The notes under the pieces were generated by a model. It ran no database searches. It saw only the letters and a program-made list of their open reading frames with translations, and had not been told where the DNA came from. This document shows, piece by piece, positions 1 to 64,000 of a stretch of 64,000 nt of DNA (its first letter is position 1; each line of letters begins with the position of its first letter). The DNA is taken from the NCBI RefSeq assembly GCF_001054325.1, contig NZ_JVVM01000020.1:248001-312000 (forward strand), read 5' to 3'. The position numbers and the translations under genes were made by a program. This DNA comes from Corynebacterium vitaeruminis. Its GTDB lineage: Bacteria > Actinomycetota > Actinomycetes > Mycobacteriales > Mycobacteriaceae.

Positions 1-648
1 AAGACGCCCCAGTTCCAGCTCCAGTACGCGGCGACGCATGGAGTCCACGGCATCGTTGTCGTGAGTCGACACGATAACCGTCGTGCCCATGCGATTGATG
101 CGGTCAAGCAAGAGCATGATGTCACCGGAAGTGCTTGGGTCGAGGTTGCCGGTGGGCTCGTCGGCAAGCAGGATGAGCGGGCGGTTGACGAAGGCGCGAG
201 CGATGGCGACGCGCTGCTGCTCACCACCCGACAACTCGTGCGGGTAGCGGTTCTCCTTGCCCGAGAGTCCGACCATTTCAAGCGTTTCCGGAACAGCCTT
301 GTCAATTTTCGCCTTCGGCTTGCCAATCACCTGCAATGCGAACGCGACATTTTCGTACACGGTCTTCTTTGGCAGCAGGCGGAAGTCCTGGAAGACGTAC
401 CCCACCTTTTGACGCAATTTCGGGATGTTGCGGCGAGAAATCTTGGTCAGATCCTGGCCTGCGACCGTCAGTTTTCCTGAATCCACTTTCTCTTCACGCA
501 CCATAAGGCGCAGGAATGTCGACTTACCAGAGCCCGACGGTCCAATAAGAAAGACAAACTCACCTTTATCTATGTGGACTGAAACATCGTCGAGAGCTGG
601 TCGGCTAGAAGTCGAGTAGGACTTGGTAACCCCGTCGAAAGTGATCAT
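1..648 (-). CDS. ftsE: Cell-division ABC transporter ATPase FtsE (3' end outside window)
   Basis: This is the ATPase partner of FtsX, which acts at the inner face of the membrane to switch on peptidoglycan hydrolases at the septum. Reading leftward from the ATG at 648 gives 216 codons without a stop, so only about the last dozen residues are missing. Visible motifs are Walker A GPSGSGKS (near residue 35), the Q-loop in [20 protein letters not shown], the signature [14 protein letters not shown], and Walker [13 protein letters not shown]. FtsE is usually followed by ftsX, which would lie to the left of the window. In related genomes prfB lies directly upstream; here an unrelated HNH gene on the other strand separates them. 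Confidence 0.95.
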
Positions 649-824
649 AGATAGACACTCTAATCACTTAAGCCACTCAAGTCACTCTGGAATGCATGGG
701 ATTGAACATTGAACCATGCGAGATTGGGCGGCGCTGAGCACTACCCCTCGAGGCGCGCGGCCGCATGGGAGCACACCACAGCTCCTGTCGAAATTATTTT
801 CTCAAAAAATCTCCAAATCCCCCT

Positions 825-852
825 TTGCCTCGCTCACTAGTTCGACTATAAT
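825..852 (+). promoter_or_regulatory. Candidate promoter for the HNH gene
   Basis: A perfect TATAAT lies at 847-852, with TTGCCT (four of six matches to TTGACA) at 825-830, 16 bases upstream. It points at the HNH gene and would give a leader of about 160 bases. The rest of 649-1017, which also has to hold the ftsE promoter on the other strand, shows nothing else recognisable. Confidence 0.4.
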
Positions 853-1017
853 GAGCGATGAAAGATTAAACGCGGGGATTAAAAACACCAAATAACGTCG
901 CTGATCTGCTTAAAGCTCGGAAAATTGACACTCAGAGTTAGTCGAAAATATTTTCCCTACCTCTTCCTTATTTCAACATTTCAACGTCCAGGTCTTATCT
1001 TTCAGGGGGATTCAACA

Positions 1018-2394
1018 ATGGCCAGCGGGGAACATATACCACGGAAACGCACTTACGCTGCGGCGATGGAAGCAACAGCGCCACGCTTTCACCATGAGAT
1101 TTCTCAAACAGCACCAGCACGTCTTGGAATTGACCGTAATCGAGCTGATCTGCAGCTTGCCCTTGCTTGTGTTCCGTCTTCTTCAACAAAAGACGTCGAA
1201 GATTACATCGCCAAAATCGCTCCAGCTCTTGGCATGTCACGCGGGAGAACACTCCAGTACATCGATATCGGGATGCAGCTAGAGCGGCTCCCGCGGTTGA
1301 AAGAGCTTCTGCTCAAACGCGCACAGCTACCGCTTCCCCACATGCGGGTCATTGCCACAGCCATCCTCCCCTTGGATGACGCCTCTACTGTGAAATATTT
1401 CGAAGACCATCTCCTCGAACTGATCACGCCGAGAGTCAATGGTGAAGTTCTTCGCGGGGTTCGGAGTCTTCAACAGAATATTCAGCGATTTATTAATGAA
1501 GTCAGCCCGCTATTGCGCCCTAAAAATGAGTACGACCCGCCGATTACTTCGTTTCAAAAAGGCATCGAGCAAAAAGCTGGCGAATCTATAAAGTTCGAGT
1601 TAAAGGACAACCTCACTGAAGTCACCATGGAACTGATGCCTGAGCGGGCAATTGAGTTTCAGAAGGTCTTGGAAGAAATTACCGCTGATCAGGACTGCGA
1701 CTTCGTCGAGGCTTTTTCACACCTTCTGCACGGGACTGCTCAGGTCACCGCCACGTTGAATCTGTACTGCCCACTTACTCAAGACAAGCCGCAGGAGGCA
1801 TGGATCGGCGGTCTGGGGTGGATCAACAAAATCGCCACTGAATCGTGGCTCGACCGGGTCACTAGTATCCGGCTACTAGCCGACGAGAAAACGGAAAAGT
1901 ACTCGCCAACAGAGCGACAGCGGACTTACGTCCAAGGCAGAGACGGCACCTGCCGCTTTCCTGGATGCAATGTCGATGCAACGAAGTGCGACATCGACCA
2001 CATTCAGCCGTATAACCACGAGAATCCCGAAGAAGGTGGCCAAACCGAAACGCCCAACCTCCATTGCCTGTGTCGTCGACACCACAATCTAAAAACGGCC
2101 GGCCTTTGGAATGTCGTCCGCGATATCGACGGCGTGGAGTACTGGACCTCCACCACCAATCAGAGCGCTGAAAAAGCTGCCCTTATCAGCACAGAGTCGG
2201 GGCCGCTCGCCGGTCACGGTCGCTACTCTTTCGATCTACGCAAGACGAAGAAAGCACAGACACTCAAGGAGTACAACGAACAAAGGTTGGAAAATCTCCG
2301 CGAATCACAGGAGCTGACAAATCAGGCTCGTGAAGAACTAGGATTGAACGAGGACGAGAGCAACGAAGAAATCGAAGACGAGCCGCCCTTCTAG
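1018..2394 (+). CDS. DUF222 / HNH endonuclease-domain protein (13E12-repeat type)
   Basis: This protein of 458 residues has an N-terminal helical DUF222-like region and a C-terminal HNH nuclease motif. The motif reads CRFPGCNVDATKCDIDHI, then about 20 residues later NLHCLCRRHHNLKT: a Cys-rich metal-binding variant of the fold. Such genes occur in several copies in actinobacterial genomes and behave like selfish or repeated elements; their cellular role is not settled. I chose the ATG at 1018 because GGGGGA precedes it by seven bases; an upstream start at 925 would add a non-conserved-looking N-terminus. The gene ends two bases before the prfB stop and lies on the opposite strand to both prfB and ftsE, so it looks like an insertion into that cluster. 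Confidence 0.85.
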   Translation: MASGEHIPRKRTYAAAMEATAPRFHHEISQTAPARLGIDRNRADLQLALACVPSSSTKDVEDYIAKIAPALGMSRGRTLQYIDIGMQLERLPRLKELLLKRAQLPLPHMRVIATAILPLDDASTVKYFEDHLLELITPRVNGEVLRGVRSLQQNIQRFINEVSPLLRPKNEYDPPITSFQKGIEQKAGESIKFELKDNLTEVTMELMPERAIEFQKVLEEITADQDCDFVEAFSHLLHGTAQVTATLNLYCPLTQDKPQEAWIGGLGWINKIATESWLDRVTSIRLLADEKTEKYSPTERQRTYVQGRDGTCRFPGCNVDATKCDIDHIQPYNHENPEEGGQTETPNLHCLCRRHHNLKTAGLWNVVRDIDGVEYWTSTTNQSAEKAALISTESGPLAGHGRYSFDLRKTKKAQTLKEYNEQRLENLRESQELTNQAREELGLNEDESNEEIEDEPPF

Positions 2395-2396
2395 CG

Positions 2397-3509
2397 CTAC
2401 TCCCCTTCGGACTGCTGAGCCATGCGCCAGCGAATACCGGCCTCGATGAACCCGTCGAGGTCACCGCCAAGGACCGACTGTGGGTTGTTGACTTCGTATT
2501 CGGTACGCAGATCCTTGACCATCTGGTACGGGTGCAACACATAGGAGCGCATCTGGTTACCCCACGAGGCATTGCCGCCTGCGCCGAGAGCATCCAGCTC
2601 CGCGCGTTCTTCCTGGCGCTTCTTCTCCAGCAACTTCGCCTGCAGAACTCGCATGGCGGAAGCCTTGTTCTGGTGCTGGGATTTCTCGTTCTGGCAAGTC
2701 ACCACGATGCCGGTCGGGACGTGCGTAAGTCGCACCGCGGAGTCCGTGGTGTTCACCGACTGCCCACCTGGGCCGGAGGAACGGTAGACGTCGATACGCA
2801 AATCTGACTCGGGGATGTCGATGTGATCCGTTTCCTCGACAACCGGCAGCACCTCGACCTCAGCGAAGGAGGTCTGGCGGCGCCCCTGGTTATCGAAAGG
2901 ACTAATACGAACCAGACGGTGCGCGCCCTGCTCGACCGAGAGGGTGCCGTACATGTACTCGCCGTGAACGACGAAGGTGGCGGACTTAATACCGGCCTCT
3001 TCAGCGTAGGAGGTGTCGTAGACCTCGACCTTATGTCCGTGCTTGTCGGCCCAGCGCAGGTACATGCGCATGAGCATCTCGGCCCAGTCGGCGGCATCCA
3101 CGCCACCGGCACCGGAGCGGATGTTGATGACCGCCTCGCGCTCGTCGTAAGGCCCCGAAAGCATGGTCGTGACCTCGAGCGACTCGATATCGGCACGCAG
3201 GTCGGCGCGTTCGGCGTCGGCCATCTCGACGGCATCGGAGTCGTCCTCATCTTCCGCGAGTTCGTACATCACGGAGAGGTCGTCGAGGCGCCCGCGTAGC
3301 GAGTCGATCTTTTTCTTCTTCGCCTGCGCCTGCGACAGTGCGCTGGTGACCTGCTGCGCGTGGTCGGGGTCGTCCCACAGCGACGGGTCGGCGGCCTGGG
3401 CTTCCAACTCTCTGATCCGGTCGGAAAGCTCGTCGACATCGACCACCTTCTCAATGGTGGTCAGCGTCGCGTCGAGTTCTTTGAGGTCAGCATTCAGATC
3501 CGGGTTCAC
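2397..3509 (-). CDS. prfB: Peptide chain release factor 2
   Basis: RF2 recognises UAA and UGA stop codons on the ribosome and releases the finished protein. The 370-residue product has the codon-recognition tripeptide SPF (in [11 protein letters not shown]) and the catalytic GGQ (in [14 protein letters not shown]). The GTG at 3509 gives the usual RF2 length; the reading frame runs 43 codons further upstream without another good start. Many bacteria need a programmed +1 frameshift at an internal UGA to make RF2; here the frame is continuous, so that autoregulation is absent. It is transcribed divergently from the phosphatase gene at 3557, with only 47 bases between the starts. Confidence 0.95.
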
Positions 3510-3556
3510 GGGTACTACCTTAGCTATACCGCCTGTTTCGGTGCACAATAGGACGT

Positions 3557-4417
3557 ATGTCTGAATCCACCGCCAGCCAAGATTCCAGCCAAGATCTAGA
3601 ACTCTTCCTCTCCCAAGTATCCGAGTCGATTGTGGCATCGGATACCAGTGTTGCGGTTGCCATCGTCAAGCGCGCCGCCGCCATTGCCGCTCGTATGCGT
3701 GACGAAGGCCTGGTCACGGAGTACAAGACATCGCTTTCCGACGTTGTCACCGCGGCCGACCGGGCAGCGGAAAAGTTCGTCGTCGAGGCCTTGGCAGCGC
3801 TCCGCCCGGAGGACGGCATCCTTGGCGAGGAAGGGTCGGCGAAGGAGTCCCAATCGGGTCGCACGTGGGTGATTGACCCCGTCGATGGCACCTACAACTT
3901 CACCACGGGCTCGGACTACTGGTGCAGCGCATTGGCGCTGGTTATGGGCGATGCGAACGATCCGGATGAGGTCATTCTCGGCGCGGTGCACCGACCTGCC
4001 ACGGGCGAGAGCTGGATTGGTGGCCCCAATCTCCCTACCACTCGTATCAACCTCGATGGCACTGTTGATGACCTCCGGGTCACTAACCGTCCCCTCTCGG
4101 AAGTCTGTGCAGCGACGTACCTCCACACCACAGTGGTGAGCTCGAGCGAAGAATCCGAGGTCACGGCTACAAAGTCCTGGTTGGATGCGGTGTCCCGCAG
4201 CGCTACCTGGCGCATGCTGGGCTCAGCGTCGGTGGATATGGCAGGCGTTGTCGACGGCCGTATCGGCGTATGGTTCCAGCGCGACGTCGCGGCTTGGGAC
4301 TGGCTGCCTGGTTATGCGCTTATTACGGGCGCAGGTGGCGAATGCGAGGCGGTTGGCCGATGGAAGCTGGCGGGCTCAAGTGGCCAGGTCGCTGAGCTGC
4401 GTGAGGTTCTGCGCTAG
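3557..4417 (+). CDS. Inositol monophosphatase family protein (ImpA-like)
   Basis: This 286-residue member of the Mg-dependent inositol-phosphatase superfamily removes phosphate from a small sugar or polyol phosphate. Metal-binding motifs are visible in order: [20 protein letters not shown] and, near the C-terminus, [17 protein letters not shown]. It overlaps no neighbour but sits ten bases before hisN, and the two probably form an operon. In corynebacteria a gene at this place has been called impA. Substrate cannot be read from the sequence; inositol phosphate is possible because mycothiol and phosphatidylinositol synthesis need free inositol. Confidence 0.8.
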
Positions 4418-4427
4418 AATTTCGGCC

Positions 4428-5228
4428 ATGACCACCTCTTACTCCGAAGATCTCGCCCTCGCACTGTCGCTTGCCGACGCAGCCGATGACCTCACGATGT
4501 CCCGCTTCGAGGCGGCCAATCTAGTCGTCGAGTCCAAGCCTGACCTCACGCCGGTCTCCGATGCCGATATCGCGTGTGAAAAGCTGCTCCGCGAGATTCT
4601 GTCGGCAAAACGCCCGAGCGATGAGGTTCTCGGCGAAGAATTCGGCGGCGAAGCTGTGTTTGAGGGCCGCCAGTGGGTCATCGACCCCATCGACGGCACA
4701 AAGAACTTCGTGCGCAATGTCCCGGTCTGGGCCACCTTGATTGCCCTGTTGGAGGACGGTAAGCCCGTTGTCGGCGTGGTCTCTGCACCTGCGCTGGGAC
4801 GTCGCTGGTGGGCGTCTAAGGGCGACGGCGCATTCAAGCGCTCGCAGGTTGGTGGCCGGGACGCCGCCGAGCGCCGCATTGAGGTCTCGAAGGTGGCGAA
4901 CATCGCAGACTGCTCAATCTCCAACTCTTCGCTCACAGGTTGGGCCGAACGCGATTTGCGCGACAACTTCATTGAACTCACCGATGACGCGTGGCGTCTG
5001 CGCGGCTACGGTGACTTTTTCTCCTACTGCCTGGTAGCCGAGGGCGCGGTCGATGTCGCCGCTGAGCCGGAAGTTTCCCTGTGGGACCTGGCTCCGCTTG
5101 CAATCCTGGTAGAGGAAGCTGGCGGCCGCTTCACTTCCCTAGCAGGTGTCGACGGGCCGCACGGCGGGGACGCGGTTGCGACGAATGGGTTGCTTCACGA
5201 CGCCGTCGTCAAGCGCCTGAACGGGTAA
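4428..5228 (+). CDS. hisN: Histidinol-phosphatase (inositol-monophosphatase type)
   Basis: HisN hydrolyses L-histidinol phosphate to histidinol, the step before histidinol dehydrogenase in histidine synthesis. Actinobacteria use this monophosphatase-fold enzyme instead of the HisB-type phosphatase. The 266-residue product shows [19 protein letters not shown] and the C-terminal [17 protein letters not shown]. The ATG at 4428 follows the previous stop by ten bases. It is 24% or so alike by eye to its upstream neighbour in the motif regions only, so the pair are ancient paralogs rather than a recent duplication. The hisN assignment rests on synteny with prfB and on the tighter KNF motif. Confidence 0.82.
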
Positions 5229-5270
5229 ACAGGGTTTTCCAACCTACCGCGATTTGCGACGAGCGGCTCA

Positions 5271-5609
5271 CTATCTCCCGTCCGCGTGACCGATATCCAG
5301 GATACGTCGCAGCTCAGCAAATACCTCAGGGCGTACCTCATGGGTTACCACCCGTCCACTCTTAGACCTAGTTAGCAGCCCGGCATCCGCCATGGTCTTT
5401 AAATGATGCGACACCGTCGGCTGACTAAGCCCAGAAACAGCGGCCAGATCCCCCACGGTCATCGGACTACAGCCAGCGGCAGCGAGCTGAGACAAAATTT
5501 GCAGGCGCGCCGGTTGCGCCAGCGCTTTGAAGAGCGTTGCCGCAGCCTGCGCTTCCGCCGCGTCGAGAGGCCGACCGCCAAGTGCACAGCATTCTGAGAT
5601 TTCGTCCAT
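5271..5609 (-). CDS. arsR: Arsenite-responsive repressor, ArsR family
   Basis: This 112-residue winged-helix repressor is expected to sit on the arsR-acr3 intergenic operator and release it when As(III) binds. The DNA-recognition helix is in VSGLSQPTVSHHLKTMADAG. Cysteines are at 7, 8 and 47. That layout (an adjacent pair near the N-terminus and a third 39 residues on) has the same spacing as the unusual Cys15-Cys16-Cys55 site described for ArsR of C. glutamicum, and differs from the ELCVCDL-type site of E. coli ArsR. It is divergent from acr3, with 72 bases between the two starts. Confidence 0.9.
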   Translation of the reverse strand: MDEISECCALGGRPLDAAEAQAAATLFKALAQPARLQILSQLAAAGCSPMTVGDLAAVSGLSQPTVSHHLKTMADAGLLTRSKSGRVVTHEVRPEVFAELRRILDIGHADGR

Positions 5610-5642
5610 ACCTGTTGAGGCTACACGGCCTCCTCTCTAAAC

Positions 5643-5669
5643 ATATTGACAATCATCGATATATTGATT
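5643..5669. promoter_or_regulatory. Candidate ArsR operator between arsR and acr3
   Basis: The intergenic region holds ATATTGA twice (near 5643 and 5661) and an inverted pair AATCA (5651-5655) and TGATT (5665-5669), nine bases apart. Classical ArsR sites are AT-rich inverted repeats containing ATCA and TGAT half-sites, so this is the likely operator for both divergent genes. The arms are short, so this is a prediction only. Confidence 0.45.
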
Positions 5670-5681
5670 ACACAGGAAACT

Positions 5682-6749
5682 ATGACACAGACTACAAAGT
5701 CACTCAGCTTCCTAGATCGCTTCTTGCCGCTATGGATTGCAGCTGCAATGGCAATTGGCCTCATTCTGGGCAAAATTGCACCGTCACTTGTGAACTGGCT
5801 GGCAGAGGCAAAAATTGCGACAATTTCCGTACCAATCGCCATCGGCTTGCTGGTCATGATGTACCCACCGCTCGCAAAGGTTCGATACGACAAAACGGGC
5901 AAAATTTTGACATCCAGGAAGCTGATGGGCATCACAGTCTTCCTCAATTGGATTCTCGGCCCCGCACTGATGTTCACCCTTGCCTGGATATTCCTCAGTG
6001 ATAGTCCAGAACTGCGCACTGGCGTGATTATCGTCGGTCTCGCCCGCTGCATTGCAATGGTTTTGGTCTGGAACGACCTATCTTGCGGCGATACTGAAGT
6101 CGCTGCCGTATTGGTGGCCGTAAACTCGCTATTTCAGATTTTCATGTTCGGCGCTCTAGGGTGGTTCTACCTGCAGATTCTGCCCTCCTGGTTGGGACTG
6201 GAAACCACTTCCGCCTCCTTTTCTTTTTGGGCAATCGCACTATCCGTAGTGGTATTCCTCGGTATTCCGCTTCTGGCTGGCGCGGCATCACGCATAATTG
6301 GTGAACGCACCCGTGGTCGCGACTGGTATGAAAATGAGTACTTGCCCAAAATCTCACCATTGGCACTTGCCGGCCTTCTATACACAATCGTGTTGCTCTT
6401 TGCGCTTCAGTCACAGCAGATTCTTGAGAATCCCTGGACCGTTGCGAAAGTGGCGCTACCACTAGTGATCTACTTCCTCGCCATGTTCGCGATCGCTCTC
6501 ACTTCAGCCAAGGCCGCGGGCATGAACTACGCAACCTCCGCATCGATTGCCTTTACGGCCGCCGGAAATAACTTCGAGTTGGCAATTGCGGTTGCGGTTG
6601 GCACCTTCGGCCCATTGTCCCAGCAAGCACTTGCGGGAACGATTGGACCACTTATTGAAGTACCCGTACTCGTTGCACTTGTCTACGTCACCCGCTGGCT
6701 CGGGCCACGCCTTTTCCCCAATGACCTTTCCGTACCGGACAAACTATAG
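5682..6749 (+). CDS. acr3: Arsenite efflux permease Acr3
   Basis: Acr3 exports arsenite across the cytoplasmic membrane, driven by the proton gradient. The 355-residue protein has about ten hydrophobic segments and the family hallmark GLARCIAMVLVWNDLSCGD, whose first cysteine (in ARCIAMV) is the conserved transport cysteine of the family. The ATG at 5682 is preceded by AGGAAAC; an upstream in-frame start at 5646 would run into the operator and is less likely. It is followed by arsC after 15 bases, giving an acr3-arsC operon divergent from arsR. Confidence 0.93.
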   Translation: MTQTTKSLSFLDRFLPLWIAAAMAIGLILGKIAPSLVNWLAEAKIATISVPIAIGLLVMMYPPLAKVRYDKTGKILTSRKLMGITVFLNWILGPALMFTLAWIFLSDSPELRTGVIIVGLARCIAMVLVWNDLSCGDTEVAAVLVAVNSLFQIFMFGALGWFYLQILPSWLGLETTSASFSFWAIALSVVVFLGIPLLAGAASRIIGERTRGRDWYENEYLPKISPLALAGLLYTIVLLFALQSQQILENPWTVAKVALPLVIYFLAMFAIALTSAKAAGMNYATSASIAFTAAGNNFELAIAVAVGTFGPLSQQALAGTIGPLIEVPVLVALVYVTRWLGPRLFPNDLSVPDKL

Positions 6750-6764
6750 AAAAAGGATTCTGAA

Positions 6765-7193
6765 ATGAAGGAAATCCCGAAGGTACTTTTCATCTGCGTG
6801 GCAAATGCCGGTAAATCCCAGATGGCCGAGGCCATTGCGCTTGCAAAATATGCCACGCAGTTCACCGCCCTTTCAGCAGGAACGAACCCCAAAACTACTA
6901 CCAATGCGCTTGCAGCCAAATCAGTTGCAGAAATCGGCGCCTCTATGGACGGTGCATCACCAAAGCCCATTGACCCCACGATTCTCCGGACTGCAGATCG
7001 TGTTGTCATCATCGGCGATGCCGCTCATGTAGAGCTCCCCTCGGACGCTCAAGGCTCACTCGAGCGTTGGCTTACTGACGAGCCTTCAAAACGAGGCATC
7101 GACGGAAAAGAACGCATGGACCTGATTCGCGATGACCTCGAGCGCCGTATCGACGAGTTAGCTGTCGAACTCCGTTCCACTAAGAATCCCTAA
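6765..7193 (+). CDS. arsC: Arsenate reductase, single-cysteine mycothiol-type
   Basis: This reduces arsenate to arsenite, the form exported by Acr3. The 142-residue protein has the low-molecular-weight phosphatase fold with the loop CVANAGKS (Cys11) in place of the usual C-X5-R. It contains no other cysteine, so it cannot use the intramolecular disulfide relay of the S. aureus enzyme. The corynebacterial ArsC1/ArsC2 enzymes share this CX5K-S loop and single cysteine, and are recycled by mycothiol and mycoredoxin; the same mechanism is inferred here. It ends in a four-base convergent overlap with the next, broken gene. Confidence 0.88.
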   Translation: MKEIPKVLFICVANAGKSQMAEAIALAKYATQFTALSAGTNPKTTTNALAAKSVAEIGASMDGASPKPIDPTILRTADRVVIIGDAAHVELPSDAQGSLERWLTDEPSKRGIDGKERMDLIRDDLERRIDELAVELRSTKNP

Positions 7194-7696
7194 GCGGCAG
7201 AATCCAACAAAAGCCTCCTTATCGCCAGCGTAAGCCACACGACTGCGCCGACGCCTGCGATGAGACCGAGAAGCAGGAATATCAGACCGACTCCCCAAAG
7301 CCCGGTGATGTCGTCAGTGCCGGCGATGATGCTCCAGCACAGGGCATAGCCGGCGACCGCTGCCCACCAGGTGGGCAGCACGTTCAGAGTTGGGGCGGGC
7401 ACGCGCATCATGGCAGAGGCAGTGAGGACGACCATCGCGAAGCCGGAGCAGAAGACCTGCCACGGCGAATAGTCGTATTCGCCCTCGAGCGTTCACGCGA
7501 GCGTACAAAAGCAGATTACGAATGCGGCGACAAAGACGAAAACCGTGTGACCAAATGCGATGCGCTCACCGGACTTTTTGGCCAGCCACGCGGCACCTAC
7601 CCATGCGAGGACGGTGGGGATGGTAATGATTAACAGGTACACGAAGAATACACCTGGCACCTCGGACCAGGTGAAACTCGTCAGCATTGATCTCAT
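7190..7696 (-). pseudogene. Small membrane protein broken by an in-frame stop
   Basis: Reading leftward from the ATG at 7696, the frame encodes two hydrophobic segments, then meets TGA at 7493-7495. Beyond it the same frame continues without a break for another 100 codons (TLEGEYDYSPWQVF, then more hydrophobic segments) to a TAG at 7190. Joined, it is a 168-residue protein with four to five membrane spans of no family I recognise. TGA replacing TGG by one transition is the simplest explanation, giving ...CTLAWTLEGEY. It could be a real inactivation, a sequencing error, or a truncated but used protein. Confidence 0.6.
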
Positions 7697-7749
7697 ACCA
7701 CTAGGTTACGCGTGCCCCTGGGCTCTTTGAACGCGCTAGTTTCCCAGAA

Positions 7750-7775
7750 AAAACACAGACGAAACACTGTGTTTT
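7750..7775. repeat. Perfect inverted repeat in a divergent promoter region
   Basis: AAAACACAG (7750-7758) and CTGTGTTTT (7767-7775) are perfect complements separated by eight bases. The repeat sits between two divergent genes (starts at 7696 and 7908), so it cannot be a terminator for either and may be an operator. Confidence 0.45.
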
Positions 7776-7907
7776 ACACATGCTCACTTAATGTATTGTC
7801 AGATTCAGCTGCTACAACTAGAAAGTCGTTTTCATTAAGACGTTTATAGGGAGTACTTTTTACCAAAGAGCACCTCCCGATAAGTTGTAGTAAAGGAGAA
7901 ATCTGGG

Positions 7908-8864
7908 GTGAATAAACCTTCACGAATTGTGGGGCTTGATATAGCGCGCTCACTCGCCATCATCGGCATGATCATTGTCCATATGGCCTCACTGCTTTGG
8001 AGCACAAAGGTTGTGCTCTCTGGCCTACCCTCATCACTGTTCGCCATCATCGCCGGAGCCACAATGATGATTATCGGCCGAAATTACAGCAGCACTACCT
8101 TCTTGCGGCTGATCACTCGCGGCGCTCTGATTATTCTCATCGGCCTGGCGCTGTTGCCGGTCGGTGGAGAAATTCAGGTGGTCCTCGTTGTCATGGGGCT
8201 GGTAATGATGCTGGTTTCCTGGATGCCAGCGCTCGGAACCTGGTGGCGAGTCGGCTTCTTCATCGCCGCAACTATCGCCGCAACAATTAAGTACGCGCCC
8301 ATGACGCTGCCACAGATTTATCCGCTACTGGCGTGGATCGCATATTTCATCGGCGGCATGCTGCTTTACGACGTCTACCTACGCGGTCGCCTGCAAGGCA
8401 CTTCCCCCTCCGAGACCAGCTCCAATACTCGGTTGAGCTGGATTGTTACCGCTGTCAGCGTTGTTATCACTGCCGTCGGCATGTACTTCCGATTTGATCC
8501 CGAGATTGCTGGCTGGCTCCGCTTTACCGGACATACCGGTGTCTTCGGAGAAATCATTCTCTCCGTCGCTGTTGCCGCCATTGTGCTGCATTTGTGCTTG
8601 TTCGTAGGCGACCGTTTCCCGACCGTGGTCTACCCATTCGCGGCCATGGGAACAATGTCACTGACTATTTACATCCTGCACGTTCTCACCGCGTTTTATT
8701 GGCAACAGAATGTGGCATTGCATTCCACGTTGTCCGCAGCAGGTTTCATCGTATTCTTCCTCATCATCGCAAGTCTCTGGAAGAAGTTTGTGGGACAGGG
8801 CCCTGCTGAAAAGCTCGTTGCCACCGCAATCAAGGCCATTGTTCCTTCTGGGAAAGGGAAATAA
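7908..8864 (+). CDS. HGSNAT/DUF418-like membrane protein (acyltransferase-like)
   Basis: A 318-residue integral membrane protein with about nine to ten hydrophobic segments. Its N-terminus RIVGLDIARSLAIIGMIIVH matches the start of the heparan-glucosaminide acetyltransferase-like and DUF418/YeiB families (LDxxRxxAIxGMxxVH), which are thought to move acyl groups to extracytoplasmic sugars. The GTG at 7908 follows AAAGGAG by about eight bases. The following protease gene starts two bases after its stop, so the two are co-transcribed and possibly translationally coupled. The substrate is unknown. Confidence 0.7.
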   Translation: MNKPSRIVGLDIARSLAIIGMIIVHMASLLWSTKVVLSGLPSSLFAIIAGATMMIIGRNYSSTTFLRLITRGALIILIGLALLPVGGEIQVVLVVMGLVMMLVSWMPALGTWWRVGFFIAATIAATIKYAPMTLPQIYPLLAWIAYFIGGMLLYDVYLRGRLQGTSPSETSSNTRLSWIVTAVSVVITAVGMYFRFDPEIAGWLRFTGHTGVFGEIILSVAVAAIVLHLCLFVGDRFPTVVYPFAAMGTMSLTIYILHVLTAFYWQQNVALHSTLSAAGFIVFFLIIASLWKKFVGQGPAEKLVATAIKAIVPSGKGK

Positions 8865-8866
8865 CC

Positions 8867-9910
8867 GTGAAGAAAACATCTTTTTCCATCGCAGCACTTG
8901 TTAGCACCACGCTGCTTCTATCTTCCGCCCCAGCACTTGCATTGGAAAACGGCGAACCCGCACCGGCAAATGCTGAAAGCAGTTCCGTGGCCGCGCTGAA
9001 GATTGGCAAAGTCGGCAATTTTGGTGACTGCACCGGAACGCTGGTTGCCGATCAGTGGGTACTCACAGCACGCCACTGCCTGGAGTCTGTAAACAACGAA
9101 GGGACCCAGGCCCGCATCGGCGGGAAGGTCTACGATGCCGATTCTTGGGCACTGTCTCCAGTGTCCGATGCAGGATTACTTCACTTGACCGAGAAGGTCA
9201 CTGACGCAACCCCTGCAAAGGTTTCCCGCGATATCCCGACACCTGGGCAGACGGGAACTCTCTACGGTTGGAGCAGCAGCTCGTCGATGGCCCGATCCGG
9301 ACAGCTTCCGATGGCCAAGATGGTCGTCAATGAGCTGCTGGGCGGCGGACCGTCTGAAGGAACTCCAGGTGAGGCTGCGCCTGGTGAAGCTGCTCCAGGT
9401 GAGGCTGCGCCTGGTGAAGCTACTCCAGGTGAAGCTGTTCCGGGTGAGGCTGTCATGCCGGATGCGGTAAAGCCAGATGACTCCCAAACCGAGTCCATCC
9501 CCGCGGGAACGGAAAGCATCCCAGCCGACGCTGCCATGATGCCGATGATCGAAAGCGCCATCCTGGACGCGCATTCGGTCTCCGGTGCAGGTATGCAGGG
9601 CGGCGACTCCGGCGGACCATTCTTCGTCGATGGAAAGCTCGCCGGGCTTGCTACCGCCGGAACTTCCAATGGCGATCCTGACCTGCCCTCCCCCAGCGCG
9701 GCAATCACTACCCTCGCAGGCACCTCCGACTGGATTGACGGTGTCACCTCTGGTCGCGACACAGAAAGCGTCCTAACCGCAGAGAACACTCCTGCTCCGC
9801 CAAAGACCATTCAGACCAGCGCCGATCACATGTGGGGTTACCTCACCATCGCGTGTGTTGGCCTGGTTGTCGCAGCAGCCTGGTCGCGCATTAGGAATGG
9901 CCGACAGTAG
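8867..9910 (+). CDS. Secreted, membrane-anchored trypsin-like serine protease with PGEA repeat
   Basis: This 347-residue protein has a Sec signal peptide (KKTSFSIAALVSTTLLLSSA, cleavage near ALA-LE), a chymotrypsin-fold domain and a C-terminal membrane segment (near 320-340) ending in RIRNGRQ. The catalytic triad is visible: His in LTARHCL, Asp in SDAGLLHL, Ser in GGDSGGPFF. Between the Asp and Ser lies a low-complexity insert with six xPGEA units and an acidic, Met-rich stretch that is not part of the fold. The GTG start is two bases after the preceding gene. A surface protease tethered to the membrane is the natural reading; the target is unknown. Confidence 0.85.
   Translation: MKKTSFSIAALVSTTLLLSSAPALALENGEPAPANAESSSVAALKIGKVGNFGDCTGTLVADQWVLTARHCLESVNNEGTQARIGGKVYDADSWALSPVSDAGLLHLTEKVTDATPAKVSRDIPTPGQTGTLYGWSSSSSMARSGQLPMAKMVVNELLGGGPSEGTPGEAAPGEAAPGEAAPGEATPGEAVPGEAVMPDAVKPDDSQTESIPAGTESIPADAAMMPMIESAILDAHSVSGAGMQGGDSGGPFFVDGKLAGLATAGTSNGDPDLPSPSAAITTLAGTSDWIDGVTSGRDTESVLTAENTPAPPKTIQTSADHMWGYLTIACVGLVVAAAWSRIRNGRQ
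9362..9451 (+). repeat. Six 15-bp tandem repeats encoding xPGEA
   Basis: Six in-frame 15-base units encode TPGEA, APGEA (three times), TPGEA and VPGEA inside the protease gene. The units are close to identical at the DNA level (CCAGGTGAGGCT and CCTGGTGAAGCT alternate), so copy number may vary between strains without breaking the frame. Confidence 0.9.
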
Positions 9911-9930
9911 AACCGTCTAACCACAACCAC

Positions 9931-9968
9931 AAGCCGCCTCCCCGGAAAGTACTGGGTAGGCGGCTTTT
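9931..9968 (+). terminator. Rho-independent terminator after the protease gene
   Basis: AAGCCGCCT (from 9931) pairs with AGGCGGCTT, followed by TTT; about 20 bases after the protease stop. Confidence 0.85.
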
Positions 9969-10141
9969 ATCGTGCATGCGAGGAACTTAATCGTGACTGA
10001 AGCCACAAAATCTCTCGGTAACTGACGTACAATCGTGAGGTAATCCTATGGTTTTATTCCAATTTTTCTAAGAATCGACGATGCGATTCACATAATTGCT
10101 AATTGGTGAAACCCCACCAACGAGAAAGGTAATCAATTCCC

Positions 10142-11479
10142 GTGGATGGTTACACGCCCTTCGACATCTTGATGGATATCGGTTGGATTTCGTTGCTGCT
10201 CATCATCGGTAATTTGATGCGGCGATTCATCCCCTGGTTCCAGAAGCTCCTCATCCCTGCACCGATTACTGCAGGCCTACTCGGCTTGCTACTAGGCCCA
10301 AACGCTTTGGGGATCATCCAGTTCAGCGAGCACTTCGGCGACTATGCGACGATTCTAATCGCCGCAGTCTTCGGTGCCCTTCCGTTCACAATGGACTTCG
10401 ATGCCAAGGTTCGCCAGCGCGCGCGAACAATGTGGTCCTATTCCGTGGGCATGTACCTGACACAGTGGGGCTTCTTCGCACTGCTTGGCGTGATTCTTTT
10501 CGCCCCGCTGTTCAATACTCCGGACTGGTTCGGCATCATGCTGCCCGTCGGCTTCGTCGGCGGTTTCGGTGTGGCAGCAGCCGTTGGTGGCGCACTGGAC
10601 TCGGCCGGCATGACTGAGGCCACGAGTTTGGGCTTTACAGCCGCCGCGGTGGGCATGTTTTCCGCAATTGTCGGTGGCGTTATCTTTGCCCGCTGGGGTT
10701 CAAAGAAGGGGCACACCAACGAGCTGCCCGCCTTGGATAAACTGCCGGAGGACATGCGTACCGGCATCATCTCTCTTCCCGGCCAGCGTCCAAGCGTGGG
10801 ACGGGCGACCACGAGCCCGTCCTCAATTGAGCCAATCGCGCTGCACGTGGCGGCACTGGCGGTGACGCTCTTCCTGGCAAATATCCTGACTAACTGGGTC
10901 AATGACGCTTTCCCAGCCTTAAGCTTCCCGCTGTTCGCGATGGCCTTCCTTGTCGGCCTGGCGGGAGTAGGTGTGCTGCACCTGATTAAGGCACCGCACT
11001 ACCTGGATACGAAGTTGATGGGTTCAGTCTCCGGTGCATCGACGGACTTCCTGGTTGCAGTGGGCATCGCGTCGATTGTGCCGGCAGTGGTGGCCACCTA
11101 CATCGTCCCGCTGATTATTCTGTTCGTCGTGGGTCTGGCCTTCTGCCTGGTGTTGTTCTTCTACGTCGCACCACGAGTCTTCGAATATGGTTGGTTCGAG
11201 CGCGCCGTATTCAGCTGGGGCTGGGCAACCGCTTCCGTAGCCACGGGCATCGCCGTCCTGAAGATTGTGGACCCGGAGCAGAAATCCGGCACCCTCGAAG
11301 AATTCGGTATGGCCTACGTAGGCTTCGCACCTTTCGAAATCGCGGCGGCCATCCTCGCACCCATCGCCATCATCGCCGGATTGGTGTGGTTGTTCGGTGG
11401 GGTCGCGCTTATCGGTGGCCTAGCGCTGCTGATTCCGCCAATGATCTGGCTGAAGAAATCGAAAGCCAAGGCTTCGTAA
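10142..11479 (+). CDS. Sodium/glutamate symporter family protein (GltS-like)
   Basis: A 445-residue membrane protein with about 11-12 spans and two symmetrical halves, as expected for the ESS (GltS) family, which takes up glutamate with sodium. Conserved-looking parts are the half-helix segments GFVGGFGVAAAVGGALDSAG and SVSGASTDFLVAVGIASIV, and a central cytoplasmic loop around residues 185-225. The GTG at 10142 follows GAGAAAGG by about a dozen bases. The gene stands alone; the 170 bases upstream contain TACAAT near 10029 as a possible -10. The tRNA-flanked island starts about 100 bases after its stop. Confidence 0.8.
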   Translation: MDGYTPFDILMDIGWISLLLIIGNLMRRFIPWFQKLLIPAPITAGLLGLLLGPNALGIIQFSEHFGDYATILIAAVFGALPFTMDFDAKVRQRARTMWSYSVGMYLTQWGFFALLGVILFAPLFNTPDWFGIMLPVGFVGGFGVAAAVGGALDSAGMTEATSLGFTAAAVGMFSAIVGGVIFARWGSKKGHTNELPALDKLPEDMRTGIISLPGQRPSVGRATTSPSSIEPIALHVAALAVTLFLANILTNWVNDAFPALSFPLFAMAFLVGLAGVGVLHLIKAPHYLDTKLMGSVSGASTDFLVAVGIASIVPAVVATYIVPLIILFVVGLAFCLVLFFYVAPRVFEYGWFERAVFSWGWATASVATGIAVLKIVDPEQKSGTLEEFGMAYVGFAPFEIAAAILAPIAIIAGLVWLFGGVALIGGLALLIPPMIWLKKSKAKAS

Positions 11480-11582
11480 AGGTCTTTTTAGAGAGCGGGA
11501 AAGGAAAATCTGCTCCCGTCGCCTTCTACTGTTGTGAGCCCACCATGGACTGGTCGAACCTGCCTGCCAACTATTTCCCGAA

Positions 11583-11679
11583 ACGCAAGAAACCCCCAGT
11601 CCAACTTTCGGAGCCAGTTCATCGCGAACTTGGGGTTCCAACTTAGTGGCGGGGATGGATTCGAACCAATGACCTCTGG
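11583..11679 (-). repeat. Left copy of the tRNA 3'-half repeat (island boundary, tRNA remnant)
   Basis: Read on the minus strand this stretch holds the 3' part of an initiator tRNA (from the 3' side of the anticodon stem, CCAGAGGTC, through the T arm and acceptor) plus its downstream hairpin and ACGCAAGAAACCCCC. It matches the intact tRNA-fMet and its terminator at 16064-16146. Similarity stops abruptly at 11679/11680, inside the anticodon stem, and one acceptor C is missing. It is either a disrupted second tRNA gene or the attachment-site duplicate of an element that integrated into the tRNA 3' end. Confidence 0.75.
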
Positions 11680-11691
11680 TACAAATGCCAG

Positions 11692-11782
11692 ACAGGGCGA
11701 TAGCGTTAGTCTCCCCATTACCTTTAGGCTATCCCCGATAATGGGGATAGTCGCTGGGCCGGGTATGGCTGAATCGCCCTGT
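11692..11782. ncRNA. Structured non-coding region upstream of IS110 transposase (candidate bridge RNA)
   Basis: A ten-base perfect inverted repeat (11692-11701 with 11773-11782) encloses AGCG/CGCT (11702-11705 with 11752-11755) and a nine-base stem (11712-11720 with 11739-11747). A competing eight-base hairpin (11729-11736 with 11743-11750) overlaps the last stem. IS110 elements encode a structured bridge RNA in the non-coding end next to the transposase gene, and this region begins where tRNA similarity ends and runs toward the transposase start. Its function here is inferred from position and structure only. Confidence 0.45.
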
Positions 11783-11950
11783 AGTTTCATGATCCGGGAG
11801 TGTTGTCGCCCGGCACCAGGACGTTCGTTGACAGCTAATGGGGCACGGCCGGAATCTCTAGGTCTCCTTGTAACGTGGGTGCTCGCAGCGAATGTCCCGA
11901 CACCCGACACCAGCGACTGGCGTATCTACCCAGTTTGCTAGGAGCCCGCT

Positions 11951-12280
11951 ATGTCGCCGAATCACCCCATCGACATTTTCCTCGGCATGGATGTCGACAA
12001 ATCTGAACACCAAGCATGTGCACTCGACCGACAAAGAAAGAAACTCTTCGCCAAGCCGCTTCCACAACTAAAGTCAGGCCTCGCGACACCCTTTGACAAC
12101 CTGCAACAACACGGCCATGTACTTGCCGTTGTAGATCAGCCCAACACCATTGGCGCCTTTCCTACTGCAGTCGCCCGCGCCCGAGATTGCCAGATCGGCT
12201 GTTTGCCAGGGCTTGCCATGCGCAAAGCTGCTGACCTCTACCCGGGCCATACTGATAAGCATCGAAGAAATCCAAACTAG
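11951..12280 (+). mobile_element. IS110-family transposase, N-terminal fragment
   Basis: The 109-residue frame starts with FLGMDVDKSEHQACALDR, the RuvC-like DEDD start of IS110 transposases, and continues through LAVVDQPNTIGAFPTAVARA and CLPGLAMRKAADLYPG. After LYPG, where the family continues with a KTDARDA-type segment, the sequence turns into HTDKHRRNPN and stops. A full transposase is near 400 residues, so the C-terminal serine-recombinase-like half is lost and the element cannot move by itself. The ATG at 11951 follows GGAG by five bases. The deletion junction is near 12245. Confidence 0.85.
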
Positions 12281-12362
12281 CTCGGCTTTTGTTACGCCTC
12301 AGTAGATGGGAAAACCCGAGGCACATTAACGCCCGAATGTACTACCAGATGGGCTTGGAGGA

Positions 12363-12536
12363 TTGACAGATAAAACCAAGCGACGCGTAAGGAATGCTGC
12401 TGCGTCGGCAACCACCAAGGGAATTGTCCTCACGGACGACGACATTGAGTGCGGGTATCGAATTGTGCAAGGAAAACTCGACGTAGATGACTACATCGAA
12501 CGTATTTGCTCTACTGCGCTGACCAATGACCGGTGA
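12363..12536 (+). CDS. VbhA-like antitoxin of a Fic toxin module
   Basis: A 57-residue protein with the layout of VbhA-type antitoxins: a basic N-terminal helix (KRRVRNAAASATTKG) and a C-terminal three-helix part (DIECGYRIVQGKLDVDDYIE). These antitoxins block the Fic active site with a Ser-x-x-x-Glu-Gly motif; here the aligned position reads S15-A-T-T-K19-G20, so the inhibitory glutamate is a lysine (codon AAG, 12417-12419). The next frame starts inside its last codons, as in real VbhA-Fic operons. The TTG start is the only one available and its GGAGG lies only one base away, so the start is uncertain. Confidence 0.5.
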   Translation: MTDKTKRRVRNAAASATTKGIVLTDDDIECGYRIVQGKLDVDDYIERICSTALTNDR

Positions 12537-12630
12537 AGCAATGAGCGAGCGTGACCTATGGGACGCGTTGACTTACCCCGGGACCTCAACTTCACCCTCG
12601 TTTAGGATGATCCTATCTAATATATGTTAA
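12526..12630 (+). pseudogene. Fic-domain toxin, N-terminal remnant
   Basis: The frame overlaps the antitoxin stop (ATG at 12526 or 12541) and begins MSERDLWDALTYPGTS. Fic toxins commonly start with a Y.PGT.VLRNKLG-type segment, and the sequence loses all similarity just after PGT, ending at TAA 12630 after 35 codons. The catalytic HPFREGNGR region is absent. This is what remains of the AMP-transferring toxin that the upstream antitoxin would have held in check. Confidence 0.45.
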
Positions 12631-12674
12631 TTTATATATCTATCAGTCATTGGTAAGCCTTGGAGGGGTATTTT

Positions 12675-13326
12675 ATGCGGAAGGTGCGAAGGCAAACCGT
12701 TAAGGCTAATGGCCGGGATTGGAATAGCGTTTCTTTCGTTCGTTCAACTAGCCACATCGGCGCACGCTGCAGGAAATATCGAAGAGCTAACGCGGCTTAG
12801 GCTTCTAGAGTGGCGAGTCAAGCCCGATGTACCCAATGAGTCACTGTTAAGTGCTGCGTTCTTGTCGTGGAATCCGGATCCGGGGATACCGCCTTTTTCA
12901 GCGTGTGGCCCTGCAACAGATAAATTTAAGACTGTAGCAAGCTGGCAGTACGTTGACCTGGGAACACCTCAGGATTTTATGCATGCGAACGAGGTGACGT
13001 TGCGCTGTGGAGACAGTTCACATGGGTTAAAACATATCCGCCAGAACCGCCCCGAATGGTCGTCGCTTGCAGCCATCGAAGGGAAGGATGGCGATGCCCT
13101 AATTCGTATTGCAATCGATGCTGCGCTAGAGGGGACCACCTGGTCAAAGAGAGTCTCACCTTCAACTGCAAATCGTGATGACAAATTCTGCGCTTCGGCA
13201 CAAATCTACTTAGTCGATAAAGTTCGCGGGATAATTGTTCAGACACTTGAACCATCAAAATTTGTGGCTGAACACGGTCATCATGTCATCACTGCTTACC
13301 CTACTAATACGTCGAAGTGTAAATAG
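12675..13326 (+). CDS. Putative secreted nuclease-like toxin, with a leader frameshift
   Basis: The main frame (ATG 12709) encodes 205 residues: a hydrophobic stretch ending SAHA-AG like a Sec signal, then a domain with CGDSSHGLKHIRQNRPEW (His109 in KHI) and a C-terminal VITAYPTN. This pattern, a His-containing helix plus a terminal [I/V]TAYP strand, is seen in BECR-fold RNase toxins of polymorphic toxin systems. The good start is ATG 12675, with GGAGGGG six bases before it and a basic n-region MRKVRRQTVKA; it is out of frame by one base (an extra A near 12708). Removing that A gives a complete signal peptide. So the gene may be frameshifted, or translated from 12709 with a poor leader. Four cysteines are present in the exported part. 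The acidic gene two bases downstream may be its immunity gene. Confidence 0.45.
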
Positions 13327-13327
13327 C

Positions 13328-13645
13328 ATGAGTTTCGCGCAAAAGTTTATTGACGCTCTAAATGCAGACGACTCAGTGGATGCCGACCATGCTGCTTTTA
13401 TCGGGGCTGACGGTGATGCTCGTTTGGTGCGATACCAAGGAACAGACCTACCGTGGCAGATTCCTGTACGCATCAAGGAGCTTGGCTGGAAGCGGATGGA
13501 ATATATCACCAGCAACCCCGAGGGCGTGTATTTCAGCCTTTTCCTGGACGAGGAGCTGTACAAACTCGATGAAAGGGAATGGATACAACCGGAGCTGTGT
13601 CTTAGTGATGAAACCGGGCTGTGGCATTTGGTGGAAACCGCCTAA
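13328..13645 (+). CDS. Small acidic protein, putative immunity partner
   Basis: A 105-residue acidic cytoplasmic protein (DALNADDSVDADHAAFIGAD, ELYKLDEREWIQPELCLSDE) with no signal peptide or membrane span. I do not recognise the family. It begins one base after the stop of the putative secreted toxin, the usual position for an immunity protein, and its strong acidity would suit binding a basic nuclease. The function is inferred only from position and composition. Confidence 0.5.
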   Translation: MSFAQKFIDALNADDSVDADHAAFIGADGDARLVRYQGTDLPWQIPVRIKELGWKRMEYITSNPEGVYFSLFLDEELYKLDEREWIQPELCLSDETGLWHLVETA

Positions 13646-13804
13646 CTCGCGCGTCAAAACCCCACATGCATAGTAGATAGGGAGATGCACAAGGTTATGG
13701 CTCGGAAACCGAAGCAGCGTCATACGGGCAAGACGGTCAGCTTCTTCCTTTTGAAGCTCGCGCGCACGACGGCGGGCTTGTGCCCTTCTGTCTTTAGTCA
13801 CCAT
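13646..13804 (-). pseudogene. Possible remnant starting MVTKDRRAQARRRARELQ
   Basis: On the minus strand the ATG at 13804 opens a frame that starts MVTKDRRAQARRRARELQKE, a basic helical beginning of the kind seen in small plasmid or phage proteins. The frame stays open to 13448, but that part runs antisense through the acidic gene and is probably not coding. It may be the stump of a lost gene. The bases between 13646 and 13874 show nothing else recognisable. Confidence 0.25.
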
Positions 13805-13874
13805 GCCCAAAGAAAAACACCGCGCAGAAACAAAGTTAAGACGCTGCCCCCCCCACAACAGGCGCTAACACTCG

Positions 13875-14228
13875 CTAATTTCCATCTGGACTGCGTATAT
13901 CAACGGAGGATGTGGTCAGTCCTATGCTGTTTCTGAACTGCTCAGGTTCAGCATAAACCGGTAGAAGACAAGCGTCGAAAAACTTCGCTCCATCAAGTAC
14001 CGCACCCCGAAAATCAACCTCGTTAAGGAATGCGCCTTCAAAGTCTGCATCAATTAGGTTCGCATTCCTCATGTTAGACCACGCCAGCATTGCTCCTCGG
14101 AAGGAGCATCCCTGGCACTGGGAGCCTTCAAAATCAGCGGCGGATAAATCATAGTTTGAGAAATCTTTACCCCTCAGGTCTTTTCCTCGTAATTCTCGAC
14201 GGGAGGATTCAGACATTTCCCTGTACAT
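13875..14228 (-). CDS. Pentapeptide-repeat protein
   Basis: A 117-residue protein with about ten pentapeptide units of the A(D/N)LXX type: LRGKDLRGKDFSNYDLSAAD, then FRGAMLAW, NANLIDADFEGAFL and FRGAVLDGAKF. Such repeats fold into a right-handed beta helix; some members mimic DNA and protect gyrase, many have no known role. The ATG at 14228 has AGG seven bases upstream. The C-terminal 30 residues lack the repeat. It is alone on this strand in the island. Confidence 0.75.
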   Translation of the reverse strand: MYREMSESSRRELRGKDLRGKDFSNYDLSAADFEGSQCQGCSFRGAMLAWSNMRNANLIDADFEGAFLNEVDFRGAVLDGAKFFDACLLPVYAEPEQFRNSIGLTTSSVDIRSPDGN

Positions 14229-14348
14229 CGAGCACCTACTTCAGCTAAGGAGAATTGACTACCCAGTCAGGACAGCGTCCGTGTACCCATGGGCAGTATG
14301 TTGTTACAACACCATATGGTCGCCCATCGGTGATCTTGTTGAATCCGA

Positions 14349-14749
14349 CTACTGCCAGAACATCCCGAGTCTCCAGTTTCTGGCATTTCCTGATCGGCCC
14401 CCATCCCTCAGATCTATCGGCAATCGGTATTCGACTCTATCTCCGCCGTTAAAGGTTTCAATCTTGGGAGCATACTGGGTAACTACTCGCGGTGCATTAG
14501 CACTAAGCCCGTGTTTTGACTGAATCTTTGATTGAGCACGTTCACGCATCACTACTCGTCGGCCATTCTTGTCGTCCCACTCTCCGACAATCCGATAGCC
14601 GTCTCTCCCCCGCCTGACATAAAGGCTGTTCTAGTGCCACGTAGAAGTAATTCCGAACTTAACGGATCTTCTGAGACCGGCATTCCTTCAATGCTTCCAA
14701 AATCCGTTACCTCCGAAGATGCCTCAGCGATTGGAGTATGAACCATCAT
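14349..14749 (-). pseudogene. Unknown gene split by a frameshift
   Basis: Two overlapping minus-strand frames look like halves of one gene. The first (from ATG 14749) reads MVHTPIAEASSEVTDFGSIE and onward to SSELLLRGTRTA; the second, one base out of frame, continues LYVRRGRDGYRIVGEWDDKN, then QSKIQSKHGLS and a stop at 14349. A one-base deletion near 14625 would join them into a protein of about 132 residues. I do not recognise the family. Confidence 0.35.
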
Positions 14750-14979
14750 TGCGCCGAATGCGGCCTAAGCAATTAGGTCTACTCTTTTTCTCATTCGTGC
14801 ACTTTCTCTCGTGTACTAATTTCAAAGACCTGTGCTTCAGCACATCCTCCAAATCTCTATCAGTACATGCCTTACCGTCTTTGTGGTGTTTTTCACATTG
14901 CTCCTAAAGAGCAACACACCTCTGGCAGATGTACATCTGCAACTTCTTAGAGGCTGACCAGCGCGAACGCGCAGGGGTG
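14750..14979. other. Non-coding stretch in the island
   Basis: Between the split gene and the inverted repeats there is no convincing reading frame. The sequence looks richer in A and T than the surrounding genome, and I see no feature in it apart from GCTCCTAAAGAGC near 14900, a weak dyad. Confidence 0.4.
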
Positions 14980-15042
14980 AAAAATTGCTTAAGTTCGTCA
15001 TCGTTCAGACCTCAAAAGTAGGTCTTAACTTCTGCAATTTTT
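14980..15042. repeat. Nested inverted repeats upstream of the relaxase (possible oriT region)
   Basis: AAAAATTGC (14980-14988) is complementary to GCAATTTTT (15034-15042), and inside it GACCT (15008-15012) pairs with AGGTC (15020-15024). The repeats end 18 bases before the relaxase start. TrwC-type relaxases act on an origin of transfer with inverted repeats close to their gene, so this is a plausible oriT remnant, but no nick site can be read. Confidence 0.35.
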
Positions 15043-15060
15043 CTTCCTAGCGTCACGCTC

Positions 15061-15964
15061 ATGATGTCGATTCGAGTGGTCAACGCAGTAGATGGGTACG
15101 CCTATCTCCTACGCAACGTTGCCACTGCCGACGTCGGCTCAGGGACAAAAACCAAACTCGGTGACTACTACCAAGCCACCGGTACTCCCCCCCCTGGCCG
15201 CTGGTACGGGCGCGGACTCACCGGCCTCGACTCCACTGCCAATCACAGCGGGCACAACTGTCACCCAGGAGCTCATGGCCGCACTCTACGGTGAGGGGCT
15301 TCACCCCGAGGCCGATTCCCGTATCGCCAACGGCGCATCCATTGCTGACGTACAACTCGGTCGCGCCTACCCGTTCTACTCCGGCCGGCATCAGGTACTA
15401 AAGGAGCTACCGACCATGGAGAAACAGTTCCGCTACCACGCTGGGCGCAGGCTCACCGAGCAGGAACGAAACACTATCGCGGTCGATGTCGCACGCAAGC
15501 ACTACAGCGACGAAACCGGCTACTCAAATGCGACGCCAAAGGAGATTCTGGCGTGGGGCAACGAGAAGAAAAACTCCGTTCGCCTAGCTACTGCTGACTT
15601 CGACCTGACGTTTTCACCGGTGAAGCCTATCTCTGTGCTGTGGGCACTCGGCAACGAGGAGATGCGGAAAACCATTGAGGCCGTTCACAATGAATGTGTC
15701 TCAGCTTGCCTGGATTGGCTCGATGAGACAGCACTGCGTACCCGCTGCGAGGTCAATGGAGTCAAGAAGTTAACGCGCACGCGCGGCCTCATTGCCGCAC
15801 AGTTTGTCCACTATGGCCCCCGTAGTGGTGCTCCGGATCTTCACACACACTGCCTGGTTTCAAACAAAGTCCAAGGCCCCGACGGCCAATGGCGCAGTGT
15901 TGATTCACTCTCGTTAATGAAGTCTGCGGTTACTGTATCCACCTACTACAACGCACTGATTAAG
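15061..15964 (+). pseudogene. TrwC/MOBF-type relaxase, frameshifted and truncated
   Basis: The N-terminus MMSIRVVNAVDGYAYLLRNV and LGDYYQATGTPPPGRWYGRG is the start of an actinobacterial TrwC-type conjugative relaxase, with the catalytic tyrosine region near residue 13-16. Near 15235 the reading moves to another frame, which continues ITAGTTVTQELMAALYGEGL, FSPVKPISVLWAL and the metal-binding LHTHCLVSN. An indel of one base separates the parts. After YYNALIK (about 15964) the sequence changes into a different gene. A full protein is over 1000 residues with a helicase half, which is missing, so this is a dead mobilisation gene. Confidence 0.8.
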
Positions 15965-16060
15965 ATTCGGGGAGAAATTTCCTGGTCGCTTAGCAACTTG
16001 TATCGTGTTGCCGACTTCTTTGAAGTCGATATCACCGACCTCCTCCCCCATCGCGTTCCC
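15965..16060 (+). pseudogene. C-terminal fragment of an XRE-type HTH regulator
   Basis: Fused in frame after the truncated relaxase is IRGEISWSLSNLYRVADFFE followed by VDITDLLPHR. This is the second half of a helix-turn-helix domain of XRE regulators, of the kind often beside integrases of actinobacterial elements. The N-terminal half is gone. It ends just before the tRNA terminator, at the right edge of the island. Confidence 0.55.
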
Positions 16061-16063
16061 CAG

Positions 16064-16146
16064 ACGCAAGAAACCCCCGGTTCGCTTTCGCGAACCGAGG
16101 GTTCCAACTTAGTGGCGGGGGCTGGATTCGAACCAACGACCTCTGG
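16064..16146 (-). repeat. Right copy of the tRNA 3'-half repeat (inside intact tRNA-fMet and its terminator)
   Basis: This is the partner of 11583-11679. It starts with the same ACGCAAGAAACCCCC, includes the terminator hairpin, GGTTCCAACTTAGTGGCGGG and the T arm, and continues into the complete tRNA. The two copies enclose about 4.4 kb. Confidence 0.75.
16073..16105 (-). terminator. Terminator of tRNA-fMet
   Basis: AACCC-CC-GGTTCGC (from 16073) and GCGAACC-GA-GGGTT form a strong hairpin with a TTTC loop, followed on the minus strand by TTTCTT. It lies directly after the tRNA 3' end. Confidence 0.75.
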
Positions 16147-16186
16147 GTTATGAGCCCAGCGAGCTACCGAACTGCTCCACCCCGCG
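16113..16186 (-). tRNA. Initiator tRNA-fMet (CAT)
   Basis: On the minus strand the 74-base gene folds into a complete cloverleaf: acceptor CGCGGGG with CCCCGCC, D arm with AGTTCGGTAG, anticodon stem CTGGG-CTCATAA-CCCAG with anticodon CAT, and T arm GTTGG-TTCGAAT-CCAGC. The three G:C pairs next to the anticodon loop and the unpaired first base (C1 facing C72) mark it as an initiator. CCA is not encoded; the genome has CTA after A73, so the end must be added by the CCA enzyme. Confidence 0.92.
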
Positions 16187-16281
16187 TCAACTGTCCTGGC
16201 TTTTACAAGCACTCACAGCGGGCGCTGACCTCTCCGGCCAACGAGAAGTAACTGTAGCACGGAGGTTCCAACAAAGACCAA

Positions 16282-16318
16282 TCCCCAGGTCATAGCGGGT
16301 TTCGCTACAACCTGGGGA
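16282..16318. terminator. Strong hairpin between UPF0182 and tRNA-fMet
   Basis: TCCCCAGGT (16282-16290) pairs with ACCTGGGGA (16310-16318), with a second inner stem TAGCG/CGCTA. No T run follows on either strand, so it may be a processing or termination structure for the UPF0182 transcript. Confidence 0.45.
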
Positions 16319-16353
16319 CGTGGGAACCATAAGAACCTATGATTCTCGGTCAA

Positions 16354-16401
16354 TTACTCACCGCAAGCCTTACTCACCGTAAGCATTACTGACCATTAGC
16401 C
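16354..16401. repeat. Three imperfect 16-bp tandem repeats at the end of the UPF0182 gene
   Basis: Three units starting TTACTCACCG, TTACTCACCG and TTACTGACCA follow each other at 16354, 16370 and 16386. The last unit contains the stop codon and final codons of the UPF0182 gene; the others lie just downstream. Confidence 0.7.
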
Positions 16402-19385
16402 TTCTGGTAGTCAGCGGCGGCACGATCGAGCTCGGCAAGTGCCTGGCCTTGCGCTGCGTAGTCACCGTTCTTCTGGGCGTCGTTAAGCTTCTGTAGCGCG
16501 TCGGAGATACGGCGAGCGGCGTCGTCACGCGCGGCGACATCAACCTTGCGCTCTTCCTTCGGCGCCTCGCCGTCGGACTCGGCACCGGTCGTGGACTCGG
16601 CGGTTTCCTTGTCCTTATCCGCCGGCTGCTCCTCGGCCTCTTCCTCACCGCGAACCTTGGTCACGGCGGAAGCGTCGATACCAACCTGGCTCAGAGCCTC
16701 AGTAACCGTGGCACCGTAGCCCACCTGACCGCGGTAAGCGACGAGAATACGCAGCAGCTTCGGGAACGCGGTCTCCTGCCCCTTGCGCTGAGTGTAGACC
16801 GGCTCGACGTAGAGAATCTCGCCATCGCCGACCGGCAGCGTCAGTAGGTTGCCATTGGTGACCACGTTCGTGCCCTCGAGCAGGGTACGGTCCTGGGCGA
16901 CCTCATCGGCGGACATCATCGTGTCCTGGGCCTGACGCGGGCCCATGGTCTGGGTGTTGGTCGGCAGGGCACGGATGGTGATGCGGCCGTAGGTCTCCGG
17001 ATCAGAGGACGCACTCATCTGAGCAGCGAGGAACTCGCGCTCCAGACCACGGAAAGCGGAAATCAGCTGGAAGCTCGGCTTACCAGTCTCCGGATCGGAA
17101 GCAACAACGTAGTACGGCGGCTGGGAGAGCTTCTGCTCTTCCGGCGCGGTCGGGTCGGACGGGACAGACCAGAAGGAATCGTTAGCGAAGAACACGCCCG
17201 GGTCGCTGACATGGTACTTGGCCATCAGCTCACGCTGGACCTTGAACAGGTCCTCCGGGTAACGCAGGTGCTCCTGCAGTTCTTCGGAAATCTCCGACTT
17301 CGGCTTCACCACGCCTGGGAAGACGCCCTCCCAGGCCTTGAGCACTGGATCATTTTCATCGAATTCGTAGAGGTCGACAGTGCCATCGTAGGCATCAACG
17401 GTCGCCTTCACAGAGTTGCGAATGTAGCTGACCTCACTGTTCGGCAGCGGACGTGGTGTGCCATCCGGGTTGATGGAGTCCTGCGTGGTCTCCTGGAGAC
17501 TCATGCGCTGGGAGTACGGCATCTTGGCCAGCGTGGTGTAGCCGTCGACAATCCACTTCATACGACCATCGACTACAGCCGGGTACGTCTTCGTGTCAGT
17601 AGTCAGCCACGGGGCGACCTTCTGAACACGGTCACGCGGATCGCGGTTGTAAATAATCTTGGAGTCCGCCCCAATTCGGTCGGACAGCAGGATGTTGAGC
17701 TCCTGGTAACGGGTCGCGAAAATCATGCGGCTGGCAAGCCCACCCACGCCAACACCGCCCTCACCGTCGTAAGTGAAGTTACGGCCATCGGCATCATACT
17801 CGTAGTCATTGCCGTCGCCGTTGCCGCCGACAATTGCGTAGTCGGCATCACTATTAGCAATGACCGGACCGTAGTAAATGCGCGGCTGCTTCAGGTTCAG
17901 GTTCATGCCATTCGGGTCCTCGGACTCGAACAGGTCAGCCACGGTGTACAGCGGGTAACCACCGCGGGCAGAACCAGACTCGGACGCGACCTCGTCGACC
18001 TTGTTAGCTGGTGCGGCAACGAAACCATTGCCGTGGGTGTAGACCGTGTGGCGGTTAATCCAGTCAGTCTGGTTGCCCTGCAGAGTCTGCGGGTTCAGCT
18101 CACGAGCAGCGACAATGAAGTCACGGGACTCCCCATCAATCTGGTAGCGGTCGATAGCCAGAGGATCGGAGAAACCGTAGAAGTTCTTCAGCTGGCGCTG
18201 CTGGGTGAAGGTACGCGGCAGCACTTCCGGATCTAGAATTCGGATATTGGCCAGTGTCGCGGCATCGCGCGAAATCGAATCCGCACCTTCCTTTGCTGCC
18301 TCCTTATCGCCTTCCTTTTCAACGGGCACGCCCCAGTCGCGCTCAACCTTCACCTTGTCGTCGGTAAGCCCGTAGTGATAGCGCGTCGATTCAATATTGC
18401 GCGCAATGTACTCGCGTTCCTTGGAAGCTCGGTTCGGGTTAACCGAGAACTGCTCAACTGCCAGCGGCCAGGCCACGCCAATTAGACCGGCGGAGACCAG
18501 CATCAGCACTGTGGCAAACGCCGGAATGGAGAGGTTGCGCAGGAAGATAGAAGCGAAGAATGCGGCAGCCACCACAATCGCGATGACCAGCAGCGTAATC
18601 TTCGCCGGCAGCAGGGCGTTGATATCGGTGTAGGAGCCACCGGTGAAGGTCTTCTGCTTGTTATTCAGTAGCTCGTAACGGTCCAGCCAATACGACACAG
18701 CCTTGAGCAGCATGAAGACACCGGCCCAGGATGCCAACTGCGCACGAGCCGCATTAGAGACTCGGGTCTTCTCCCCTGTGGTCGGATTGCCGGCACGGAT
18801 ACCACCGAGGAAGTAATGCGTCACCAGCGACAGCAGGAACGCAATAACTACTAGGACAACCAGCGTCGAGGCGATGTACGACCACAGCGGCAACTGGAAT
18901 GCATAGAAACCCAAGTCCTTGCCGTACTGCGGATCGGTCTCCCCGAAGGACTGACGGTTTAAGAACAGCTGGACCGTCTGCCAATTCCCCTGCCCCACGA
19001 GGCCACCGAGCACGCCGAAGACGATGGGCAGCGTGGTGAACATCGACTTCGAACCGGATTCAGCCATTCGTCGGTATACGGCCTGCGGGCTGCGCGGATC
19101 CGTCAGCCCCAGGTCGACGGGACGCGAGCGCCACGCCAACCACATAGATAGAAATGTCAGCGCGCCCGTTATCAGGCCTACGATGACAAACAGGACGATG
19201 CGAGTGAGCCATGTGGTGCCGAAGACTCCTCGATAGCCCACTTCACCGAACCACTGAAAGTCCGTATAAAGATTGACGGCGATGGGAATCACAAAGGTCA
19301 GCGCAGCAATCACCAACACGGTAATTGCCAGCCACCCCGGGCGGCCACCCGCCGATCGTCTCGGTCGAGTCTGGTTTAGAGACAA
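16386..19385 (-). CDS. UPF0182 family large membrane protein
   Basis: A 999-residue protein of the actinobacterial UPF0182 family, whose function is unknown. The N-terminal 300 residues carry about seven membrane spans (for example WLAITVLVIAALTFVIPIAV), followed by a large domain outside or inside the membrane with DRYQIDGESRDFIVAARELN and many acidic motifs. The last 90 residues are a charged tail (EEEAEEQPADKDKETAES) ending in a predicted helix. The start is TTG at 19385, supported by AGGAGAG four bases upstream. It is divergent from the PPA1309 gene, its usual neighbour in actinobacteria. Confidence 0.9.
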   Translation of the reverse strand: MSLNQTRPRRSAGGRPGWLAITVLVIAALTFVIPIAVNLYTDFQWFGEVGYRGVFGTTWLTRIVLFVIVGLITGALTFLSMWLAWRSRPVDLGLTDPRSPQAVYRRMAESGSKSMFTTLPIVFGVLGGLVGQGNWQTVQLFLNRQSFGETDPQYGKDLGFYAFQLPLWSYIASTLVVLVVIAFLLSLVTHYFLGGIRAGNPTTGEKTRVSNAARAQLASWAGVFMLLKAVSYWLDRYELLNNKQKTFTGGSYTDINALLPAKITLLVIAIVVAAAFFASIFLRNLSIPAFATVLMLVSAGLIGVAWPLAVEQFSVNPNRASKEREYIARNIESTRYHYGLTDDKVKVERDWGVPVEKEGDKEAAKEGADSISRDAATLANIRILDPEVLPRTFTQQRQLKNFYGFSDPLAIDRYQIDGESRDFIVAARELNPQTLQGNQTDWINRHTVYTHGNGFVAAPANKVDEVASESGSARGGYPLYTVADLFESEDPNGMNLNLKQPRIYYGPVIANSDADYAIVGGNGDGNDYEYDADGRNFTYDGEGGVGVGGLASRMIFATRYQELNILLSDRIGADSKIIYNRDPRDRVQKVAPWLTTDTKTYPAVVDGRMKWIVDGYTTLAKMPYSQRMSLQETTQDSINPDGTPRPLPNSEVSYIRNSVKATVDAYDGTVDLYEFDENDPVLKAWEGVFPGVVKPKSEISEELQEHLRYPEDLFKVQRELMAKYHVSDPGVFFANDSFWSVPSDPTAPEEQKLSQPPYYVVASDPETGKPSFQLISAFRGLEREFLAAQMSASSDPETYGRITIRALPTNTQTMGPRQAQDTMMSADEVAQDRTLLEGTNVVTNGNLLTLPVGDGEILYVEPVYTQRKGQETAFPKLLRILVAYRGQVGYGATVTEALSQVGIDASAVTKVRGEEEAEEQPADKDKETAESTTGAESDGEAPKEERKVDVAARDDAARRISDALQKLNDAQKNGDYAAQGQALAELDRAAADYQKANGQ

Positions 19386-19536
19386 CGTCTCTCCTGTCCA
19401 AGTTGAGCTTGACTTGCCAGCGAGCTGGTAAGTCGGTCGTACGCTTATCCGTCATCTACTCTAAATAAAGTTCCTAACATTTGACTAAGGATGCTGTTTA
19501 TACAGCGTTGCCAGGAAAGGGGCGTCGTCAAGCGTC

Positions 19537-20115
19537 ATGAGCGAAAACAGCAGCACTCAGACTCATCTCAGCCAGCAAGCACTCAACCGCGCCGTGCGTG
19601 AAGCCGTCGAATACGTCCACGCCGAAGGTTGGGACCGCGCCCCGAGCCTCTTCGCCCTCGTCCCCACCGCCGCGCTTGCCGACGTGCTTGCCGACGAGCT
19701 GATTGACAGCGCCCCACTGACCGTCATTGCGCAGGAGCCGCTCCCCGAGGGAATTGAAGGCGGCAGCCCTGAGTTGGCGGACTTTATCGCTCGGACGTCG
19801 TGGCCGGCAGGTGTAGTCGGCGCCGTGCTGGCGCAGGAGATCATGGTCATCGCTCCGGAGCAAGCGGACAGTTTTGAGGGTGCATCACTGGATGAGGTAC
19901 GGGCACAGGCGGATGGCAAAGCGGCTCGTCAGGCGCGTCTTTTCAGCGGTGTTATCAGTGAGGGCCCACATCTGACGCTGATTCAGCCGCGCCCCACGGA
20001 AGCGGAGCTGGATGAGCGTGGCCCCTTTGCTGAAGATGAGATTGAGCTAAAAGATGGCTCAGGGGTAGCCGATGGTGTCATCGCTGCGTTGTATTCCACG
20101 TTCGGCGCCGCCTGA
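19537..20115 (+). CDS. PPA1309 family protein
   Basis: A 192-residue soluble protein of the actinobacterial PPA1309 family, with no assigned function. Typical parts are REAVEYVHAEGWDRAPSLFA near the start, LVPTAALADV, and HLTLIQPRPTEAELDERGPF near the end. No catalytic motif, signal peptide or membrane segment is visible. It stays next to UPF0182 in many actinobacteria, which hints at a shared role. Confidence 0.8.
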   Translation: MSENSSTQTHLSQQALNRAVREAVEYVHAEGWDRAPSLFALVPTAALADVLADELIDSAPLTVIAQEPLPEGIEGGSPELADFIARTSWPAGVVGAVLAQEIMVIAPEQADSFEGASLDEVRAQADGKAARQARLFSGVISEGPHLTLIQPRPTEAELDERGPFAEDEIELKDGSGVADGVIAALYSTFGAA

Positions 20116-20181
20116 TATTTTCACCTATCTGCGAAAAGGTCATTAACATCGGCAAATATCCATATTTCTACCTAGTGCCGG

Positions 20182-20213
20182 TTGACATCGGGACTAGAAC
20201 CTAGTTGTATAAC
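20182..20213 (+). promoter_or_regulatory. Promoter with a palindrome inside the spacer, upstream of the SGNH hydrolase
   Basis: TTGACA (20182-20187) is a perfect -35 and TGTATA/TATAAC (20206-20213) a fair -10, 18-20 bases on. The spacer contains the perfect palindrome ACTAG-AAC-CTAGT (20193-20205), where a bound protein would block the polymerase. The 157 bases from here to the hydrolase start form a long leader ending in a weak hairpin and TTTTT near 20330. Confidence 0.45.
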
Positions 20214-20370
20214 AAAGTGATAAAGGCGCGTCTCTAAGCATCCACTCAGGGTTCACCTCAGGGGTCGGCGGGAATGGGGCTTTCGAGAGGCGAGCTAGTC
20301 CGGCGAGGAAATCGCAAGTGTAGCGCGAGTTTTTCCTTCTATAAGGTTTTCGACTAAGAGGTTTTTAATT

Positions 20371-21210
20371 ATGAAGAACAACGTTGTTCGCCGTGCAGCA
20401 GCCTCGGCGGCCGCAGCTTCTGCTCTGGCGGCCTCCCTCCTGACTGGCGGTGTTGCCAACGCTCTTCCGACTGGCACTTACGTTGCCTTCGGCGATTCCT
20501 TCGCTGCTAACCCGGGCAAGTCTGACCCAGCTGTACCGGGCCGTGGCGGCTGCCCGATTTCGGTGTCGAACATTGGCTCTCACGTTGCTCGTGAGACTGG
20601 TCTGGAGCTGCACGACTACTCCTGCAACGGCACCACGGCTTTCATTCCAAATCAGCCGCAGAAGTCCCTGATGGGCCAAGTTGACAACGCCATCGCTCAG
20701 GGCTCTCTCGGCCCGAATACCCAGCTAGTGACCATCTATGTGGGTGCCAACGATGCGATGCAAGGTGCCGTTCTGCCAATGCCGGTTCAGGATGACCTGT
20801 ACACCACCAACGTAGTCGCTGCCCTGGACAAGATTAAGGCCGCTAATCCGACTGCCCGCATCATGCTGATTGGCTACCCGGCTTTCACTTCCAATGACCC
20901 GACTCACTACGCCTGCCCGGTTAACGCCGCAGGTTTTGCGCCGCACATTCCGGCTGCCAGCATGCACCAATACGAGATGGCTCTGCAGAACCGTCAGGTA
21001 CGCGCTGCCAATGAAGCTGGTGTCGGTTTCGTCAATATGAAGGAAGTTACCAACATCGACGTGGCAATGTGTGGTCCGGACGGCGAGCGTCAGGTCTCCG
21101 CCATTCTGGATACCGATGTTGCTTCCTACAACATGACCAACCACCCGACCTTCCACGGTTCGGCAGTTACTGGCACCACTATCGCCAACGTTTACAAGAG
21201 CACTTTCTAA
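20371..21210 (+). CDS. Secreted SGNH (GDSL-type) hydrolase
   Basis: This 279-residue protein has a clear Sec signal peptide (KNNVVRRAAASAAAASALAA, cleavage near VANA-LP). The SGNH blocks follow: FGDSFAANPG with the nucleophilic serine, TIYVGANDAM with the block III Asn, and NHPTFHG with the catalytic His. Paired cysteines in GCPISV/DYSCNG and YACPVN/VAMCGP suggest disulfides in the exported protein. It resembles secreted lipases or esterases of corynebacteria; the substrate (host lipid or a mycolate-type ester) is not evident. A bidirectional terminator follows. Confidence 0.88.
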   Translation: MKNNVVRRAAASAAAASALAASLLTGGVANALPTGTYVAFGDSFAANPGKSDPAVPGRGGCPISVSNIGSHVARETGLELHDYSCNGTTAFIPNQPQKSLMGQVDNAIAQGSLGPNTQLVTIYVGANDAMQGAVLPMPVQDDLYTTNVVAALDKIKAANPTARIMLIGYPAFTSNDPTHYACPVNAAGFAPHIPAASMHQYEMALQNRQVRAANEAGVGFVNMKEVTNIDVAMCGPDGERQVSAILDTDVASYNMTNHPTFHGSAVTGTTIANVYKSTF

Positions 21211-21257
21211 GATTGTCCGATGCCGCTCAGGCGTTTTGAAGGATTCTGAAAAATAAA

Positions 21258-21291
21258 ACCCTCGACCCACTTTTGCAAAGCGGGTCGAGGT
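21258..21291. terminator. Bidirectional terminator between the SGNH hydrolase and the P-type ATPase
   Basis: CCTCGACCC (21260-) pairs with GGGTCGAGG, flanked by AAAATAAAA on the left and TTTTG on the right, so it can stop transcripts arriving from both sides. Confidence 0.85.
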
Positions 21292-21321
21292 TTTGCTGTA
21301 CCGTGCGCGGCGGGCGCCGTT

Positions 21322-23196
21322 CTACACTTTCGCTTCCGTCGCGTCGGCTTCTGCAGTGACCTTTATGCGCTCTCTTCCCTTCAGCGCGCGAAGTGCGTAG
21401 AGAATTGTTGCCAGGTCGATAACCTCCTGCAGCAGCGCACCGACCACTGCTGGGATGTAGCCGAATGCCGCAATAAGCATCAGCGCGACCGAAAGCACGA
21501 TACCAATCCAAATGGCTGTCTTAGCTACGGTCAGTGTCCAGCGACCAATGTCGACTGCCCGTGCTACACGAGAAATGTCGTCGCGAGTGATGACCACATC
21601 TGCGGCCTCGGAAGCTTCCGTATCGCCGCGAGCCCCCATAGCAATACCCACACCAGCAGCTGCGAGCACCGGGGCATCATTAATCCCGTCGCCCACCATA
21701 ATGACCGGGTGCGGCTCCATCTCCTTCAACAGGCGCACCTTATCCTGCGGCAGTAGCGAAGCATGGTATTCGGAAATACCCACCTGACCTGCGATTGCAT
21801 GCGCGGTATTGGCATTGTCGCCGGTGAGCACCACTGTCCGTTCAAAGCCGTGATGCTGGAGCGCACTCACTAGCTCCGCTGCATTTGCGCGTGGTTGATC
21901 ATCCAGAATCAGTGCGCCAGCGTACTTGTTGTCAATAGTGACGTACGCTGCCGTCTGTCCGTGGCGGAAGTCGATTTCCCTAGCTTCCGGCGCTACCCGA
22001 TGAATGAAATCCAGCGTGCCGACGCGCACCTTCACTCCATCGACTGTGGCTTCCACACCTTCGGCATCTACTTCCGTGCCATCTTCGGCCACTGGCAGCT
22101 CTAGACCATCGGCCGCCTGAATAACACTAGCGGCCAAGACATGCGTGGAGAACTGCTCGGCCGCCGCAGCATAAGCAAGCATCTGGTCACGCTCGATATC
22201 TACCGTATGAATCTCAGCGACCGTTGGGTGACCGTAAGTCAGCGTGCCGGTCTTATCGAAAGCAATCGATTTAGCAGCAGCAAGACTCTCTAGGACAGCA
22301 CCGCCCTTAACAATCACACCGGCGTTGGATGCACGACTCATACCACCGAGAAATGCCACTGGAGCACCAATCAGCAGCGGACATGGGGTCGCCAAAACGA
22401 GTACCTCAGCGAAGCGCACGGGTTCGCCACTCATAATCCATGCCACCGCTGCGATGAGCAGTGAAATTACTGTAAACGGCACCGCGTAACGATCCGCCAC
22501 ACGCACAATAGGTGCCTGCTGATCCTCCGCCTGTCGGACCAGCGCGATGATCTTTTGGTACTGCGAGTCTGCTGCCGACTTGGAAGCTTGAATGCGAATT
22601 GCCTGCGTTCCATTGACGGAACCTGACAGAATCGTGTCCCCGACATTCTTATGAACCGAGCCAGCCTCACCCGTCAGCGAAGACTCGTCGACCGACGTTT
22701 TATCAAAAGTCACGCCGTCAACCGGAACGACCTCCGACGGACGTACCAGCAGGTAGTCGCCTTTTGCGACATCCTCAATGAGGATTTCCTCCGCATCATC
22801 CGGCGTCGCATCCAGCGACGGCAAACGACGCGCCATATGCGGTGCGCGGTCGAGAAGACTGTGCAAATCCCGCTTTGCGCGGTAGGCCGCGTAGTTTTCC
22901 AATGCCTCACCGCCGGTGAGCATTAGAGCAATAATCGATGCCGCGATATACTCCCCCACCGCAAGGGTCGCAACCATTGCAATAACAGCGAGAATATCTA
23001 ATCCGAATTCCCCGCGCACTATCTGCTTTACCATGTCGAATACCGTCAAAATTATGACAAATCCAACAAAGACAGTTGCAACAATTTGAGCCGCGGCAGT
23101 CAAACCTGTGAAATACAGAATAAGCACAACAATGAGTTCGATTGCTACAGCAATCAAAAGGCGATATTCCTTTAAAATATTGCTTGCTTTACCCAT
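21322..23196 (-). CDS. P1B-type heavy-metal transporting ATPase
   Basis: A 624-residue metal-pumping ATPase. The transport motif TPCPLLIGAPVAFLGG, the phosphorylation site DKTGTLTYGHP, the hinge MVGDGINDAPVLAAAGVGIA, and an A-domain SLTGEAGSVHK are all present. It lacks the N-terminal metal-binding (HMA) domain and begins directly with membrane spans (LIAVAIELIVVLILYF). A CPC-type centre with no HMA domain fits Zn/Cd/Co pumps as well as copper pumps, so the metal is left open. No metal-regulator gene adjoins it, and it stands alone between two terminators. Confidence 0.9.
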   Translation of the reverse strand: MGKASNILKEYRLLIAVAIELIVVLILYFTGLTAAAQIVATVFVGFVIILTVFDMVKQIVRGEFGLDILAVIAMVATLAVGEYIAASIIALMLTGGEALENYAAYRAKRDLHSLLDRAPHMARRLPSLDATPDDAEEILIEDVAKGDYLLVRPSEVVPVDGVTFDKTSVDESSLTGEAGSVHKNVGDTILSGSVNGTQAIRIQASKSAADSQYQKIIALVRQAEDQQAPIVRVADRYAVPFTVISLLIAAVAWIMSGEPVRFAEVLVLATPCPLLIGAPVAFLGGMSRASNAGVIVKGGAVLESLAAAKSIAFDKTGTLTYGHPTVAEIHTVDIERDQMLAYAAAAEQFSTHVLAASVIQAADGLELPVAEDGTEVDAEGVEATVDGVKVRVGTLDFIHRVAPEAREIDFRHGQTAAYVTIDNKYAGALILDDQPRANAAELVSALQHHGFERTVVLTGDNANTAHAIAGQVGISEYHASLLPQDKVRLLKEMEPHPVIMVGDGINDAPVLAAAGVGIAMGARGDTEASEAADVVITRDDISRVARAVDIGRWTLTVAKTAIWIGIVLSVALMLIAAFGYIPAVVGALLQEVIDLATILYALRALKGRERIKVTAEADATEAKV

Positions 23197-23385
23197 ACCC
23201 CGATAATGCCAGGATATTGCATGTTTTACGAGTTCAGAGACTGCAATACAGACTGTTCAATAAGCATTACCTAATACTTTTCACTATGCAGTACCTGGCC
23301 AATTTGCAAATACATCGGCTAAATTTACGATTAAATTCACCCAATTGAAAAATACAATTGCGTGACATAAAAATATAAAAAGAAA

Positions 23386-23413
23386 AATCCCCGACCATTA
23401 CGGCCGGGGATTT
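23386..23413 (-). terminator. Terminator of tmRNA
   Basis: On the minus strand AATCCCCGGCC pairs with GGTCGGGGATT and is followed by TTTTCTTTTT, right after the tmRNA 3' end. The 190 bases between it and the ATPase start are AT-rich and hold no gene that I can see. Confidence 0.88.
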
Positions 23414-23421
23414 CCTATCCG

Positions 23422-23802
23422 TGGAGCTGCCGAGAATTGAACTCGGGTCCACCGCCAACTCGCCAGGGCTTCTCCGTGCGCAGTTCGCACAATCGCCTCT
23501 ACTCGACCCTTCGGCTCAGGCAAACATGTCCGAATGACGGGCCCAGCCGCAAGTAAGAAGATCCCCGATGAGCCTTACGGCACACCCATCGGGCGAGCCC
23601 TTTTAAGTCGATGCCAGGGTCCGGACCAAAGGGCAAGCCCGGCCTGACAGACACGCTAGTCGCTTAATTAGGCAGCGAGAGCGTAGTCGCGCTGAGTGTT
23701 CTCGGCGCTTAATCAGTTGCTACGACGCTTAACGGTGGTCTCTAGCCTGCACCGGCACGCTTCCCCTGGCTCACTGTACGGTGTCGAAACCATGTCAGCC
23801 CC
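23422..23802 (-). ncRNA. ssrA: Transfer-messenger RNA
   Basis: tmRNA rescues ribosomes stuck on broken messages and tags the unfinished protein for degradation. The 5' end GGGGCTGACATGGTTTCGAC and 3' end GGTTCA-like T arm (GAGTTCAATTCTCGG) with CAGCTCC form the tRNA-like domain; GGGGCTG pairs with CAGCTCC. The tag frame lies at about 23668-23706 and encodes AENTQRDYALAA followed by TAA, with the usual ALAA degradation end. CCA is not encoded. The gene for its partner SmpB is 780 bases away on the same strand. Confidence 0.95.
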
Positions 23803-23919
23803 ATACAACGCCTTCGAGCGCGGGAAAGTGCGTTGCGCTCAAAGGATTATCAAGAATAACGCTTTACGACGAGAAAAGTCAACAAACCTCGTCATAAAAG
23901 CCAGCAACCCAATACGGTC

Positions 23920-23959
23920 GTCAACTCCGGGTTGACACTGGCGTCAACCTATGGTTGAC
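23920..23959. promoter_or_regulatory. Twin palindromic operators GTCAAC-N5-GTTGAC
   Basis: Two 17-base palindromes, GTCAAC-TCCGG-GTTGAC (23920-23936) and GTCAACC-TAT-GGTTGAC (23943-23959), lie with centres 23 bases apart, and the second ends seven bases before the ATG of the HTH gene. They are almost certainly binding sites for a dimeric regulator, most simply the HTH protein itself. Confidence 0.75.
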
Positions 23960-23966
23960 TGCAGTC

Positions 23967-24554
23967 ATGGATCCATTGACGACAATCCGTCACCGACTGC
24001 AAGCAAAGAACATTGCCGAACAAGAACTTGAGGATGCCGTGGCGCAGGCTCGCGCAGCGGGCCACTCATGGGCAGAGATTGGAAATGCACTCAATATCTC
24101 CCGGCAGGCGGCATTCAAGCGGTTCGGAAGTGTCCAAAACCCCGTTTCAGGAGAATTAATGACTGCCACAAAAACTACTCATATCGCCGAGCTCGGCGAA
24201 AAATTCCTTCGCCACATCATCAACGGTGAAGAAACAGAAACCGTCAACATGATCTCGCCAAAGCTCCGAAAGGACCTCCCCTGGTCCACCATCTACTCTG
24301 CATGGACAGATGTTCTCACCGAGACTGGCGCGTTCGAATCTTTCGACGACACCCAAGTCACCAGCCTCGGGGGAACCAGGACTAAGGCACCGACCTCGCA
24401 GAAACTACTGTCGAAGATTCTCGGCACTAGCCTCGTCATAACCACCCTCAAGCATGAGGCCGGCGAGTGGATGGCTCGAGTTGCCTTTGACCGTCACGAA
24501 AATGTCATTGGCCTGCTCATCCTCCCAGTCGATGCGACTGAGTTCCCCTTCTAA
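23967..24554 (+). CDS. HTH protein with DUF3887-like domain, probably self-regulating
   Basis: A 195-residue protein. Residues 15-50 form a helix-turn-helix ([19 protein letters not shown]-type sequence followed by RQAAFKRFG), and the rest is an NTF2-like DUF3887-type domain ([20 protein letters not shown] ... [20 protein letters not shown]). I chose the ATG at 23967; the longer TTG start at 23955 falls inside the operator. The paired palindromes immediately upstream suggest autorepression. The ligand is unknown. Confidence 0.7.
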
Positions 24555-24582
24555 TAGAGGCCTCTTCTAAGGAAGACCTCTT

Positions 24583-25086
24583 CTACCCCTGAATCCCCTT
24601 CACACGACGCCCCAGCGCACGAGTAGCTTCGCGCTCCTCCGTGCGGCGCTTGATGTCCTGGCGCTTGTCATAGTCCTGCTTACCGCGGGCGAGTGCGAGC
24701 TCGACCTTCAAGCGACCGTTGGTGAAGTACAGCTTCAGCGGTACAAGCGTGTTGTTGCCATCGCGGACCTTGCCCCACAGGGTGTCAATCTCCTTGCGGT
24801 GCAACAACAGCTTGCGCGAACGACGCGGCGAGTGATTAGTCCACGAACCGTAGGAATACTCCGGGATATGCAACCCGCGCAGCCACACTTCTCCGTCATC
24901 GATGGTCGCGAAGGCGTCGTTAAGCGATACCTTGCCCTCGCGCAGCGCCTTGACCTCAGTGCCCACGAGAACGACACCGCATTCGTAGGTGTCAAGAATG
25001 TTGTAGTCATGGCGGGCACGACGATTGGTGGCCACCACCGCGTTGTTGGCGCTGACCTTTTCTTTCTTCGACTTCTTCTTGCCCAT
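24583..25086 (-). CDS. smpB: SsrA-binding protein
   Basis: SmpB binds the tRNA-like end of tmRNA and places it in the ribosomal A site. The 167-residue product contains [38 protein letters not shown] and the basic C-terminal tail [20 protein letters not shown] that enters the empty mRNA channel. The ATG at 25086 ([10 protein letters not shown]) gives the usual length; the open frame continues 31 codons upstream without conservation. In several corynebacteria smpB follows prfB-ftsE-ftsX; here it is some 21 kb away from prfB and close to ssrA. Confidence 0.95.
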
Positions 25087-25265
25087 AACCTGCTTAACTC
25101 TAGTCGAAGAAGGTGCACTACAGCTATTCCCTAGATATTCCCTTAACTTTCCTCTTGTGCACCTTCTTGCGGCCAACATACATATGCCCCTGGCCTTTTA
25201 CGTTGTGACGCAACTTACTTTCCCCTAACCTTTTACCAACGTCTAACACAGAGGGATTTATATAT

Positions 25266-26921
25266 ATGGGACAGTCAAAAACGTTGGAACCGGATAAGGT
25301 GCCACCGAAGCCAAAGGGTTTCCTAGCCACACTTGAACGCATCGGCAACGCACTGCCAAATCCGTTTTGGCTGTTCGTGATTCTCGCCGGTGTCGTTATC
25401 GTTTCTTCGTGGATCGGTGCGGCTGTGGGTATGCAGGCCAAGGATCCCGCGTCGGGTGACATCATCGAGGTGGAAAGCCTCGCCACCGCGGAGTACCTGC
25501 AGAAGATGGTCTCTGAGGCGGTAACCAACTTCACGGATTTCGCACCAGTTGGCCTGATCCTGGTGTGCATGCTCGGTGTCGCAATTGCGGAGTACTCCGG
25601 TTACATCGGCTCTGCAATTCGCGCAGCAATTTCCAAGGTTCACTCGCCGGTCCTGCTGACGTTTATTGTCGCGCTGGCTGGCGTGACCGGCTCGATTGCT
25701 TCTGATGCCGTCTATGTCATCCTCATTCCGCTGGGTGCCGCCTCTTTTGCCGCTGTTGGTCGCAACCCGATTGTCGGTGCGATGGTCGCCTTTGCTGCCT
25801 CGTCGGCTGGGTTCAATTCCTCCCTGGTGCTGAACATCACCGATGTGTTGCTAGCGGGTATCTCTACGCATGCGGCGCAGTTCGTGGATCCGGAGTACGT
25901 TGTTTCGCCGCTGGCCAACTACTTCTTCACCATGGCCTCGTCAATTGTGCTGGCGCTGATTATTACCGCTGTCACTGAGCTGTTCATTACCAAGCACGTG
26001 GATAAAACCATTCACGAAGATCACATTGACCACGAAGCTGCTGAGTTCACCAAGCCGGGCGCTTCGGAAGAGGCTGCCGAAGGAAACGCTAGGGAAACGG
26101 ATCAGGACAGCGATTCTGATAGCGATATAGGTAACTCCAGCAATGGCCGCGACAAGCTCGTCCTGAACGACTCCGAACGTCGTGGTCTGCGTTACGGCAA
26201 CATCACCGCCGTTATCTTCCTGGCACTCTGGTTTGCTGCTCTGTTCACCCCGGGCTCGCCCCTGCGCGGTGAGGGCGACGGCATCTTGAATTCCGTACTG
26301 CTTACCGACGTCGTGGTGTCCATCGCCCTCTTCTTCGCCGTGGTCGGTATTGCATACGGCATTGGCGCCAAGACCATCACCTCCTCCGCAGACGTACCCG
26401 CCTTCATGGAACGTGGCCTGGGCACACTGACCACAATGATGGTGCTCTTCTTCGCTGTCTCGCAGTTCACGGCCTACTTCAAGTGGTCCAATATCGGGCA
26501 GTGGACCGCTATCAAGGGCGCCGAATTCCTGACCAAGGCGGATCTGCCGCCGCTGTTGCTCTTTGCTGCCTTCGTCCTGATGGTGGCTGTTCTCAACCTG
26601 CTGATTACCTCGGGTTCCGCACAGTGGGCTCTGATGGCGCCGGTCGTGGTACCGATGCTGATGTACGTCAACGTCTCCCCAGAGGTCTCCCAGCAGCTAT
26701 TCCGTATTGGTGACTCCCCGACCAACATCATTACGCCGATGTCGCCGTACTTTGCGCTGGCGCTGACTTTCCTGCAGAAGTACTACAAGCCGGCGGGTGT
26801 CGGCACGCTGATGTCACTGGCCATCCCGTACTCGCTGTGCATGATGGTGGGCTGGTTCCTATTCTTTGTCGTGTGGTACCTCGCGGGCATTCCGCTGGGG
26901 CCAGGGGTTCCGGTGCGTTAA
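25266..26921 (+). CDS. AbgT-family transporter
   Basis: A 551-residue membrane protein of the AbgT family, whose members take up p-aminobenzoyl-glutamate (AbgT) or export sulfonamides (MtrF, YdaH). Family features are ERIGNALPNPFWLFVILAGV near the N-terminus, the two hairpin-containing repeats, and IGDSPTNIITPMSPYF near the C-terminus. About 11 spans are visible, with a long acidic cytoplasmic loop around residues 250-300 (DQDSDSDSDIGNSSNGRD) that is longer than usual. No abgA/abgB peptidase gene adjoins it, so a drug-efflux role is as likely as folate salvage. Confidence 0.88.
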   Translation: MGQSKTLEPDKVPPKPKGFLATLERIGNALPNPFWLFVILAGVVIVSSWIGAAVGMQAKDPASGDIIEVESLATAEYLQKMVSEAVTNFTDFAPVGLILVCMLGVAIAEYSGYIGSAIRAAISKVHSPVLLTFIVALAGVTGSIASDAVYVILIPLGAASFAAVGRNPIVGAMVAFAASSAGFNSSLVLNITDVLLAGISTHAAQFVDPEYVVSPLANYFFTMASSIVLALIITAVTELFITKHVDKTIHEDHIDHEAAEFTKPGASEEAAEGNARETDQDSDSDSDIGNSSNGRDKLVLNDSERRGLRYGNITAVIFLALWFAALFTPGSPLRGEGDGILNSVLLTDVVVSIALFFAVVGIAYGIGAKTITSSADVPAFMERGLGTLTTMMVLFFAVSQFTAYFKWSNIGQWTAIKGAEFLTKADLPPLLLFAAFVLMVAVLNLLITSGSAQWALMAPVVVPMLMYVNVSPEVSQQLFRIGDSPTNIITPMSPYFALALTFLQKYYKPAGVGTLMSLAIPYSLCMMVGWFLFFVVWYLAGIPLGPGVPVR

Positions 26922-26940
26922 CTCACAGCCACTAGGATAT

Positions 26941-26975
26941 TGAGGGATTGGTCGAATTTTTCGGTCAATCCCTCA
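26941..26975 (+). terminator. Terminator after the AbgT gene
   Basis: TGAGGGATTG (26941-26950) pairs with CAATCCCTCA (26966-26975), with TTTTT in the loop and a short T-rich tail (CTTATTT). Confidence 0.8.
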
Positions 26976-27084
26976 CTTATTTGCGGTACTCCGGCTTAGT
27001 ATTGCGTACGGTCGCCACCACAACGGGCGTCGTAAAGCGAAAACGTACACACATTGAGCACACACTGAGACGCGGATATAACCT

Positions 27085-27852
27085 ATGCCAACAAAGCACC
27101 TAAAATTTACGGGATCGACCGGCGAGACTCTGGCTGCATCAATTGATTTGCCGGACGGTAAGCCACGCGCGTGGGCGCTATTTGGTCATTGTTTCACGTG
27201 TAATCGGATGGTGCCCGGCGCGTCACGCACCTGCAAGGCGCTGGCTAAGAAGGGCATTGCGGCGTTCCGGTTCGACTTCACTGGTCTTGGGCAGTCCACT
27301 GGCGATTTCGGTGAGACGACGTTCCAGACCAACATCGATGACCTTAAGGCCGCCTACGAGTTCATGGAGGCAGAATTTGAGGCCCCCTCGCTGCTGATTG
27401 GGCACTCGCTCGGTGGCGCAGCGGCGCTGAACGCCGGCCACGATATGCCGAAGGTCAAAGCGGTAGCGACAATCGGTGCCCCCTTCGATCCGGCACACTC
27501 GATTGTGCGCATCGCCGGTGACATTTCGACGGTCGATGAGCACGGCACGCAGGTTCTGCAGATTGAAGGTCGTGGCATTCCCATCTCCCGTGAGTTCCTG
27601 GAAGTGTTGGCGGACTACAACCCGGAGGTTTATCTCAGCCAGCTGCGCAAGCCACTGCTTATTCTGCACTCCCCGACCGACCAGACTGTTGGTATCGATA
27701 GCGCCCAGAAGATTTTCCAGGTCTCTCGCTATCCAAAGTCCCTGATGAGCTTGGATCGTGCGGATCACTTACTCACTCGTGCAAAGTCCGCCGCGCGCGC
27801 TGCTGACCTGATTTATGCGTGGGCGGATAGCTATCTTCCAGAGGCTGAATAG
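27085..27852 (+). CDS. Alpha/beta hydrolase
   Basis: A 255-residue soluble hydrolase with nucleophile elbow GHSLGG (Ser near 109), the oxyanion strand ALFGHCFTCNRMVPGASRT, Asp in HSPTDQTVGI and His in DRADHLL. The N-terminal KFTGSTGETLAASIDLP is typical of the family that is often joined or linked to an OsmC-type peroxidase domain; no OsmC gene is present here. The substrate is unknown. It precedes the CDF gene by 20 bases and probably shares its transcript. Confidence 0.85.
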   Translation: MPTKHLKFTGSTGETLAASIDLPDGKPRAWALFGHCFTCNRMVPGASRTCKALAKKGIAAFRFDFTGLGQSTGDFGETTFQTNIDDLKAAYEFMEAEFEAPSLLIGHSLGGAAALNAGHDMPKVKAVATIGAPFDPAHSIVRIAGDISTVDEHGTQVLQIEGRGIPISREFLEVLADYNPEVYLSQLRKPLLILHSPTDQTVGIDSAQKIFQVSRYPKSLMSLDRADHLLTRAKSAARAADLIYAWADSYLPEAE

Positions 27853-27872
27853 CCCCGTTATCATTAAGGGTT

Positions 27873-28841
27873 ATGGACACTACTGAACACTCTGGCCACT
27901 CACACGGCCACGACCACGGCCACTCACACGGCCATGACCACGCTCATATTGACCCCGCGAATACTCCTGCCCGCCGCCTGCTCGCGGCTGCGGGTCTGAC
28001 TCTTGTCGTATTTCTCGCCGAGCTCATCGGTGGCTTGGTTTCGGGTTCGCTGGCGCTGCTGGCAGATGCCGGTCATATGGTGACGGACTCCGCGGGCCTG
28101 CTGATGGCAGTTGCCGGTTTGGCTATCGCCCAGCGCGGCGCCAATCACCGCGCGACATACGGGTACCGTCGTGTTGAGGTTCTGACTGCCCTCGTCAACG
28201 GTCTGACAGTTTTCATCATTGCCGCTGTGATTCTCTGGGGCGCAATCAGGCGTTTTGGCTCCCCAGAACAATCGGAAATTCAGACCACGTCGATGCTCAT
28301 CATCGCGGTCATCGGCCTGCTCACCAATGTTATTGCGGCCTTTCTGCTCGCGGGGGCTGCCAAGGAAAGCGTCAACGTCCGCGGTGCGTATCTGCATGTG
28401 CTTGTCGACGCCGCTGGTTCGGTTGCCGTCATTATCTCCGCTATCGCTATCGCATACACCGGCTGGACTGCCATCGACTCTGTGGTCTCCATCGTGATTG
28501 CGCTCTTCATCGTCCCCCGAGCCGCCGTTCTGGTGCGCGACTGTCTCCACGTGTTGCTGGAGTACACCCCGAAGGGCGTCGACACTGAGAAAATCACTGC
28601 TGACCTGTCCGGCCTAGAGGGAGTGGTCGATGTCCACGATCTCCACGTCTGGTCCCTCAACGGCAGCGACCTGCTGGCATCTGTTCACCTCGTGCGCTGT
28701 GACACGCTCCCCAACGGCGACGAGCACGCATTGCTCGACCGTGCGCAGGCACTGCTTCACGACGTCCACGGGATTGAACACGCCACGGTGCAAATTGAAA
28801 GAACCGGGCACGCTGACCACGAGTACCCGGCTCATACCTAG
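27873..28841 (+). CDS. Cation diffusion facilitator (zinc-type metal exporter)
   Basis: A 322-residue CDF exporter of the CzcD/ZitB kind, which expels Zn, or possibly Co or Cd, in exchange for protons. The N-terminus is histidine-rich (HSGHSHGHDHGHSHGHDHAH), a metal-capturing stretch. Transport-site motifs HMVTDSAGLL (with ADAGH just before it) and HVLVDAAGSVAV supply the two paired histidine-aspartate ligands. Six spans are followed by a C-terminal cytoplasmic domain (VVDVHDLHVWSLNGSDLLAS). No metal regulator gene adjoins it. Confidence 0.92.
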   Translation: MDTTEHSGHSHGHDHGHSHGHDHAHIDPANTPARRLLAAAGLTLVVFLAELIGGLVSGSLALLADAGHMVTDSAGLLMAVAGLAIAQRGANHRATYGYRRVEVLTALVNGLTVFIIAAVILWGAIRRFGSPEQSEIQTTSMLIIAVIGLLTNVIAAFLLAGAAKESVNVRGAYLHVLVDAAGSVAVIISAIAIAYTGWTAIDSVVSIVIALFIVPRAAVLVRDCLHVLLEYTPKGVDTEKITADLSGLEGVVDVHDLHVWSLNGSDLLASVHLVRCDTLPNGDEHALLDRAQALLHDVHGIEHATVQIERTGHADHEYPAHT

Positions 28842-28870
28842 GGTGCTCGGCTAGTAGCTGAAGTGAGGTG

Positions 28871-30700
28871 CTAGCCCTCGAGCTGCTCCCCCAGCTCCAG
28901 CCACTCCATCTCCAGCTCTGACTTCTGCTCAGCCACCTCACCTGCCTGGCGATCCAGATCCGCAAGTTTCTGGGTATCCAGATTGGCTACGTCAGCGCTT
29001 GCCTCCGCCATCTGCGCGTGCAGTTCACTTTCCTGCTGACTCAGCTTCGCCATCTTCCGCTCCAGGGCACTCATCTTCTTTTGCAGAGCATGAGCCTGTG
29101 CGGCCGAGAGCTTAGGTTCCTCCGCCGCTGAATCCTCACCACGAGCCTGTGTGCGACCGGCACTTGATTGAGAGGTACCGCCGCTAGCGGCCGAGTCAGC
29201 CAGCTGCGCGCGGCGCTCCAGGTACTGACCAATCCCGCCAGGCAGGTTCGTCAGCTCGCCGTCGCCGAAGAGGGCCCAAGTCGAATCGGCGATACGCTCA
29301 ATTAAATAGCGGTCGTGCGAGATGACCACCAGTGTGCCCGGCCAATTGTCCAGCAGGTCTTCCAATTCCTGCAGCGTATCAATATCCAGGTCATTCGTCG
29401 GCTCGTCGAGCAGCAGGAAGTTCGGCTCACTCATCAACACGCGTGTGAGTTGCAAGCGGCGACGCTCACCACCGGAGAGGTCTGCGATTGGGGTGCGCTG
29501 CCGCTTCGGGGAAAAACCCAGTCGCTCCGCCAGTTGCGAGGCGCTAATCTGCTTCTTGCCCAGGTCAATGTAGGTCGCCACGTCCTCCACAGCGTCGAGC
29601 ACACGCATATCCAGCGGCAGATCATCGAGCTCCTGTCGCAGCCAACCCAGGCGCACCGTCTTGCCCTCAATCCGCTTGCCATCGCTTAAGGGGTAGTCTC
29701 CCGCCAATGCGCGCAACAAAGTCGTCTTACCCGAGCCGTTGACACCGACCAGGCCAATGCGCTCGCCGGGGGCCAGACGCCACGTGACGTCGTTAAGCAA
29801 TTCCCTACCATCGGGCGTTTCCAGGGACGCATGCTCTAGCTCCACGACCACCTTGCCCTGTCGACGCTGCGAAAACGCCATCAACTCCACGGAATCACGC
29901 GGCGCCGGGACATCGGCGATGAGAGCCTCAGCTGCTTCGATGCGGTAGCGAGGCTTCGACGTGCGGGCCGGCGCACCCCGGCGCAACCACGCGAGTTCCT
30001 TACGCGCAAGGTTCTGGCGACGCTGCTCGGCGGCATCGGCTTGGCGCGCACGCTCGGCACGCGCGAACGTCCAGTCGTTGTAACCGCCATCGTAAAAATC
30101 GACGGTGCCGTCGTGGACTTCCCACGTCTTCGTGGCAACGGTATCCAGAAACCAACGATCGTGCGTGACGACGACCAGGGCTGCCCGGCGCGAAAGGACA
30201 TGATCGGCCAACCACTGCACACCCTCAATATCGAGGTGGTTCGTTGGCTCATCGAGAATGAGCAGATCCAGATCGCGGACCAGTGCGGCCGCCAGGTTAA
30301 CGCGACGGCGCTCACCACCGGAGAGATTGGCGACCTTGGTATCCATACCGAGGTCATTGATACCGATGCCATCGAGGACCTCGCGGATGGAAGCGTTACC
30401 CGCCCACTCGTGTTCAGCGAGTCCCAGCGGTGCAATGACGCACTCAAACACGGTGGAATTCGGGTCGAGTTCGGCGCCCTGGGTGACATGCGCCATGGCC
30501 ATGTCGTTGGCTCGCGAAATACGTCCGGAGTCCGCCGGCTCCACGCCTGCCAGAATCTTCAGCAGTGTGGACTTGCCGCCACCGTTCAAACCGACAACGC
30601 CGATGCGGTCGCCCTCTTGAACGCCGAGGCTGACGCCGTCGAGCAGAGTCTTGAGCCCGAAGGACTTAGAAATATTCTCGCAATTAATCAGATTCGCCAT
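28871..30700 (-). CDS. ABC-F ATPase (Uup-like)
   Basis: A 609-residue ATPase with two complete nucleotide-binding domains and no membrane part, so it acts on ribosomes or nucleic acid rather than in transport. First domain: GLNGGGKST, LSGGERRR, LLILDEPTNHLD. Second: GVNGSGKTT, LSGGERRR, LLLDEPTNDLD. A linker (FARAERARQADAAEQRRQNL) lies between, and a C-terminal coiled coil of about 80 residues (QKKMSALERKMAKLSQQESE) is typical of Uup, which works in DNA repair and ribosome assembly. Its start overlaps the end of the Nudix gene by 17 bases, so both are translated from one message. Confidence 0.88.
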   Translation of the reverse strand: MANLINCENISKSFGLKTLLDGVSLGVQEGDRIGVVGLNGGGKSTLLKILAGVEPADSGRISRANDMAMAHVTQGAELDPNSTVFECVIAPLGLAEHEWAGNASIREVLDGIGINDLGMDTKVANLSGGERRRVNLAAALVRDLDLLILDEPTNHLDIEGVQWLADHVLSRRAALVVVTHDRWFLDTVATKTWEVHDGTVDFYDGGYNDWTFARAERARQADAAEQRRQNLARKELAWLRRGAPARTSKPRYRIEAAEALIADVPAPRDSVELMAFSQRRQGKVVVELEHASLETPDGRELLNDVTWRLAPGERIGLVGVNGSGKTTLLRALAGDYPLSDGKRIEGKTVRLGWLRQELDDLPLDMRVLDAVEDVATYIDLGKKQISASQLAERLGFSPKRQRTPIADLSGGERRRLQLTRVLMSEPNFLLLDEPTNDLDIDTLQELEDLLDNWPGTLVVISHDRYLIERIADSTWALFGDGELTNLPGGIGQYLERRAQLADSAASGGTSQSSAGRTQARGEDSAAEEPKLSAAQAHALQKKMSALERKMAKLSQQESELHAQMAEASADVANLDTQKLADLDRQAGEVAEQKSELEMEWLELGEQLEG

Positions 30701-31199
30701 GATGAGTATTTATTGTGCCCCATTCGACGTTGCCAAGCACACGCCGGACATACCAGGCCACCGGCAGCTCATCGAACTGCTCTCGGGTTACCCATTTAAA
30801 CTCCGGATGCTCGCCGCTGAGCTGGACATTCTGCGTGTCGTCAGCCTCGCGCACTAGGAAGGTCACTGTGTGGAAACGGAAGTTCTCCCCGCCCAAATCA
30901 GGATTGGAATAATGCGCAAACTCGCTGACCTCCGCTGCGCGCAGACCGGCCTCTTCGCGCAGTTCGCGCACAGCGGCCTCTGACGGTTCTTCCCCGGCAT
31001 CGAGTTTGCCGCCGGGCAAATCCCATTGGCCACCGAGGAATCCATCGTATTCACGCAGCAGAAGCAGCAGGCGACTACCTCGGAAAACTATGCAGTTGCA
31101 TACCCAGCCATCGTCGTCAGGCCAGTACTTTGTGCACGCCAAACCGCGTGGTTCGCGCCGACTGCTTTCGGGGCTGCTGGGGTTGTCATCACGGTGCAT
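30684..31199 (-). CDS. Nudix hydrolase
   Basis: A Nudix enzyme that cleaves a nucleoside-diphosphate-linked compound. The full Nudix box is present: GGKLDAGEEPSEAAVRELRE followed by EAGL. NQ-DLPGG-type sequence (QWDLPGGK) and SNPDLGGENFRFHTVTFLV are also family-like. I chose the ATG at 31199 (171 residues); an upstream ATG at 31304 would add 35 residues (MDARSTPFCSEPIAK...) and cannot be excluded. The gene overlaps the ABC-F start by 17 bases. The substrate is unknown. Confidence 0.8.
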   Translation of the reverse strand: MHRDDNPSSPESSRREPRGLACTKYWPDDDGWVCNCIVFRGSRLLLLLREYDGFLGGQWDLPGGKLDAGEEPSEAAVRELREEAGLRAAEVSEFAHYSNPDLGGENFRFHTVTFLVREADDTQNVQLSGEHPEFKWVTREQFDELPVAWYVRRVLGNVEWGTINTHHGESD

Positions 31200-31430
31200 G
31201 AAGGGTGTGCCTGCCTTCTTCAGTTCTGTTCTTAGCGCGTTTTTGACGCTTGTTCCTACTTTAGCGATGGGCTCACTACAAAAGGGTGTACTGCGCGCAT
31301 CCACCGATGAGACTTAGTGAATGTCAGTAATTTATAATTCACAAATATTCTTTTGCCACTAAATTTTCCTGGCGCCGCGACGACACTTCATCACTGCGCT
31401 TTTAGTTATTGAAAGAACTCCCTTACCTCC

Positions 31431-33479
31431 ATGCCTCGTCCAGTAAAACACCCTGAGCAGTATGTACCGGCTCTCGACGGCATCCGTACCATCGCGGTCG
31501 CGCTTGTAGTCCTCTACCACCTGGCAGTGCCGGGTTTCGGCGGCGGCCTACTCGGTGTCGCTGTCTTCTTCACCCTGTCGGGCTACTTGATCACCACAAA
31601 CCTGGTCAACTCCAAGCTCCGCCACGACACCTTCCGCTTAAAGACCTTCTGGTTCCGACGTTTCCGGCGGCTCCTGCCGGCTGTGATTACCACGCTGATT
31701 ACGGTCATGTTCCTCACCATCGCGTTTCGCCCCGAGGACACCGCCAAGACCGGTTGGCAAGCACTGTCTGCACTGTTTTACGTGAATAACTGGCATACCA
31801 TCGCCGCCGGTGAATCCTACTTTGACAAGTTCGCCGGTCTCGGCCCGCTGGATCACATGTGGTCACTGTCCATCGAGGAACAGTTCTACATCATCTGGCC
31901 CATCATCCTGGTTGTGCTCTTTGCTGTACTGCGCGGTCGTCGTCGTATCGTCGCCGCCACCATCACACTGACAGTCGCGTCGTTTGGGCTGATGTGGGGG
32001 CTGGCGTCCGCCGGCGCCGACCACACGCGCATCTATGAAGGAACGGACACCCGTGCAGGTGGGTTGCTGCTCGGCGCGGCACTGGCCATCGCCCTTGCTT
32101 TTCGACGTCACGAGGGTGCCACCGCTACCTTGAACCGTGGCCTGTCCGGACTGCTGGGACTCATCGGTCTCGCCGGTATTCTTGCGCTAGCCACGCAGAC
32201 TTCGCAGCGAGGACTCTTCCTCTACCAAGGCGGTCTCATTCTCGCGACCATTGCGAGCGTGCTGGTTATCATGGCCGGGCTAAATCGTGAGAGTCTTTTC
32301 AGCCGTGTGTTGGGCGCCACCCCAATGCGCTGGCTAGGTGAGCGGTCTTATGGCATCTACCTGTGGCATATGCCCATCATCGCTTTCCTTCCCCGCCAGT
32401 GGCTGCCGGGGACTGCAGAGAACACAGCTGTCGCCTGGGCAACCAGTGCACTGGTATTTGTCGGCTCGACCCTCCTGGCTGCCATCAGTTGGGTGATATT
32501 GGAAGATCCGATTCGTCGTTACGGCATTGTCGAGCCGCTGCGTGAACGCCTGCAGGCACGCCGTGCCCGCCGCGCTGACAACGAGGACGCCAAGGAATAT
32601 GTGCCCCACTACATGGGGGCGTTCCCCGCAACCTCGACCATCACGATGCTGGCACTGATTGTCATCGGTGCACCGCTGCTCATCAGCGGTACTGACAACC
32701 GTGGCGGCGGCAATGGTGGCGCCGGCGTGGTCATGGAACTGCCAAAGGATGCCGCGCAGAAGTCCGCATCGGGAAGTAAGGCAGCCGGGAATACGAAGGC
32801 TTCTGCTGATGCACGGATGCGCTGCACGACGGTTGTTCATGTCGGTGACTCGACCTCCATTGGCCTGTTTGACCCTAACCAAGTGCCGGAAGGCGCCGAC
32901 ACTGGCTTCCAGACCTATCTCGACCGTGGCGCTGAGGAAGTTACCGACAGCGTTTTCGGTGCCCGTGCGACCAACCAGGGCTATCTGGACTACCCCTCTG
33001 CCGTGCAATCGGTCACCGAATTGCTGAGCATGGGCCAGGATGAGGATACTTGCTGGGTCATTGCCACCGGTGTCAACGACGCGGCGAACTACGCGGCCCT
33101 GCCGGACTACGGCTACGAGCAGAATCCTGAAGAAATCAAGGCAAACATCCGCACCATGCTGGACCTTCTCAAGGGACAGATGGTCATGTGGAATACGGTC
33201 GGCACCTACCAGCCTTCGGATGCCTACTACAACAACGACAACATGAAGCTGTTTAACAAGCTGTTGACCGAAGTCGCCAAGGAGTACCCGAATGTTGCTA
33301 TTTGGGACTGGGCATCCGAGGTCTCGGAACACAGCGACTGGTTCATCCCCGGCGATGGCACACACTACCTACCAGAGGGCAATGCCGAGCGCGCGAAGCG
33401 CTTCGCCAGCGCTCTGGCTAATGCCTTCCCTGAAGGTGGCAAGGGGCACAAGCCAGCTAAGAAGATTGTCAACAGCTAG
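31431..33479 (+). CDS. Acyltransferase-3 / SGNH fusion (OafA-like)
   Basis: A 682-residue protein. Residues 10-360 form an integral-membrane acyltransferase-3 domain of about ten spans (YVPALDGIRTIAVALVVLYH and the key His in it; SIEEQFYIIWPI; WLGERSYGIYLWHMPII). The C-terminal 240 residues are an extracytoplasmic SGNH domain with GDSTSIGLF, VIATGVNDAAN and DGTHYLPEG. Such fusions O-acetylate cell-wall or surface polysaccharide: the membrane part passes an acyl group across, and the SGNH part attaches it. The target polymer is not evident; arabinogalactan is one possibility in corynebacteria. Confidence 0.87.
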   Translation: MPRPVKHPEQYVPALDGIRTIAVALVVLYHLAVPGFGGGLLGVAVFFTLSGYLITTNLVNSKLRHDTFRLKTFWFRRFRRLLPAVITTLITVMFLTIAFRPEDTAKTGWQALSALFYVNNWHTIAAGESYFDKFAGLGPLDHMWSLSIEEQFYIIWPIILVVLFAVLRGRRRIVAATITLTVASFGLMWGLASAGADHTRIYEGTDTRAGGLLLGAALAIALAFRRHEGATATLNRGLSGLLGLIGLAGILALATQTSQRGLFLYQGGLILATIASVLVIMAGLNRESLFSRVLGATPMRWLGERSYGIYLWHMPIIAFLPRQWLPGTAENTAVAWATSALVFVGSTLLAAISWVILEDPIRRYGIVEPLRERLQARRARRADNEDAKEYVPHYMGAFPATSTITMLALIVIGAPLLISGTDNRGGGNGGAGVVMELPKDAAQKSASGSKAAGNTKASADARMRCTTVVHVGDSTSIGLFDPNQVPEGADTGFQTYLDRGAEEVTDSVFGARATNQGYLDYPSAVQSVTELLSMGQDEDTCWVIATGVNDAANYAALPDYGYEQNPEEIKANIRTMLDLLKGQMVMWNTVGTYQPSDAYYNNDNMKLFNKLLTEVAKEYPNVAIWDWASEVSEHSDWFIPGDGTHYLPEGNAERAKRFASALANAFPEGGKGHKPAKKIVNS

Positions 33480-33488
33480 TTCAGCTAG

Positions 33489-34385
33489 TTACGAGCGAGT
33501 GGCCTCAGCAAGGCGAACGAAATCGGCGATGTCGAGCTTTTCGCCTCGCTGTTTGGGGTCAATCCCCGCTGCCACGAGTGCCTCCTCGGCCGCGGCACCA
33601 GATCCGTAAATTCCCGACAGGGCTGCCCGGAGCGTCTTGCGGCGTTGCGCAAACGCAGCGTCGATAAGCGGGAAGAGGCGCGCGCGGAACTGCGGCGAGA
33701 TTTCCCACGGCGCCTCGGGGGCATCGGAGGTCGTGGGACCATCGGAGCGGGAATAGCAGTCAATGCGCACAAGACCAGAGTCAACCTTGGGGGCCGGCCA
33801 GAAAACGTGCGGGCCAATGGCACCTGCGCGGCGCACTGTGCCGTAGTAGGCGGCCTTGACACTGGGGACTCCGTAGATCTTGGAGCCCGGCTGAGCCGCC
33901 AGCCGGTCAGCGACCTCGGACTGCACCATCACGAGCACACGGCGGATGGTGGGAAGCTCGGCCAGCATGTGCAGCAGTACCGGTACCGAAACGTTGTACG
34001 GAAGGTTAGCCACCAGTGCATCCGGCGAGGTCTGAAAGTCCTCGCGGCTGACCTTCAGCGCGTCTTTCTCAATGAGCTCGAGTTCACAGCTCTCGGCGCG
34101 CTCGGCGACTGTCTGGGGCAAACGCTCCGCCAACCGCGGATCGATTTCGACAGCCGCGGCACGACCACAGTGCTCGAGCAATCCCAGGGTCAGAGAGCCT
34201 AGGCCGGGGCCGACCTCAACAGGGTAGGAATCCTCCGACAAATCGGCCGCAGCGACAATTCGACGCACGGTGTTGGCGTCATGGACGAAGTTCTGTCCCA
34301 ATTTCTTCGTCGGGACAATATCCAACTGCGCCGCCAAGTCACGTACTTCGACCGGCCCCAAGAAAGAAACTTCTGCTTTAGTCAC
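33489..34385 (-). CDS. rsmA: 16S rRNA dimethyladenosine transferase
   Basis: RsmA (KsgA) dimethylates two adenosines near the 3' end of 16S rRNA during small-subunit assembly; loss gives kasugamycin resistance. The 298-residue product shows the SAM-binding [26 protein letters not shown] near the N-terminus and the catalytic [11 protein letters not shown]. It is the last gene of a leftward group (tatD, rpf2-type, rsmA), a common actinobacterial order, and is convergent with the acyltransferase gene. Confidence 0.95.
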
Positions 34386-34450
34386 AGTTAGATACTACGG
34401 GGTCAACACAAAAATAGTTTTAGCTAGTTTTTGACTAGTCTGACCTAGCC

Positions 34451-35623
<1,173 letters not shown>

Positions 35624-35768
35624 TTAGCAGGTGTAAGAGATACAGTTTGTAACAGTACGGTAAAGATTCAGTGTTGTCTAAAATATATCGATAAAAGTGA
35701 CGGGAAATACAGCAAACCACCCCGGCTGCATTCCTACAGCTCAGGGGCGGTAATACGTCGGCACGTGC

Positions 35769-36593
35769 TTAAATGCCGTATACCCGACGGGCGTTGTCCG
35801 TCAGCACCTGTGCCATCTCTTCTGCCCCAATTGCTCGGGCTGCAGCCATCGCGCGCGCCTGATGACCAATGAAAGTGGACTCATTGCGCGCGCCTCGGAA
35901 TGGCTCCGCAGTCATGTACGGAGCATCGGTTTCCACCAGCAGCTGCTCCGCCGGGGCCTCCGCGACAGCCTGCCGCAGGTAGTCATTGCGTTTGAAGGTC
36001 ACATTGCCGGTAAAGCTCAGCAGATATCCGCGCGCAATGGCCTCGCGGGCTACCTCGATTGGCGAGGAGAAGCAGTGCAAGATGACCGTGTTCTCATAAC
36101 CGTCCAACGCCGCCAGCAGATCCTCGTCGGCGTCGCGGTTATGAATCATCAGGGGCTTGCCGACGGTCGCAGCGAGCTCCATATGCCACTGCAACGCAGC
36201 CAGCTGCTCGCTCTTCGACGCGCAGCCGTCGAGGGAATCCAGCCAGTACCAATCCAATCCCGTCTCGCCCACGGCCACGACCCTGGGGTCGGCAGCCATT
36301 TCGGTCAGGCGGGCCTTGGCGTCGTCGTCAAGCTCATGCGCGCGCGTCGGATGGATGGCGGCGGCGGCCCAGACATGTGGGTGCGCGTGCGCGGCGGCGA
36401 AGGCCAGCTCGGTTTCCGGCATGCCGTCGCCCACGGTGCAGACTCCGACGACGCCAGCTTCGGCGGCGCGGCCCATGAGCGCCGCTATCTCCTCCGGAGT
36501 TTGCGCCCCGCAGGACGCGAGATGCGTATGGGCATCAAACAGCGGAGTGAGGTACTCCGCGGGTTCTGCAATCTTGCGTTTGCGCTTTCCCAT
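35769..36593 (-). CDS. tatD: TatD-family metal-dependent DNase
   Basis: A 274-residue TIM-barrel hydrolase of the TatD family, which has 3'-5' exonuclease activity and a role in DNA repair. Metal ligands are visible in FDAHTHLA, VGETGLDWYWL, MIHNRDADEDLL, VILHCFSSP and LVETDAPYMT. The ATG at 36593 starts MGKRKRKIAEPAEY. It follows metG by 18 bases, so the leftward order is metG, tatD, rpf2, rsmA. Confidence 0.93.
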   Translation of the reverse strand: MGKRKRKIAEPAEYLTPLFDAHTHLASCGAQTPEEIAALMGRAAEAGVVGVCTVGDGMPETELAFAAAHAHPHVWAAAAIHPTRAHELDDDAKARLTEMAADPRVVAVGETGLDWYWLDSLDGCASKSEQLAALQWHMELAATVGKPLMIHNRDADEDLLAALDGYENTVILHCFSSPIEVAREAIARGYLLSFTGNVTFKRNDYLRQAVAEAPAEQLLVETDAPYMTAEPFRGARNESTFIGHQARAMAAARAIGAEEMAQVLTDNARRVYGI

Positions 36594-36611
36594 GCCTGTT
36601 CTACTGCGCTC

Positions 36612-38438
36612 CTACTTCACCTGTGCCCACTCGGGTCCGTGCTCTGCCAGCTCGGAGTCGAGCTTGGTGAAAATCGGCTTTGGCTTGGCAAGTGGCGTAC
36701 CCGGCTCGATATCGAAGCGGTGCCAGGCGGCCTTCTGATTGGCGTAGTCACCAATGATGATCGGGTAGCTCCGGCCCTCTGTTGGCAGGTCAGCGCCAAC
36801 CGGTTCGACCGGCATGTCGTCCTGCACTTCCTGGATCTCCGGCATTGCGGCCCAAATGTCCTCGCCGCCCAGGGTCTCGAAGACCTTTTGCGCGCTTTCC
36901 GGCAGGTACGGGGTCAGCAGGACATTGGCATCGCTGACTACCTGCAGAGCCGTCCACAACACGGTGGCCAGACGCTCGCGCTGCGACTCATCCTTGGCCA
37001 GCTTCCACGGCTCCTGCGCGGCAATGTAGGCATTCGCCTCCCCGACCAGGTGCATTGCGGCAGTGATACCAGCACGGAAGCGGGACAGTGCCAGCGCATC
37101 GCCGACCTCGGCAAAGGAGCGCTCAGCCAGATCGAGCAGTTCACGGTCAGCGTCGGTGAGCTCACCCGGAGTTGGCACCTCGCCGAAGTTCTTGAAAGCC
37201 ATGGACACGGTGCGATTGACCAGGTTGCCCCAGGAGTTGGCCAGCTCGTTGTTCACGCGGCGGACAAACTCATCCCAGGTGAAATCGGTGTCCTGGTTTT
37301 CCGGGCCTGCCATTGCGATGAAGTAGCGCAGTGGATCCGGGCCAAACTCCGCGAGAAAGTCCTTCACATAGATGACAACGCCCTTGGATGAGGAAAACTT
37401 CGAGCCCGACATAGTCAGGTACTCCGATGAGACGACCTCCGTCGGCAGGTTCAACTCGCCGAGCTGACCGACCTCGCCCCCGCGGGAGCCTTCGCCACGG
37501 TAGCCCAGCAGCTCAGCTGGCCAAATCTGGGAGTGGAAGGTGATGTTGTCCTTGCCCATGAAGTAGTAGGACAGCGCCTCCGGGTCATTCCACCACTTGC
37601 GCCACGCTTCCGGGTCACCAATGCGCCAGGCCCACTCAATGGAAGCAGACAGGTAGCCAACGACCGCGTCGAACCAAACGTAGAGCTTCTTGGTACCGTT
37701 TTCGGACCAGCCCTCCAGCGGAATCGGCACACCCCAGTCAATGTCGCGGCTCATTGCGCGCGGACGGATGTCCTTCAGGATGTTCAGGGAGAACTTCAGC
37801 ACATTCGGGCGCCAATCCTTGCGCCCTCGAAGCCACTCGGTCAAGGCTTCAGCCAGAGCCGGCAGGTCGAGCAAGAAGTGCTCGGTTTCAACGAACTTCG
37901 GGGTCTCGCCGTTGATCTTCGACACCGGGTCAATCAGATCGGCCGGGTCGAGCTGGTTACCGCAGTTGTCACACTGATCACCGCGGGCACCTGACGCACC
38001 ACAGATTGGGCAGGTGCCTTCGATGTAGCGATCCGGCAGCGTACGACCGGTCGACGGGGAAATCGCACCCATCGTGGTCTGCTTGACCATGTAACCGTTT
38101 TCGTAGAGTCCGCGGAAGAGCTCCTGGACAACCGCGTAGTGGTTGCGCGTGGTGGTGCGCGTAAAAAGGTCGTAGGAAAGTCCCAGACCCGCGAGGTCCT
38201 GCACAATCTGGCGGTTGTAACGGTCGGCCAATTCCTGGACCGGCACGCCTTCCTTCTCCGCCTGTACCAGCAACGGCGTGCCGTGCTCGTCAGTACCGGA
38301 GACCATCAGCACATCATTGCCAATCATTCGCTGGTAGCGAGCGAAAACGTCCGAGGGGACCCCGAAACCTGCAACGTGGCCAATATGGCGCGGACCGTTA
38401 GCGTACGGCCAGGCAACTGCTGTGAAAATGCGAGACAT
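36612..38438 (-). CDS. metG: Methionyl-tRNA synthetase
   Basis: Charges both methionine tRNAs. The 608-residue class I enzyme has HIGH (in [10 protein letters not shown]), the KMSKS-equivalent KFSSSKG, and a zinc knuckle [18 protein letters not shown] with two CxxC pairs. The anticodon-binding helical domain follows. It lacks the C-terminal tRNA-binding extension, as expected for this size. I chose ATG 38438 ([15 protein letters not shown]); the frame upstream is not conserved. It is divergent from pabB, the same neighbourhood seen in other corynebacteria. Confidence 0.96.
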
Positions 38439-38564
38439 ATTTAACAGGGTAATAGATGACCTGCCATCGCGATGAACTGTGTCCTTACGAAGTTCTCCTA
38501 AAGTCGTCATTAAACTGTCCCCTCCCGTCATCGCACGCCAGCGCCGTCACTACGCTTATGTCCT

Positions 38565-39830
38565 ATGTCCACTCGGTCTACCTCCTCCGGCTCGGCTGCT
38601 GACCTCACCTCGCGCGCAACCTCAGCGCTGGCACGTCTCATCGCTGCCGGTCATCGTCCCGCCGCACTCATCGGCTCCTGGTTCGGTTATCGCGCAGTTC
38701 TCGCCGCCAACGTCGAGCTCAGCGCCTGCAAACCTGCAGAGCTTTTCTCCAGTTCCGCCCCCGATTCGTGGATCTTTGGGTTCCGCCCCTACTCCGGCAC
38801 CAGCGCACACGGGGCCGCTGCCTGCGTCGCGCTGCTTGCCGACGACGGCTCGTGGCACTTTGACGGCCCCGGCACCGGTGACCCGCTGAATCCGGATTTC
38901 CAAGCCCTCCAGGAGGCCATTACCTACTCAAATGAAAATGCGCGTGACGACGCGCTCTCCGCGGCCTCACCTCTGGAGTGGGATCAGGGCGACCGAGTAC
39001 GTCATCAGCTCGCGGTGGAGAGCTGCAAGGAGGCAATTGCCGCAGGCGAGGTGTATCAAACCTGCATTTCCACGCGTTTTCACGCGGAGCTGAATGCGGA
39101 GTTGGACCCGGACGTCGATGTGGACAACGCTGCACTAGCCCACGCCGGCGCGTGGTTTTCCTCCCGTGTGGCGCGGTATCGGCCGGCTCGGGCAGCCTTC
39201 TTGCCCGGCAACCTCGATGCTGGAATTCCCATTCTGGCCTCCCTGAGTCCCGAGGAGTTCCTCATCCGCTCGGGCGCGACCGTGACGGAAACGCCTATCA
39301 AAGGCACGATTCCCGCTGACCACTCCCCGGATGAGCTATTGCGTAGCGACAAGGACATCGCCGAGAACATCATGATTGTCGACCTCGTGCGCCACGACCT
39401 CGGTCAGGTGGCCAAGACCGGCACCGTGAAGGTCACCGACCTACTCAGCGTGCGCCCGGCACCGGGAGTGTGGCACCTCTTTTCCACGGTCTCCGCGGAA
39501 CTTCCCGATCAGCTCAGCCACGCTGAGCTGATCGCTGCCTGTTTCCCACCGGCCTCTGTCACCGGCACACCAAAACTGCGCGCAATTGAGCTGCTGCGCG
39601 AGTGGGAACCCGAACCACGTGGTGCTCACTGCGGCGCGATCGGTGCGTCCCACGGCGATGCTCTGGAGCTCAATGTCGCCATTCGTACCGCTGAGTACGC
39701 AAAAGACCCGAACTCGGGGAGAGTTCGGGTCGAAGCTGGCATCGGCGGTGGCATCACCATCGGGTCCACGCCCGAAGGCGAATGGGCCGAGATTGAGGCC
39801 AAGGCCGCACCGCTGTTGTTGGAGAGCTAG
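38565..39830 (+). CDS. pabB: Chorismate-binding enzyme, aminodeoxychorismate synthase component I
   Basis: Converts chorismate toward p-aminobenzoate for folate. The 421-residue protein has the chorismate-binding core: [40 protein letters not shown], and [18 protein letters not shown], with the C-terminal [14 protein letters not shown]. Anthranilate and isochorismate synthases share these blocks; location next to metG and the PIKGT form support PabB. No glutamine amidotransferase domain is fused, so PabA must be elsewhere. The stop overlaps the stop of the convergent BCCT gene by three bases. Confidence 0.82.
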
Positions 39831-41557
39831 TTGCGTAATTTACGAGCACGACGGCGCTCGCGCTGCTCGGCTGCTTCCGCCAAGCGGCGCTCGCGAGCCA
39901 TGCGCAGAGCAAACTGACGCTGTTCCTTGTCATCGAGGTACATCGGATCGTCGGAAAGCCCCTTAACCAGCGACACCATCAGCGCAAGGATAACAATGAC
40001 GAATGGGCTAGCCGCCAAAATGGTGATGTTCTGTAGATTCGACAGCGCATCGCTGCCACCAGTGACCAGTAGAACGATGGCAATCAGAGCGGTGAAGATA
40101 CCCCACATAGCAGTGACAGTGCGCGATGCTGTGAGTCGACCGAACTGGCTCATGGTACCCATCACCGTGGAGGCGGAGTCCGCCGAGGTAATGAAGAAGG
40201 TAGCCAGCAGAATCATTGCAATAGCCGAGGTAATTGCGCCACCCGGCAAGGATTCCAACAGATTGAACAGCTGGCTCTCAGCCGAACCGTCACCATAGAT
40301 GGAGGCACCCTGCTGCTCGTGAGTGATGGCAGTACCGCCGAAGATGGAGAACCACACGGCAGAGACAATCGACGGAACTGCGACGACGGTGAAGACGAAC
40401 TCACGAATGGTACGGCCGCGCGAAATGCGGGCGATAAACATACCGACGAACGGCGACCATGAGATCCACCAGGCCCAGTAGAAAATTGTCCAGGAAGAGA
40501 GCCATTCACCGGCGGTGCCGTCAGCGGAAGCACTGGAGCGGGAGGCCATCTCAAAGAAGGAATCCAGGTAGCTGCCAATAGAGGTCGGAATCAGGTTCAG
40601 AATCACCACGGTAGGGCCGAGGACCAACACCAGCAGAGCCAGCAGACCTGCGGCAACCATGTTGAAGTTCGAGATGTACTGGATGCCCTTGCCCACGCCC
40701 GACAGTGCAGAGACCAAGAAGGCACAGCCCAGAACGAGAATAAGACCAATCCACAAAGGTGCGCCCGTGATGGCGTTGAACCCGTTGATTTCCAAACCGG
40801 CGGAAATCTGAAGTACGCCAACACCGAGAGAAGCTGCCGTACCGAAGACGGTGGCAAAAATCGCAAGCGCGTCGATAAGCTTGCCCAACCATCCCTCAGC
40901 GCGACGTGCGCCGATGAGCGGGATGAACGCCGCCGAAATCAGCTGCTTTCGGCCGAGGCGGTAGGTCGAGTACGCGATAGCGAGACCGACGATGGCGTAG
41001 AGCGACCACGGGTGCAGAGTCCAGTGGAACATCGTCGAAGCCATGGCGGTGCCGACTTCCTTCGGCTGGTGGCCCGGCACGCCATCGCGATAGAAGGTCA
41101 GCGGCTCAGCGACGCCGTAGAACATCAGACCGATACCCATACCGGCGGCGAACATCATCGCAATCCAGCTAGGTGTGGAAAACTCTGGTTTCTCGTTGTC
41201 CTTGCCCAAGCGGATGTGACCGAACTTGGAAATCGCGATGGACACAATGAAGAAGACAAAGACGGTACTGGCCAAGATAAACAGCCAGCCGATGTTCTCC
41301 ACGACCCAGTTCAGAGAGCTAGATGCAAACGCAGAGAAACTATCCGGCCACGCCAGGCCCCAGACGATGATTGCCAGAATTGCGACAACGGCGGGGATGG
41401 TAACCCCGAGGTTCACGGGAGCGTGAGAATCGTCGGCCAAGCTCTTCTCTTTAACTTTTTCGGATGCCTGAGATTCTCGAGTGTCGTCGGTGTTGGCTTC
41501 GCGGCCGACGGACTCCCCTACTTCTTGTTGTTTTTCATGCTCTGGTGGATTCGTCAT
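39827..41557 (-). CDS. BCCT-family compatible-solute transporter
   Basis: A 576-residue sodium-coupled transporter of betaine, ectoine, proline or carnitine with 12 spans. [19 protein letters not shown] carries the glycine-rich sodium/substrate segment, and [20 protein letters not shown] is the BCCT signature. The C-terminus is strongly basic ([20 protein letters not shown]), as in BetP, where a basic tail senses osmotic stress; the N-terminus is acidic and long (residues 1-45). The ATG at 41557 follows GGTGGAGGA closely; TTG 41593 is the alternative. Which solute it carries cannot be decided (BetP, EctP and LcoP are alike). Confidence 0.88.
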
Positions 41558-41717
41558 TCCTCCACCATGTCCACCATTGACCTGGGATTTCAACTTAAAA
41601 TGTGGATTCTCTCAGGTTTTCCTCATTTCCCGCCCGAATTACAAAACTCCCAATAACGACGTTTCCCCTGTTCACCGTCGCGTGCCGAGGAATTTTCCGC
41701 CACAAAGTAACAATCAG

Positions 41718-42629
41718 TTAACGATTTTCGTTCCGAGCTGCTAAAACCGCCTGGTAGAGATCTCGATGCTTCGTCATTCCCGCCTCTGCTGCAGCCTGCT
41801 TCGCGGCATCCTTCAGTCGCATGCCATCGGTCACAAGTTCCTCTACACGGTCAACCAGATCCTCTGTGGACACCTCCGTTGCCTGCTGGGCGGCACCTTC
41901 GATTACCACCGTAATCTCGCCGCGAACACCTTCCTCTGCCCACGCCGCCAACTCCCCCAGCGTCGCACGGCGAGTCTCTTCAAAACGCTTGGTCAGCTCA
42001 CGGCTTACCGACGCACGCCGCTGATCCCCCAAAATTTCCGCGGCATCCGCCAGTGTCACCGCCAGTCGATGCGGGGACTCAAAGAAGCAGCAAGCCCGCT
42101 TCTCTGTCTTCAGTGATTCCAGCCATGCCCGGCGCGCCCCCTGCTTACGCGGTGCAAAGCCATCGAAGCAGAAGTGGCCGACGCCCAACCCGCTGAGAGC
42201 CAACGCTGTAGTCACGGCACTCGGCCCCGGTACGCAGGACACGGGCACGCCCGCATCATGTGCAGCCGCTACCACTGCCAGGCCCGGATCAGAGACCACC
42301 GGCATACCCGCGTCGGTCACCACAATGACCTTCTGTCCCGCCTTCGCCGCCTGAATGAGGGACGCAGTGCGGCCTTCTTCGTTGTGGTCGAAGTTCGAGA
42401 TGAACTTCCCCTTGGGGGAAATGCCCAGTGCCGTGGCTAGGTTACGTGCCCGCCTGGTGTCTTCCGCGGCGATGATATCGGCGTCGATAAGCGCACCGCG
42501 TAAGCGGTCGGAGGCATCGGCGATGTTGCCCAGCGGCGTTGCCACCAAAGTGATGCCGGGAGCCAGCGTCATTGCCTCGCCAAGGGGCTCGTTCTCGTGC
42601 GGTTGGAAGTTCGATGCCGAATGCGTCAT
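41718..42629 (-). CDS. rsmI: 16S rRNA (cytidine 2'-O)-methyltransferase
   Basis: RsmI methylates the ribose of C1402 in 16S rRNA in the decoding centre. Its tetrapyrrole-methylase-type fold shows LVATPLGNIADASDRLRGAL, AAEDTRRARNLATALG, SNFDHNEEG, VVTDAGMPVVSDPG and VPGPSAVTTALALSG. The ATG at 42629 gives 303 residues; ATG 42572 (MTLAPGI) would be closer to the usual start and is also possible. It is divergent from pmt with 25 bases between, an arrangement conserved in actinobacteria. Confidence 0.93.
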   Translation of the reverse strand: MTHSASNFQPHENEPLGEAMTLAPGITLVATPLGNIADASDRLRGALIDADIIAAEDTRRARNLATALGISPKGKFISNFDHNEEGRTASLIQAAKAGQKVIVVTDAGMPVVSDPGLAVVAAAHDAGVPVSCVPGPSAVTTALALSGLGVGHFCFDGFAPRKQGARRAWLESLKTEKRACCFFESPHRLAVTLADAAEILGDQRRASVSRELTKRFEETRRATLGELAAWAEEGVRGEITVVIEGAAQQATEVSTEDLVDRVEELVTDGMRLKDAAKQAAAEAGMTKHRDLYQAVLAARNENR

Positions 42630-42654
42630 GATTCCATAGCTTAAACTGACACTC

Positions 42655-44211
42655 GTGACCGATGCCGTTCTAACCCCACCACCGGAATCCGAGCGCCGCG
42701 CGAGAAAGCGTTTCCTGCGCCCGATTCCCCCGGTTCCCCCGCTGCCACCACTGCGCCGATGGGATAAATGGGATACCGCCACTTTTGTGGTTCTCGGAAT
42801 CGCTGCGGCTCTAACACGTTTTATCGGACTTGCTTCCAGGACCGATAACGGCACCCCGCTCTTCGATGAAAAGCACTATGTGCCGCAGGCATGGCAGATT
42901 CTAGAGTCCACGCGCGATCCCATCTCATCCGGCATCGAGGACAATCCCGGCTACGGTCTCATCGTGCATCCGCCAGTGGCCAAACAGGTCATCGCCTTTG
43001 GCGAGTGGATCTTCGGGTACTCACCAATGGGCTGGCGGTTCATGTCGGCGGTGTGCGGCACCCTGGTCATTCTGCTGCTGATGGATATCGTCCGGCGCAT
43101 CTCCCGCGGCTCACGGTTGGCTGTGGGCATTGTTGGTCTCTACGCGCTTGCCGACGGAGTGCTATTTGTCTCCTCCCGGGTCGGCATGCTGGATATGATT
43201 CAGACCTTCTTCATCGTTGCGGCCGCGTGGGCACTTCTCATTGACCAGGCCGATGCCCGCAAGCGCCTGGAATCCGCTACGGGGCTTGGCAGTTTCGGGC
43301 CCTACCTCAGCTATCGGTGGTGGCGGCTGCTCGCCGGCATCATGCTGGGTCTGGCCACCGGGGTGAAGTGGTCTGGCCTGTATTACATTGCGGCATTCGG
43401 TCTGTGGTCGGTCTTCACGGATTTGGTGTCACGCAAGAATGCCGGTGCGCGCAAGCCCGTGTTCGGCGCGCTCGTCCGCGATACCGCCCCGGCGCTGCGT
43501 GATCTCGTGGTGGTTCCACTGGGCGTTTACTTCTTAAGCTGGCGCTCTTGGTTTGCCGAAGAAACGTCGGTCTACCGCCATATCGCGCCCGAAGAGCGCG
43601 ATACGGGACTCCCCGGCACCGGCTGGCTTCCCGAGGCCGTGCAGAATTACCTGCATTACCAGAACAGCGTGCTGAAGTTCCATGCCGAGCTGACCACCTC
43701 CAATGGGCACAAACACCCTTGGGAATCCAAGCCCTGGGAGTGGCTGGTCAGCTGGCGCCCAATGCTCTACTACTCCACCGAAACCACCTGCAGTGGTGGC
43801 CAGGAGTGCAAGGGCTGGCTGATGCTCTTTGGCACCCCGCCCATCTGGTGGTTACTGGTTCCCGTGGTGCTATGGGCCACGTGGCGCTGGCTGGGTCGTC
43901 GCGATGGTCGCTACGCGCTACCAGTCATCGGTTTCCTCGCCTCGTGGCTGCCGTGGGTCATCGGTTACGACCGCCAGATGTACTTCTTCTACGCCACCGC
44001 GCTGATTCCATTCGTGCTCATCGCCTTTGCTCTGCTTGCCGACGATCTCTCACGCTGGCAGCCCCGCGATAAGCCAGTGGGATTGGTAATCGTTGGCATG
44101 CACGCCGCAATAGTGGTGGCCGCGTTTGTGTTCTGGCTGCCGATTATGACCGGCTACCCGCTGCCCCTGAACCACTTTGATTGGCGGTTCTGGTTGCCGT
44201 CCTGGAGCTAG
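42655..44211 (+). CDS. pmt: Protein O-mannosyltransferase
   Basis: This GT39 enzyme transfers mannose from polyprenyl-phosphate-mannose to exported proteins, coupled to Sec translocation in actinobacteria. The 518-residue membrane protein has the catalytic acidic pair in FDEKHYVPQAWQIL, then NPGYGLIVHPPVAKQ, and lumen-type motifs ATGVKWSGLYYIAAFGLWS and KPWEWLVSWRPMLYY. About ten spans are visible. GTG at 42655 starts MTDAVLTPPPESE. Its end overlaps the convergent zinc-finger membrane gene by four bases. Confidence 0.93.
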   Translation: MTDAVLTPPPESERRARKRFLRPIPPVPPLPPLRRWDKWDTATFVVLGIAAALTRFIGLASRTDNGTPLFDEKHYVPQAWQILESTRDPISSGIEDNPGYGLIVHPPVAKQVIAFGEWIFGYSPMGWRFMSAVCGTLVILLLMDIVRRISRGSRLAVGIVGLYALADGVLFVSSRVGMLDMIQTFFIVAAAWALLIDQADARKRLESATGLGSFGPYLSYRWWRLLAGIMLGLATGVKWSGLYYIAAFGLWSVFTDLVSRKNAGARKPVFGALVRDTAPALRDLVVVPLGVYFLSWRSWFAEETSVYRHIAPEERDTGLPGTGWLPEAVQNYLHYQNSVLKFHAELTTSNGHKHPWESKPWEWLVSWRPMLYYSTETTCSGGQECKGWLMLFGTPPIWWLLVPVVLWATWRWLGRRDGRYALPVIGFLASWLPWVIGYDRQMYFFYATALIPFVLIAFALLADDLSRWQPRDKPVGLVIVGMHAAIVVAAFVFWLPIMTGYPLPLNHFDWRFWLPSWS

Positions 44212-44993
44212 TCCCGCTGCGGTGGCACGCCAGTGACCGGCAACCCCGAGGCCGCGCGCCATGCCTGTGCGATTGCCGTCGGCGTATAGCCGCCCAGCCA
44301 GACAACTGCCAGTGTCAGAGCGGAAACAAACATCAGGGCCAGGCCTGCGATCTCCGATACTCCCTGGGCACCGATGAAAATGTCACGGACACCGAACCCA
44401 ATGCTGAACGTGGCGATGGCACCGTAGACCGGCGCCATGCCCATGGCGGCGCGTGGCCGCCAAGCAGCCCAGAACAAGCCCACTGCCAATGCGAGCCGAA
44501 TTGCCGCGAGTTGGATAGCCAGCCGCGCTCCGAGCTCCATCGGGTCAACGGTGGCAGTGGAACCGTCGACAGGCGCCCGCTCCGTTCCCGTCGCCAGTCC
44601 TGCGCCGTCCTGTGGCTCCGTCGGGGAAATTCCAAGAGTCATCATGCCGGAGGCGTCGACCAGTGTCACGATACCCCAGACAGCCCAGCAAATGCCTAGT
44701 GCAATGAGCACGCCGCGTGCGGTGCCGGCCATGAGCAGCCATGCGCGCTCGCGCCGGCGACGCTCGGGTTCGATGGAGACCAAAATGCGCTCCGAGAGAT
44801 CATCCGTGGAAATCTCCGGCATGCCATCGACAGGACCAACTGTAAGGGCGCGGTTCAGCCGCACCGCCCGCTCATACCAAGTTCGGCAGTCCTCGCAGGC
44901 CCCAAGATGGGCATCGATGACTTCATCGGCAATACTTGCCGGCTCGCCATCGAGGCGAGCTGACAATGCTGCGCGAATTTCCTCGCACTCCAC
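44208..44993 (-). CDS. Membrane protein with anti-sigma-type zinc finger (zf-HC2)
   Basis: A 261-residue protein with an N-terminal cytoplasmic zinc-binding domain (MECEEIRAALSARLDGE, then DAHLGACEDCRTWYERA: the His-x3-Cys-x2-Cys of anti-sigma factors) followed by five or so membrane spans (RGVLIALGICWAVWGIVTLV, ALMFVSALTLAVVWLGG). No sigma-factor gene adjoins it, so the partner is unknown. The start is GTG at 44993. It may instead be a redox or zinc-sensing membrane protein. Confidence 0.75.
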   Translation of the reverse strand: MECEEIRAALSARLDGEPASIADEVIDAHLGACEDCRTWYERAVRLNRALTVGPVDGMPEISTDDLSERILVSIEPERRRRERAWLLMAGTARGVLIALGICWAVWGIVTLVDASGMMTLGISPTEPQDGAGLATGTERAPVDGSTATVDPMELGARLAIQLAAIRLALAVGLFWAAWRPRAAMGMAPVYGAIATFSIGFGVRDIFIGAQGVSEIAGLALMFVSALTLAVVWLGGYTPTAIAQAWRAASGLPVTGVPPQRD

Positions 44994-45060
44994 GGGGAAT
45001 CTCCACCGCCTTTAACTCTTAAGGGGGTTGTACCTACTGAGGTCTTTACCTAATGAGGCC

Positions 45061-45474
45061 TTATCTGATGAACTGCCTGTCCAAACTGAAACGACCGGCT
45101 CCGAAGACGAAAATCATCACCAAGCCGCCGATAAGTGACATCACAAACTCCGCGCCATTGTCGCGAATAAACAGGCCATTGCCCAGGTGCATCGACCACC
45201 AGGCACCAATCATCTCAATAATGAAAATCATCGCCACCGTCGGGGCCAACAGCCCCAGAATCAGCAATGCGCCACCGACTAGCTCTACCAGGGCGACAAC
45301 CCACACTGTCAGATGCGCCTGTGGGATATTGGCAGCGACAAAGTAACCGGTTGTCTTGTCGATACCGGTGATAAAGATTTTGTCCCAGCCGTGGCAGATG
45401 AAGATAATTCCGAGCATTAGGCGGAGAATCACGAGCGCGATATCGCGCATTACCGGTCGATCCATGAGGGACAT
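45061..45474 (-). CDS. DoxX-family membrane protein
   Basis: A 137-residue protein with four spans: RDIALVILRLMLGIIFICHG, VVALVELVGGALLILGLL, VAMIFIIEMIGAWWSMHL and FVMSLIGGLVMIFVFGAGRF. ILRLMLGIIFICHGWDKIF is the typical DoxX start. DoxX proteins are linked to redox balance in actinobacteria, sometimes in a complex with superoxide dismutase and a thiosulfate transferase; no such gene adjoins it here. I chose the ATG at 45474 over an upstream TTG at 45495. Confidence 0.85.
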   Translation of the reverse strand: MSLMDRPVMRDIALVILRLMLGIIFICHGWDKIFITGIDKTTGYFVAANIPQAHLTVWVVALVELVGGALLILGLLAPTVAMIFIIEMIGAWWSMHLGNGLFIRDNGAEFVMSLIGGLVMIFVFGAGRFSLDRQFIR

Positions 45475-45544
45475 GCTACCCGACGCCACAGCCAAAACGC
45501 GGTAGCACTACGGCGGCAACCGAGTAGTGGCTTTAACACGCAAA

Positions 45545-45576
45545 AAGGCTTCTCCCAACCCCTCGGGAGAAGCCTT
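45545..45576. terminator. Terminator between GlpR and DoxX genes
   Basis: AAGGCTTCTCCC (45545-45556) and GGGAGAAGCCTT (45565-45576) make a perfect 12-bp stem preceded by AAA. It is upstream of doxX on that strand and downstream of glpR, so it ends the glpR transcript. Confidence 0.9.
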
Positions 45577-45701
45577 CCGCCAAACACACCCGGTGTGTCA
45601 TGTCTTAGGTAGTGACATCGTAACAGGCCGAGTTTCTAACAAAAAATCGCGCTGACGTGCTCAGATAACTTTAAGGTTGTTCTACGGCTGAGCTCACTGG
45701 A

Positions 45702-46940
45702 CTAGCTCACGCGAGCCTGCGGTATTTCGTCGTAATCGTCGTCGTCAAAGCTGTAATCGGTGTAGGCCAAATCAGCGAAATCTGGATCCTCATCATCAAG
45801 TTCAACCACTACGGCACCCGGACGGCGCAAACGCTGTGGGATACCCAGCTCGTCATCCTCGCGGTTACGCACACCCAGGCGGGCCATCTTCATACGGCGA
45901 ATCCGACGGGCGCGCAGTTCCTGCTCGGCACGCACGGTGCGACGCAGATTGACCAGGTAGAGAGTCATCAGGCCGACGCCAATAAGTGGAATCCACCAGG
46001 TCCAGCCACCGACGAAAACGGCGATAATAACCGTAACTGCGATGAACGCGGCCAGGCCAGCAACTGAGCGGCGACGGCGCGCAAAGCGAGTCTCCGCGTA
46101 GTGGGCATCTGAAATCGGGTCGAACCCACCACGGCCACGGCGCTTTTCAGCAAATGCGTAATCATCTTCGGTCAGGGTGTCATCAACAGCGACTGAGTCA
46201 TCGCTGGACTCGGCAGTGTAATCGCTGGCGTTCTCGACGGTCTCGTCGAGTTCTGCCTGCTCGTCCTCGATGTCAGCTGTCTCTGCAGCCTCCGACTCGG
46301 CTTCTGCATCAGCGTCCTCGGTGTCAACCTCAGCACCAGAATCAGCTTCAGCGTCAGTCTCAACGGCATCTTCGAACATCAGGTCATCGGCGTCGACGAA
46401 TTGACGGCGAACGTCCATGCTCACATCAGAAGTGGACTCATCGGCACGAACAGCATCACCCTCGGCGGAGGCGGCGACGGAATCAGATTCAGCATCCTCG
46501 TCATCGGAGACGTCCATGTCAGAGTGGTCAACGGGCTCAGCAGCGGTTTCCTCGTTCGCGAAATCATCCACCTGCGGAGTCTCATCCTCCGCATCTGCTG
46601 CTTCCAACTCGTAGACGATATCGCCGTCAACGACGGCCGGGTCGGCCGCCTCGTCCACGGTGTCGTCGATAAGCACGTCGCTGACATCGAAGTCATCGTC
46701 GACCTGCGCGTCGACGGTTTCGAGAGAGTCGTCGACCTCTTCAGTCACGCGCACGTCCGACTTCTTGAAAGACGGACGACGACGCGTCGTGGCCAGCTCC
46801 TCGCCACCGCGATGCAGCACCCGAGTCTTGCCCAGCGCATCGGAGGTACGACGAATCGGCTTGCGCGTATTGACCACCAGCGGGGCCAGCACAAACAGCC
46901 ACAGTACAACGATGAGTATCAGCAACAGTGAAGTTGACAT
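45702..46940 (-). CDS. glpR: Gephyrin-like receptor GlpR, membrane division protein
   Basis: A 412-residue protein with an N-terminal membrane segment (LLLILIVVLWLFVLAPLVV), an extremely acidic middle region (about residues 65-250, for example EEVDDSLETVDAQVDDDFDV), two further spans (FIAVTVIIAVFVGGWTWWI, LIGVGLMTLYLVNL) and an acidic C-terminus. It matches GlpR, described in C. glutamicum as the membrane receptor that recruits the MoeA-like Glp protein to the division site. The genes glp, rimJ and glpR lie together here, in that transcription order. Alternative annotation would be a plain acidic membrane protein; gene order makes GlpR likely. Confidence 0.78.
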   Translation of the reverse strand: MSTSLLLILIVVLWLFVLAPLVVNTRKPIRRTSDALGKTRVLHRGGEELATTRRRPSFKKSDVRVTEEVDDSLETVDAQVDDDFDVSDVLIDDTVDEAADPAVVDGDIVYELEAADAEDETPQVDDFANEETAAEPVDHSDMDVSDDEDAESDSVAASAEGDAVRADESTSDVSMDVRRQFVDADDLMFEDAVETDAEADSGAEVDTEDADAEAESEAAETADIEDEQAELDETVENASDYTAESSDDSVAVDDTLTEDDYAFAEKRRGRGGFDPISDAHYAETRFARRRRSVAGLAAFIAVTVIIAVFVGGWTWWIPLIGVGLMTLYLVNLRRTVRAEQELRARRIRRMKMARLGVRNREDDELGIPQRLRRPGAVVVELDDEDPDFADLAYTDYSFDDDDYDEIPQARVS

Positions 46941-47112
46941 ATTTTGCGTCTCCTTGCGACTTCGCCCGGGGTTTCGCCGTCTCTCCCCGGCCCAAATACG
47001 CCACCCCCATGCCCTTCCACAGAGGCTTTTACGAAGGCAGAAGCGTATCTAGAGCGAACTCGCCCAATAGTAGAGTTGTCATAACCCTATCGGCGTGCGT
47101 TACTCAGACTAC

Positions 47113-47745
47113 TCAGGCGCGCCGCTGCGGTGGATATTTCTCCGCCTCTTCATATTGCGCGCGACCACTCGCCACGATCAGATCCACCGCGCTGTCCTCG
47201 CCCACGCGGGCATAGGTCAGATGATCGCGCCACGCGCCATCCATATGGAAGGCTTCCCGCGCCACGCCCTCGTGCTCGAACCCACAGTTTTCCAGCACGC
47301 GTATCGACGGGACATTGCTGTCCAACACGGTTGCTTCAATTCGGTGGACCCCAATTTTCTTGGCATAGTCAGATGCCAACGCCACTGCTGCAGTGGCAAC
47401 TCCCCCACATGTAAAGTCGCTGCCGACCCAGTAGCCAACCCAGGCGTGACCAACGGGGAAAGGTGTAATACCGCCGAGTGTGAGCATGCCAGCGAACTGG
47501 CCGTCTACCTCAATAGTGGAGACAATCATGTCTCCCGCAGCTTCTGAACGACGCCAACTGCGCAGGTTACGACGGAAGACAGATACCCTGTGAGCGCTAT
47601 CCCAATCGTCCTCGAGGGTTGGCTCCACGGGCCGCAAAATGAGCTCGTCGCGCAGCCGCATTGCCCGCCATGCAGGGGCATCAGAGCGCTCTGGCGCACG
47701 CAGGCGGACTCGGCCACCACTGGTGACTAGACGAGAAGTACGCAC
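47113..47745 (-). CDS. rimJ: GNAT acetyltransferase, RimJ-type
   Basis: A 210-residue GNAT-fold acetyltransferase like RimJ, which acetylates the N-terminus of ribosomal protein S5. The acetyl-CoA loop region is VGYWVGSDFTCGGVATAAVA, and EATVLDSNVPSIRVLENCGF is the usual C-terminal segment. The start is GTG at 47745. It sits between glp and glpR, 30 bases after glp on the same strand. Its true substrate may be related to that locus rather than to S5. Confidence 0.8.
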   Translation of the reverse strand: MRTSRLVTSGGRVRLRAPERSDAPAWRAMRLRDELILRPVEPTLEDDWDSAHRVSVFRRNLRSWRRSEAAGDMIVSTIEVDGQFAGMLTLGGITPFPVGHAWVGYWVGSDFTCGGVATAAVALASDYAKKIGVHRIEATVLDSNVPSIRVLENCGFEHEGVAREAFHMDGAWRDHLTYARVGEDSAVDLIVASGRAQYEEAEKYPPQRRA

Positions 47746-47775
47746 GGCAACAAAACTCGCGGTGGTGAGCTGAGG

Positions 47776-49047
47776 TTAAGCCTGGCGCGCCATGAACAGC
47801 ACGTCAACGACATCTCCCGGACGCACGTGAAGTACGTCTTCCGGGATCACGATCAGGCTGTTAGCTTCCGACATACCGGCCAAAAGGTGTGCTTGCGCAC
47901 CGCCGGAGCCTCCCAGCGGTTGCACCATGTACTCGCCGGTCTCACGGTCACGCATAAGCTGGCCACGGACGTACCCGCGGCGCTTTTCCGCCGACTCAAT
48001 CGGACCGATAGCGCGTGCGGTTACGGCGCGGCGGCGCGGGTTGCGCTTACCCAGCGCCAGGCGAATGAGCGGACGAACCATCACCTCAAAAACGACTAAT
48101 GCACCGACCGGATTCGATGGCAGGAGAAACGTTGGGATTTTGTCATCTCCCAGCACACCAAAGCCCTGGACCGAGCCAGGATGCATAGCGATGCGGGAAA
48201 CATCAACCTCGCCCAGTTCAGCCAGAACACGGCGGATCTGCTCTCCCGCGGCACCGCCGACTGCCCCCGTAATGACCAGGAGTTCACTGCGAATGAGCTG
48301 GCCTTCGATGATTTCCCGAATGCGACGGGGTTCACCGGTGGCAATCCCCACTCGGTGTACCTCAGCTCCAGCATCGCGGCCAGCTGCTGCCAGCGCGTAG
48401 GAGTTGACATCGTAGACCTGGCCGAGCCCCGGGGTGCGGTCGACATCGACCAACTCATTACCAATGGAAATCACGGACATACGCGGCTTGGGGTGCACCA
48501 GAACCTTCGAACGCCCCACCGCTGCCAGCAATCCAACCTGGGACGGCGAAATTACCGAGTCCAAGGACACCGCCACGTCACCCGGCTGCACATCATCGCC
48601 GACCTTGCGCACAAAGTCACCGGAGTAGACCGGATGGAGAACATTAACTCGGCGGCCACCGCGATCGGTCCAGTTTAGGGGCACAACGGCGTCGGCAAGC
48701 GATGGCAGCGGCGCGCCGGTTTGAACACGCACGGCCTGCTTCGGCTGTAGGCGCATCGGGTGATGCGAACCGGCCGTCACCTCACCGACGACGGGCAGCT
48801 CGACCTCACGAAAGTCGACATCACTCTGACGCGCATCCGGATGCAAAGAACCCGATTCGCCGATGATATCGACAGCGCGTACCGCATAACCATCGATGGC
48901 GGACTGCACGAATCCCGGCAACGGCTGCTCAGCAATGACATCTTCAGCGCACAGCATGCCGAGGGACTCCGAAATAGCAACGCGCACAGGATCAGGCATC
49001 ACAGCGTGCGCGGTGATTGCCGCCAACTGTTCTTCCACAGAACGCAT
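47776..49047 (-). CDS. glp: Gephyrin-like protein Glp (MoeA paralog)
   Basis: A 423-residue MoeA/gephyrin-fold protein: SALPGFVQSAIDGYAVRA-type linker (QPLPGFVQSAIDGYAVRA), GEVTAGSHHPMRLQPKQAVR, the C-terminal HPGSVQGFGVLGDDKIPTFL and LPSNPVGALVVFEVMVRPLI. MoeA inserts molybdenum into molybdopterin, but the corynebacterial paralog Glp acts in cell division together with Wag31 and GlpR. The neighbours here are galU upstream and rimJ-glpR downstream, as in the described glp locus, and no other molybdenum genes adjoin it apart from mog 3.5 kb away. So Glp is preferred over a metabolic MoeA. Confidence 0.8.
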   Translation of the reverse strand: MRSVEEQLAAITAHAVMPDPVRVAISESLGMLCAEDVIAEQPLPGFVQSAIDGYAVRAVDIIGESGSLHPDARQSDVDFREVELPVVGEVTAGSHHPMRLQPKQAVRVQTGAPLPSLADAVVPLNWTDRGGRRVNVLHPVYSGDFVRKVGDDVQPGDVAVSLDSVISPSQVGLLAAVGRSKVLVHPKPRMSVISIGNELVDVDRTPGLGQVYDVNSYALAAAGRDAGAEVHRVGIATGEPRRIREIIEGQLIRSELLVITGAVGGAAGEQIRRVLAELGEVDVSRIAMHPGSVQGFGVLGDDKIPTFLLPSNPVGALVVFEVMVRPLIRLALGKRNPRRRAVTARAIGPIESAEKRRGYVRGQLMRDRETGEYMVQPLGGSGGAQAHLLAGMSEANSLIVIPEDVLHVRPGDVVDVLFMARQA

Positions 49048-49126
49048 GATTTACCTTCCTCGGCACCAACCCGCGGTGCGCTTCATTGCTATTCAGCTTT
49101 TCAGTACAGGCCCTTATATAAAGACT

Positions 49127-50101
49127 TTAAGCCTGTTCATCCTGTGCCAGTCGCTGCTGCATGTAGTCGCGCAGCCCCTCGCCGTAGTCCGGATGCCTGA
49201 GTCCAAAGTCTACGCAAGCGCGAATGAAGCCACCAGGATTTCCCAGGTCATGACGGAAACCCTTGTGGACAACCACATGGACCGGATGCCCTTCCTGAAT
49301 CAGCAGCTCAATCGCATCGGTGAGCTGGTATTCACCACCCTTACCGCGCGGAATACGGCGCAGTGCATCGAAGATGGCGCGATCCAGCAGGTATCGCCCG
49401 ACTGCGACGAAGTTCGACGGAGCATCGGCGGGATCTGGCTTTTCCACCATGCCCTTGACACGCTTCACATCGTCCCAATCATCAGCGTCGGCTGCGTTTT
49501 CACCGAGCTCACCCGACTCCGCCGGGGTGGCGTCCTCAATATCGAAAACACCGTAGTTGTAGACCTCTTCGTGTGGAATTTCCAACGCACACAGCACCGA
49601 GCCACCGAAGCGCTCGCGCACTTCCGTCATGCGATCCATCACGCCCACTGGGAGCACAAGATCGTCGGGAAGCATGACAGCAACGCTGTCCTCATCGTCT
49701 GCGAGCAGCGGCTCTGCGACCAGCACTGCATGCCCCAGGCCCAGCGGTCGATCCTGGACCACGGACTCCACACGAATGACCTCGGTGGCGCGGCGTACTT
49801 TCGCTGCAATTTTGTCCTTGCCACGCTCGGCGAGCGTCTGCTCAAGATCCGGGCGTGGGTCGAAATGCCCGAGCACCCCATCCTTACTCGGTGCCGTGAC
49901 AATAGCCAGGCGTTGCGCACCACTGGCGGCGGCCTCTTCAGCAATCATCTCGATGCCCGGCGTGTCAACCACGGGCAGCAATTCTTTCGGCACTGTCTTG
50001 GTAGCAGGCAAGAATCGCGTACCCATGCCCGCGGCGGGAACGATGACAGTTCGAACCGGAGTAGTCATGTCCGAACCAGACTCTTTAGACGATGAGACCA
50101 T
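49127..50101 (-). CDS. galU: UTP-glucose-1-phosphate uridylyltransferase
   Basis: Makes UDP-glucose from UTP and glucose-1-phosphate, for trehalose, cell-wall sugars and glycogen. The 324-residue product has VIVPAAGMGTRFLPATKTVP with the nucleotide-binding loop and PKELLPVVDTPGIEMIAEEA, then EKPDPADAPSNFVAVGRYLL. The frame starts at ATG 50101 (MVSSSKESG); ATG 50068 (MTTPVRT) is an alternative and neither has a strong ribosome site. It is the first gene of the leftward glp-rimJ-glpR group and is divergent from the folate gene. Confidence 0.93.
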   Translation of the reverse strand: MVSSSKESGSDMTTPVRTVIVPAAGMGTRFLPATKTVPKELLPVVDTPGIEMIAEEAAASGAQRLAIVTAPSKDGVLGHFDPRPDLEQTLAERGKDKIAAKVRRATEVIRVESVVQDRPLGLGHAVLVAEPLLADDEDSVAVMLPDDLVLPVGVMDRMTEVRERFGGSVLCALEIPHEEVYNYGVFDIEDATPAESGELGENAADADDWDDVKRVKGMVEKPDPADAPSNFVAVGRYLLDRAIFDALRRIPRGKGGEYQLTDAIELLIQEGHPVHVVVHKGFRHDLGNPGGFIRACVDFGLRHPDYGEGLRDYMQQRLAQDEQA

Positions 50102-50233
50102 AAAGGCAACGATACCTATATAACTTCCATTTGCTCGGAGGCTGACCCCTCTTTTTCAGCGCATTAATCAGAAATTTTCTCACGGCGCAACGACCGAGTC
50201 CGCTCCCACACCTGGCAGAGTAGGTTTACAGGT

Positions 50234-50905
50234 ATGGCTCCGCTTCCCGAAACCACGTCCGACCTCAAAGCCCAGACCCGGCGCGAGGTACTCGTCGCCC
50301 GCGCCGCCAAGAAACAGCATGAACGCATGCTTGACGACGAAGCCCTCGTACAGCGGTTGCAAAAATGGGTGTCCACCACCGTCGGCGACCTGACGAATCC
50401 CGTCATTGCCGCCTATGTCCCCGCTGGTGACGAGCCAGGCGCGAGCGTTTCCAGTTCGACTGATGGTGAGCCCGGCCAGGGCTTTGTGGAGGCTCTCGCC
50501 AACGCGGTTCCCGGAGCACGAATTCTGCTTCCCGTCTGCCCGCCCGGTCCGCCACAGCCGCTGCACTGGGGTTACTACAATGGCAGCTTCCACGTGGGGC
50601 GATTTGGCCTCTTGGAACCGGTTTCTGCGGAAAGCGCCGCTGGCCCAGCTGAGCTGGGTGCCGCCGACGTGATCATTCTTCCTGCAGTTGCGGCCGACCC
50701 TGCAACCGGGATGCGGTTAGGACGAGGCGCTGGATATTACGATCGCAGCTTGGCTTTTGCCCGTCGTGACGGTGATGCGAACAGGGCGAGAGCTGCCATC
50801 GCTGTTGCGGTTTTCGACACCGAGTTGCGCACGGGTCTTGCCTACGATGACCACGACGTTCCCGCCGATTATGTGATTACGCCGACTAGGGTTTCGCAGA
50901 TTTAA
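50234..50905 (+). CDS. 5-formyltetrahydrofolate cyclo-ligase
   Basis: Converts 5-formyl-THF to 5,10-methenyl-THF with ATP, returning folate to the active pool. The 223-residue product has the family block MRLGRGAGYYDRSLAF near residue 165, LKAQTRREVLVARAAKKQ near the start for ATP binding, and FDTELR near the end. It precedes the SAF gene and mscL by short gaps and is divergent from galU, the actinobacterial arrangement. Confidence 0.93.
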   Translation: MAPLPETTSDLKAQTRREVLVARAAKKQHERMLDDEALVQRLQKWVSTTVGDLTNPVIAAYVPAGDEPGASVSSSTDGEPGQGFVEALANAVPGARILLPVCPPGPPQPLHWGYYNGSFHVGRFGLLEPVSAESAAGPAELGAADVIILPAVAADPATGMRLGRGAGYYDRSLAFARRDGDANRARAAIAVAVFDTELRTGLAYDDHDVPADYVITPTRVSQI

Positions 50906-50941
50906 TGGAACCAATTGCGGGTTTTTCGCGCCTAACTTAAT

Positions 50942-51556
50942 ATGAGTCCAAAAAATTCGTCCCGGTTTTCACTTCGATTCCGAAAGCCCCGCCCCACAAC
51001 TATTCGGCGCACCGTTGCACTCACTGTTTTCCTGTGCGCAGTCGGGCTGGCTGCGGTGGAGTCATTAACACCCCGCAGTGGCCACGTTCGGGTAGTGATC
51101 AGCGCCAAGTCCATTGCCGCTGGCGCATCGATTGCGGAGCAAGATGTGACTATCAAGGACATTCCACGGGACCTCGTTCCCAGCGGCGCCGTAACAGACA
51201 TTACTTCTGCACAGGGGCGCACTCTGGCCACAGGCATGTCACCGGGAGAGATACTTACAGATCAGCGAATGGTCGGCCCTTCGCTTGCCAGGTCGCTGTC
51301 CGGATCGTCGGAAAGCAAAATTATTGCCATCACCTTGGCTGATACGGGCATTGTGTCTGCTCTTCGCACTGGTGACAGCGTGGATATTGTGTCGACCGCG
51401 GATGAGCGCGGGATGGCGGCACCGCTTGCACACGGGGCGAGAGTGGTCAACATCGTCGACGATGAGGTGGTTTTGGTTGCACTGCCCACCGGCGCTGCGG
51501 AGGTGGTGGCGGCGACATCGCTGGCATCCCCGCTCACACTGTTACTCGCGGGATAG
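50942..51556 (+). CDS. SAF-domain membrane-anchored protein (CpaB-like)
   Basis: A 204-residue protein with one N-terminal membrane segment (RTVALTVFLCAVGLAAVESL) and an exported SAF domain (VRVVISAKSIAAGASIAEQD, DIPRDLVPSGAV, GRTLATGMSPGEILTDQRM). The family is related to CpaB/RcpC of pilus systems, but no pilus gene is present. Its function is unknown. It follows the cyclo-ligase by 36 bases and may share its transcript. Confidence 0.8.
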   Translation: MSPKNSSRFSLRFRKPRPTTIRRTVALTVFLCAVGLAAVESLTPRSGHVRVVISAKSIAAGASIAEQDVTIKDIPRDLVPSGAVTDITSAQGRTLATGMSPGEILTDQRMVGPSLARSLSGSSESKIIAITLADTGIVSALRTGDSVDIVSTADERGMAAPLAHGARVVNIVDDEVVLVALPTGAAEVVAATSLASPLTLLLAG

Positions 51557-51621
51557 TGACCAAAATCTCACTAGTTATAAAATTTTATGGCCCTGAACAG
51601 CGCTTTTCATAGAAAGTTGAC

Positions 51622-51651
51622 TTGTCCTACAACTCCGCGTGAGGCTACAAT
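51622..51651 (+). promoter_or_regulatory. Candidate mscL promoter
   Basis: TACAAT (51646-51651) with TTGTCC (51622-51627) 18 bases upstream gives a reasonable corynebacterial promoter in the 250-base gap before mscL. The leader would be about 150 bases. Nothing else is recognisable in 51557-51807. Confidence 0.35.
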
Positions 51652-51807
51652 GGTCAGGCAATTCAAAACTACGATTAGAGCTGAGAAGAGTGGCACTGCC
51701 AAACAACGCACTGCTCCGTTTCTCAAATCGTATGGGCCTGCACTGAGCAACGCGATGACTCACAGGTCTCGTTTGGTTTGTTCCGTTTCTACAGAAGGAA
51801 ATTTCCT

Positions 51808-52224
51808 ATGCTTAAGGGCTTTAAAGAGTTCATCATGCGCGGCAACGTCATCGACCTGGCGGTCGGTGTTGTCATCGGTGCTGCGTTCACCGCAATCGTC
51901 ACTGCTTTCACCGACAGCCTGCTCGAGCCGCTGCTGAACGCCATCGGCGGCGCTGAGGTCACTGGCCTTGGCTTCGAAATCATCAGCGGCAACCCGTCGA
52001 CCTACCTTGACTTCGCAGCTGTCATCACCGCAGTAATCAACTTCCTGTTGGTCGCAGCCGTCGTCTACTTCATCATCGTTGCTCCGATGAACAAGTTCAA
52101 CGAGATGCGTGAAGCTCGTCTGGAAACCTCCGCTGAGCCGGAGGTCACCGAGGCTGACCTGCTGACTGAGATTCGTGACCTGCTGGCAGAGCAGAACAGC
52201 AAGCCGTCATCGGGACTGAACTAG
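51808..52224 (+). CDS. mscL: Large-conductance mechanosensitive channel
   Basis: Opens under membrane tension to let solutes out during hypo-osmotic shock. The 138-residue product begins MLKGFKEFIMRGNVIDLAVG, then VVIGAAFTAIVTAFTDSLLE (first span and pore) and LLVAAVVYFIIVAPMNKF (second span), with a charged C-terminal helix (EADLLTEIRDLLAEQ). The ATG at 51808 has GAAGGAAA upstream; the frame runs ten codons further upstream without need. A terminator follows the stop by about 50 bases. Confidence 0.96.
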   Translation: MLKGFKEFIMRGNVIDLAVGVVIGAAFTAIVTAFTDSLLEPLLNAIGGAEVTGLGFEIISGNPSTYLDFAAVITAVINFLLVAAVVYFIIVAPMNKFNEMREARLETSAEPEVTEADLLTEIRDLLAEQNSKPSSGLN

Positions 52225-52277
52225 CCTCTAGCTGCTAGCTGCGGGCTTCTGACAAGAAGCTAACTAACGCCTTTTAC

Positions 52278-52309
52278 ACAGCGCTCATCCCCAATGGGGT
52301 GGGCGCTGT
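52278..52309. terminator. Terminator after mscL, overlapping the next gene's 3' end
   Basis: ACAGCGC (52278-52284) and CATCCCC pair with GGGGTGG and GCGCTGT (52303-52309), followed by TTTTG. The stem contains the last codons of the convergent 72-residue gene. Confidence 0.85.
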
Positions 52310-52503
52310 TTTGTCCAGTAGTCCGCATCAAAATCACGAGCATCTTCGGGTGATTCATCGTGATAGCGCACTGTGCGCGCAGTTTTCACGCTGCGTGACT
52401 GGACAAAGTTTTTCGCCGGTGCGCCTGCGCGACGACGCTGCCTACGGCGGCCACTGTGCGGAGCAGCTTGCTCGGGCTGATCGGGCTGCTTAGCGTCGCC
52501 CAT
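52285..52503 (-). CDS. Conserved small basic hypothetical protein
   Basis: A 72-residue protein with a very basic N-terminal half (HSGRRRQRRRAGAPAKNF) and an acidic C-terminal half (YHDESPEDARDFDADYWTKQ). I recognise it as a small protein seen next to mog in corynebacteria but know no function. It begins three bases after the mog stop and is probably in the same operon. Its last codons fall inside the mscL terminator. Confidence 0.65.
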   Translation of the reverse strand: MGDAKQPDQPEQAAPHSGRRRQRRRAGAPAKNFVQSRSVKTARTVRYHDESPEDARDFDADYWTKQRPPHWG

Positions 52504-52505
52504 TC

Positions 52506-53051
52506 CTAGACGCTCCAGCGGCAGAGGTCCTCAAGCACATGAGAGACCAGCGGAAGAATGGTGGCCATGCCATCGCGCACTGCAGCGCGAGACTCCGCGA
52601 GGTTGATAATTACCGTCTGGCCGGACACACCAGCCAAACCGCGGGACAGCCCCGCATCCAAGGCTCCAGCTCCCATACCGGAGTTACGAATAGCCTGCTC
52701 GATGCCCTGCAGTCGAACATCGAGAACCTTGCGGGTGGCATCCGGCGTCTTCGCACGGGGGCCAACACCAACACCGCCAAGCGTGACAACCAAATCCGCG
52801 CCACCAACGACGGCAGTATCAAGAGCCTTCCGAATTTCACGCTTCACTGCGCCCGTGCTGACCACCGCATCGACCGAGTAGCCGTCTTCTTCCAACAGCT
52901 CAACCATGAGCGAAGCCGCATCATCCGGATTCTCGAAATGATCGCCCACTAGAACAACAAACGCATTTCGGACCTGGCCGTCATCATTGATTAAACGCTC
53001 CATCTCAGCGAGGTTAACGTCACTGGGCTCAGTGCTCACGGTTTCACTCAT
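52506..53051 (-). CDS. mog: Molybdenum cofactor protein, MogA/MoaB family
   Basis: A 181-residue member of the MoaB/Mog family, which adenylates molybdopterin. TLGGVGVGPRAKTPDATRKV is the nucleotide-binding segment (the usual TGGTG is LGGVG), and GAGALDAGLSRGLAGVSGQT contains the conserved LSR. The VTLGGVG variant and the HtrA neighbour match the mycobacterial pepD-moaB2 arrangement. ATG 53051 (MSETVSTEPS) is preferred; GTG 53075 would add eight residues. It lies downstream of the HtrA gene. Confidence 0.85.
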   Translation of the reverse strand: MSETVSTEPSDVNLAEMERLINDDGQVRNAFVVLVGDHFENPDDAASLMVELLEEDGYSVDAVVSTGAVKREIRKALDTAVVGGADLVVTLGGVGVGPRAKTPDATRKVLDVRLQGIEQAIRNSGMGAGALDAGLSRGLAGVSGQTVIINLAESRAAVRDGMATILPLVSHVLEDLCRWSV

Positions 53052-53146
53052 CTGCTCTATCTCGCTTTCTGCCACAGCTATTCACTCGAAGTTTCACTCG
53101 AAAACTCTTCCACAGATGGTGAGGGAATACTCCACCACGCTGCCAA

Positions 53147-54466
53147 TCAATCCTGGCCTTCTGCCAGGGTGACATCGACCGTTCGCTCGTTGCCGCCTCG
53201 CTCATCTGTAACTGTAAGTGTGACAGAATCCCCGATTCGATGCGACCGAATGGCCGCAATTAGCGCAACGCCGTTGTCAAGTGTGCGGTCATCAACCTTG
53301 GTAATCAGGTCACCGTCTTTCAGCCCCGCTTTATCGGCTGGACCGCCCGGTGTTACCTCTCGCACCAGCGCACCACGGGCAATCGGACGCGAATCAATCT
53401 GGGCACCAATGACAGGCATCCGCGCCTTGCCGGAATCAATCAAATCTTCCGCTATCCGACGAGCCTGATTAACCGGAATTGCGAAACCAAGGCCAATACT
53501 TCCCGCCTGCTCCGAGCCCTCACTGTTAGAGGCGATCACACTGGGCACACCGATGAGGTTGCCTTCCATATCCACTAGCGCTCCACCGGAGTTACCCGGA
53601 TTAATCGCTGCATCGGTCTGAATCGCATCAATGACCGAGGACTGACCATCCTCACCAGCAGCAGTGACCGGGCGGTTCTTTGCGGAGACAATGCCCTGCG
53701 TGACAGTGGAGGTCAGTCCCAGTGGCGAACCGACGGCCACCACTTCCTGGCCAACCTGAACCTGCGAGGAATTGCCCAGCGAAATTGGGCGCAGCCCGTT
53801 GACACCTTCAATTCGAATAACGGCAATATCAGTGGCTGCGTCCCCTGCAACCAGGGTGGCCGGGTGCGTCGTGCCGTCGGAAAGCAGGACTTCCATATGT
53901 GCGTCCGGGCCCGCACCTGCGACAACGTGATTATTCGTCAGCACCAGGCCGTCAGACGACAGAATGGAACCTGACCCCGAAGCCATACCCCGCTCCGAGG
54001 CAGTGGTGATGGAGACGACACTGGGAAGGACCTTCTGTGCGACCTTCTCCACTGACCCCTCAGCTGCTGCTACCTGGCGGGTTTCCGCAGGCTTATCCAG
54101 CGCGTTGTCCGCGGGGACTGACGGCTGCGAGCTGTGAACCACCCATGCGCCGACGCCACCGCCAATACCGGCCGAGCACAGCATCAGTGCAGCAACTGCC
54201 AGCGCCCCCATCCCCTTAGCGCCCTGAGAGCCCTTGGTCTTTTGCTTTCCGGCTGCAACTTCCCACTCCGATCCGCCTCCGTATGCGCCGTTCGGCTGAG
54301 GCGGGATGCTGTTGTAGTGGGAATCCTCCCAACCGTGATCATTGGCGGAAAACTGGTTCGTTTGACCAGCATCCCCGATGGCACGGTTCCCGCTGAAGTT
54401 GTGAGATTGCGGCGAGTAATGGCCCCGCCCATCTCCCCGCGAGGAATCGTTGAAAGAGTTGCTCAT
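53147..54466 (-). CDS. HtrA-like membrane serine protease (PepD type)
   Basis: A 439-residue envelope protease. A low-complexity cytoplasmic tail (residues 1-85) is followed by a span (GALAVAALMLCSAGIGGGVG), a trypsin-like domain with the triad His in LTNNHVVAG, Asp in DAATDIAVIRI and Ser in NPGNSGGALV, and a C-terminal PDZ domain (LVREVTPGGPADKAGLKDGD). It corresponds to mycobacterial PepD, which is controlled by MprAB and handles misfolded envelope proteins. ATG 54466 (MSNSFNDSS) is chosen; the frame extends 32 codons upstream without conservation. The gap to mprB is 204 bases and may hold a promoter responding to MprA. Confidence 0.92.
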   Translation of the reverse strand: MSNSFNDSSRGDGRGHYSPQSHNFSGNRAIGDAGQTNQFSANDHGWEDSHYNSIPPQPNGAYGGGSEWEVAAGKQKTKGSQGAKGMGALAVAALMLCSAGIGGGVGAWVVHSSQPSVPADNALDKPAETRQVAAAEGSVEKVAQKVLPSVVSITTASERGMASGSGSILSSDGLVLTNNHVVAGAGPDAHMEVLLSDGTTHPATLVAGDAATDIAVIRIEGVNGLRPISLGNSSQVQVGQEVVAVGSPLGLTSTVTQGIVSAKNRPVTAAGEDGQSSVIDAIQTDAAINPGNSGGALVDMEGNLIGVPSVIASNSEGSEQAGSIGLGFAIPVNQARRIAEDLIDSGKARMPVIGAQIDSRPIARGALVREVTPGGPADKAGLKDGDLITKVDDRTLDNGVALIAAIRSHRIGDSVTLTVTDERGGNERTVDVTLAEGQD

Positions 54467-54670
54467 ACGTAATACCTTGCACTGTCTGTCTAACAATTGG
54501 CTGAGAACAGTCTGCGGTCTCGCCGATAATTCACCCAATGAAACACCGATTCCCCGCCACACGCTGCCTTAAAAGACCGTGTACTGCGGGGATTACACCA
54601 GTGTTGACGTGGGACTATGCGTTCCTAGCGAGGCCTTCGCGCCGGTTCTCCGAGCGATGCTTCAAAAATG

Positions 54671-56290
54671 CTAGTGCGAACCGTCCGAAGCAGCAGAGTT
54701 GCTTCCGTTTTGTCCGAGGTCACTGCCATCGTTCGCACTCGTTTCCACGGAATCGGAACCTTCGCCCTTGCCGTTGTACGGACTGCCCGGCAGCGTCACC
54801 CTCATCAAGGCACCGCCATCATCGGACTCATCGGCAGTAATCGTTCCACCGTGGCGGACAATAACCGACTTCACAATGGCCAACCCCAGACCGGATCCCG
54901 GCATCGATCGTGACTGAATGGAACGGTAGAAACGCTCAAAGACCTTTTCTCGATCTTCCTTCGGGATTCCCGGCCCCGAATCCGCCACCGTGAATTCAGC
55001 GACTACCTCACTGAGTGGCTTTAGACGAACCCGTACGGTGCCGTTTTCCGGCGACCACTTCGCGGCGTTGTCCATCAGGTTCAAAATTGCGCGACCAAGT
55101 CCCGCCGGGTCACCGTAGACGTACCACGGAGCCGTCTGCACGTCGAAAGTGATATCCGGACGACGACGTTCAACACGCGCCAGCGACGTAGAAATAACCT
55201 CATCGACGTCAACATGCTCAATAACCTGTTGCGGGCCATCTTCACGCGCCAGGTCAACGAGGTCGCCGACCAACGTCGACAGCTCTTCCAGCTGTGCGAT
55301 GACATCCGCCTCCAGATCCGCGCGATCCTCATCCGAGATCGCCGCTCCCGAACGGGAGGCCATCATCAGCAGCTCAATATTCGTGCGTAACGACGTCAAC
55401 GGAGTCTTCAACTCATGACCAGCATCAGCAACCAACTCAGCCTGCTTAATGCGCGATGCTTGAAGTGCAGCCAGCATCTCGTTGAAACTGCGTGTAAAAC
55501 GCGCGAGCTCATCGTCGCCCTCCACGGGGATTGGGCGCAGTTCATCGGTCTCCGTTACTCGCTCCGCGGCAATTCTCAGACGAGTGACCGGACGCAGACC
55601 CGTCGTTGCCACGGTAATACCTGAGCCGATTGCGAAGAGGATTCCAATTGCCGAGATACTCAGCAGCACCGCGCCGAGCGCTTTCAGGACCGACTGCGTC
55701 GAGCTTAAGTCCTGAGACAGAATCAGCGTTGCACCGTCTTCGGCGCGAACAGCATACACACGGCGGCCGTTGTACTCATCGGTGCGAATCGATTCCTGCC
55801 GATTCCCTCGTAACACCGCCAGTTCGGGGCCGCCAATCGAGATTGAACCACCGCCCTTGCCCGCCACGCTGCCGTGAGCAAAGTACACCGCGTCCAAATC
55901 GGGGTTCAGAATCCTGTTTGAGTCCGCCTCGAAGGAAGGCCCAATGGCAAACTCCGATGCGTACGGTGACATCAGTAGCTTTTCTGCCTGGTTACGAAGA
56001 TTATTATCCACCTCGCGATATAGCGTTGCCTGCACAGTAAAAAACGCAGCCAACGTCATCAGACCTACTGACATCGCCACAATAAGCGCCGTCAAAATGG
56101 TCAGCCGCCAACGCAGCGAAGGGATACGCGAACTCCGTGGCAGGTCGGCGAGCGCCTCTCCTGCCATCGTCTCAGCATTCGCAGACTTTTCTTGCTTTCC
56201 GACGGTGCCTTGCCCCGGAGTGGCCTCCGCAGCAGAACGCTGATTTGATTGCACGCCACCGCCGGTCGAACGACGACGGCGCAACATCAC
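54671..56290 (-). CDS. mprB: Envelope-stress sensor histidine kinase MprB
   Basis: The 539-residue sensor has two spans (near 62-85, [20 protein letters not shown], and near 205-225), an extracytoplasmic sensor domain between them, HAMP, a HisKA domain with phosphorylated His in [14 protein letters not shown], and a HATPase domain with [11 protein letters not shown] and [17 protein letters not shown]. The C-terminal tail is low-complexity and acidic. The start GTG 56290 overlaps the mprA stop (GTGA). The last spans and motifs match MprB of mycobacteria. Confidence 0.93.
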
Positions 56291-56979
56291 GGTGCGGTCT
56301 CCCGCATCACATAACCGACACCACGAACGGTGTGAATCAGACGCGGCTCTCCCTCGGCCTCTGTCTTACGACGCAGGTAGCCAATGTAGACCTCAAGCGC
56401 ATTGCCGGACGTCGGGAAGTCATAGCCCCAGACATCCTCCAAAATAGCGGTACGGGAGAGCACACGACGCGGGTTGCTCATCAACAGTTCCAGCAGCGCA
56501 AACTCTGTACGAGTGAGACTAATGCGACGTTCGCCGCGGAAGACCTCACGAGTTTCCGGGTCCAAGGAGAGATCCTCAAACTGCAGTGTTGCGGCATCTT
56601 CCACCGCCGGTACCTCCAGCGCGGAACGACGCAAAAGTGAGCGCACGCGAGCGAGCAGCTCTTCCAATGCGAAAGGCTTGGGCAGGTAGTCATCCGCGCC
56701 GGCATCAAGCCCGGCTACGCGCTCGGAGACCGAATCACGCGCAGTCAACATCATGACCGGTAGATCATCGCCCTCGCTGCGCAGCCGACGACAAACATCG
56801 AGGCCATCGAGCTTCGGCATCATGACATCCAAAATGGCCAAATCCGGACGGTCCTTGGCAATCTTTTCCAAGGCCTCTGCACCGTCCTCGGCGAGCTCGA
56901 CCGTGTAGCCATTAAAAGTCAACGATCGCCGCAGCGCTTCGCGTACCGCTTGATCGTCATCAACTACCAAAATCTTCAT
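56287..56979 (-). CDS. mprA: Response regulator MprA
   Basis: A 230-residue OmpR-type regulator: receiver domain with the phosphorylated Asp in [12 protein letters not shown] and [17 protein letters not shown], then a winged helix ([34 protein letters not shown]). It is so like mycobacterial MprA across [20 protein letters not shown] and [20 protein letters not shown] that assignment is safe. ATG 56979 (MKILVVDDD) is preferred over ATG 56988. mprA-mprB are translationally coupled. Confidence 0.95.
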
Positions 56980-57093
56980 ACTGCCCATTGTGCCTTGAAA
57001 ATATAAGGCGAGTGTAAATGTGACACAGATTCTTCGTGAGAGAGCTCCCATAAAACCTGGCCATAGAACTCAAACCGGGGCATAGAACTCAAA

Positions 57094-57135
57094 AACCTCA
57101 CCCCATCGCCGAGTACAGGCGATGGGGTGAGGTTT
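57094..57135 (-). terminator. Terminator after the L32 gene
   Basis: AACCTCACCCCATCGCC (57094-) and GGCGATGGGGTGAGGTT form a perfect 17-bp stem. On the minus strand it is followed by TTTTTGAG, so it ends the rpmE2-rpmF transcript. Confidence 0.92.
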
Positions 57136-57239
57136 AAAAGCTCTCTATCAACTGTTCCTTACGCACTGAACGCACTCTGGGCGCTCGAGGCGCTCTGTGG
57201 TTCAGCGAGGAACATTGTCAGCATCCTAAAAGATGCGCG

Positions 57240-57413
57240 TTAGAACTTTTCGACGTCAACCAGGCCGAGCTGAACAGCCTTGGCGATGCGACGAGGAACG
57301 TTGTAGACGCGGCCGTTGACCTTGACTTCCTGGAGAGCGACGTTGTTGCTCTTCCACTGGGAACGGCGAGCGCGGGTGTTAGCACGCGACATGCGACGCT
57401 TTGGTACTGCCAT
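57240..57413 (-). CDS. rpmF: Ribosomal protein L32, cysteine-free form
   Basis: A 57-residue L32 beginning [20 protein letters not shown] and ending [10 protein letters not shown]. The zinc-binding cysteine pairs of the C+ form are absent. The gene is too short for most gene finders but has clear family residues at both ends. It follows rpmE2 by 21 bases. Confidence 0.93.
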
Positions 57414-57434
57414 TTTCTTATTCCCCTCCTATTC

Positions 57435-57701
57435 TTAGTTCTTCTTCGCGCGGCGAATGCGGTTACCGTAACGACGCTGGAACTTCTCGACGCGACCAGC
57501 GGTGTCCATGACACGCTGAGCACCGGTCCAGAACGGGTGCGACTCGCTGGTGACGTCAACGACGATCAGCGGGTACTCGTTACCGTCTTCCCACTCGACA
57601 GTGCGGTCGGAGGTGGCGGTGGAACGGGTAAGGAAAGAGTGACCCGTGCCTGCGTCCTTGAAGACCACCGGGTGGTAGTCAGGATGGATGTCCTTCTTCA
57701 T
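57435..57701 (-). CDS. rpmE2: Ribosomal protein L31, type B (cysteine-free)
   Basis: An 88-residue type B L31: [36 protein letters not shown] and [12 protein letters not shown]. Type B proteins carry no CxxC and replace zinc-binding L31 when zinc is scarce, often under Zur control. It is divergent from the rpmB-rpmG-rpsN-rpsR group. Confidence 0.93.
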
Positions 57702-58162
57702 TAATTCTCGTTTCCCTCAGGATTGAACTTCAGGTCGCTTTCACCCAGCTGACTGCGGATGAATCGTGCCTGAGTTGGGTACGAATACGACTTACAATGA
57801 CACGCACCAGGTCAATATCTCTATAAACCGGCATGTGACACTCGATGGAATGTTACAGGCTCGGGCCCGAAAAATAAAAACTCTACCGACTTGTAGCAAC
57901 GGCCGTCGTCAAGCACGAACTTCATGACGACGCAGAAGAACCACGATGAGAAAACCGCAGTGGAACAGCGATTAGGTTATCACGCAAGTCGTGTGTAAAC
58001 TGTTCTCTCGCTGTTGTCTAGTTATTCGTTTACGCGCCCAGCGTCGAGTGTCAGCGGGCAGCGCCCCGGAAAAGGCCAGGTGGAATCCTCGGCACTTCAA
58101 TCATTCCGGCGTGGCGCACCAATGATGTCGGCATTGGGCGGCAAGGAAGCAAAGGAATCCCT
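57702..58162. promoter_or_regulatory. Divergent promoter region between two ribosomal-protein groups
   Basis: These 461 bases must hold promoters for rpmE2 and rpmB. I looked for a Zur-type AT-rich palindrome of the mycobacterial kind and saw none that is convincing. There is no supported reading frame; an apparent frame at 58014-58310 overlaps rpmB and is a shadow. Confidence 0.5.
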
Positions 58163-58399
58163 ATGTCGGCGATTTGCCAGGTTACGGGACGCAAGCCGTC
58201 TTTCGGCAAGACCGTGTCCCACTCCCACCGGCGCACTTCGCGCCGTTGGAACCCCAACGTGCAGCGTAAGAAGTTCTACCTCGCCTCTGAGGGGCGTCAC
58301 ATCACTCTGAATGTGTCCCCGAAGGGTCTGAAGACCATCGACAAGTACGGTATCGAGGCTGTTGTTGCTCAGATTCGTGCACGTGGGGAGAAGATCTAA
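58163..58399 (+). CDS. rpmB: Ribosomal protein L28, zinc-free form
   Basis: A 78-residue L28: [40 protein letters not shown] and a C-terminal [15 protein letters not shown]. The CxxC zinc knuckle is replaced by CQVTG, as in the alternative mycobacterial L28 (RpmB2), which belongs to the Zur regulon. AAGGAA lies nine bases before the ATG. It opens the operon rpmB-rpmG-rpsN-rpsR. Confidence 0.93.
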
Positions 58400-58401
58400 A
58401 A

Positions 58402-58566
58402 ATGGCACGTAATGACATTCGTCCAATCATTAAGTTGAAGTCCACTGCGGGCACCGGTTACACCTACGTGACCCGTAAGAACAAGCGCAATACCCCGGAC
58501 CGTATCACCATTAAGAAGTACGATCCGGTTGTCCGCAAGCACGTCGAATTCCGCGAGGAGCGCTAA
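58402..58566 (+). CDS. rpmG: Ribosomal protein L33, cysteine-free form
   Basis: A 54-residue L33: [20 protein letters not shown], then [20 protein letters not shown] and a charged end. No cysteines are present. It follows the rpmB stop by two bases. Confidence 0.95.
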
Positions 58567-58569
58567 TTC

Positions 58570-58875
58570 ATGGCTAAGAAGTCCAAGATTGCCAAGAACG
58601 AGCAGCGCAAGGAAATCGTCGCTCGTTATGCAGAACGTCGCGCTGAACTGAAGCGCATCATCAAGTCCCCGCACTCCACTGACGAAGAGCGCATGGACGC
58701 ACAGTACGAGCTGAACCGTCAGCCGCGTGACGCGTCCCCGATTCGCGTTCGCAACCGTGACGCTGCAGATGGTCGCCCGCGTGGCTACCTCCGCAAGTTC
58801 GGTCTGTCCCGTGTCCGCGTTCGTGAGATGGCCCACCGTGGCGAACTCCCGGGCGTCCGTAAGTCCAGCTGGTAA
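58570..58875 (+). CDS. rpsN: Ribosomal protein S14, long cysteine-free form
   Basis: A 101-residue S14 ([20 protein letters not shown] ... [20 protein letters not shown]). The long form without CxxC is the zinc-independent type; the short zinc-binding S14 has 61 residues. It follows rpmG by three bases. Confidence 0.95.
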
Positions 58876-58889
58876 GTCGAGGAGCACCA

Positions 58890-59141
58890 ATGAAGCGCAA
58901 TCACTCTAACAAGAAGGCGCGGATGGAGCAGTCCCGCCGCCCGAAGAAGAACCCGCTCAAGGCCGCAGGCGTTGAGAAGGTTGATTACAAGGACATTAAC
59001 CTGCTCCGCCAGTTCATCTCTGACCGTGGCAAGATTCGTTCCCGCCGCGTCACCGGTCTGACTCCGCAGCAGCAGCGCCAGGTCGCTACCGCTGTGAAGA
59101 ACGCCCGCGAGATGGCACTCCTGCCGTTCACCAGCCGCTAA
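58890..59141 (+). CDS. rpsR: Ribosomal protein S18
   Basis: An 83-residue S18 with [20 protein letters not shown] and the C-terminal [12 protein letters not shown]. The N-terminus is basic and carries no cysteines. It closes the operon, 14 bases after rpsN, and a terminator follows. Confidence 0.95.
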
Positions 59142-59235
59142 AGATGGCTGGTCGGCGGGAGCCGATCATTCGAATACCCGCCGAAAGGCCTTATTTACGC
59201 GCTGGCCGCATGACGATACATGCGATAACAGCGTA

Positions 59236-59286
59236 AAACGGACTCAGTCCTTCCCCACCGAGGGGATTGGATTGGGCCCGTTTTTT
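59236..59286 (+). terminator. Terminator of the rpmB-rpsR operon
   Basis: AACGG pairs with CCGTT at the ends and GTCCTTCCCC with AGGGGATTGG inside, followed by TTTTTT (59280-59286). Confidence 0.75.
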
Positions 59287-59306
59287 ATTGTCTAAAATAT
59301 GCATTT

Positions 59307-60242
59307 ATGCCCGCTCTCACCGAAATTTTCACCGGCTTTGGTTCCGTCGCAGTACTGATCATTGTTGGTTGGTTGTTTGGCCGCAGTGAGATCGTCGATA
59401 AGCGGGCATCTTTCACCCTGAACATGGTCGTGTTCTGGATTGCGATGCCGTGCATGCTCGCGCACACGCTCGCAACGGCAGATTCTGCGAACATCTTCGG
59501 TCCGGCGTTTGGTGTTGCGGCGCTTTCTGCGCTGACCACGGCGGCATTCTACCGAATCGTTGTGGCGCCCATGCTCAAACAGCGCGGCGCCGATGCTGTG
59601 GTCGGCGCGATGTCGTCGAGCTACAACAATGTCGCTAATCTCGGCGTGCCCATCGCGGTCGCGGTGCTTCACGACGCTACCGCAGTCGTCCCGGCCCTTA
59701 TCTTTCAAATTGCCTTCTATGCGCCGGCTTCCATGACGGTGCTGGAAATCCTCACCAATCGAGGACACTTCCGACCACGCACTGTCATCATGGCTCCGCT
59801 GAAGAACCCTATCTTTTTGGCGGCGATGGTGGGGCTTGCGATTAATGCCTTCGCAATTGAAGTACCACAGTTCGTAACGCACCCAGTTGGGCTGCTAGGT
59901 CAAGCAGCTGTACCAATGGCGCTCTTGGCCTTCGGTATTAGCCTGCATGGCATGCCGTTTATGGAAGCTGGCCGCTCTCCTCGTCGTGCTGTCGTGGTGG
60001 CGTCTACTCTGAAGCTCTTCCTCCACCCCGCGCTCGCCCTGCTGTTCGGCCATTTCCTATTCGGACTCAACGGGCATGCGCTGCTGGCAGCTGTGGTTAT
60101 CGCTGGTCTGCCGACAGCCCAGAACGTCTACACTTTCGCCTCCCGCTTCGGCCGGAACCTTGAGCAGGCGCGCGATTGTGGCGTGATTACAACAATCGCC
60201 TGCTTGCCGACGGTCCTGATGTTCACCCTGCTGTTGAGTTAG
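59307..60242 (+). CDS. Auxin efflux carrier (AEC) family transporter
   Basis: A 311-residue membrane protein with about nine to ten spans in two halves. Typical AEC positions are VLIIVGWLFGRSEIVDKRAS, MVVFWIAMPCMLAHTLA, SSSYNNVANLGVPIAVAVL and VVIAGLPTAQNVYTFASRFG. The family exports or takes up small organic acids (malate, malonate and others); the substrate is unknown. It is followed directly by the TIGR03089 gene. Confidence 0.88.
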   Translation: MPALTEIFTGFGSVAVLIIVGWLFGRSEIVDKRASFTLNMVVFWIAMPCMLAHTLATADSANIFGPAFGVAALSALTTAAFYRIVVAPMLKQRGADAVVGAMSSSYNNVANLGVPIAVAVLHDATAVVPALIFQIAFYAPASMTVLEILTNRGHFRPRTVIMAPLKNPIFLAAMVGLAINAFAIEVPQFVTHPVGLLGQAAVPMALLAFGISLHGMPFMEAGRSPRRAVVVASTLKLFLHPALALLFGHFLFGLNGHALLAAVVIAGLPTAQNVYTFASRFGRNLEQARDCGVITTIACLPTVLMFTLLLS

Positions 60243-60296
60243 GTGGCTAGTCCTTCACGCCGACGGCATCGCGCAATTCTCGTTACCCTTGGAAGC

Positions 60297-61022
60297 GTGG
60301 AGATTCTGAAGACACTTCTCGAGGCCGATCCGTCCGTGCCTCGTTTGACCTGTTATGACGAAACTACCGGCGGTCGTACCGATTTGTCGGCCCAAACTCT
60401 GGACAACTGGGCCAGCAAGATCGCCAACATGCTGCACGATGAGTTCGACCTTGTCGCTGGAGATCAGGCGTGGATTGACCTGCCGCTGATTTGGCAGTCC
60501 GCCTGCATCATCCTCGGCTGTGAGCGCGCTGGCGTCACCGTTAGCGATGAAGAGCCGCTGGTTGTTTTCACCACTACCGCTAACGTCGGTTCATGGGAAG
60601 AGAAGTTCCCGGACGCCTATATCGCCGTGCTTACCGACGATTCCTTTGGCCGCGGTGTCGTGGAATGCGGTGATGATATTCCACCGGGAGTCATTGACTT
60701 TGGTCCGGAAGTTCGTTTCCACCCAGACGCGTATCTAGGCGCAGGCCCAGACTCCGACCAAACCCCCGTTATTGGGGAGAAGTCTGCTACTGAACTGCTT
60801 TCATCAGCTGGCGACTACGCCGAAGAGGTACAGCTTACACCCGGCTCCCGCATTGTCTCCGAGGGCTGGCTGGATTCCGATTCTTCGCAGGTCAGCGCTG
60901 ACAAATGGGCACGTAACGTGCTGTCGGCTTGGGTTTGTGGAGGTGCTGCCGTCGTCGTGCGCGGGGGCGATAGCGAGCGTGTCGCTGCTATTTCCACGGC
61001 TGAGAAAGCCCGAGTGATTTAA
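60297..61022 (+). CDS. TIGR03089 family protein
   Basis: A 241-residue actinobacterial protein of the TIGR03089 family, related in its N-terminal half to acyl-CoA/AMP ligases but lacking their P-loop and catalytic motifs. LTCYDETTGGRTDLSAQTLD and NWASKIANMLHDEFDLVAGD are typical. Function is unknown. GTG 60297 (VEILKTLLEADPS) gives the expected start; a GTG at 60243 directly after the AEC stop would add 18 non-conserved residues. Confidence 0.75.
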   Translation: MEILKTLLEADPSVPRLTCYDETTGGRTDLSAQTLDNWASKIANMLHDEFDLVAGDQAWIDLPLIWQSACIILGCERAGVTVSDEEPLVVFTTTANVGSWEEKFPDAYIAVLTDDSFGRGVVECGDDIPPGVIDFGPEVRFHPDAYLGAGPDSDQTPVIGEKSATELLSSAGDYAEEVQLTPGSRIVSEGWLDSDSSQVSADKWARNVLSAWVCGGAAVVVRGGDSERVAAISTAEKARVI

Positions 61023-61075
61023 TCGCGTTCCCTCCGGGGAGAAGTGGTCTCGGTCGGCGCGATAACCTGGAAGCT

Positions 61076-62686
61076 GTGATTACCCGACCATATATTCTCG
61101 CGATTCTCGCCCTCATCAATATCTTGGGCGCACTGGCTGTGTGGGATCTGAGCCCGTGGTGGTGGATTCTGATGGCCTTCATCCTCTTCCTGGATGTTGT
61201 GGCTATCTACGACATGATTCAAAAGAAGCACTCTATCCTGCGGAACTTCCCGGTCATCGGCCATCTGCGCTACATGGGTGAGACCATTCGCCCTGAGATG
61301 CAGCAGTACTTCATCGAGCGCAACTTCGACGGCGCACCGTTCGACCGCGATACCCGTACCGTGGTCTACGAGCGCGCTAAGGGGTTGTCCTCTAAGAAGT
61401 CCTTCGGTACTGAGCGCAAGATTAATGCCCCCGGCTACGAGTACGTGCGCCACTCTATGGCTCCGAACCCGCACATCATCGAAGACCCGCGCGTGGATAT
61501 CGGTGGCCCCGACTGCACTCAGCCGTACTCTGCGTCTATCTTCAATATCTCGGCCATGAGTTTCGGTTCTCTGTCCCCGAATGCCGTCATGGCAATGAAT
61601 AAGGGCGCGAAGCTGGGCAACTTTGTTCAGGACACCGGCGAGGGCGCTATCAGCCCGTACCACTTGAAGTACGGTGCGGACATTTACTGGCAGCTGGGTT
61701 CCGGCTACTTCGGTGCGCGTACCGAGGATGGCGACTTCGATCCGGAGCTCTTCCGCGAGAAGGCTAAGATTCCACAGGTCAAGGCAACGTATCTGAAGGT
61801 TAGTCAGGGTGCCAAGCCGGGTCTTGGCGGCATGCTGCCGGGCCACAAGGTCAATGAGGAGATTGCGGCTACCCGCCACGTACCAGTTGGCAAGGGCGTG
61901 ATGAGCCCGCCGTACCACCACGTCTACTCCACCCCGCGTGAACTTGTCCGGTTTATGGGCACCATGCGTGAGCTCAACGGAGGCAAGCCAGTCGGTTTCA
62001 AGCTGTGCGTCGGCTCCCAGCTCGAATTCCTCGCTGTGTGCAAGGCCATGCTGGAGGAAAACATCACACCGGACTTCATCATCGTCGACGGCGCTGAAGG
62101 CGGCACCGGCGCTGCACCGCTGGAATACTCCGACCGTGTTGGCCTGCCGCTAACCGACGGCCTGATTTTGGTCCACAACGCGCTCGTCGGTGCCGGTCTG
62201 CGCGATCGCATCAAGCTCGGTGCGTCCGGCAAGGTCATTACTGGCTTCGACATTGTTAAGCGCATGTGTATCGGCGCTGACTTTGTGAATTCGGCCCGCG
62301 GCATGATGATGGCCACAGGTTGTATCCAGTCTCAGCTGTGCCACACCAACACCTGCCCGGTGGGCGTAGCTACCCAGGACCCGAGCCTGTGGAAGGCCCT
62401 GGATGTCGACGACAAGGGGCAGCGTGTGGCCAACTACCACAACGCCACGGTCAAGGAAGCAGCTGGCCTGCTGGCATCGATGGGCCTGAGTAGCTTCTCC
62501 GAGCTGGGCCCGTCCCACCTGCTGCGCCGTACCAGCGAACAAGTCGGTGAGTCCTACGCGGAGCTTTACAACTGGCTGCAGCCGGGCGAGCTGCTCAGCG
62601 GCACTCGCTTCCACAATTGGGCTGAGGCCTGGGAGACCGCCGACCCGGACACGTTCCACTACCCCGCGGTTCATATGCGCGGGTAG
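61076..62686 (+). CDS. FMN-binding glutamate-synthase-like protein
   Basis: A 536-residue membrane-attached relative of the glutamate synthase FMN domain. An N-terminal pair of spans (YILAILALINILGALAVW, WWILMAFILFLDVVAIYDMI) is followed by the synthase domain: ISAMSFGSLSPNAVMAMNKG, DTGEGAISPYHLKYGADIYW, VDGAEGGTGAAPLEYSDRVG, and CHTNTCPVGVATQDPSLWKA with the iron-sulfur-type cysteines. It has no amidotransferase domain, so it does not make glutamate from glutamine alone. The role is unknown. The start is GTG 61076. Confidence 0.88.
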   Translation: MITRPYILAILALINILGALAVWDLSPWWWILMAFILFLDVVAIYDMIQKKHSILRNFPVIGHLRYMGETIRPEMQQYFIERNFDGAPFDRDTRTVVYERAKGLSSKKSFGTERKINAPGYEYVRHSMAPNPHIIEDPRVDIGGPDCTQPYSASIFNISAMSFGSLSPNAVMAMNKGAKLGNFVQDTGEGAISPYHLKYGADIYWQLGSGYFGARTEDGDFDPELFREKAKIPQVKATYLKVSQGAKPGLGGMLPGHKVNEEIAATRHVPVGKGVMSPPYHHVYSTPRELVRFMGTMRELNGGKPVGFKLCVGSQLEFLAVCKAMLEENITPDFIIVDGAEGGTGAAPLEYSDRVGLPLTDGLILVHNALVGAGLRDRIKLGASGKVITGFDIVKRMCIGADFVNSARGMMMATGCIQSQLCHTNTCPVGVATQDPSLWKALDVDDKGQRVANYHNATVKEAAGLLASMGLSSFSELGPSHLLRRTSEQVGESYAELYNWLQPGELLSGTRFHNWAEAWETADPDTFHYPAVHMRG

Positions 62687-62711
62687 TTCGAAGGGGGGGG
62701 CGCTGGGCGCC

Positions 62712-63257
62712 CTACTCGCCCATCAACTTCTTGCGCAGACGCTCATCCTTTACCAGGACCTCATCACGCATGTTGGCCTGGTAGTTCTCCATTGCCACAA
62801 TAAGCTCTGGGTAACCAGCCGAGAGAATACGCACAGCCAGCAGGCCAGCGTTCTTAGCGCCTCCCACACCGACAGTTGCCACCGGAACGCCGCCTGGCAT
62901 CTGAACGATCGACAGCAGGGAGTCGATGCCCTCCAGGTTCTCCAGCGCGCGTGGCACTCCGATAACCGGCAATGGAGTGGCAGACGCAACCATGCCCGGC
63001 AGGTGCGCAGCACCACCGGCGCCAGCAATGATGCAGCGCAAGCCCTTGTCAGCGGCGGACTTTGCGTAATCTATCATGCGTTCCGGAGTGCGGTGCGCAG
63101 AGACCACGCCTACCTCAAACGGAATTCCGAACTCAGCCAGCACTTCCGCTGCTGGTTCCATGGTCGGCCAATCCGAATCCGAGCCCATAATCAGACCGAC
63201 CAGCGGACCGGTTGCGTTGGCCAGCTTCGGGCTTGCCGCCTGGTTTGCTTCAGCCAA
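62712..63257 (-). CDS. purE: N5-carboxyaminoimidazole ribonucleotide mutase
   Basis: PurE moves the carboxyl group of N5-CAIR to give CAIR in purine synthesis, after PurK. The 181-residue product has [32 protein letters not shown] and [20 protein letters not shown]. The start is TTG at 63257 with AAGGAGA five bases upstream. It lies downstream of purK with a 92-base gap, in the usual purK-purE order. Confidence 0.95.
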
Positions 63258-63349
63258 TGTTGTCTCCTTGCGATAGCAATCTAATTCTTAACAGCGCTGG
63301 TTCTTAAACAGCTTTTTATACAGCTCCAGCTTGTACACAGCGCTAGCTT

Positions 63350-64000
63350 TTATGAAGTGTAGCCGTCTGCCCACACGCCGTCGACGATGTAGCCAGCAGC
63401 GAGGTTGGCAATTCGACGAGTCTCCGCAATGCCCTCCGAGCTTGCGTCGTAACCGCACAGGTTGACGTGGCCCAGCTTACGTCCCGGACGCCAATCCTTG
63501 CCGTACCAGTGAATCTTCGCCGATGGGAAACGGCGCCATACCTCAGCAAAGCGCTGTGCAATCGGCACGTCCGAGGCCTCTTTGCCACCAAGCGTATTGA
63601 CCATCACCGTCACCGGCGCAGTCGGTCGCGTGGAGCCCAGCGGCATATCGGCAACTGCACGCAGGTGCTGCTCAAACTGGCTGGTTTCACAGCCGTCCTG
63701 CGACCAGTGACCAGTGTTGTGCGGGCGCATAGCCAACTCGTTGACAAAGATCTCCGGGTTGCCCTCGGCATCAGTGGTCTCGAACAGCTCGACTGCCAGT
63801 GCACCGGTCACGCCCAGTTCGGAAGCGATGGTCACACTGAGCTTTTCGGCCGCGCTCGCAAGCTCGTCGGAAAGCCCCGGCGCCGGGCAAATCGCCTCGA
63901 CACAGATGCCGTCACGCTGCACGGACTCGAGGACGGGCCAGGCCTTGACCTCACCCGACGGCGTGCGCGCGCACATGGCCGACAGCTCGCGAACCAGCGC
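63350..64000 (-). CDS. purK: N5-carboxyaminoimidazole ribonucleotide synthase, C-terminal part
   Basis: PurK adds carbonate to AIR with ATP to give N5-CAIR. The frame enters from beyond 64000 (RELSAMCARTPSGEVKAWPV) and covers the second half of the ATP-grasp domain: ALAVELFETTDAEGNPEIFV, NELAMRPHNTGHWSQDGC (the catalytic N-E-A-P-RPHNSGH segment) and the C-terminal VMVNTLGGK and KLGHVNLCG. The gene starts right of the window. Confidence 0.93.
   Translation of the reverse strand, partial: ALVRELSAMCARTPSGEVKAWPVLESVQRDGICVEAICPAPGLSDELASAAEKLSVTIASELGVTGALAVELFETTDAEGNPEIFVNELAMRPHNTGHWSQDGCETSQFEQHLRAVADMPLGSTRPTAPVTVMVNTLGGKEASDVPIAQRFAEVWRRFPSAKIHWYGKDWRPGRKLGHVNLCGYDASSEGIAETRRIANLAAGYIVDGVWADGYTS

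What the first reader, a model, noticed from the sequence alone, without database searches (positions are those of the whole stretch)
11692..11950. Structured non-coding region upstream of an IS110 transposase: possible bridge RNA
A 91-base region with a ten-base outer stem and two competing inner hairpins lies immediately after the point where tRNA similarity stops and before the IS110 transposase. Known: IS110 elements carry a bridge RNA in the non-coding end next to the transposase that pairs with target and donor. Inferred: that this is one and that its target loop once matched the tRNA sequence at 11670-11690.
Basis: partly seen in the sequence, partly recalled or inferred. Interest (0 to 1): 0.62.

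Follow-up and report, generated by a model that had tools for sequence, protein, structure and literature searches.

The report
Decayed IS110 bridge RNA beside tRNA
A broken copy of a jumping gene in a Corynebacterium still carries the gene for the guide RNA that once told it where to jump; its intact relatives jump into runs of the DNA letter C, not into tRNA genes.

Summary
Window 11713-12272 is the 5' part of a decayed IS110-group element, inserted in a remnant of an integrative element at tRNA-fMet. An intact copy (403-aa transposase) is in the same genome; 48 of 242 genus genomes match the noncoding end, some over only 40-55 bases. On 32 representatives the RNA fold (5' stem-loop, closing stem, target loop, donor loop) covaries (22 of 44 pairs). 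The left donor guide matches the element's own right end (exact 10-mer in 34 of 39 copies), and guides and ends co-change in distant relatives. tRNA similarity stops at 11679; the target loop does not match it. Relatives, including ISEc20 of E. coli, sit in oligo-C tracts: 5 of 7 Corynebacterium and 4 of 5 E. coli sites with an uninterrupted counterpart show five or more C. The window copy is a relic; the oligo-C target and a composite transposon are interesting by-products.

The parts
11713..12272 (+). Decayed IS110-group element: left end, bridge RNA region and N-terminal part of the transposase; the 3' two thirds and the right end are lost
   Evidence: Homology to intact own-genome copy L002 starts at 11713 and ends about 12247 in DNA, 12272 in protein, weak at the end; same start in relatives
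11713..11722 (+). Left end of the element (right donor), CCCCATTACC; relatives mostly CCCCGTTACC or NCCCGTTACC
   Evidence: Boundary shared by relatives with unrelated flanks
11729..11750 (+). 5' stem-loop of the bridge RNA
   Evidence: Alignment A1, helix 1, 88.8% of cells paired, 2 of 7 pairs with both-side changes
11750..11757 (+). 5' strand of closing stem GTCGCTGG
   Evidence: Helix 2, 92.8% paired, 3 of 8 pairs with both-side changes; coordinates
11910..11917 (+). 3' strand of closing stem CCAGCGAC
   Evidence: Helix 2; coordinates
11758..11814 (+). Target-binding loop domain
   Evidence: Helices 3 and 4 in relatives; the window keeps a GCCGGG/CCCGGC stem
11771..11784 (+). Candidate left target guide GAATCGCCCTGTAG (C-rich part CGCCC); inferred, not shown
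   Evidence: GCCC kept in most of the family and longer in ISEc20 (TGCCCCC)
11791..11802 (+). Candidate right target guide GATCCGGGAGTG; many relatives have CCGGGGGGTG, complementary to a C tract; inferred
   Evidence: C-tract sites
11819..11835 (+). 5' strand of donor-binding-loop stem
   Evidence: Helix 5, 7 of 13 pairs with both-side changes
11881..11897 (+). 3' strand of donor-binding-loop stem
   Evidence: Helix 5; coordinates
11837..11848 (+). Left donor guide, decayed (AATGGGGCACGG; relatives AATAGGGACACGG)
   Evidence: Relatives' ATAGGGACAC equals their right end
11847..11864 (+). Apical hairpin of the donor-binding loop
   Evidence: Helix 6, 6 of 8 pairs with both-side changes
11870..11879 (+). 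Right donor guide GTAACGTGGG, complementary to relatives' left end CGTTAC
11951..12280 (+). N-terminal fragment (109 aa) of DEDD IS110 transposase
   Evidence: PF01548; NF033542 below its cut-off; aligned to L002 protein
11666..11703 (+). Flank, not element: last codons (NDLWYKCQTGR) and stop of a small gene of the host integrative element; 11666-11679 shared with tRNA-fMet (junction of the two)
   Evidence: 94% match to L159/L167 where the 125-aa ORF is intact; stop at 11701-11703
11692..11701 (+).
12363..12536 (+). VbhA-like antitoxin ORF downstream of the relic (probably host-element sequence beyond the lost right end)
   Evidence: PF18495 E = 6e-4, below the curated cut-off; a Fic gene follows the same small gene in L159, but the DNA alignment of this stretch to L159 is weak

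Best explanation
The locus is the fossil of an IS110-group insertion sequence. Its left noncoding end encoded a bridge RNA of about 190 nt: a 5' stem-loop, then a closing stem around two domains, a target-binding loop and a donor-binding loop. In the intact family the circular element would join its right end (ATAGGGACA-CCCC) to its left end (GTTACC). [quoted passage not shown] The target loop carries C-rich and G-run segments, and the recombinase inserts the element into an oligo-C tract of about five C. In the window the element went into such a tract nine bases past the stop codon of a small gene belonging to an integrative element that had itself inserted at tRNA-fMet. Afterwards it lost its 3' two thirds, and its left donor guide and left end mutated. 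Shown from sequence: element boundary, fold covariation, donor-guide complementarity and co-change, C-tract sites. Inferred: the circle, which target-loop bases pair with the tract, that the RNA is made, and that this copy was once active.
For: Intact copy L002 in the same genome, 403 aa, passes NF033542 'IS110 family RNA-guided transposase' at 235 bits (cut-off 140), with PF01548 and PF02371. Covariation on a MAFFT alignment of 32 representatives: 90.5% of cells paired, 22 of 44 pairs with both-side changes, 109 such cells against 37.1 in shuffles, covariation score 0.251 against 0.138 (0 of 500 shuffles reach it) and 0.05-0.07 when slid. Left donor guide: exact 10-mer in own right end in 34 of 39 copies, many of them near-identical and so not independent. 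Shuffles of the noncoding end reached that 10-mer in 2-5 of 1000 in the four tested copies that have it, and both guide matches together in 0-1 of 1000. Co-change: L223 ATAGGGACCC in guide and end; L234 and L236 ATAGAGAC in both; L023 guide GTAATG with left end CATTAC; TurkishDelight ATAGGGGCA in both; ISEc20 AATAGGGG in both. Uninterrupted site of the window insertion in L159/L167: AGTCT-CCCCC-TCCCC. C5+ tracts at four more Corynebacterium sites and four of five ISEc20 sites.
Against: The window copy cannot work as it stands: transposase truncated, right end lost, left donor guide with a deletion and a change, left end CATTAC no longer matching its own guide GTAACG. Its fold alone is not unusual (z = -1.6, 11 of 200 shuffles as good). 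Guide and end disagree in 5 of 39 copies, one being the own-genome copy L002. The right donor guide match (6 nt) is weak alone: 60-241 of 1000 shuffles reach it in the four good copies; L002 (both matches in 99 of 1000) and L025 (940 of 1000) are not significant. L023's own right end was not found. For two of seven Corynebacterium sites the counterpart (83% and 75% identical) has no clean C5 (L208, L152), nor has one of eight at site A (L207), nor one of two at an E. coli site (L265, four C). The E. coli queries held four C as placeholder and I fetched one or two of the top four listed records per site, which favours C-bearing counterparts. No expression data. No Rfam family matches the region.
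Confidence: 0.9

Rival explanations
1. One reading: the RNA is the 91-base stem-loop 11692-11782 and its target loop recognised the tRNA-fMet sequence at 11670-11690.
For: The 91 bases fold very stably, z = -5.2; tRNA remnant and IS are close neighbours; a 10-nt flank match is expected in well under one of 64 copies.
Against: The element starts at 11713 in the relatives read. The 5' arm is flanking coding sequence present without the IS in L159/L167, with one change in the arm. Such a stem occurs in 1 of 64 copies. Target loop against tRNA stretch: longest match 4 nt, chance level.
Confidence: 0.03
2. The structured region is an attachment-site feature (arm sites or inverted repeats) of the integrative element at tRNA-fMet, not an IS part.
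For: A tRNA-fMet 3' fragment and an intact tRNA-fMet bracket 11575-16186, as in an integrated element.
Against: The sequence from 11713 on recurs with unrelated flanks and is followed by an IS110 transposase match in 65 of 71 copies; homologues L159/L167 of the flanking gene lack it.
Confidence: 0.03
3. The family does not use its RNA for target choice: the C tract is chosen by the protein or by DNA shape, and the target loop is vestigial.
For: Left and right flanks show no strong consensus beyond C; the loop is nearly constant in the family, so loop and target cannot covary and pairing is not shown.
Against: The loop keeps C-rich and G-run segments in actinobacteria and in ISEc20 of E. coli, as a guide to a C tract would; the donor guides co-change with the ends.
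Confidence: 0.2
4. The window copy still makes a bridge RNA that acts in trans with the intact transposase of L002.
For: Both are in one genome and most of the fold is kept.
Against: Right end lost, so the junction that supplies the promoter in IS621 (PMC11208160, passages) cannot form; donor guide decayed.
Confidence: 0.04

Closest known systems
ISEc20 (IS110 family, E. coli; so named in record LC567836)
   Same: 52% protein identity over 97%; left end CCCCGTTACTTT, right end AATAGGGGCACCCCCC, left donor guide AATAGGGG, right donor guide GTAACGTGG, target loop with TGCCCCC and CCGGGGGG, insertions in C tracts
   Different: Different phylum and sequence; intact and common (1116 of 5426 E. coli genomes have a place covering at least 80% of it), whereas the window copy is a relic
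IS621 bridge RNA (Durrant et al. 2024, PMC11208160)
   Same: RNA in the left noncoding end, 5' stem-loop then target and donor loops, left guide pairing with the bottom strand and right guide with the top strand, discontiguous right donor guide (sections 6, 7, 12 and 21 read, plus passages)
   Different: By phmmer only the C-terminal part of the protein matches. This family adds a stem enclosing both loops (against the published description; no structures compared here), and its target is a C tract rather than an 11-14 nt sequence (length recalled)
ISEc21 seekRNA (Siddiquee et al. 2024, PMC11187229)
   Same: IS110-type, noncoding region upstream, guide RNA with bottom- and top-strand matches (sections 12 and 13 read)
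   Different: ISEc21 uses a defined linear target; seekRNA processing was not tested here

Membership tests
IS110 group (bridge RNA in the left end) | DEDD plus Transposase_20 recombinase | tested here: met
   Intact L002: PF01548, PF02371, NF033542 above cut-off; window copy keeps only the N-terminal part
IS110 group (bridge RNA in the left end) | Long noncoding end upstream of the transposase, shorter one downstream | tested here: met
   L002: 244 bp before ATG, about 124 bp after stop; transposase downstream of the left end in 65 of 71 copies
IS110 group (bridge RNA in the left end) | Structured RNA with 5' stem-loop and two guide loops, supported by covariation | tested here: met
IS110 group (bridge RNA in the left end) | Donor guides complementary to the right-end/left-end junction | tested here: met
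   34 of 39 exact for the left guide; co-changes; decayed in the window copy
IS110 group (bridge RNA in the left end) | Target guides complementary to the target | tested here: inconclusive
   C-rich and G-run segments fit the C tract, but loop and target are both constant, so no covariation test is possible
IS110 group (bridge RNA in the left end) | Insertion without target duplication, core shared by target and donor | tested here: inconclusive
   No duplicated flank outside the C run seen, but the run hides the exact crossover; 4-5 donor C inferred at the Corynebacterium sites
IS110 group (bridge RNA in the left end) | Promoter formed at the circle junction | tested here: inconclusive
   TTGAC[A/G] kept near the right end in the copies printed, TTAACA in L106; a TAnnnT (TACCTT) in the left end would be about 20 bp away, longer than usual; an exact junction pattern had 0 hits in 242 genomes
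IS110 group (bridge RNA in the left end) | RNA expressed and bound by the recombinase | not testable with these tools
   Needs RNA and protein work
IS1111 group | Noncoding RNA downstream of the transposase | tested here: not met
   RNA lies upstream
tRNA-targeting IS | Insertion in or at tRNA genes | tested here: not met
   No whole tRNA at the junction in 60 loci scanned; uninterrupted window site lacks tRNA sequence

The most novel reading that the evidence does not exclude
A widespread IS110 lineage, from actinobacteria to ISEc20 of E. coli, has a bridge RNA whose target loop is frozen on oligo-C tracts. It thus works as a nearly generic inserter needing only about five C, while donor guides and ends stay matched. 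In corynebacteria it has built an active composite transposon that carries a metal-uptake ABC transporter.
Probability: 0.65. Interest if true: 0.6.

Novelty: new member of a known kind. Interest (0 to 1): 0.42.

Why it matters
The window copy itself is a fossil and of little weight. What it led to matters more. Natural IS110-type elements are described as each choosing its own specific target (PMC11187229, abstract); this lineage appears to need only a short run of C, which would make it a natural low-specificity bridge recombinase and a way to test how little target pairing the mechanism tolerates. It also gives donor-guide co-changes that support the bridge RNA model in a divergent branch, and a natural composite element that suggests the system moves cargo.

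Tried and rejected
Tandem or circle junction search: exact pattern over 242 genomes, 0 hits. Palindrome family search: 0 of 242, but that pattern did not fit the one known palindrome, so it says nothing. Rfam at permissive thresholds: nothing at the window site; in three relatives only a riboswitch and a weak snoRNA hit outside the element. tRNA-targeting idea: rejected. Outer stem as a functional element: rejected. Reading the solo 40-nt left-end fragments (L170, L172, L174-L176) as mobile mini-elements: not supported; the L174-L176 copies share a longer stretch.

Row handling. One search kept only copies whose alignment reached the first bases of the left end and keyed them by flanks, giving 71 rows; matches that start further in (about a quarter of its list) were not used for the boundary, and L178 and L179, which align further in, do not show it clearly. 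In one search, 38 rows include 6 right-hand copies of composites and lack site A; without the 6, 32 sites remain with inferred target C runs of 3 (1), 4 (5), 5 (12), 6 (7), 7 (4), 8 (1), 9 (2), assuming 4 donor C. Joined flanks: 16 Corynebacterium sites were queried (6, 10); 6 gave an uninterrupted counterpart that I read, plus the window site, so 7; further, more divergent matches were not read. In one search, 30 loci were scanned: 3 gave no left end, one (L225) a false guide position, and 23 showed a left-guide/right-end match of 8-11 nt. Script failures: rerun. In one search, tRNA genes were found in L025, L085, L104 and L110, roughly 70 to 320 bp from an element end or, in L110, within the expected span.

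Full report
What is in the window. The window lies in a Corynebacterium: close relatives in named records are Corynebacterium and a Corynebacteriaceae L31 leader is present. At 11951-12280 is an N-terminal fragment of an IS110 DEDD transposase (PF01548, E = 7.8e-16). Searching the own genome with 11640-12360 found an intact relative on another contig, L002, 72% identical from 11713 to 12246, with a 403-aa transposase and 244 bp of noncoding DNA upstream. That protein passes NCBIfam 'IS110 family RNA-guided transposase' at 235 bits against a cut-off of 140. A second relative, L003, lies elsewhere in the own genome.

Where the element starts. 48 of 242 genus genomes match the noncoding end, some only over its first 40-55 bases. 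With a query that included the flank, homology to the own-genome copies began at 11713, and the bases before that point are unrelated from copy to copy. This is confirmed directly. That is the uninterrupted insertion site of the window copy. In the window the same codons end at the stop 11701-11703. The tRNA-fMet resemblance (compare 16118-16146) ends at 11679 and the gene resemblance begins at 11666, so 11666-11679 is the junction left by the integrative element that inserted at tRNA-fMet. The relic is present, with one difference in 400 bases, at the same place in a second genome (L180), so it is an inherited fossil.

The 91 bases do fold very stably (-47.9 kcal/mol, z = -5.2), because a conserved hairpin (11729-11750) sits inside a 10-bp match between flank and element. 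Only 1 of 64 copies has such a match; swapping flanks among copies reaches 10 nt in 13 of 4032 pairs, 9 of them with the window's own flank. So chance would give it in roughly 0.06 to 0.2 of a 64-copy sample; I take it as a coincidence because the arm is coding DNA outside the element.

The RNA. I aligned 32 representatives of the noncoding end. RNAalifold found 39 pairs, 18 with compensatory changes. A structure named from L002 (44 pairs in six helices) gave 90.5% paired cells, 22 pairs with both-side changes, 109 such cells (37.1 in shuffles) and covariation score 0.251 (0.138 in shuffles; 0.05-0.07 when slid). The measure 'further pair types' was not significant (93 of 500). The structure was drawn from one row, which helps it against slid versions; the both-side changes are the stronger evidence. 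The window's own RNA is not unusually stable (z = -1.6). A transposase match follows the left end within 420 nt in 65 of 71 copies; five of the six misses are cut off by the end of the contig or locus, and one (L046) has none in 1.7 kb.

Donor guides. In the main cluster the right end reads ...TTGACAAAAACATAGGGACACCCCC and the left end CCCGTTACC. The noncoding end holds ATAGGGACAC, identical to the right end, and GTAACGTGGG, the reverse complement of CGTTAC plus a G run, on the two sides of the donor loop. The 10-mer is exact in 34 of 39 copies with both ends (many near-identical); the five exceptions include L002 itself. Dinucleotide shuffles rarely reach it (2-5 of 1000) in four copies tested; the 6-nt right-guide match alone is reached in 60-241 of 1000, both together in 0-1 of 1000; L002 and L025 are not significant. 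Distant relatives were taken from 298 order genomes, of which 44, own genome included, match at E <= 1e-60, among them 32-37% relatives that I did not examine. Of 30 loci scanned (29 from that search, 44-62% identical, and L023), 23 show the guide/end match. They also supply co-changes: L223 (ATAGGGACCC in both), L234 and L236 (ATAGAGAC in both), Streptomyces L023 (GTAATG with CATTAC; its right end was not found), phage TurkishDelight (ATAGGGGCA in both) and ISEc20 (AATAGGGG in both). This is the layout described for IS621, including the discontiguous right donor guide (PMC11208160, sections 6, 7, 12 and 21 read, and passages).

Targets. Flanks of near-identical elements share no strong consensus: 18 left and 13 right flanks in the main cluster, at most about 0.4 bit at any position outside the C run; over all rows (63 left, 33 right) the first two bases after the right end are C in 33 and 32 of 33, the third in 26, and C and T are mildly favoured on the left. 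Uninterrupted sites explain this. Of seven Corynebacterium sites with a counterpart that I read, five show a run of at least five C at the insertion point: the L047 site in all 12 counterparts read; site A in 7 of 8; site B in 2 of 2; site C in 1 of 1; the window site in 1. Two sites (E and L044) have only counterparts of 83% and 75% identity, without a clean run. In the window sequence 0.31% (plus strand) and 0.14% (minus strand) of positions lie in or at such a run. For ISEc20 five E. coli sites were tested through eight counterparts: four sites have a counterpart with 5-7 C (at one of them the second counterpart has 4), and the fifth has an interrupted run (CCCCGCCC or CCCCAACCCCC). Those queries held four C as placeholder and only the top records were fetched, so they lean towards C-bearing counterparts. 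The target loop keeps a C-rich segment and a G run in actinobacteria, ISEc20 and TurkishDelight, which fits guides to a C tract; since neither loop nor target varies, pairing there is inferred.

Composite transposon. In five genomes two direct copies flank a 2.7-kb segment; the whole 5.85-kb unit is at least 99.8% identical and its outer flanks differ in all five. The segment encodes a metal ABC transporter: an ATPase, and one 720-aa frame with ABC-3 permease and ZnuA-type binding domains. Sites A, B and C, whose uninterrupted counterparts show a C tract, are insertions of this whole unit. A sixth genome (L266) has the segment plus one copy at the site where the own genome has a single copy.

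Literature. Searches for IS110 family with poly-C (no paper), for bridge RNA with Corynebacterium, for IS110 and seekRNA with cytosine, for ISEc20 with target, and for relaxed specificity returned no paper that describes a C-tract target in its title or the start of its abstract (listings only). ISfinder and most subscription journals are not held, so prior knowledge of the ISEc20 target cannot be excluded. PMC11187229 (sections 12 and 13 read) notes that a number of family members give no target consensus.

Verdict. The finding's core claim, a bridge RNA next to an IS110 transposase, is correct; its coordinates, its outer stem and its tRNA target are not. The window copy is an inactive fossil of a known kind of system. 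The lineage's oligo-C targeting is the part worth following.

Noticed in passing
L267-L271; L266; L118: A 5.85-kb composite element, IS110 copy - metal ABC transporter genes - IS110 copy in direct orientation, at least 99.8% identical with different outer flanks in five genomes; a sixth genome has segment plus one copy.
   Followed up: partly
window 11575-11679 and 16056-16186: A repeat covering the 3' half of tRNA-fMet and its downstream terminator brackets a degenerate 4.4-kb integrative element with a TrwC relaxase fragment (15092-16153), a pentapeptide protein and a VbhA-like ORF.
   Followed up: partly
L166 about 413-466: At the place homologous to the window insertion another genome has a perfect palindrome of about 54 bp made of the IS left end and its inverted copy, with no IS.
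   Followed up: partly
L170, L172, L174-L176: Isolated copies of the first 40-45 nt of the left end without the rest of the element.
   Followed up: partly
L045 and L057 insertion sites: Some copies sit inside inverted repeats that look like terminators or palindromes, where the C tract is part of an arm or the loop (flanks printed).
   Followed up: no
L256: In E. coli O145 RM9872 an ISEc20 copy interrupts an RNA ligase RtcB family gene.
   Followed up: no
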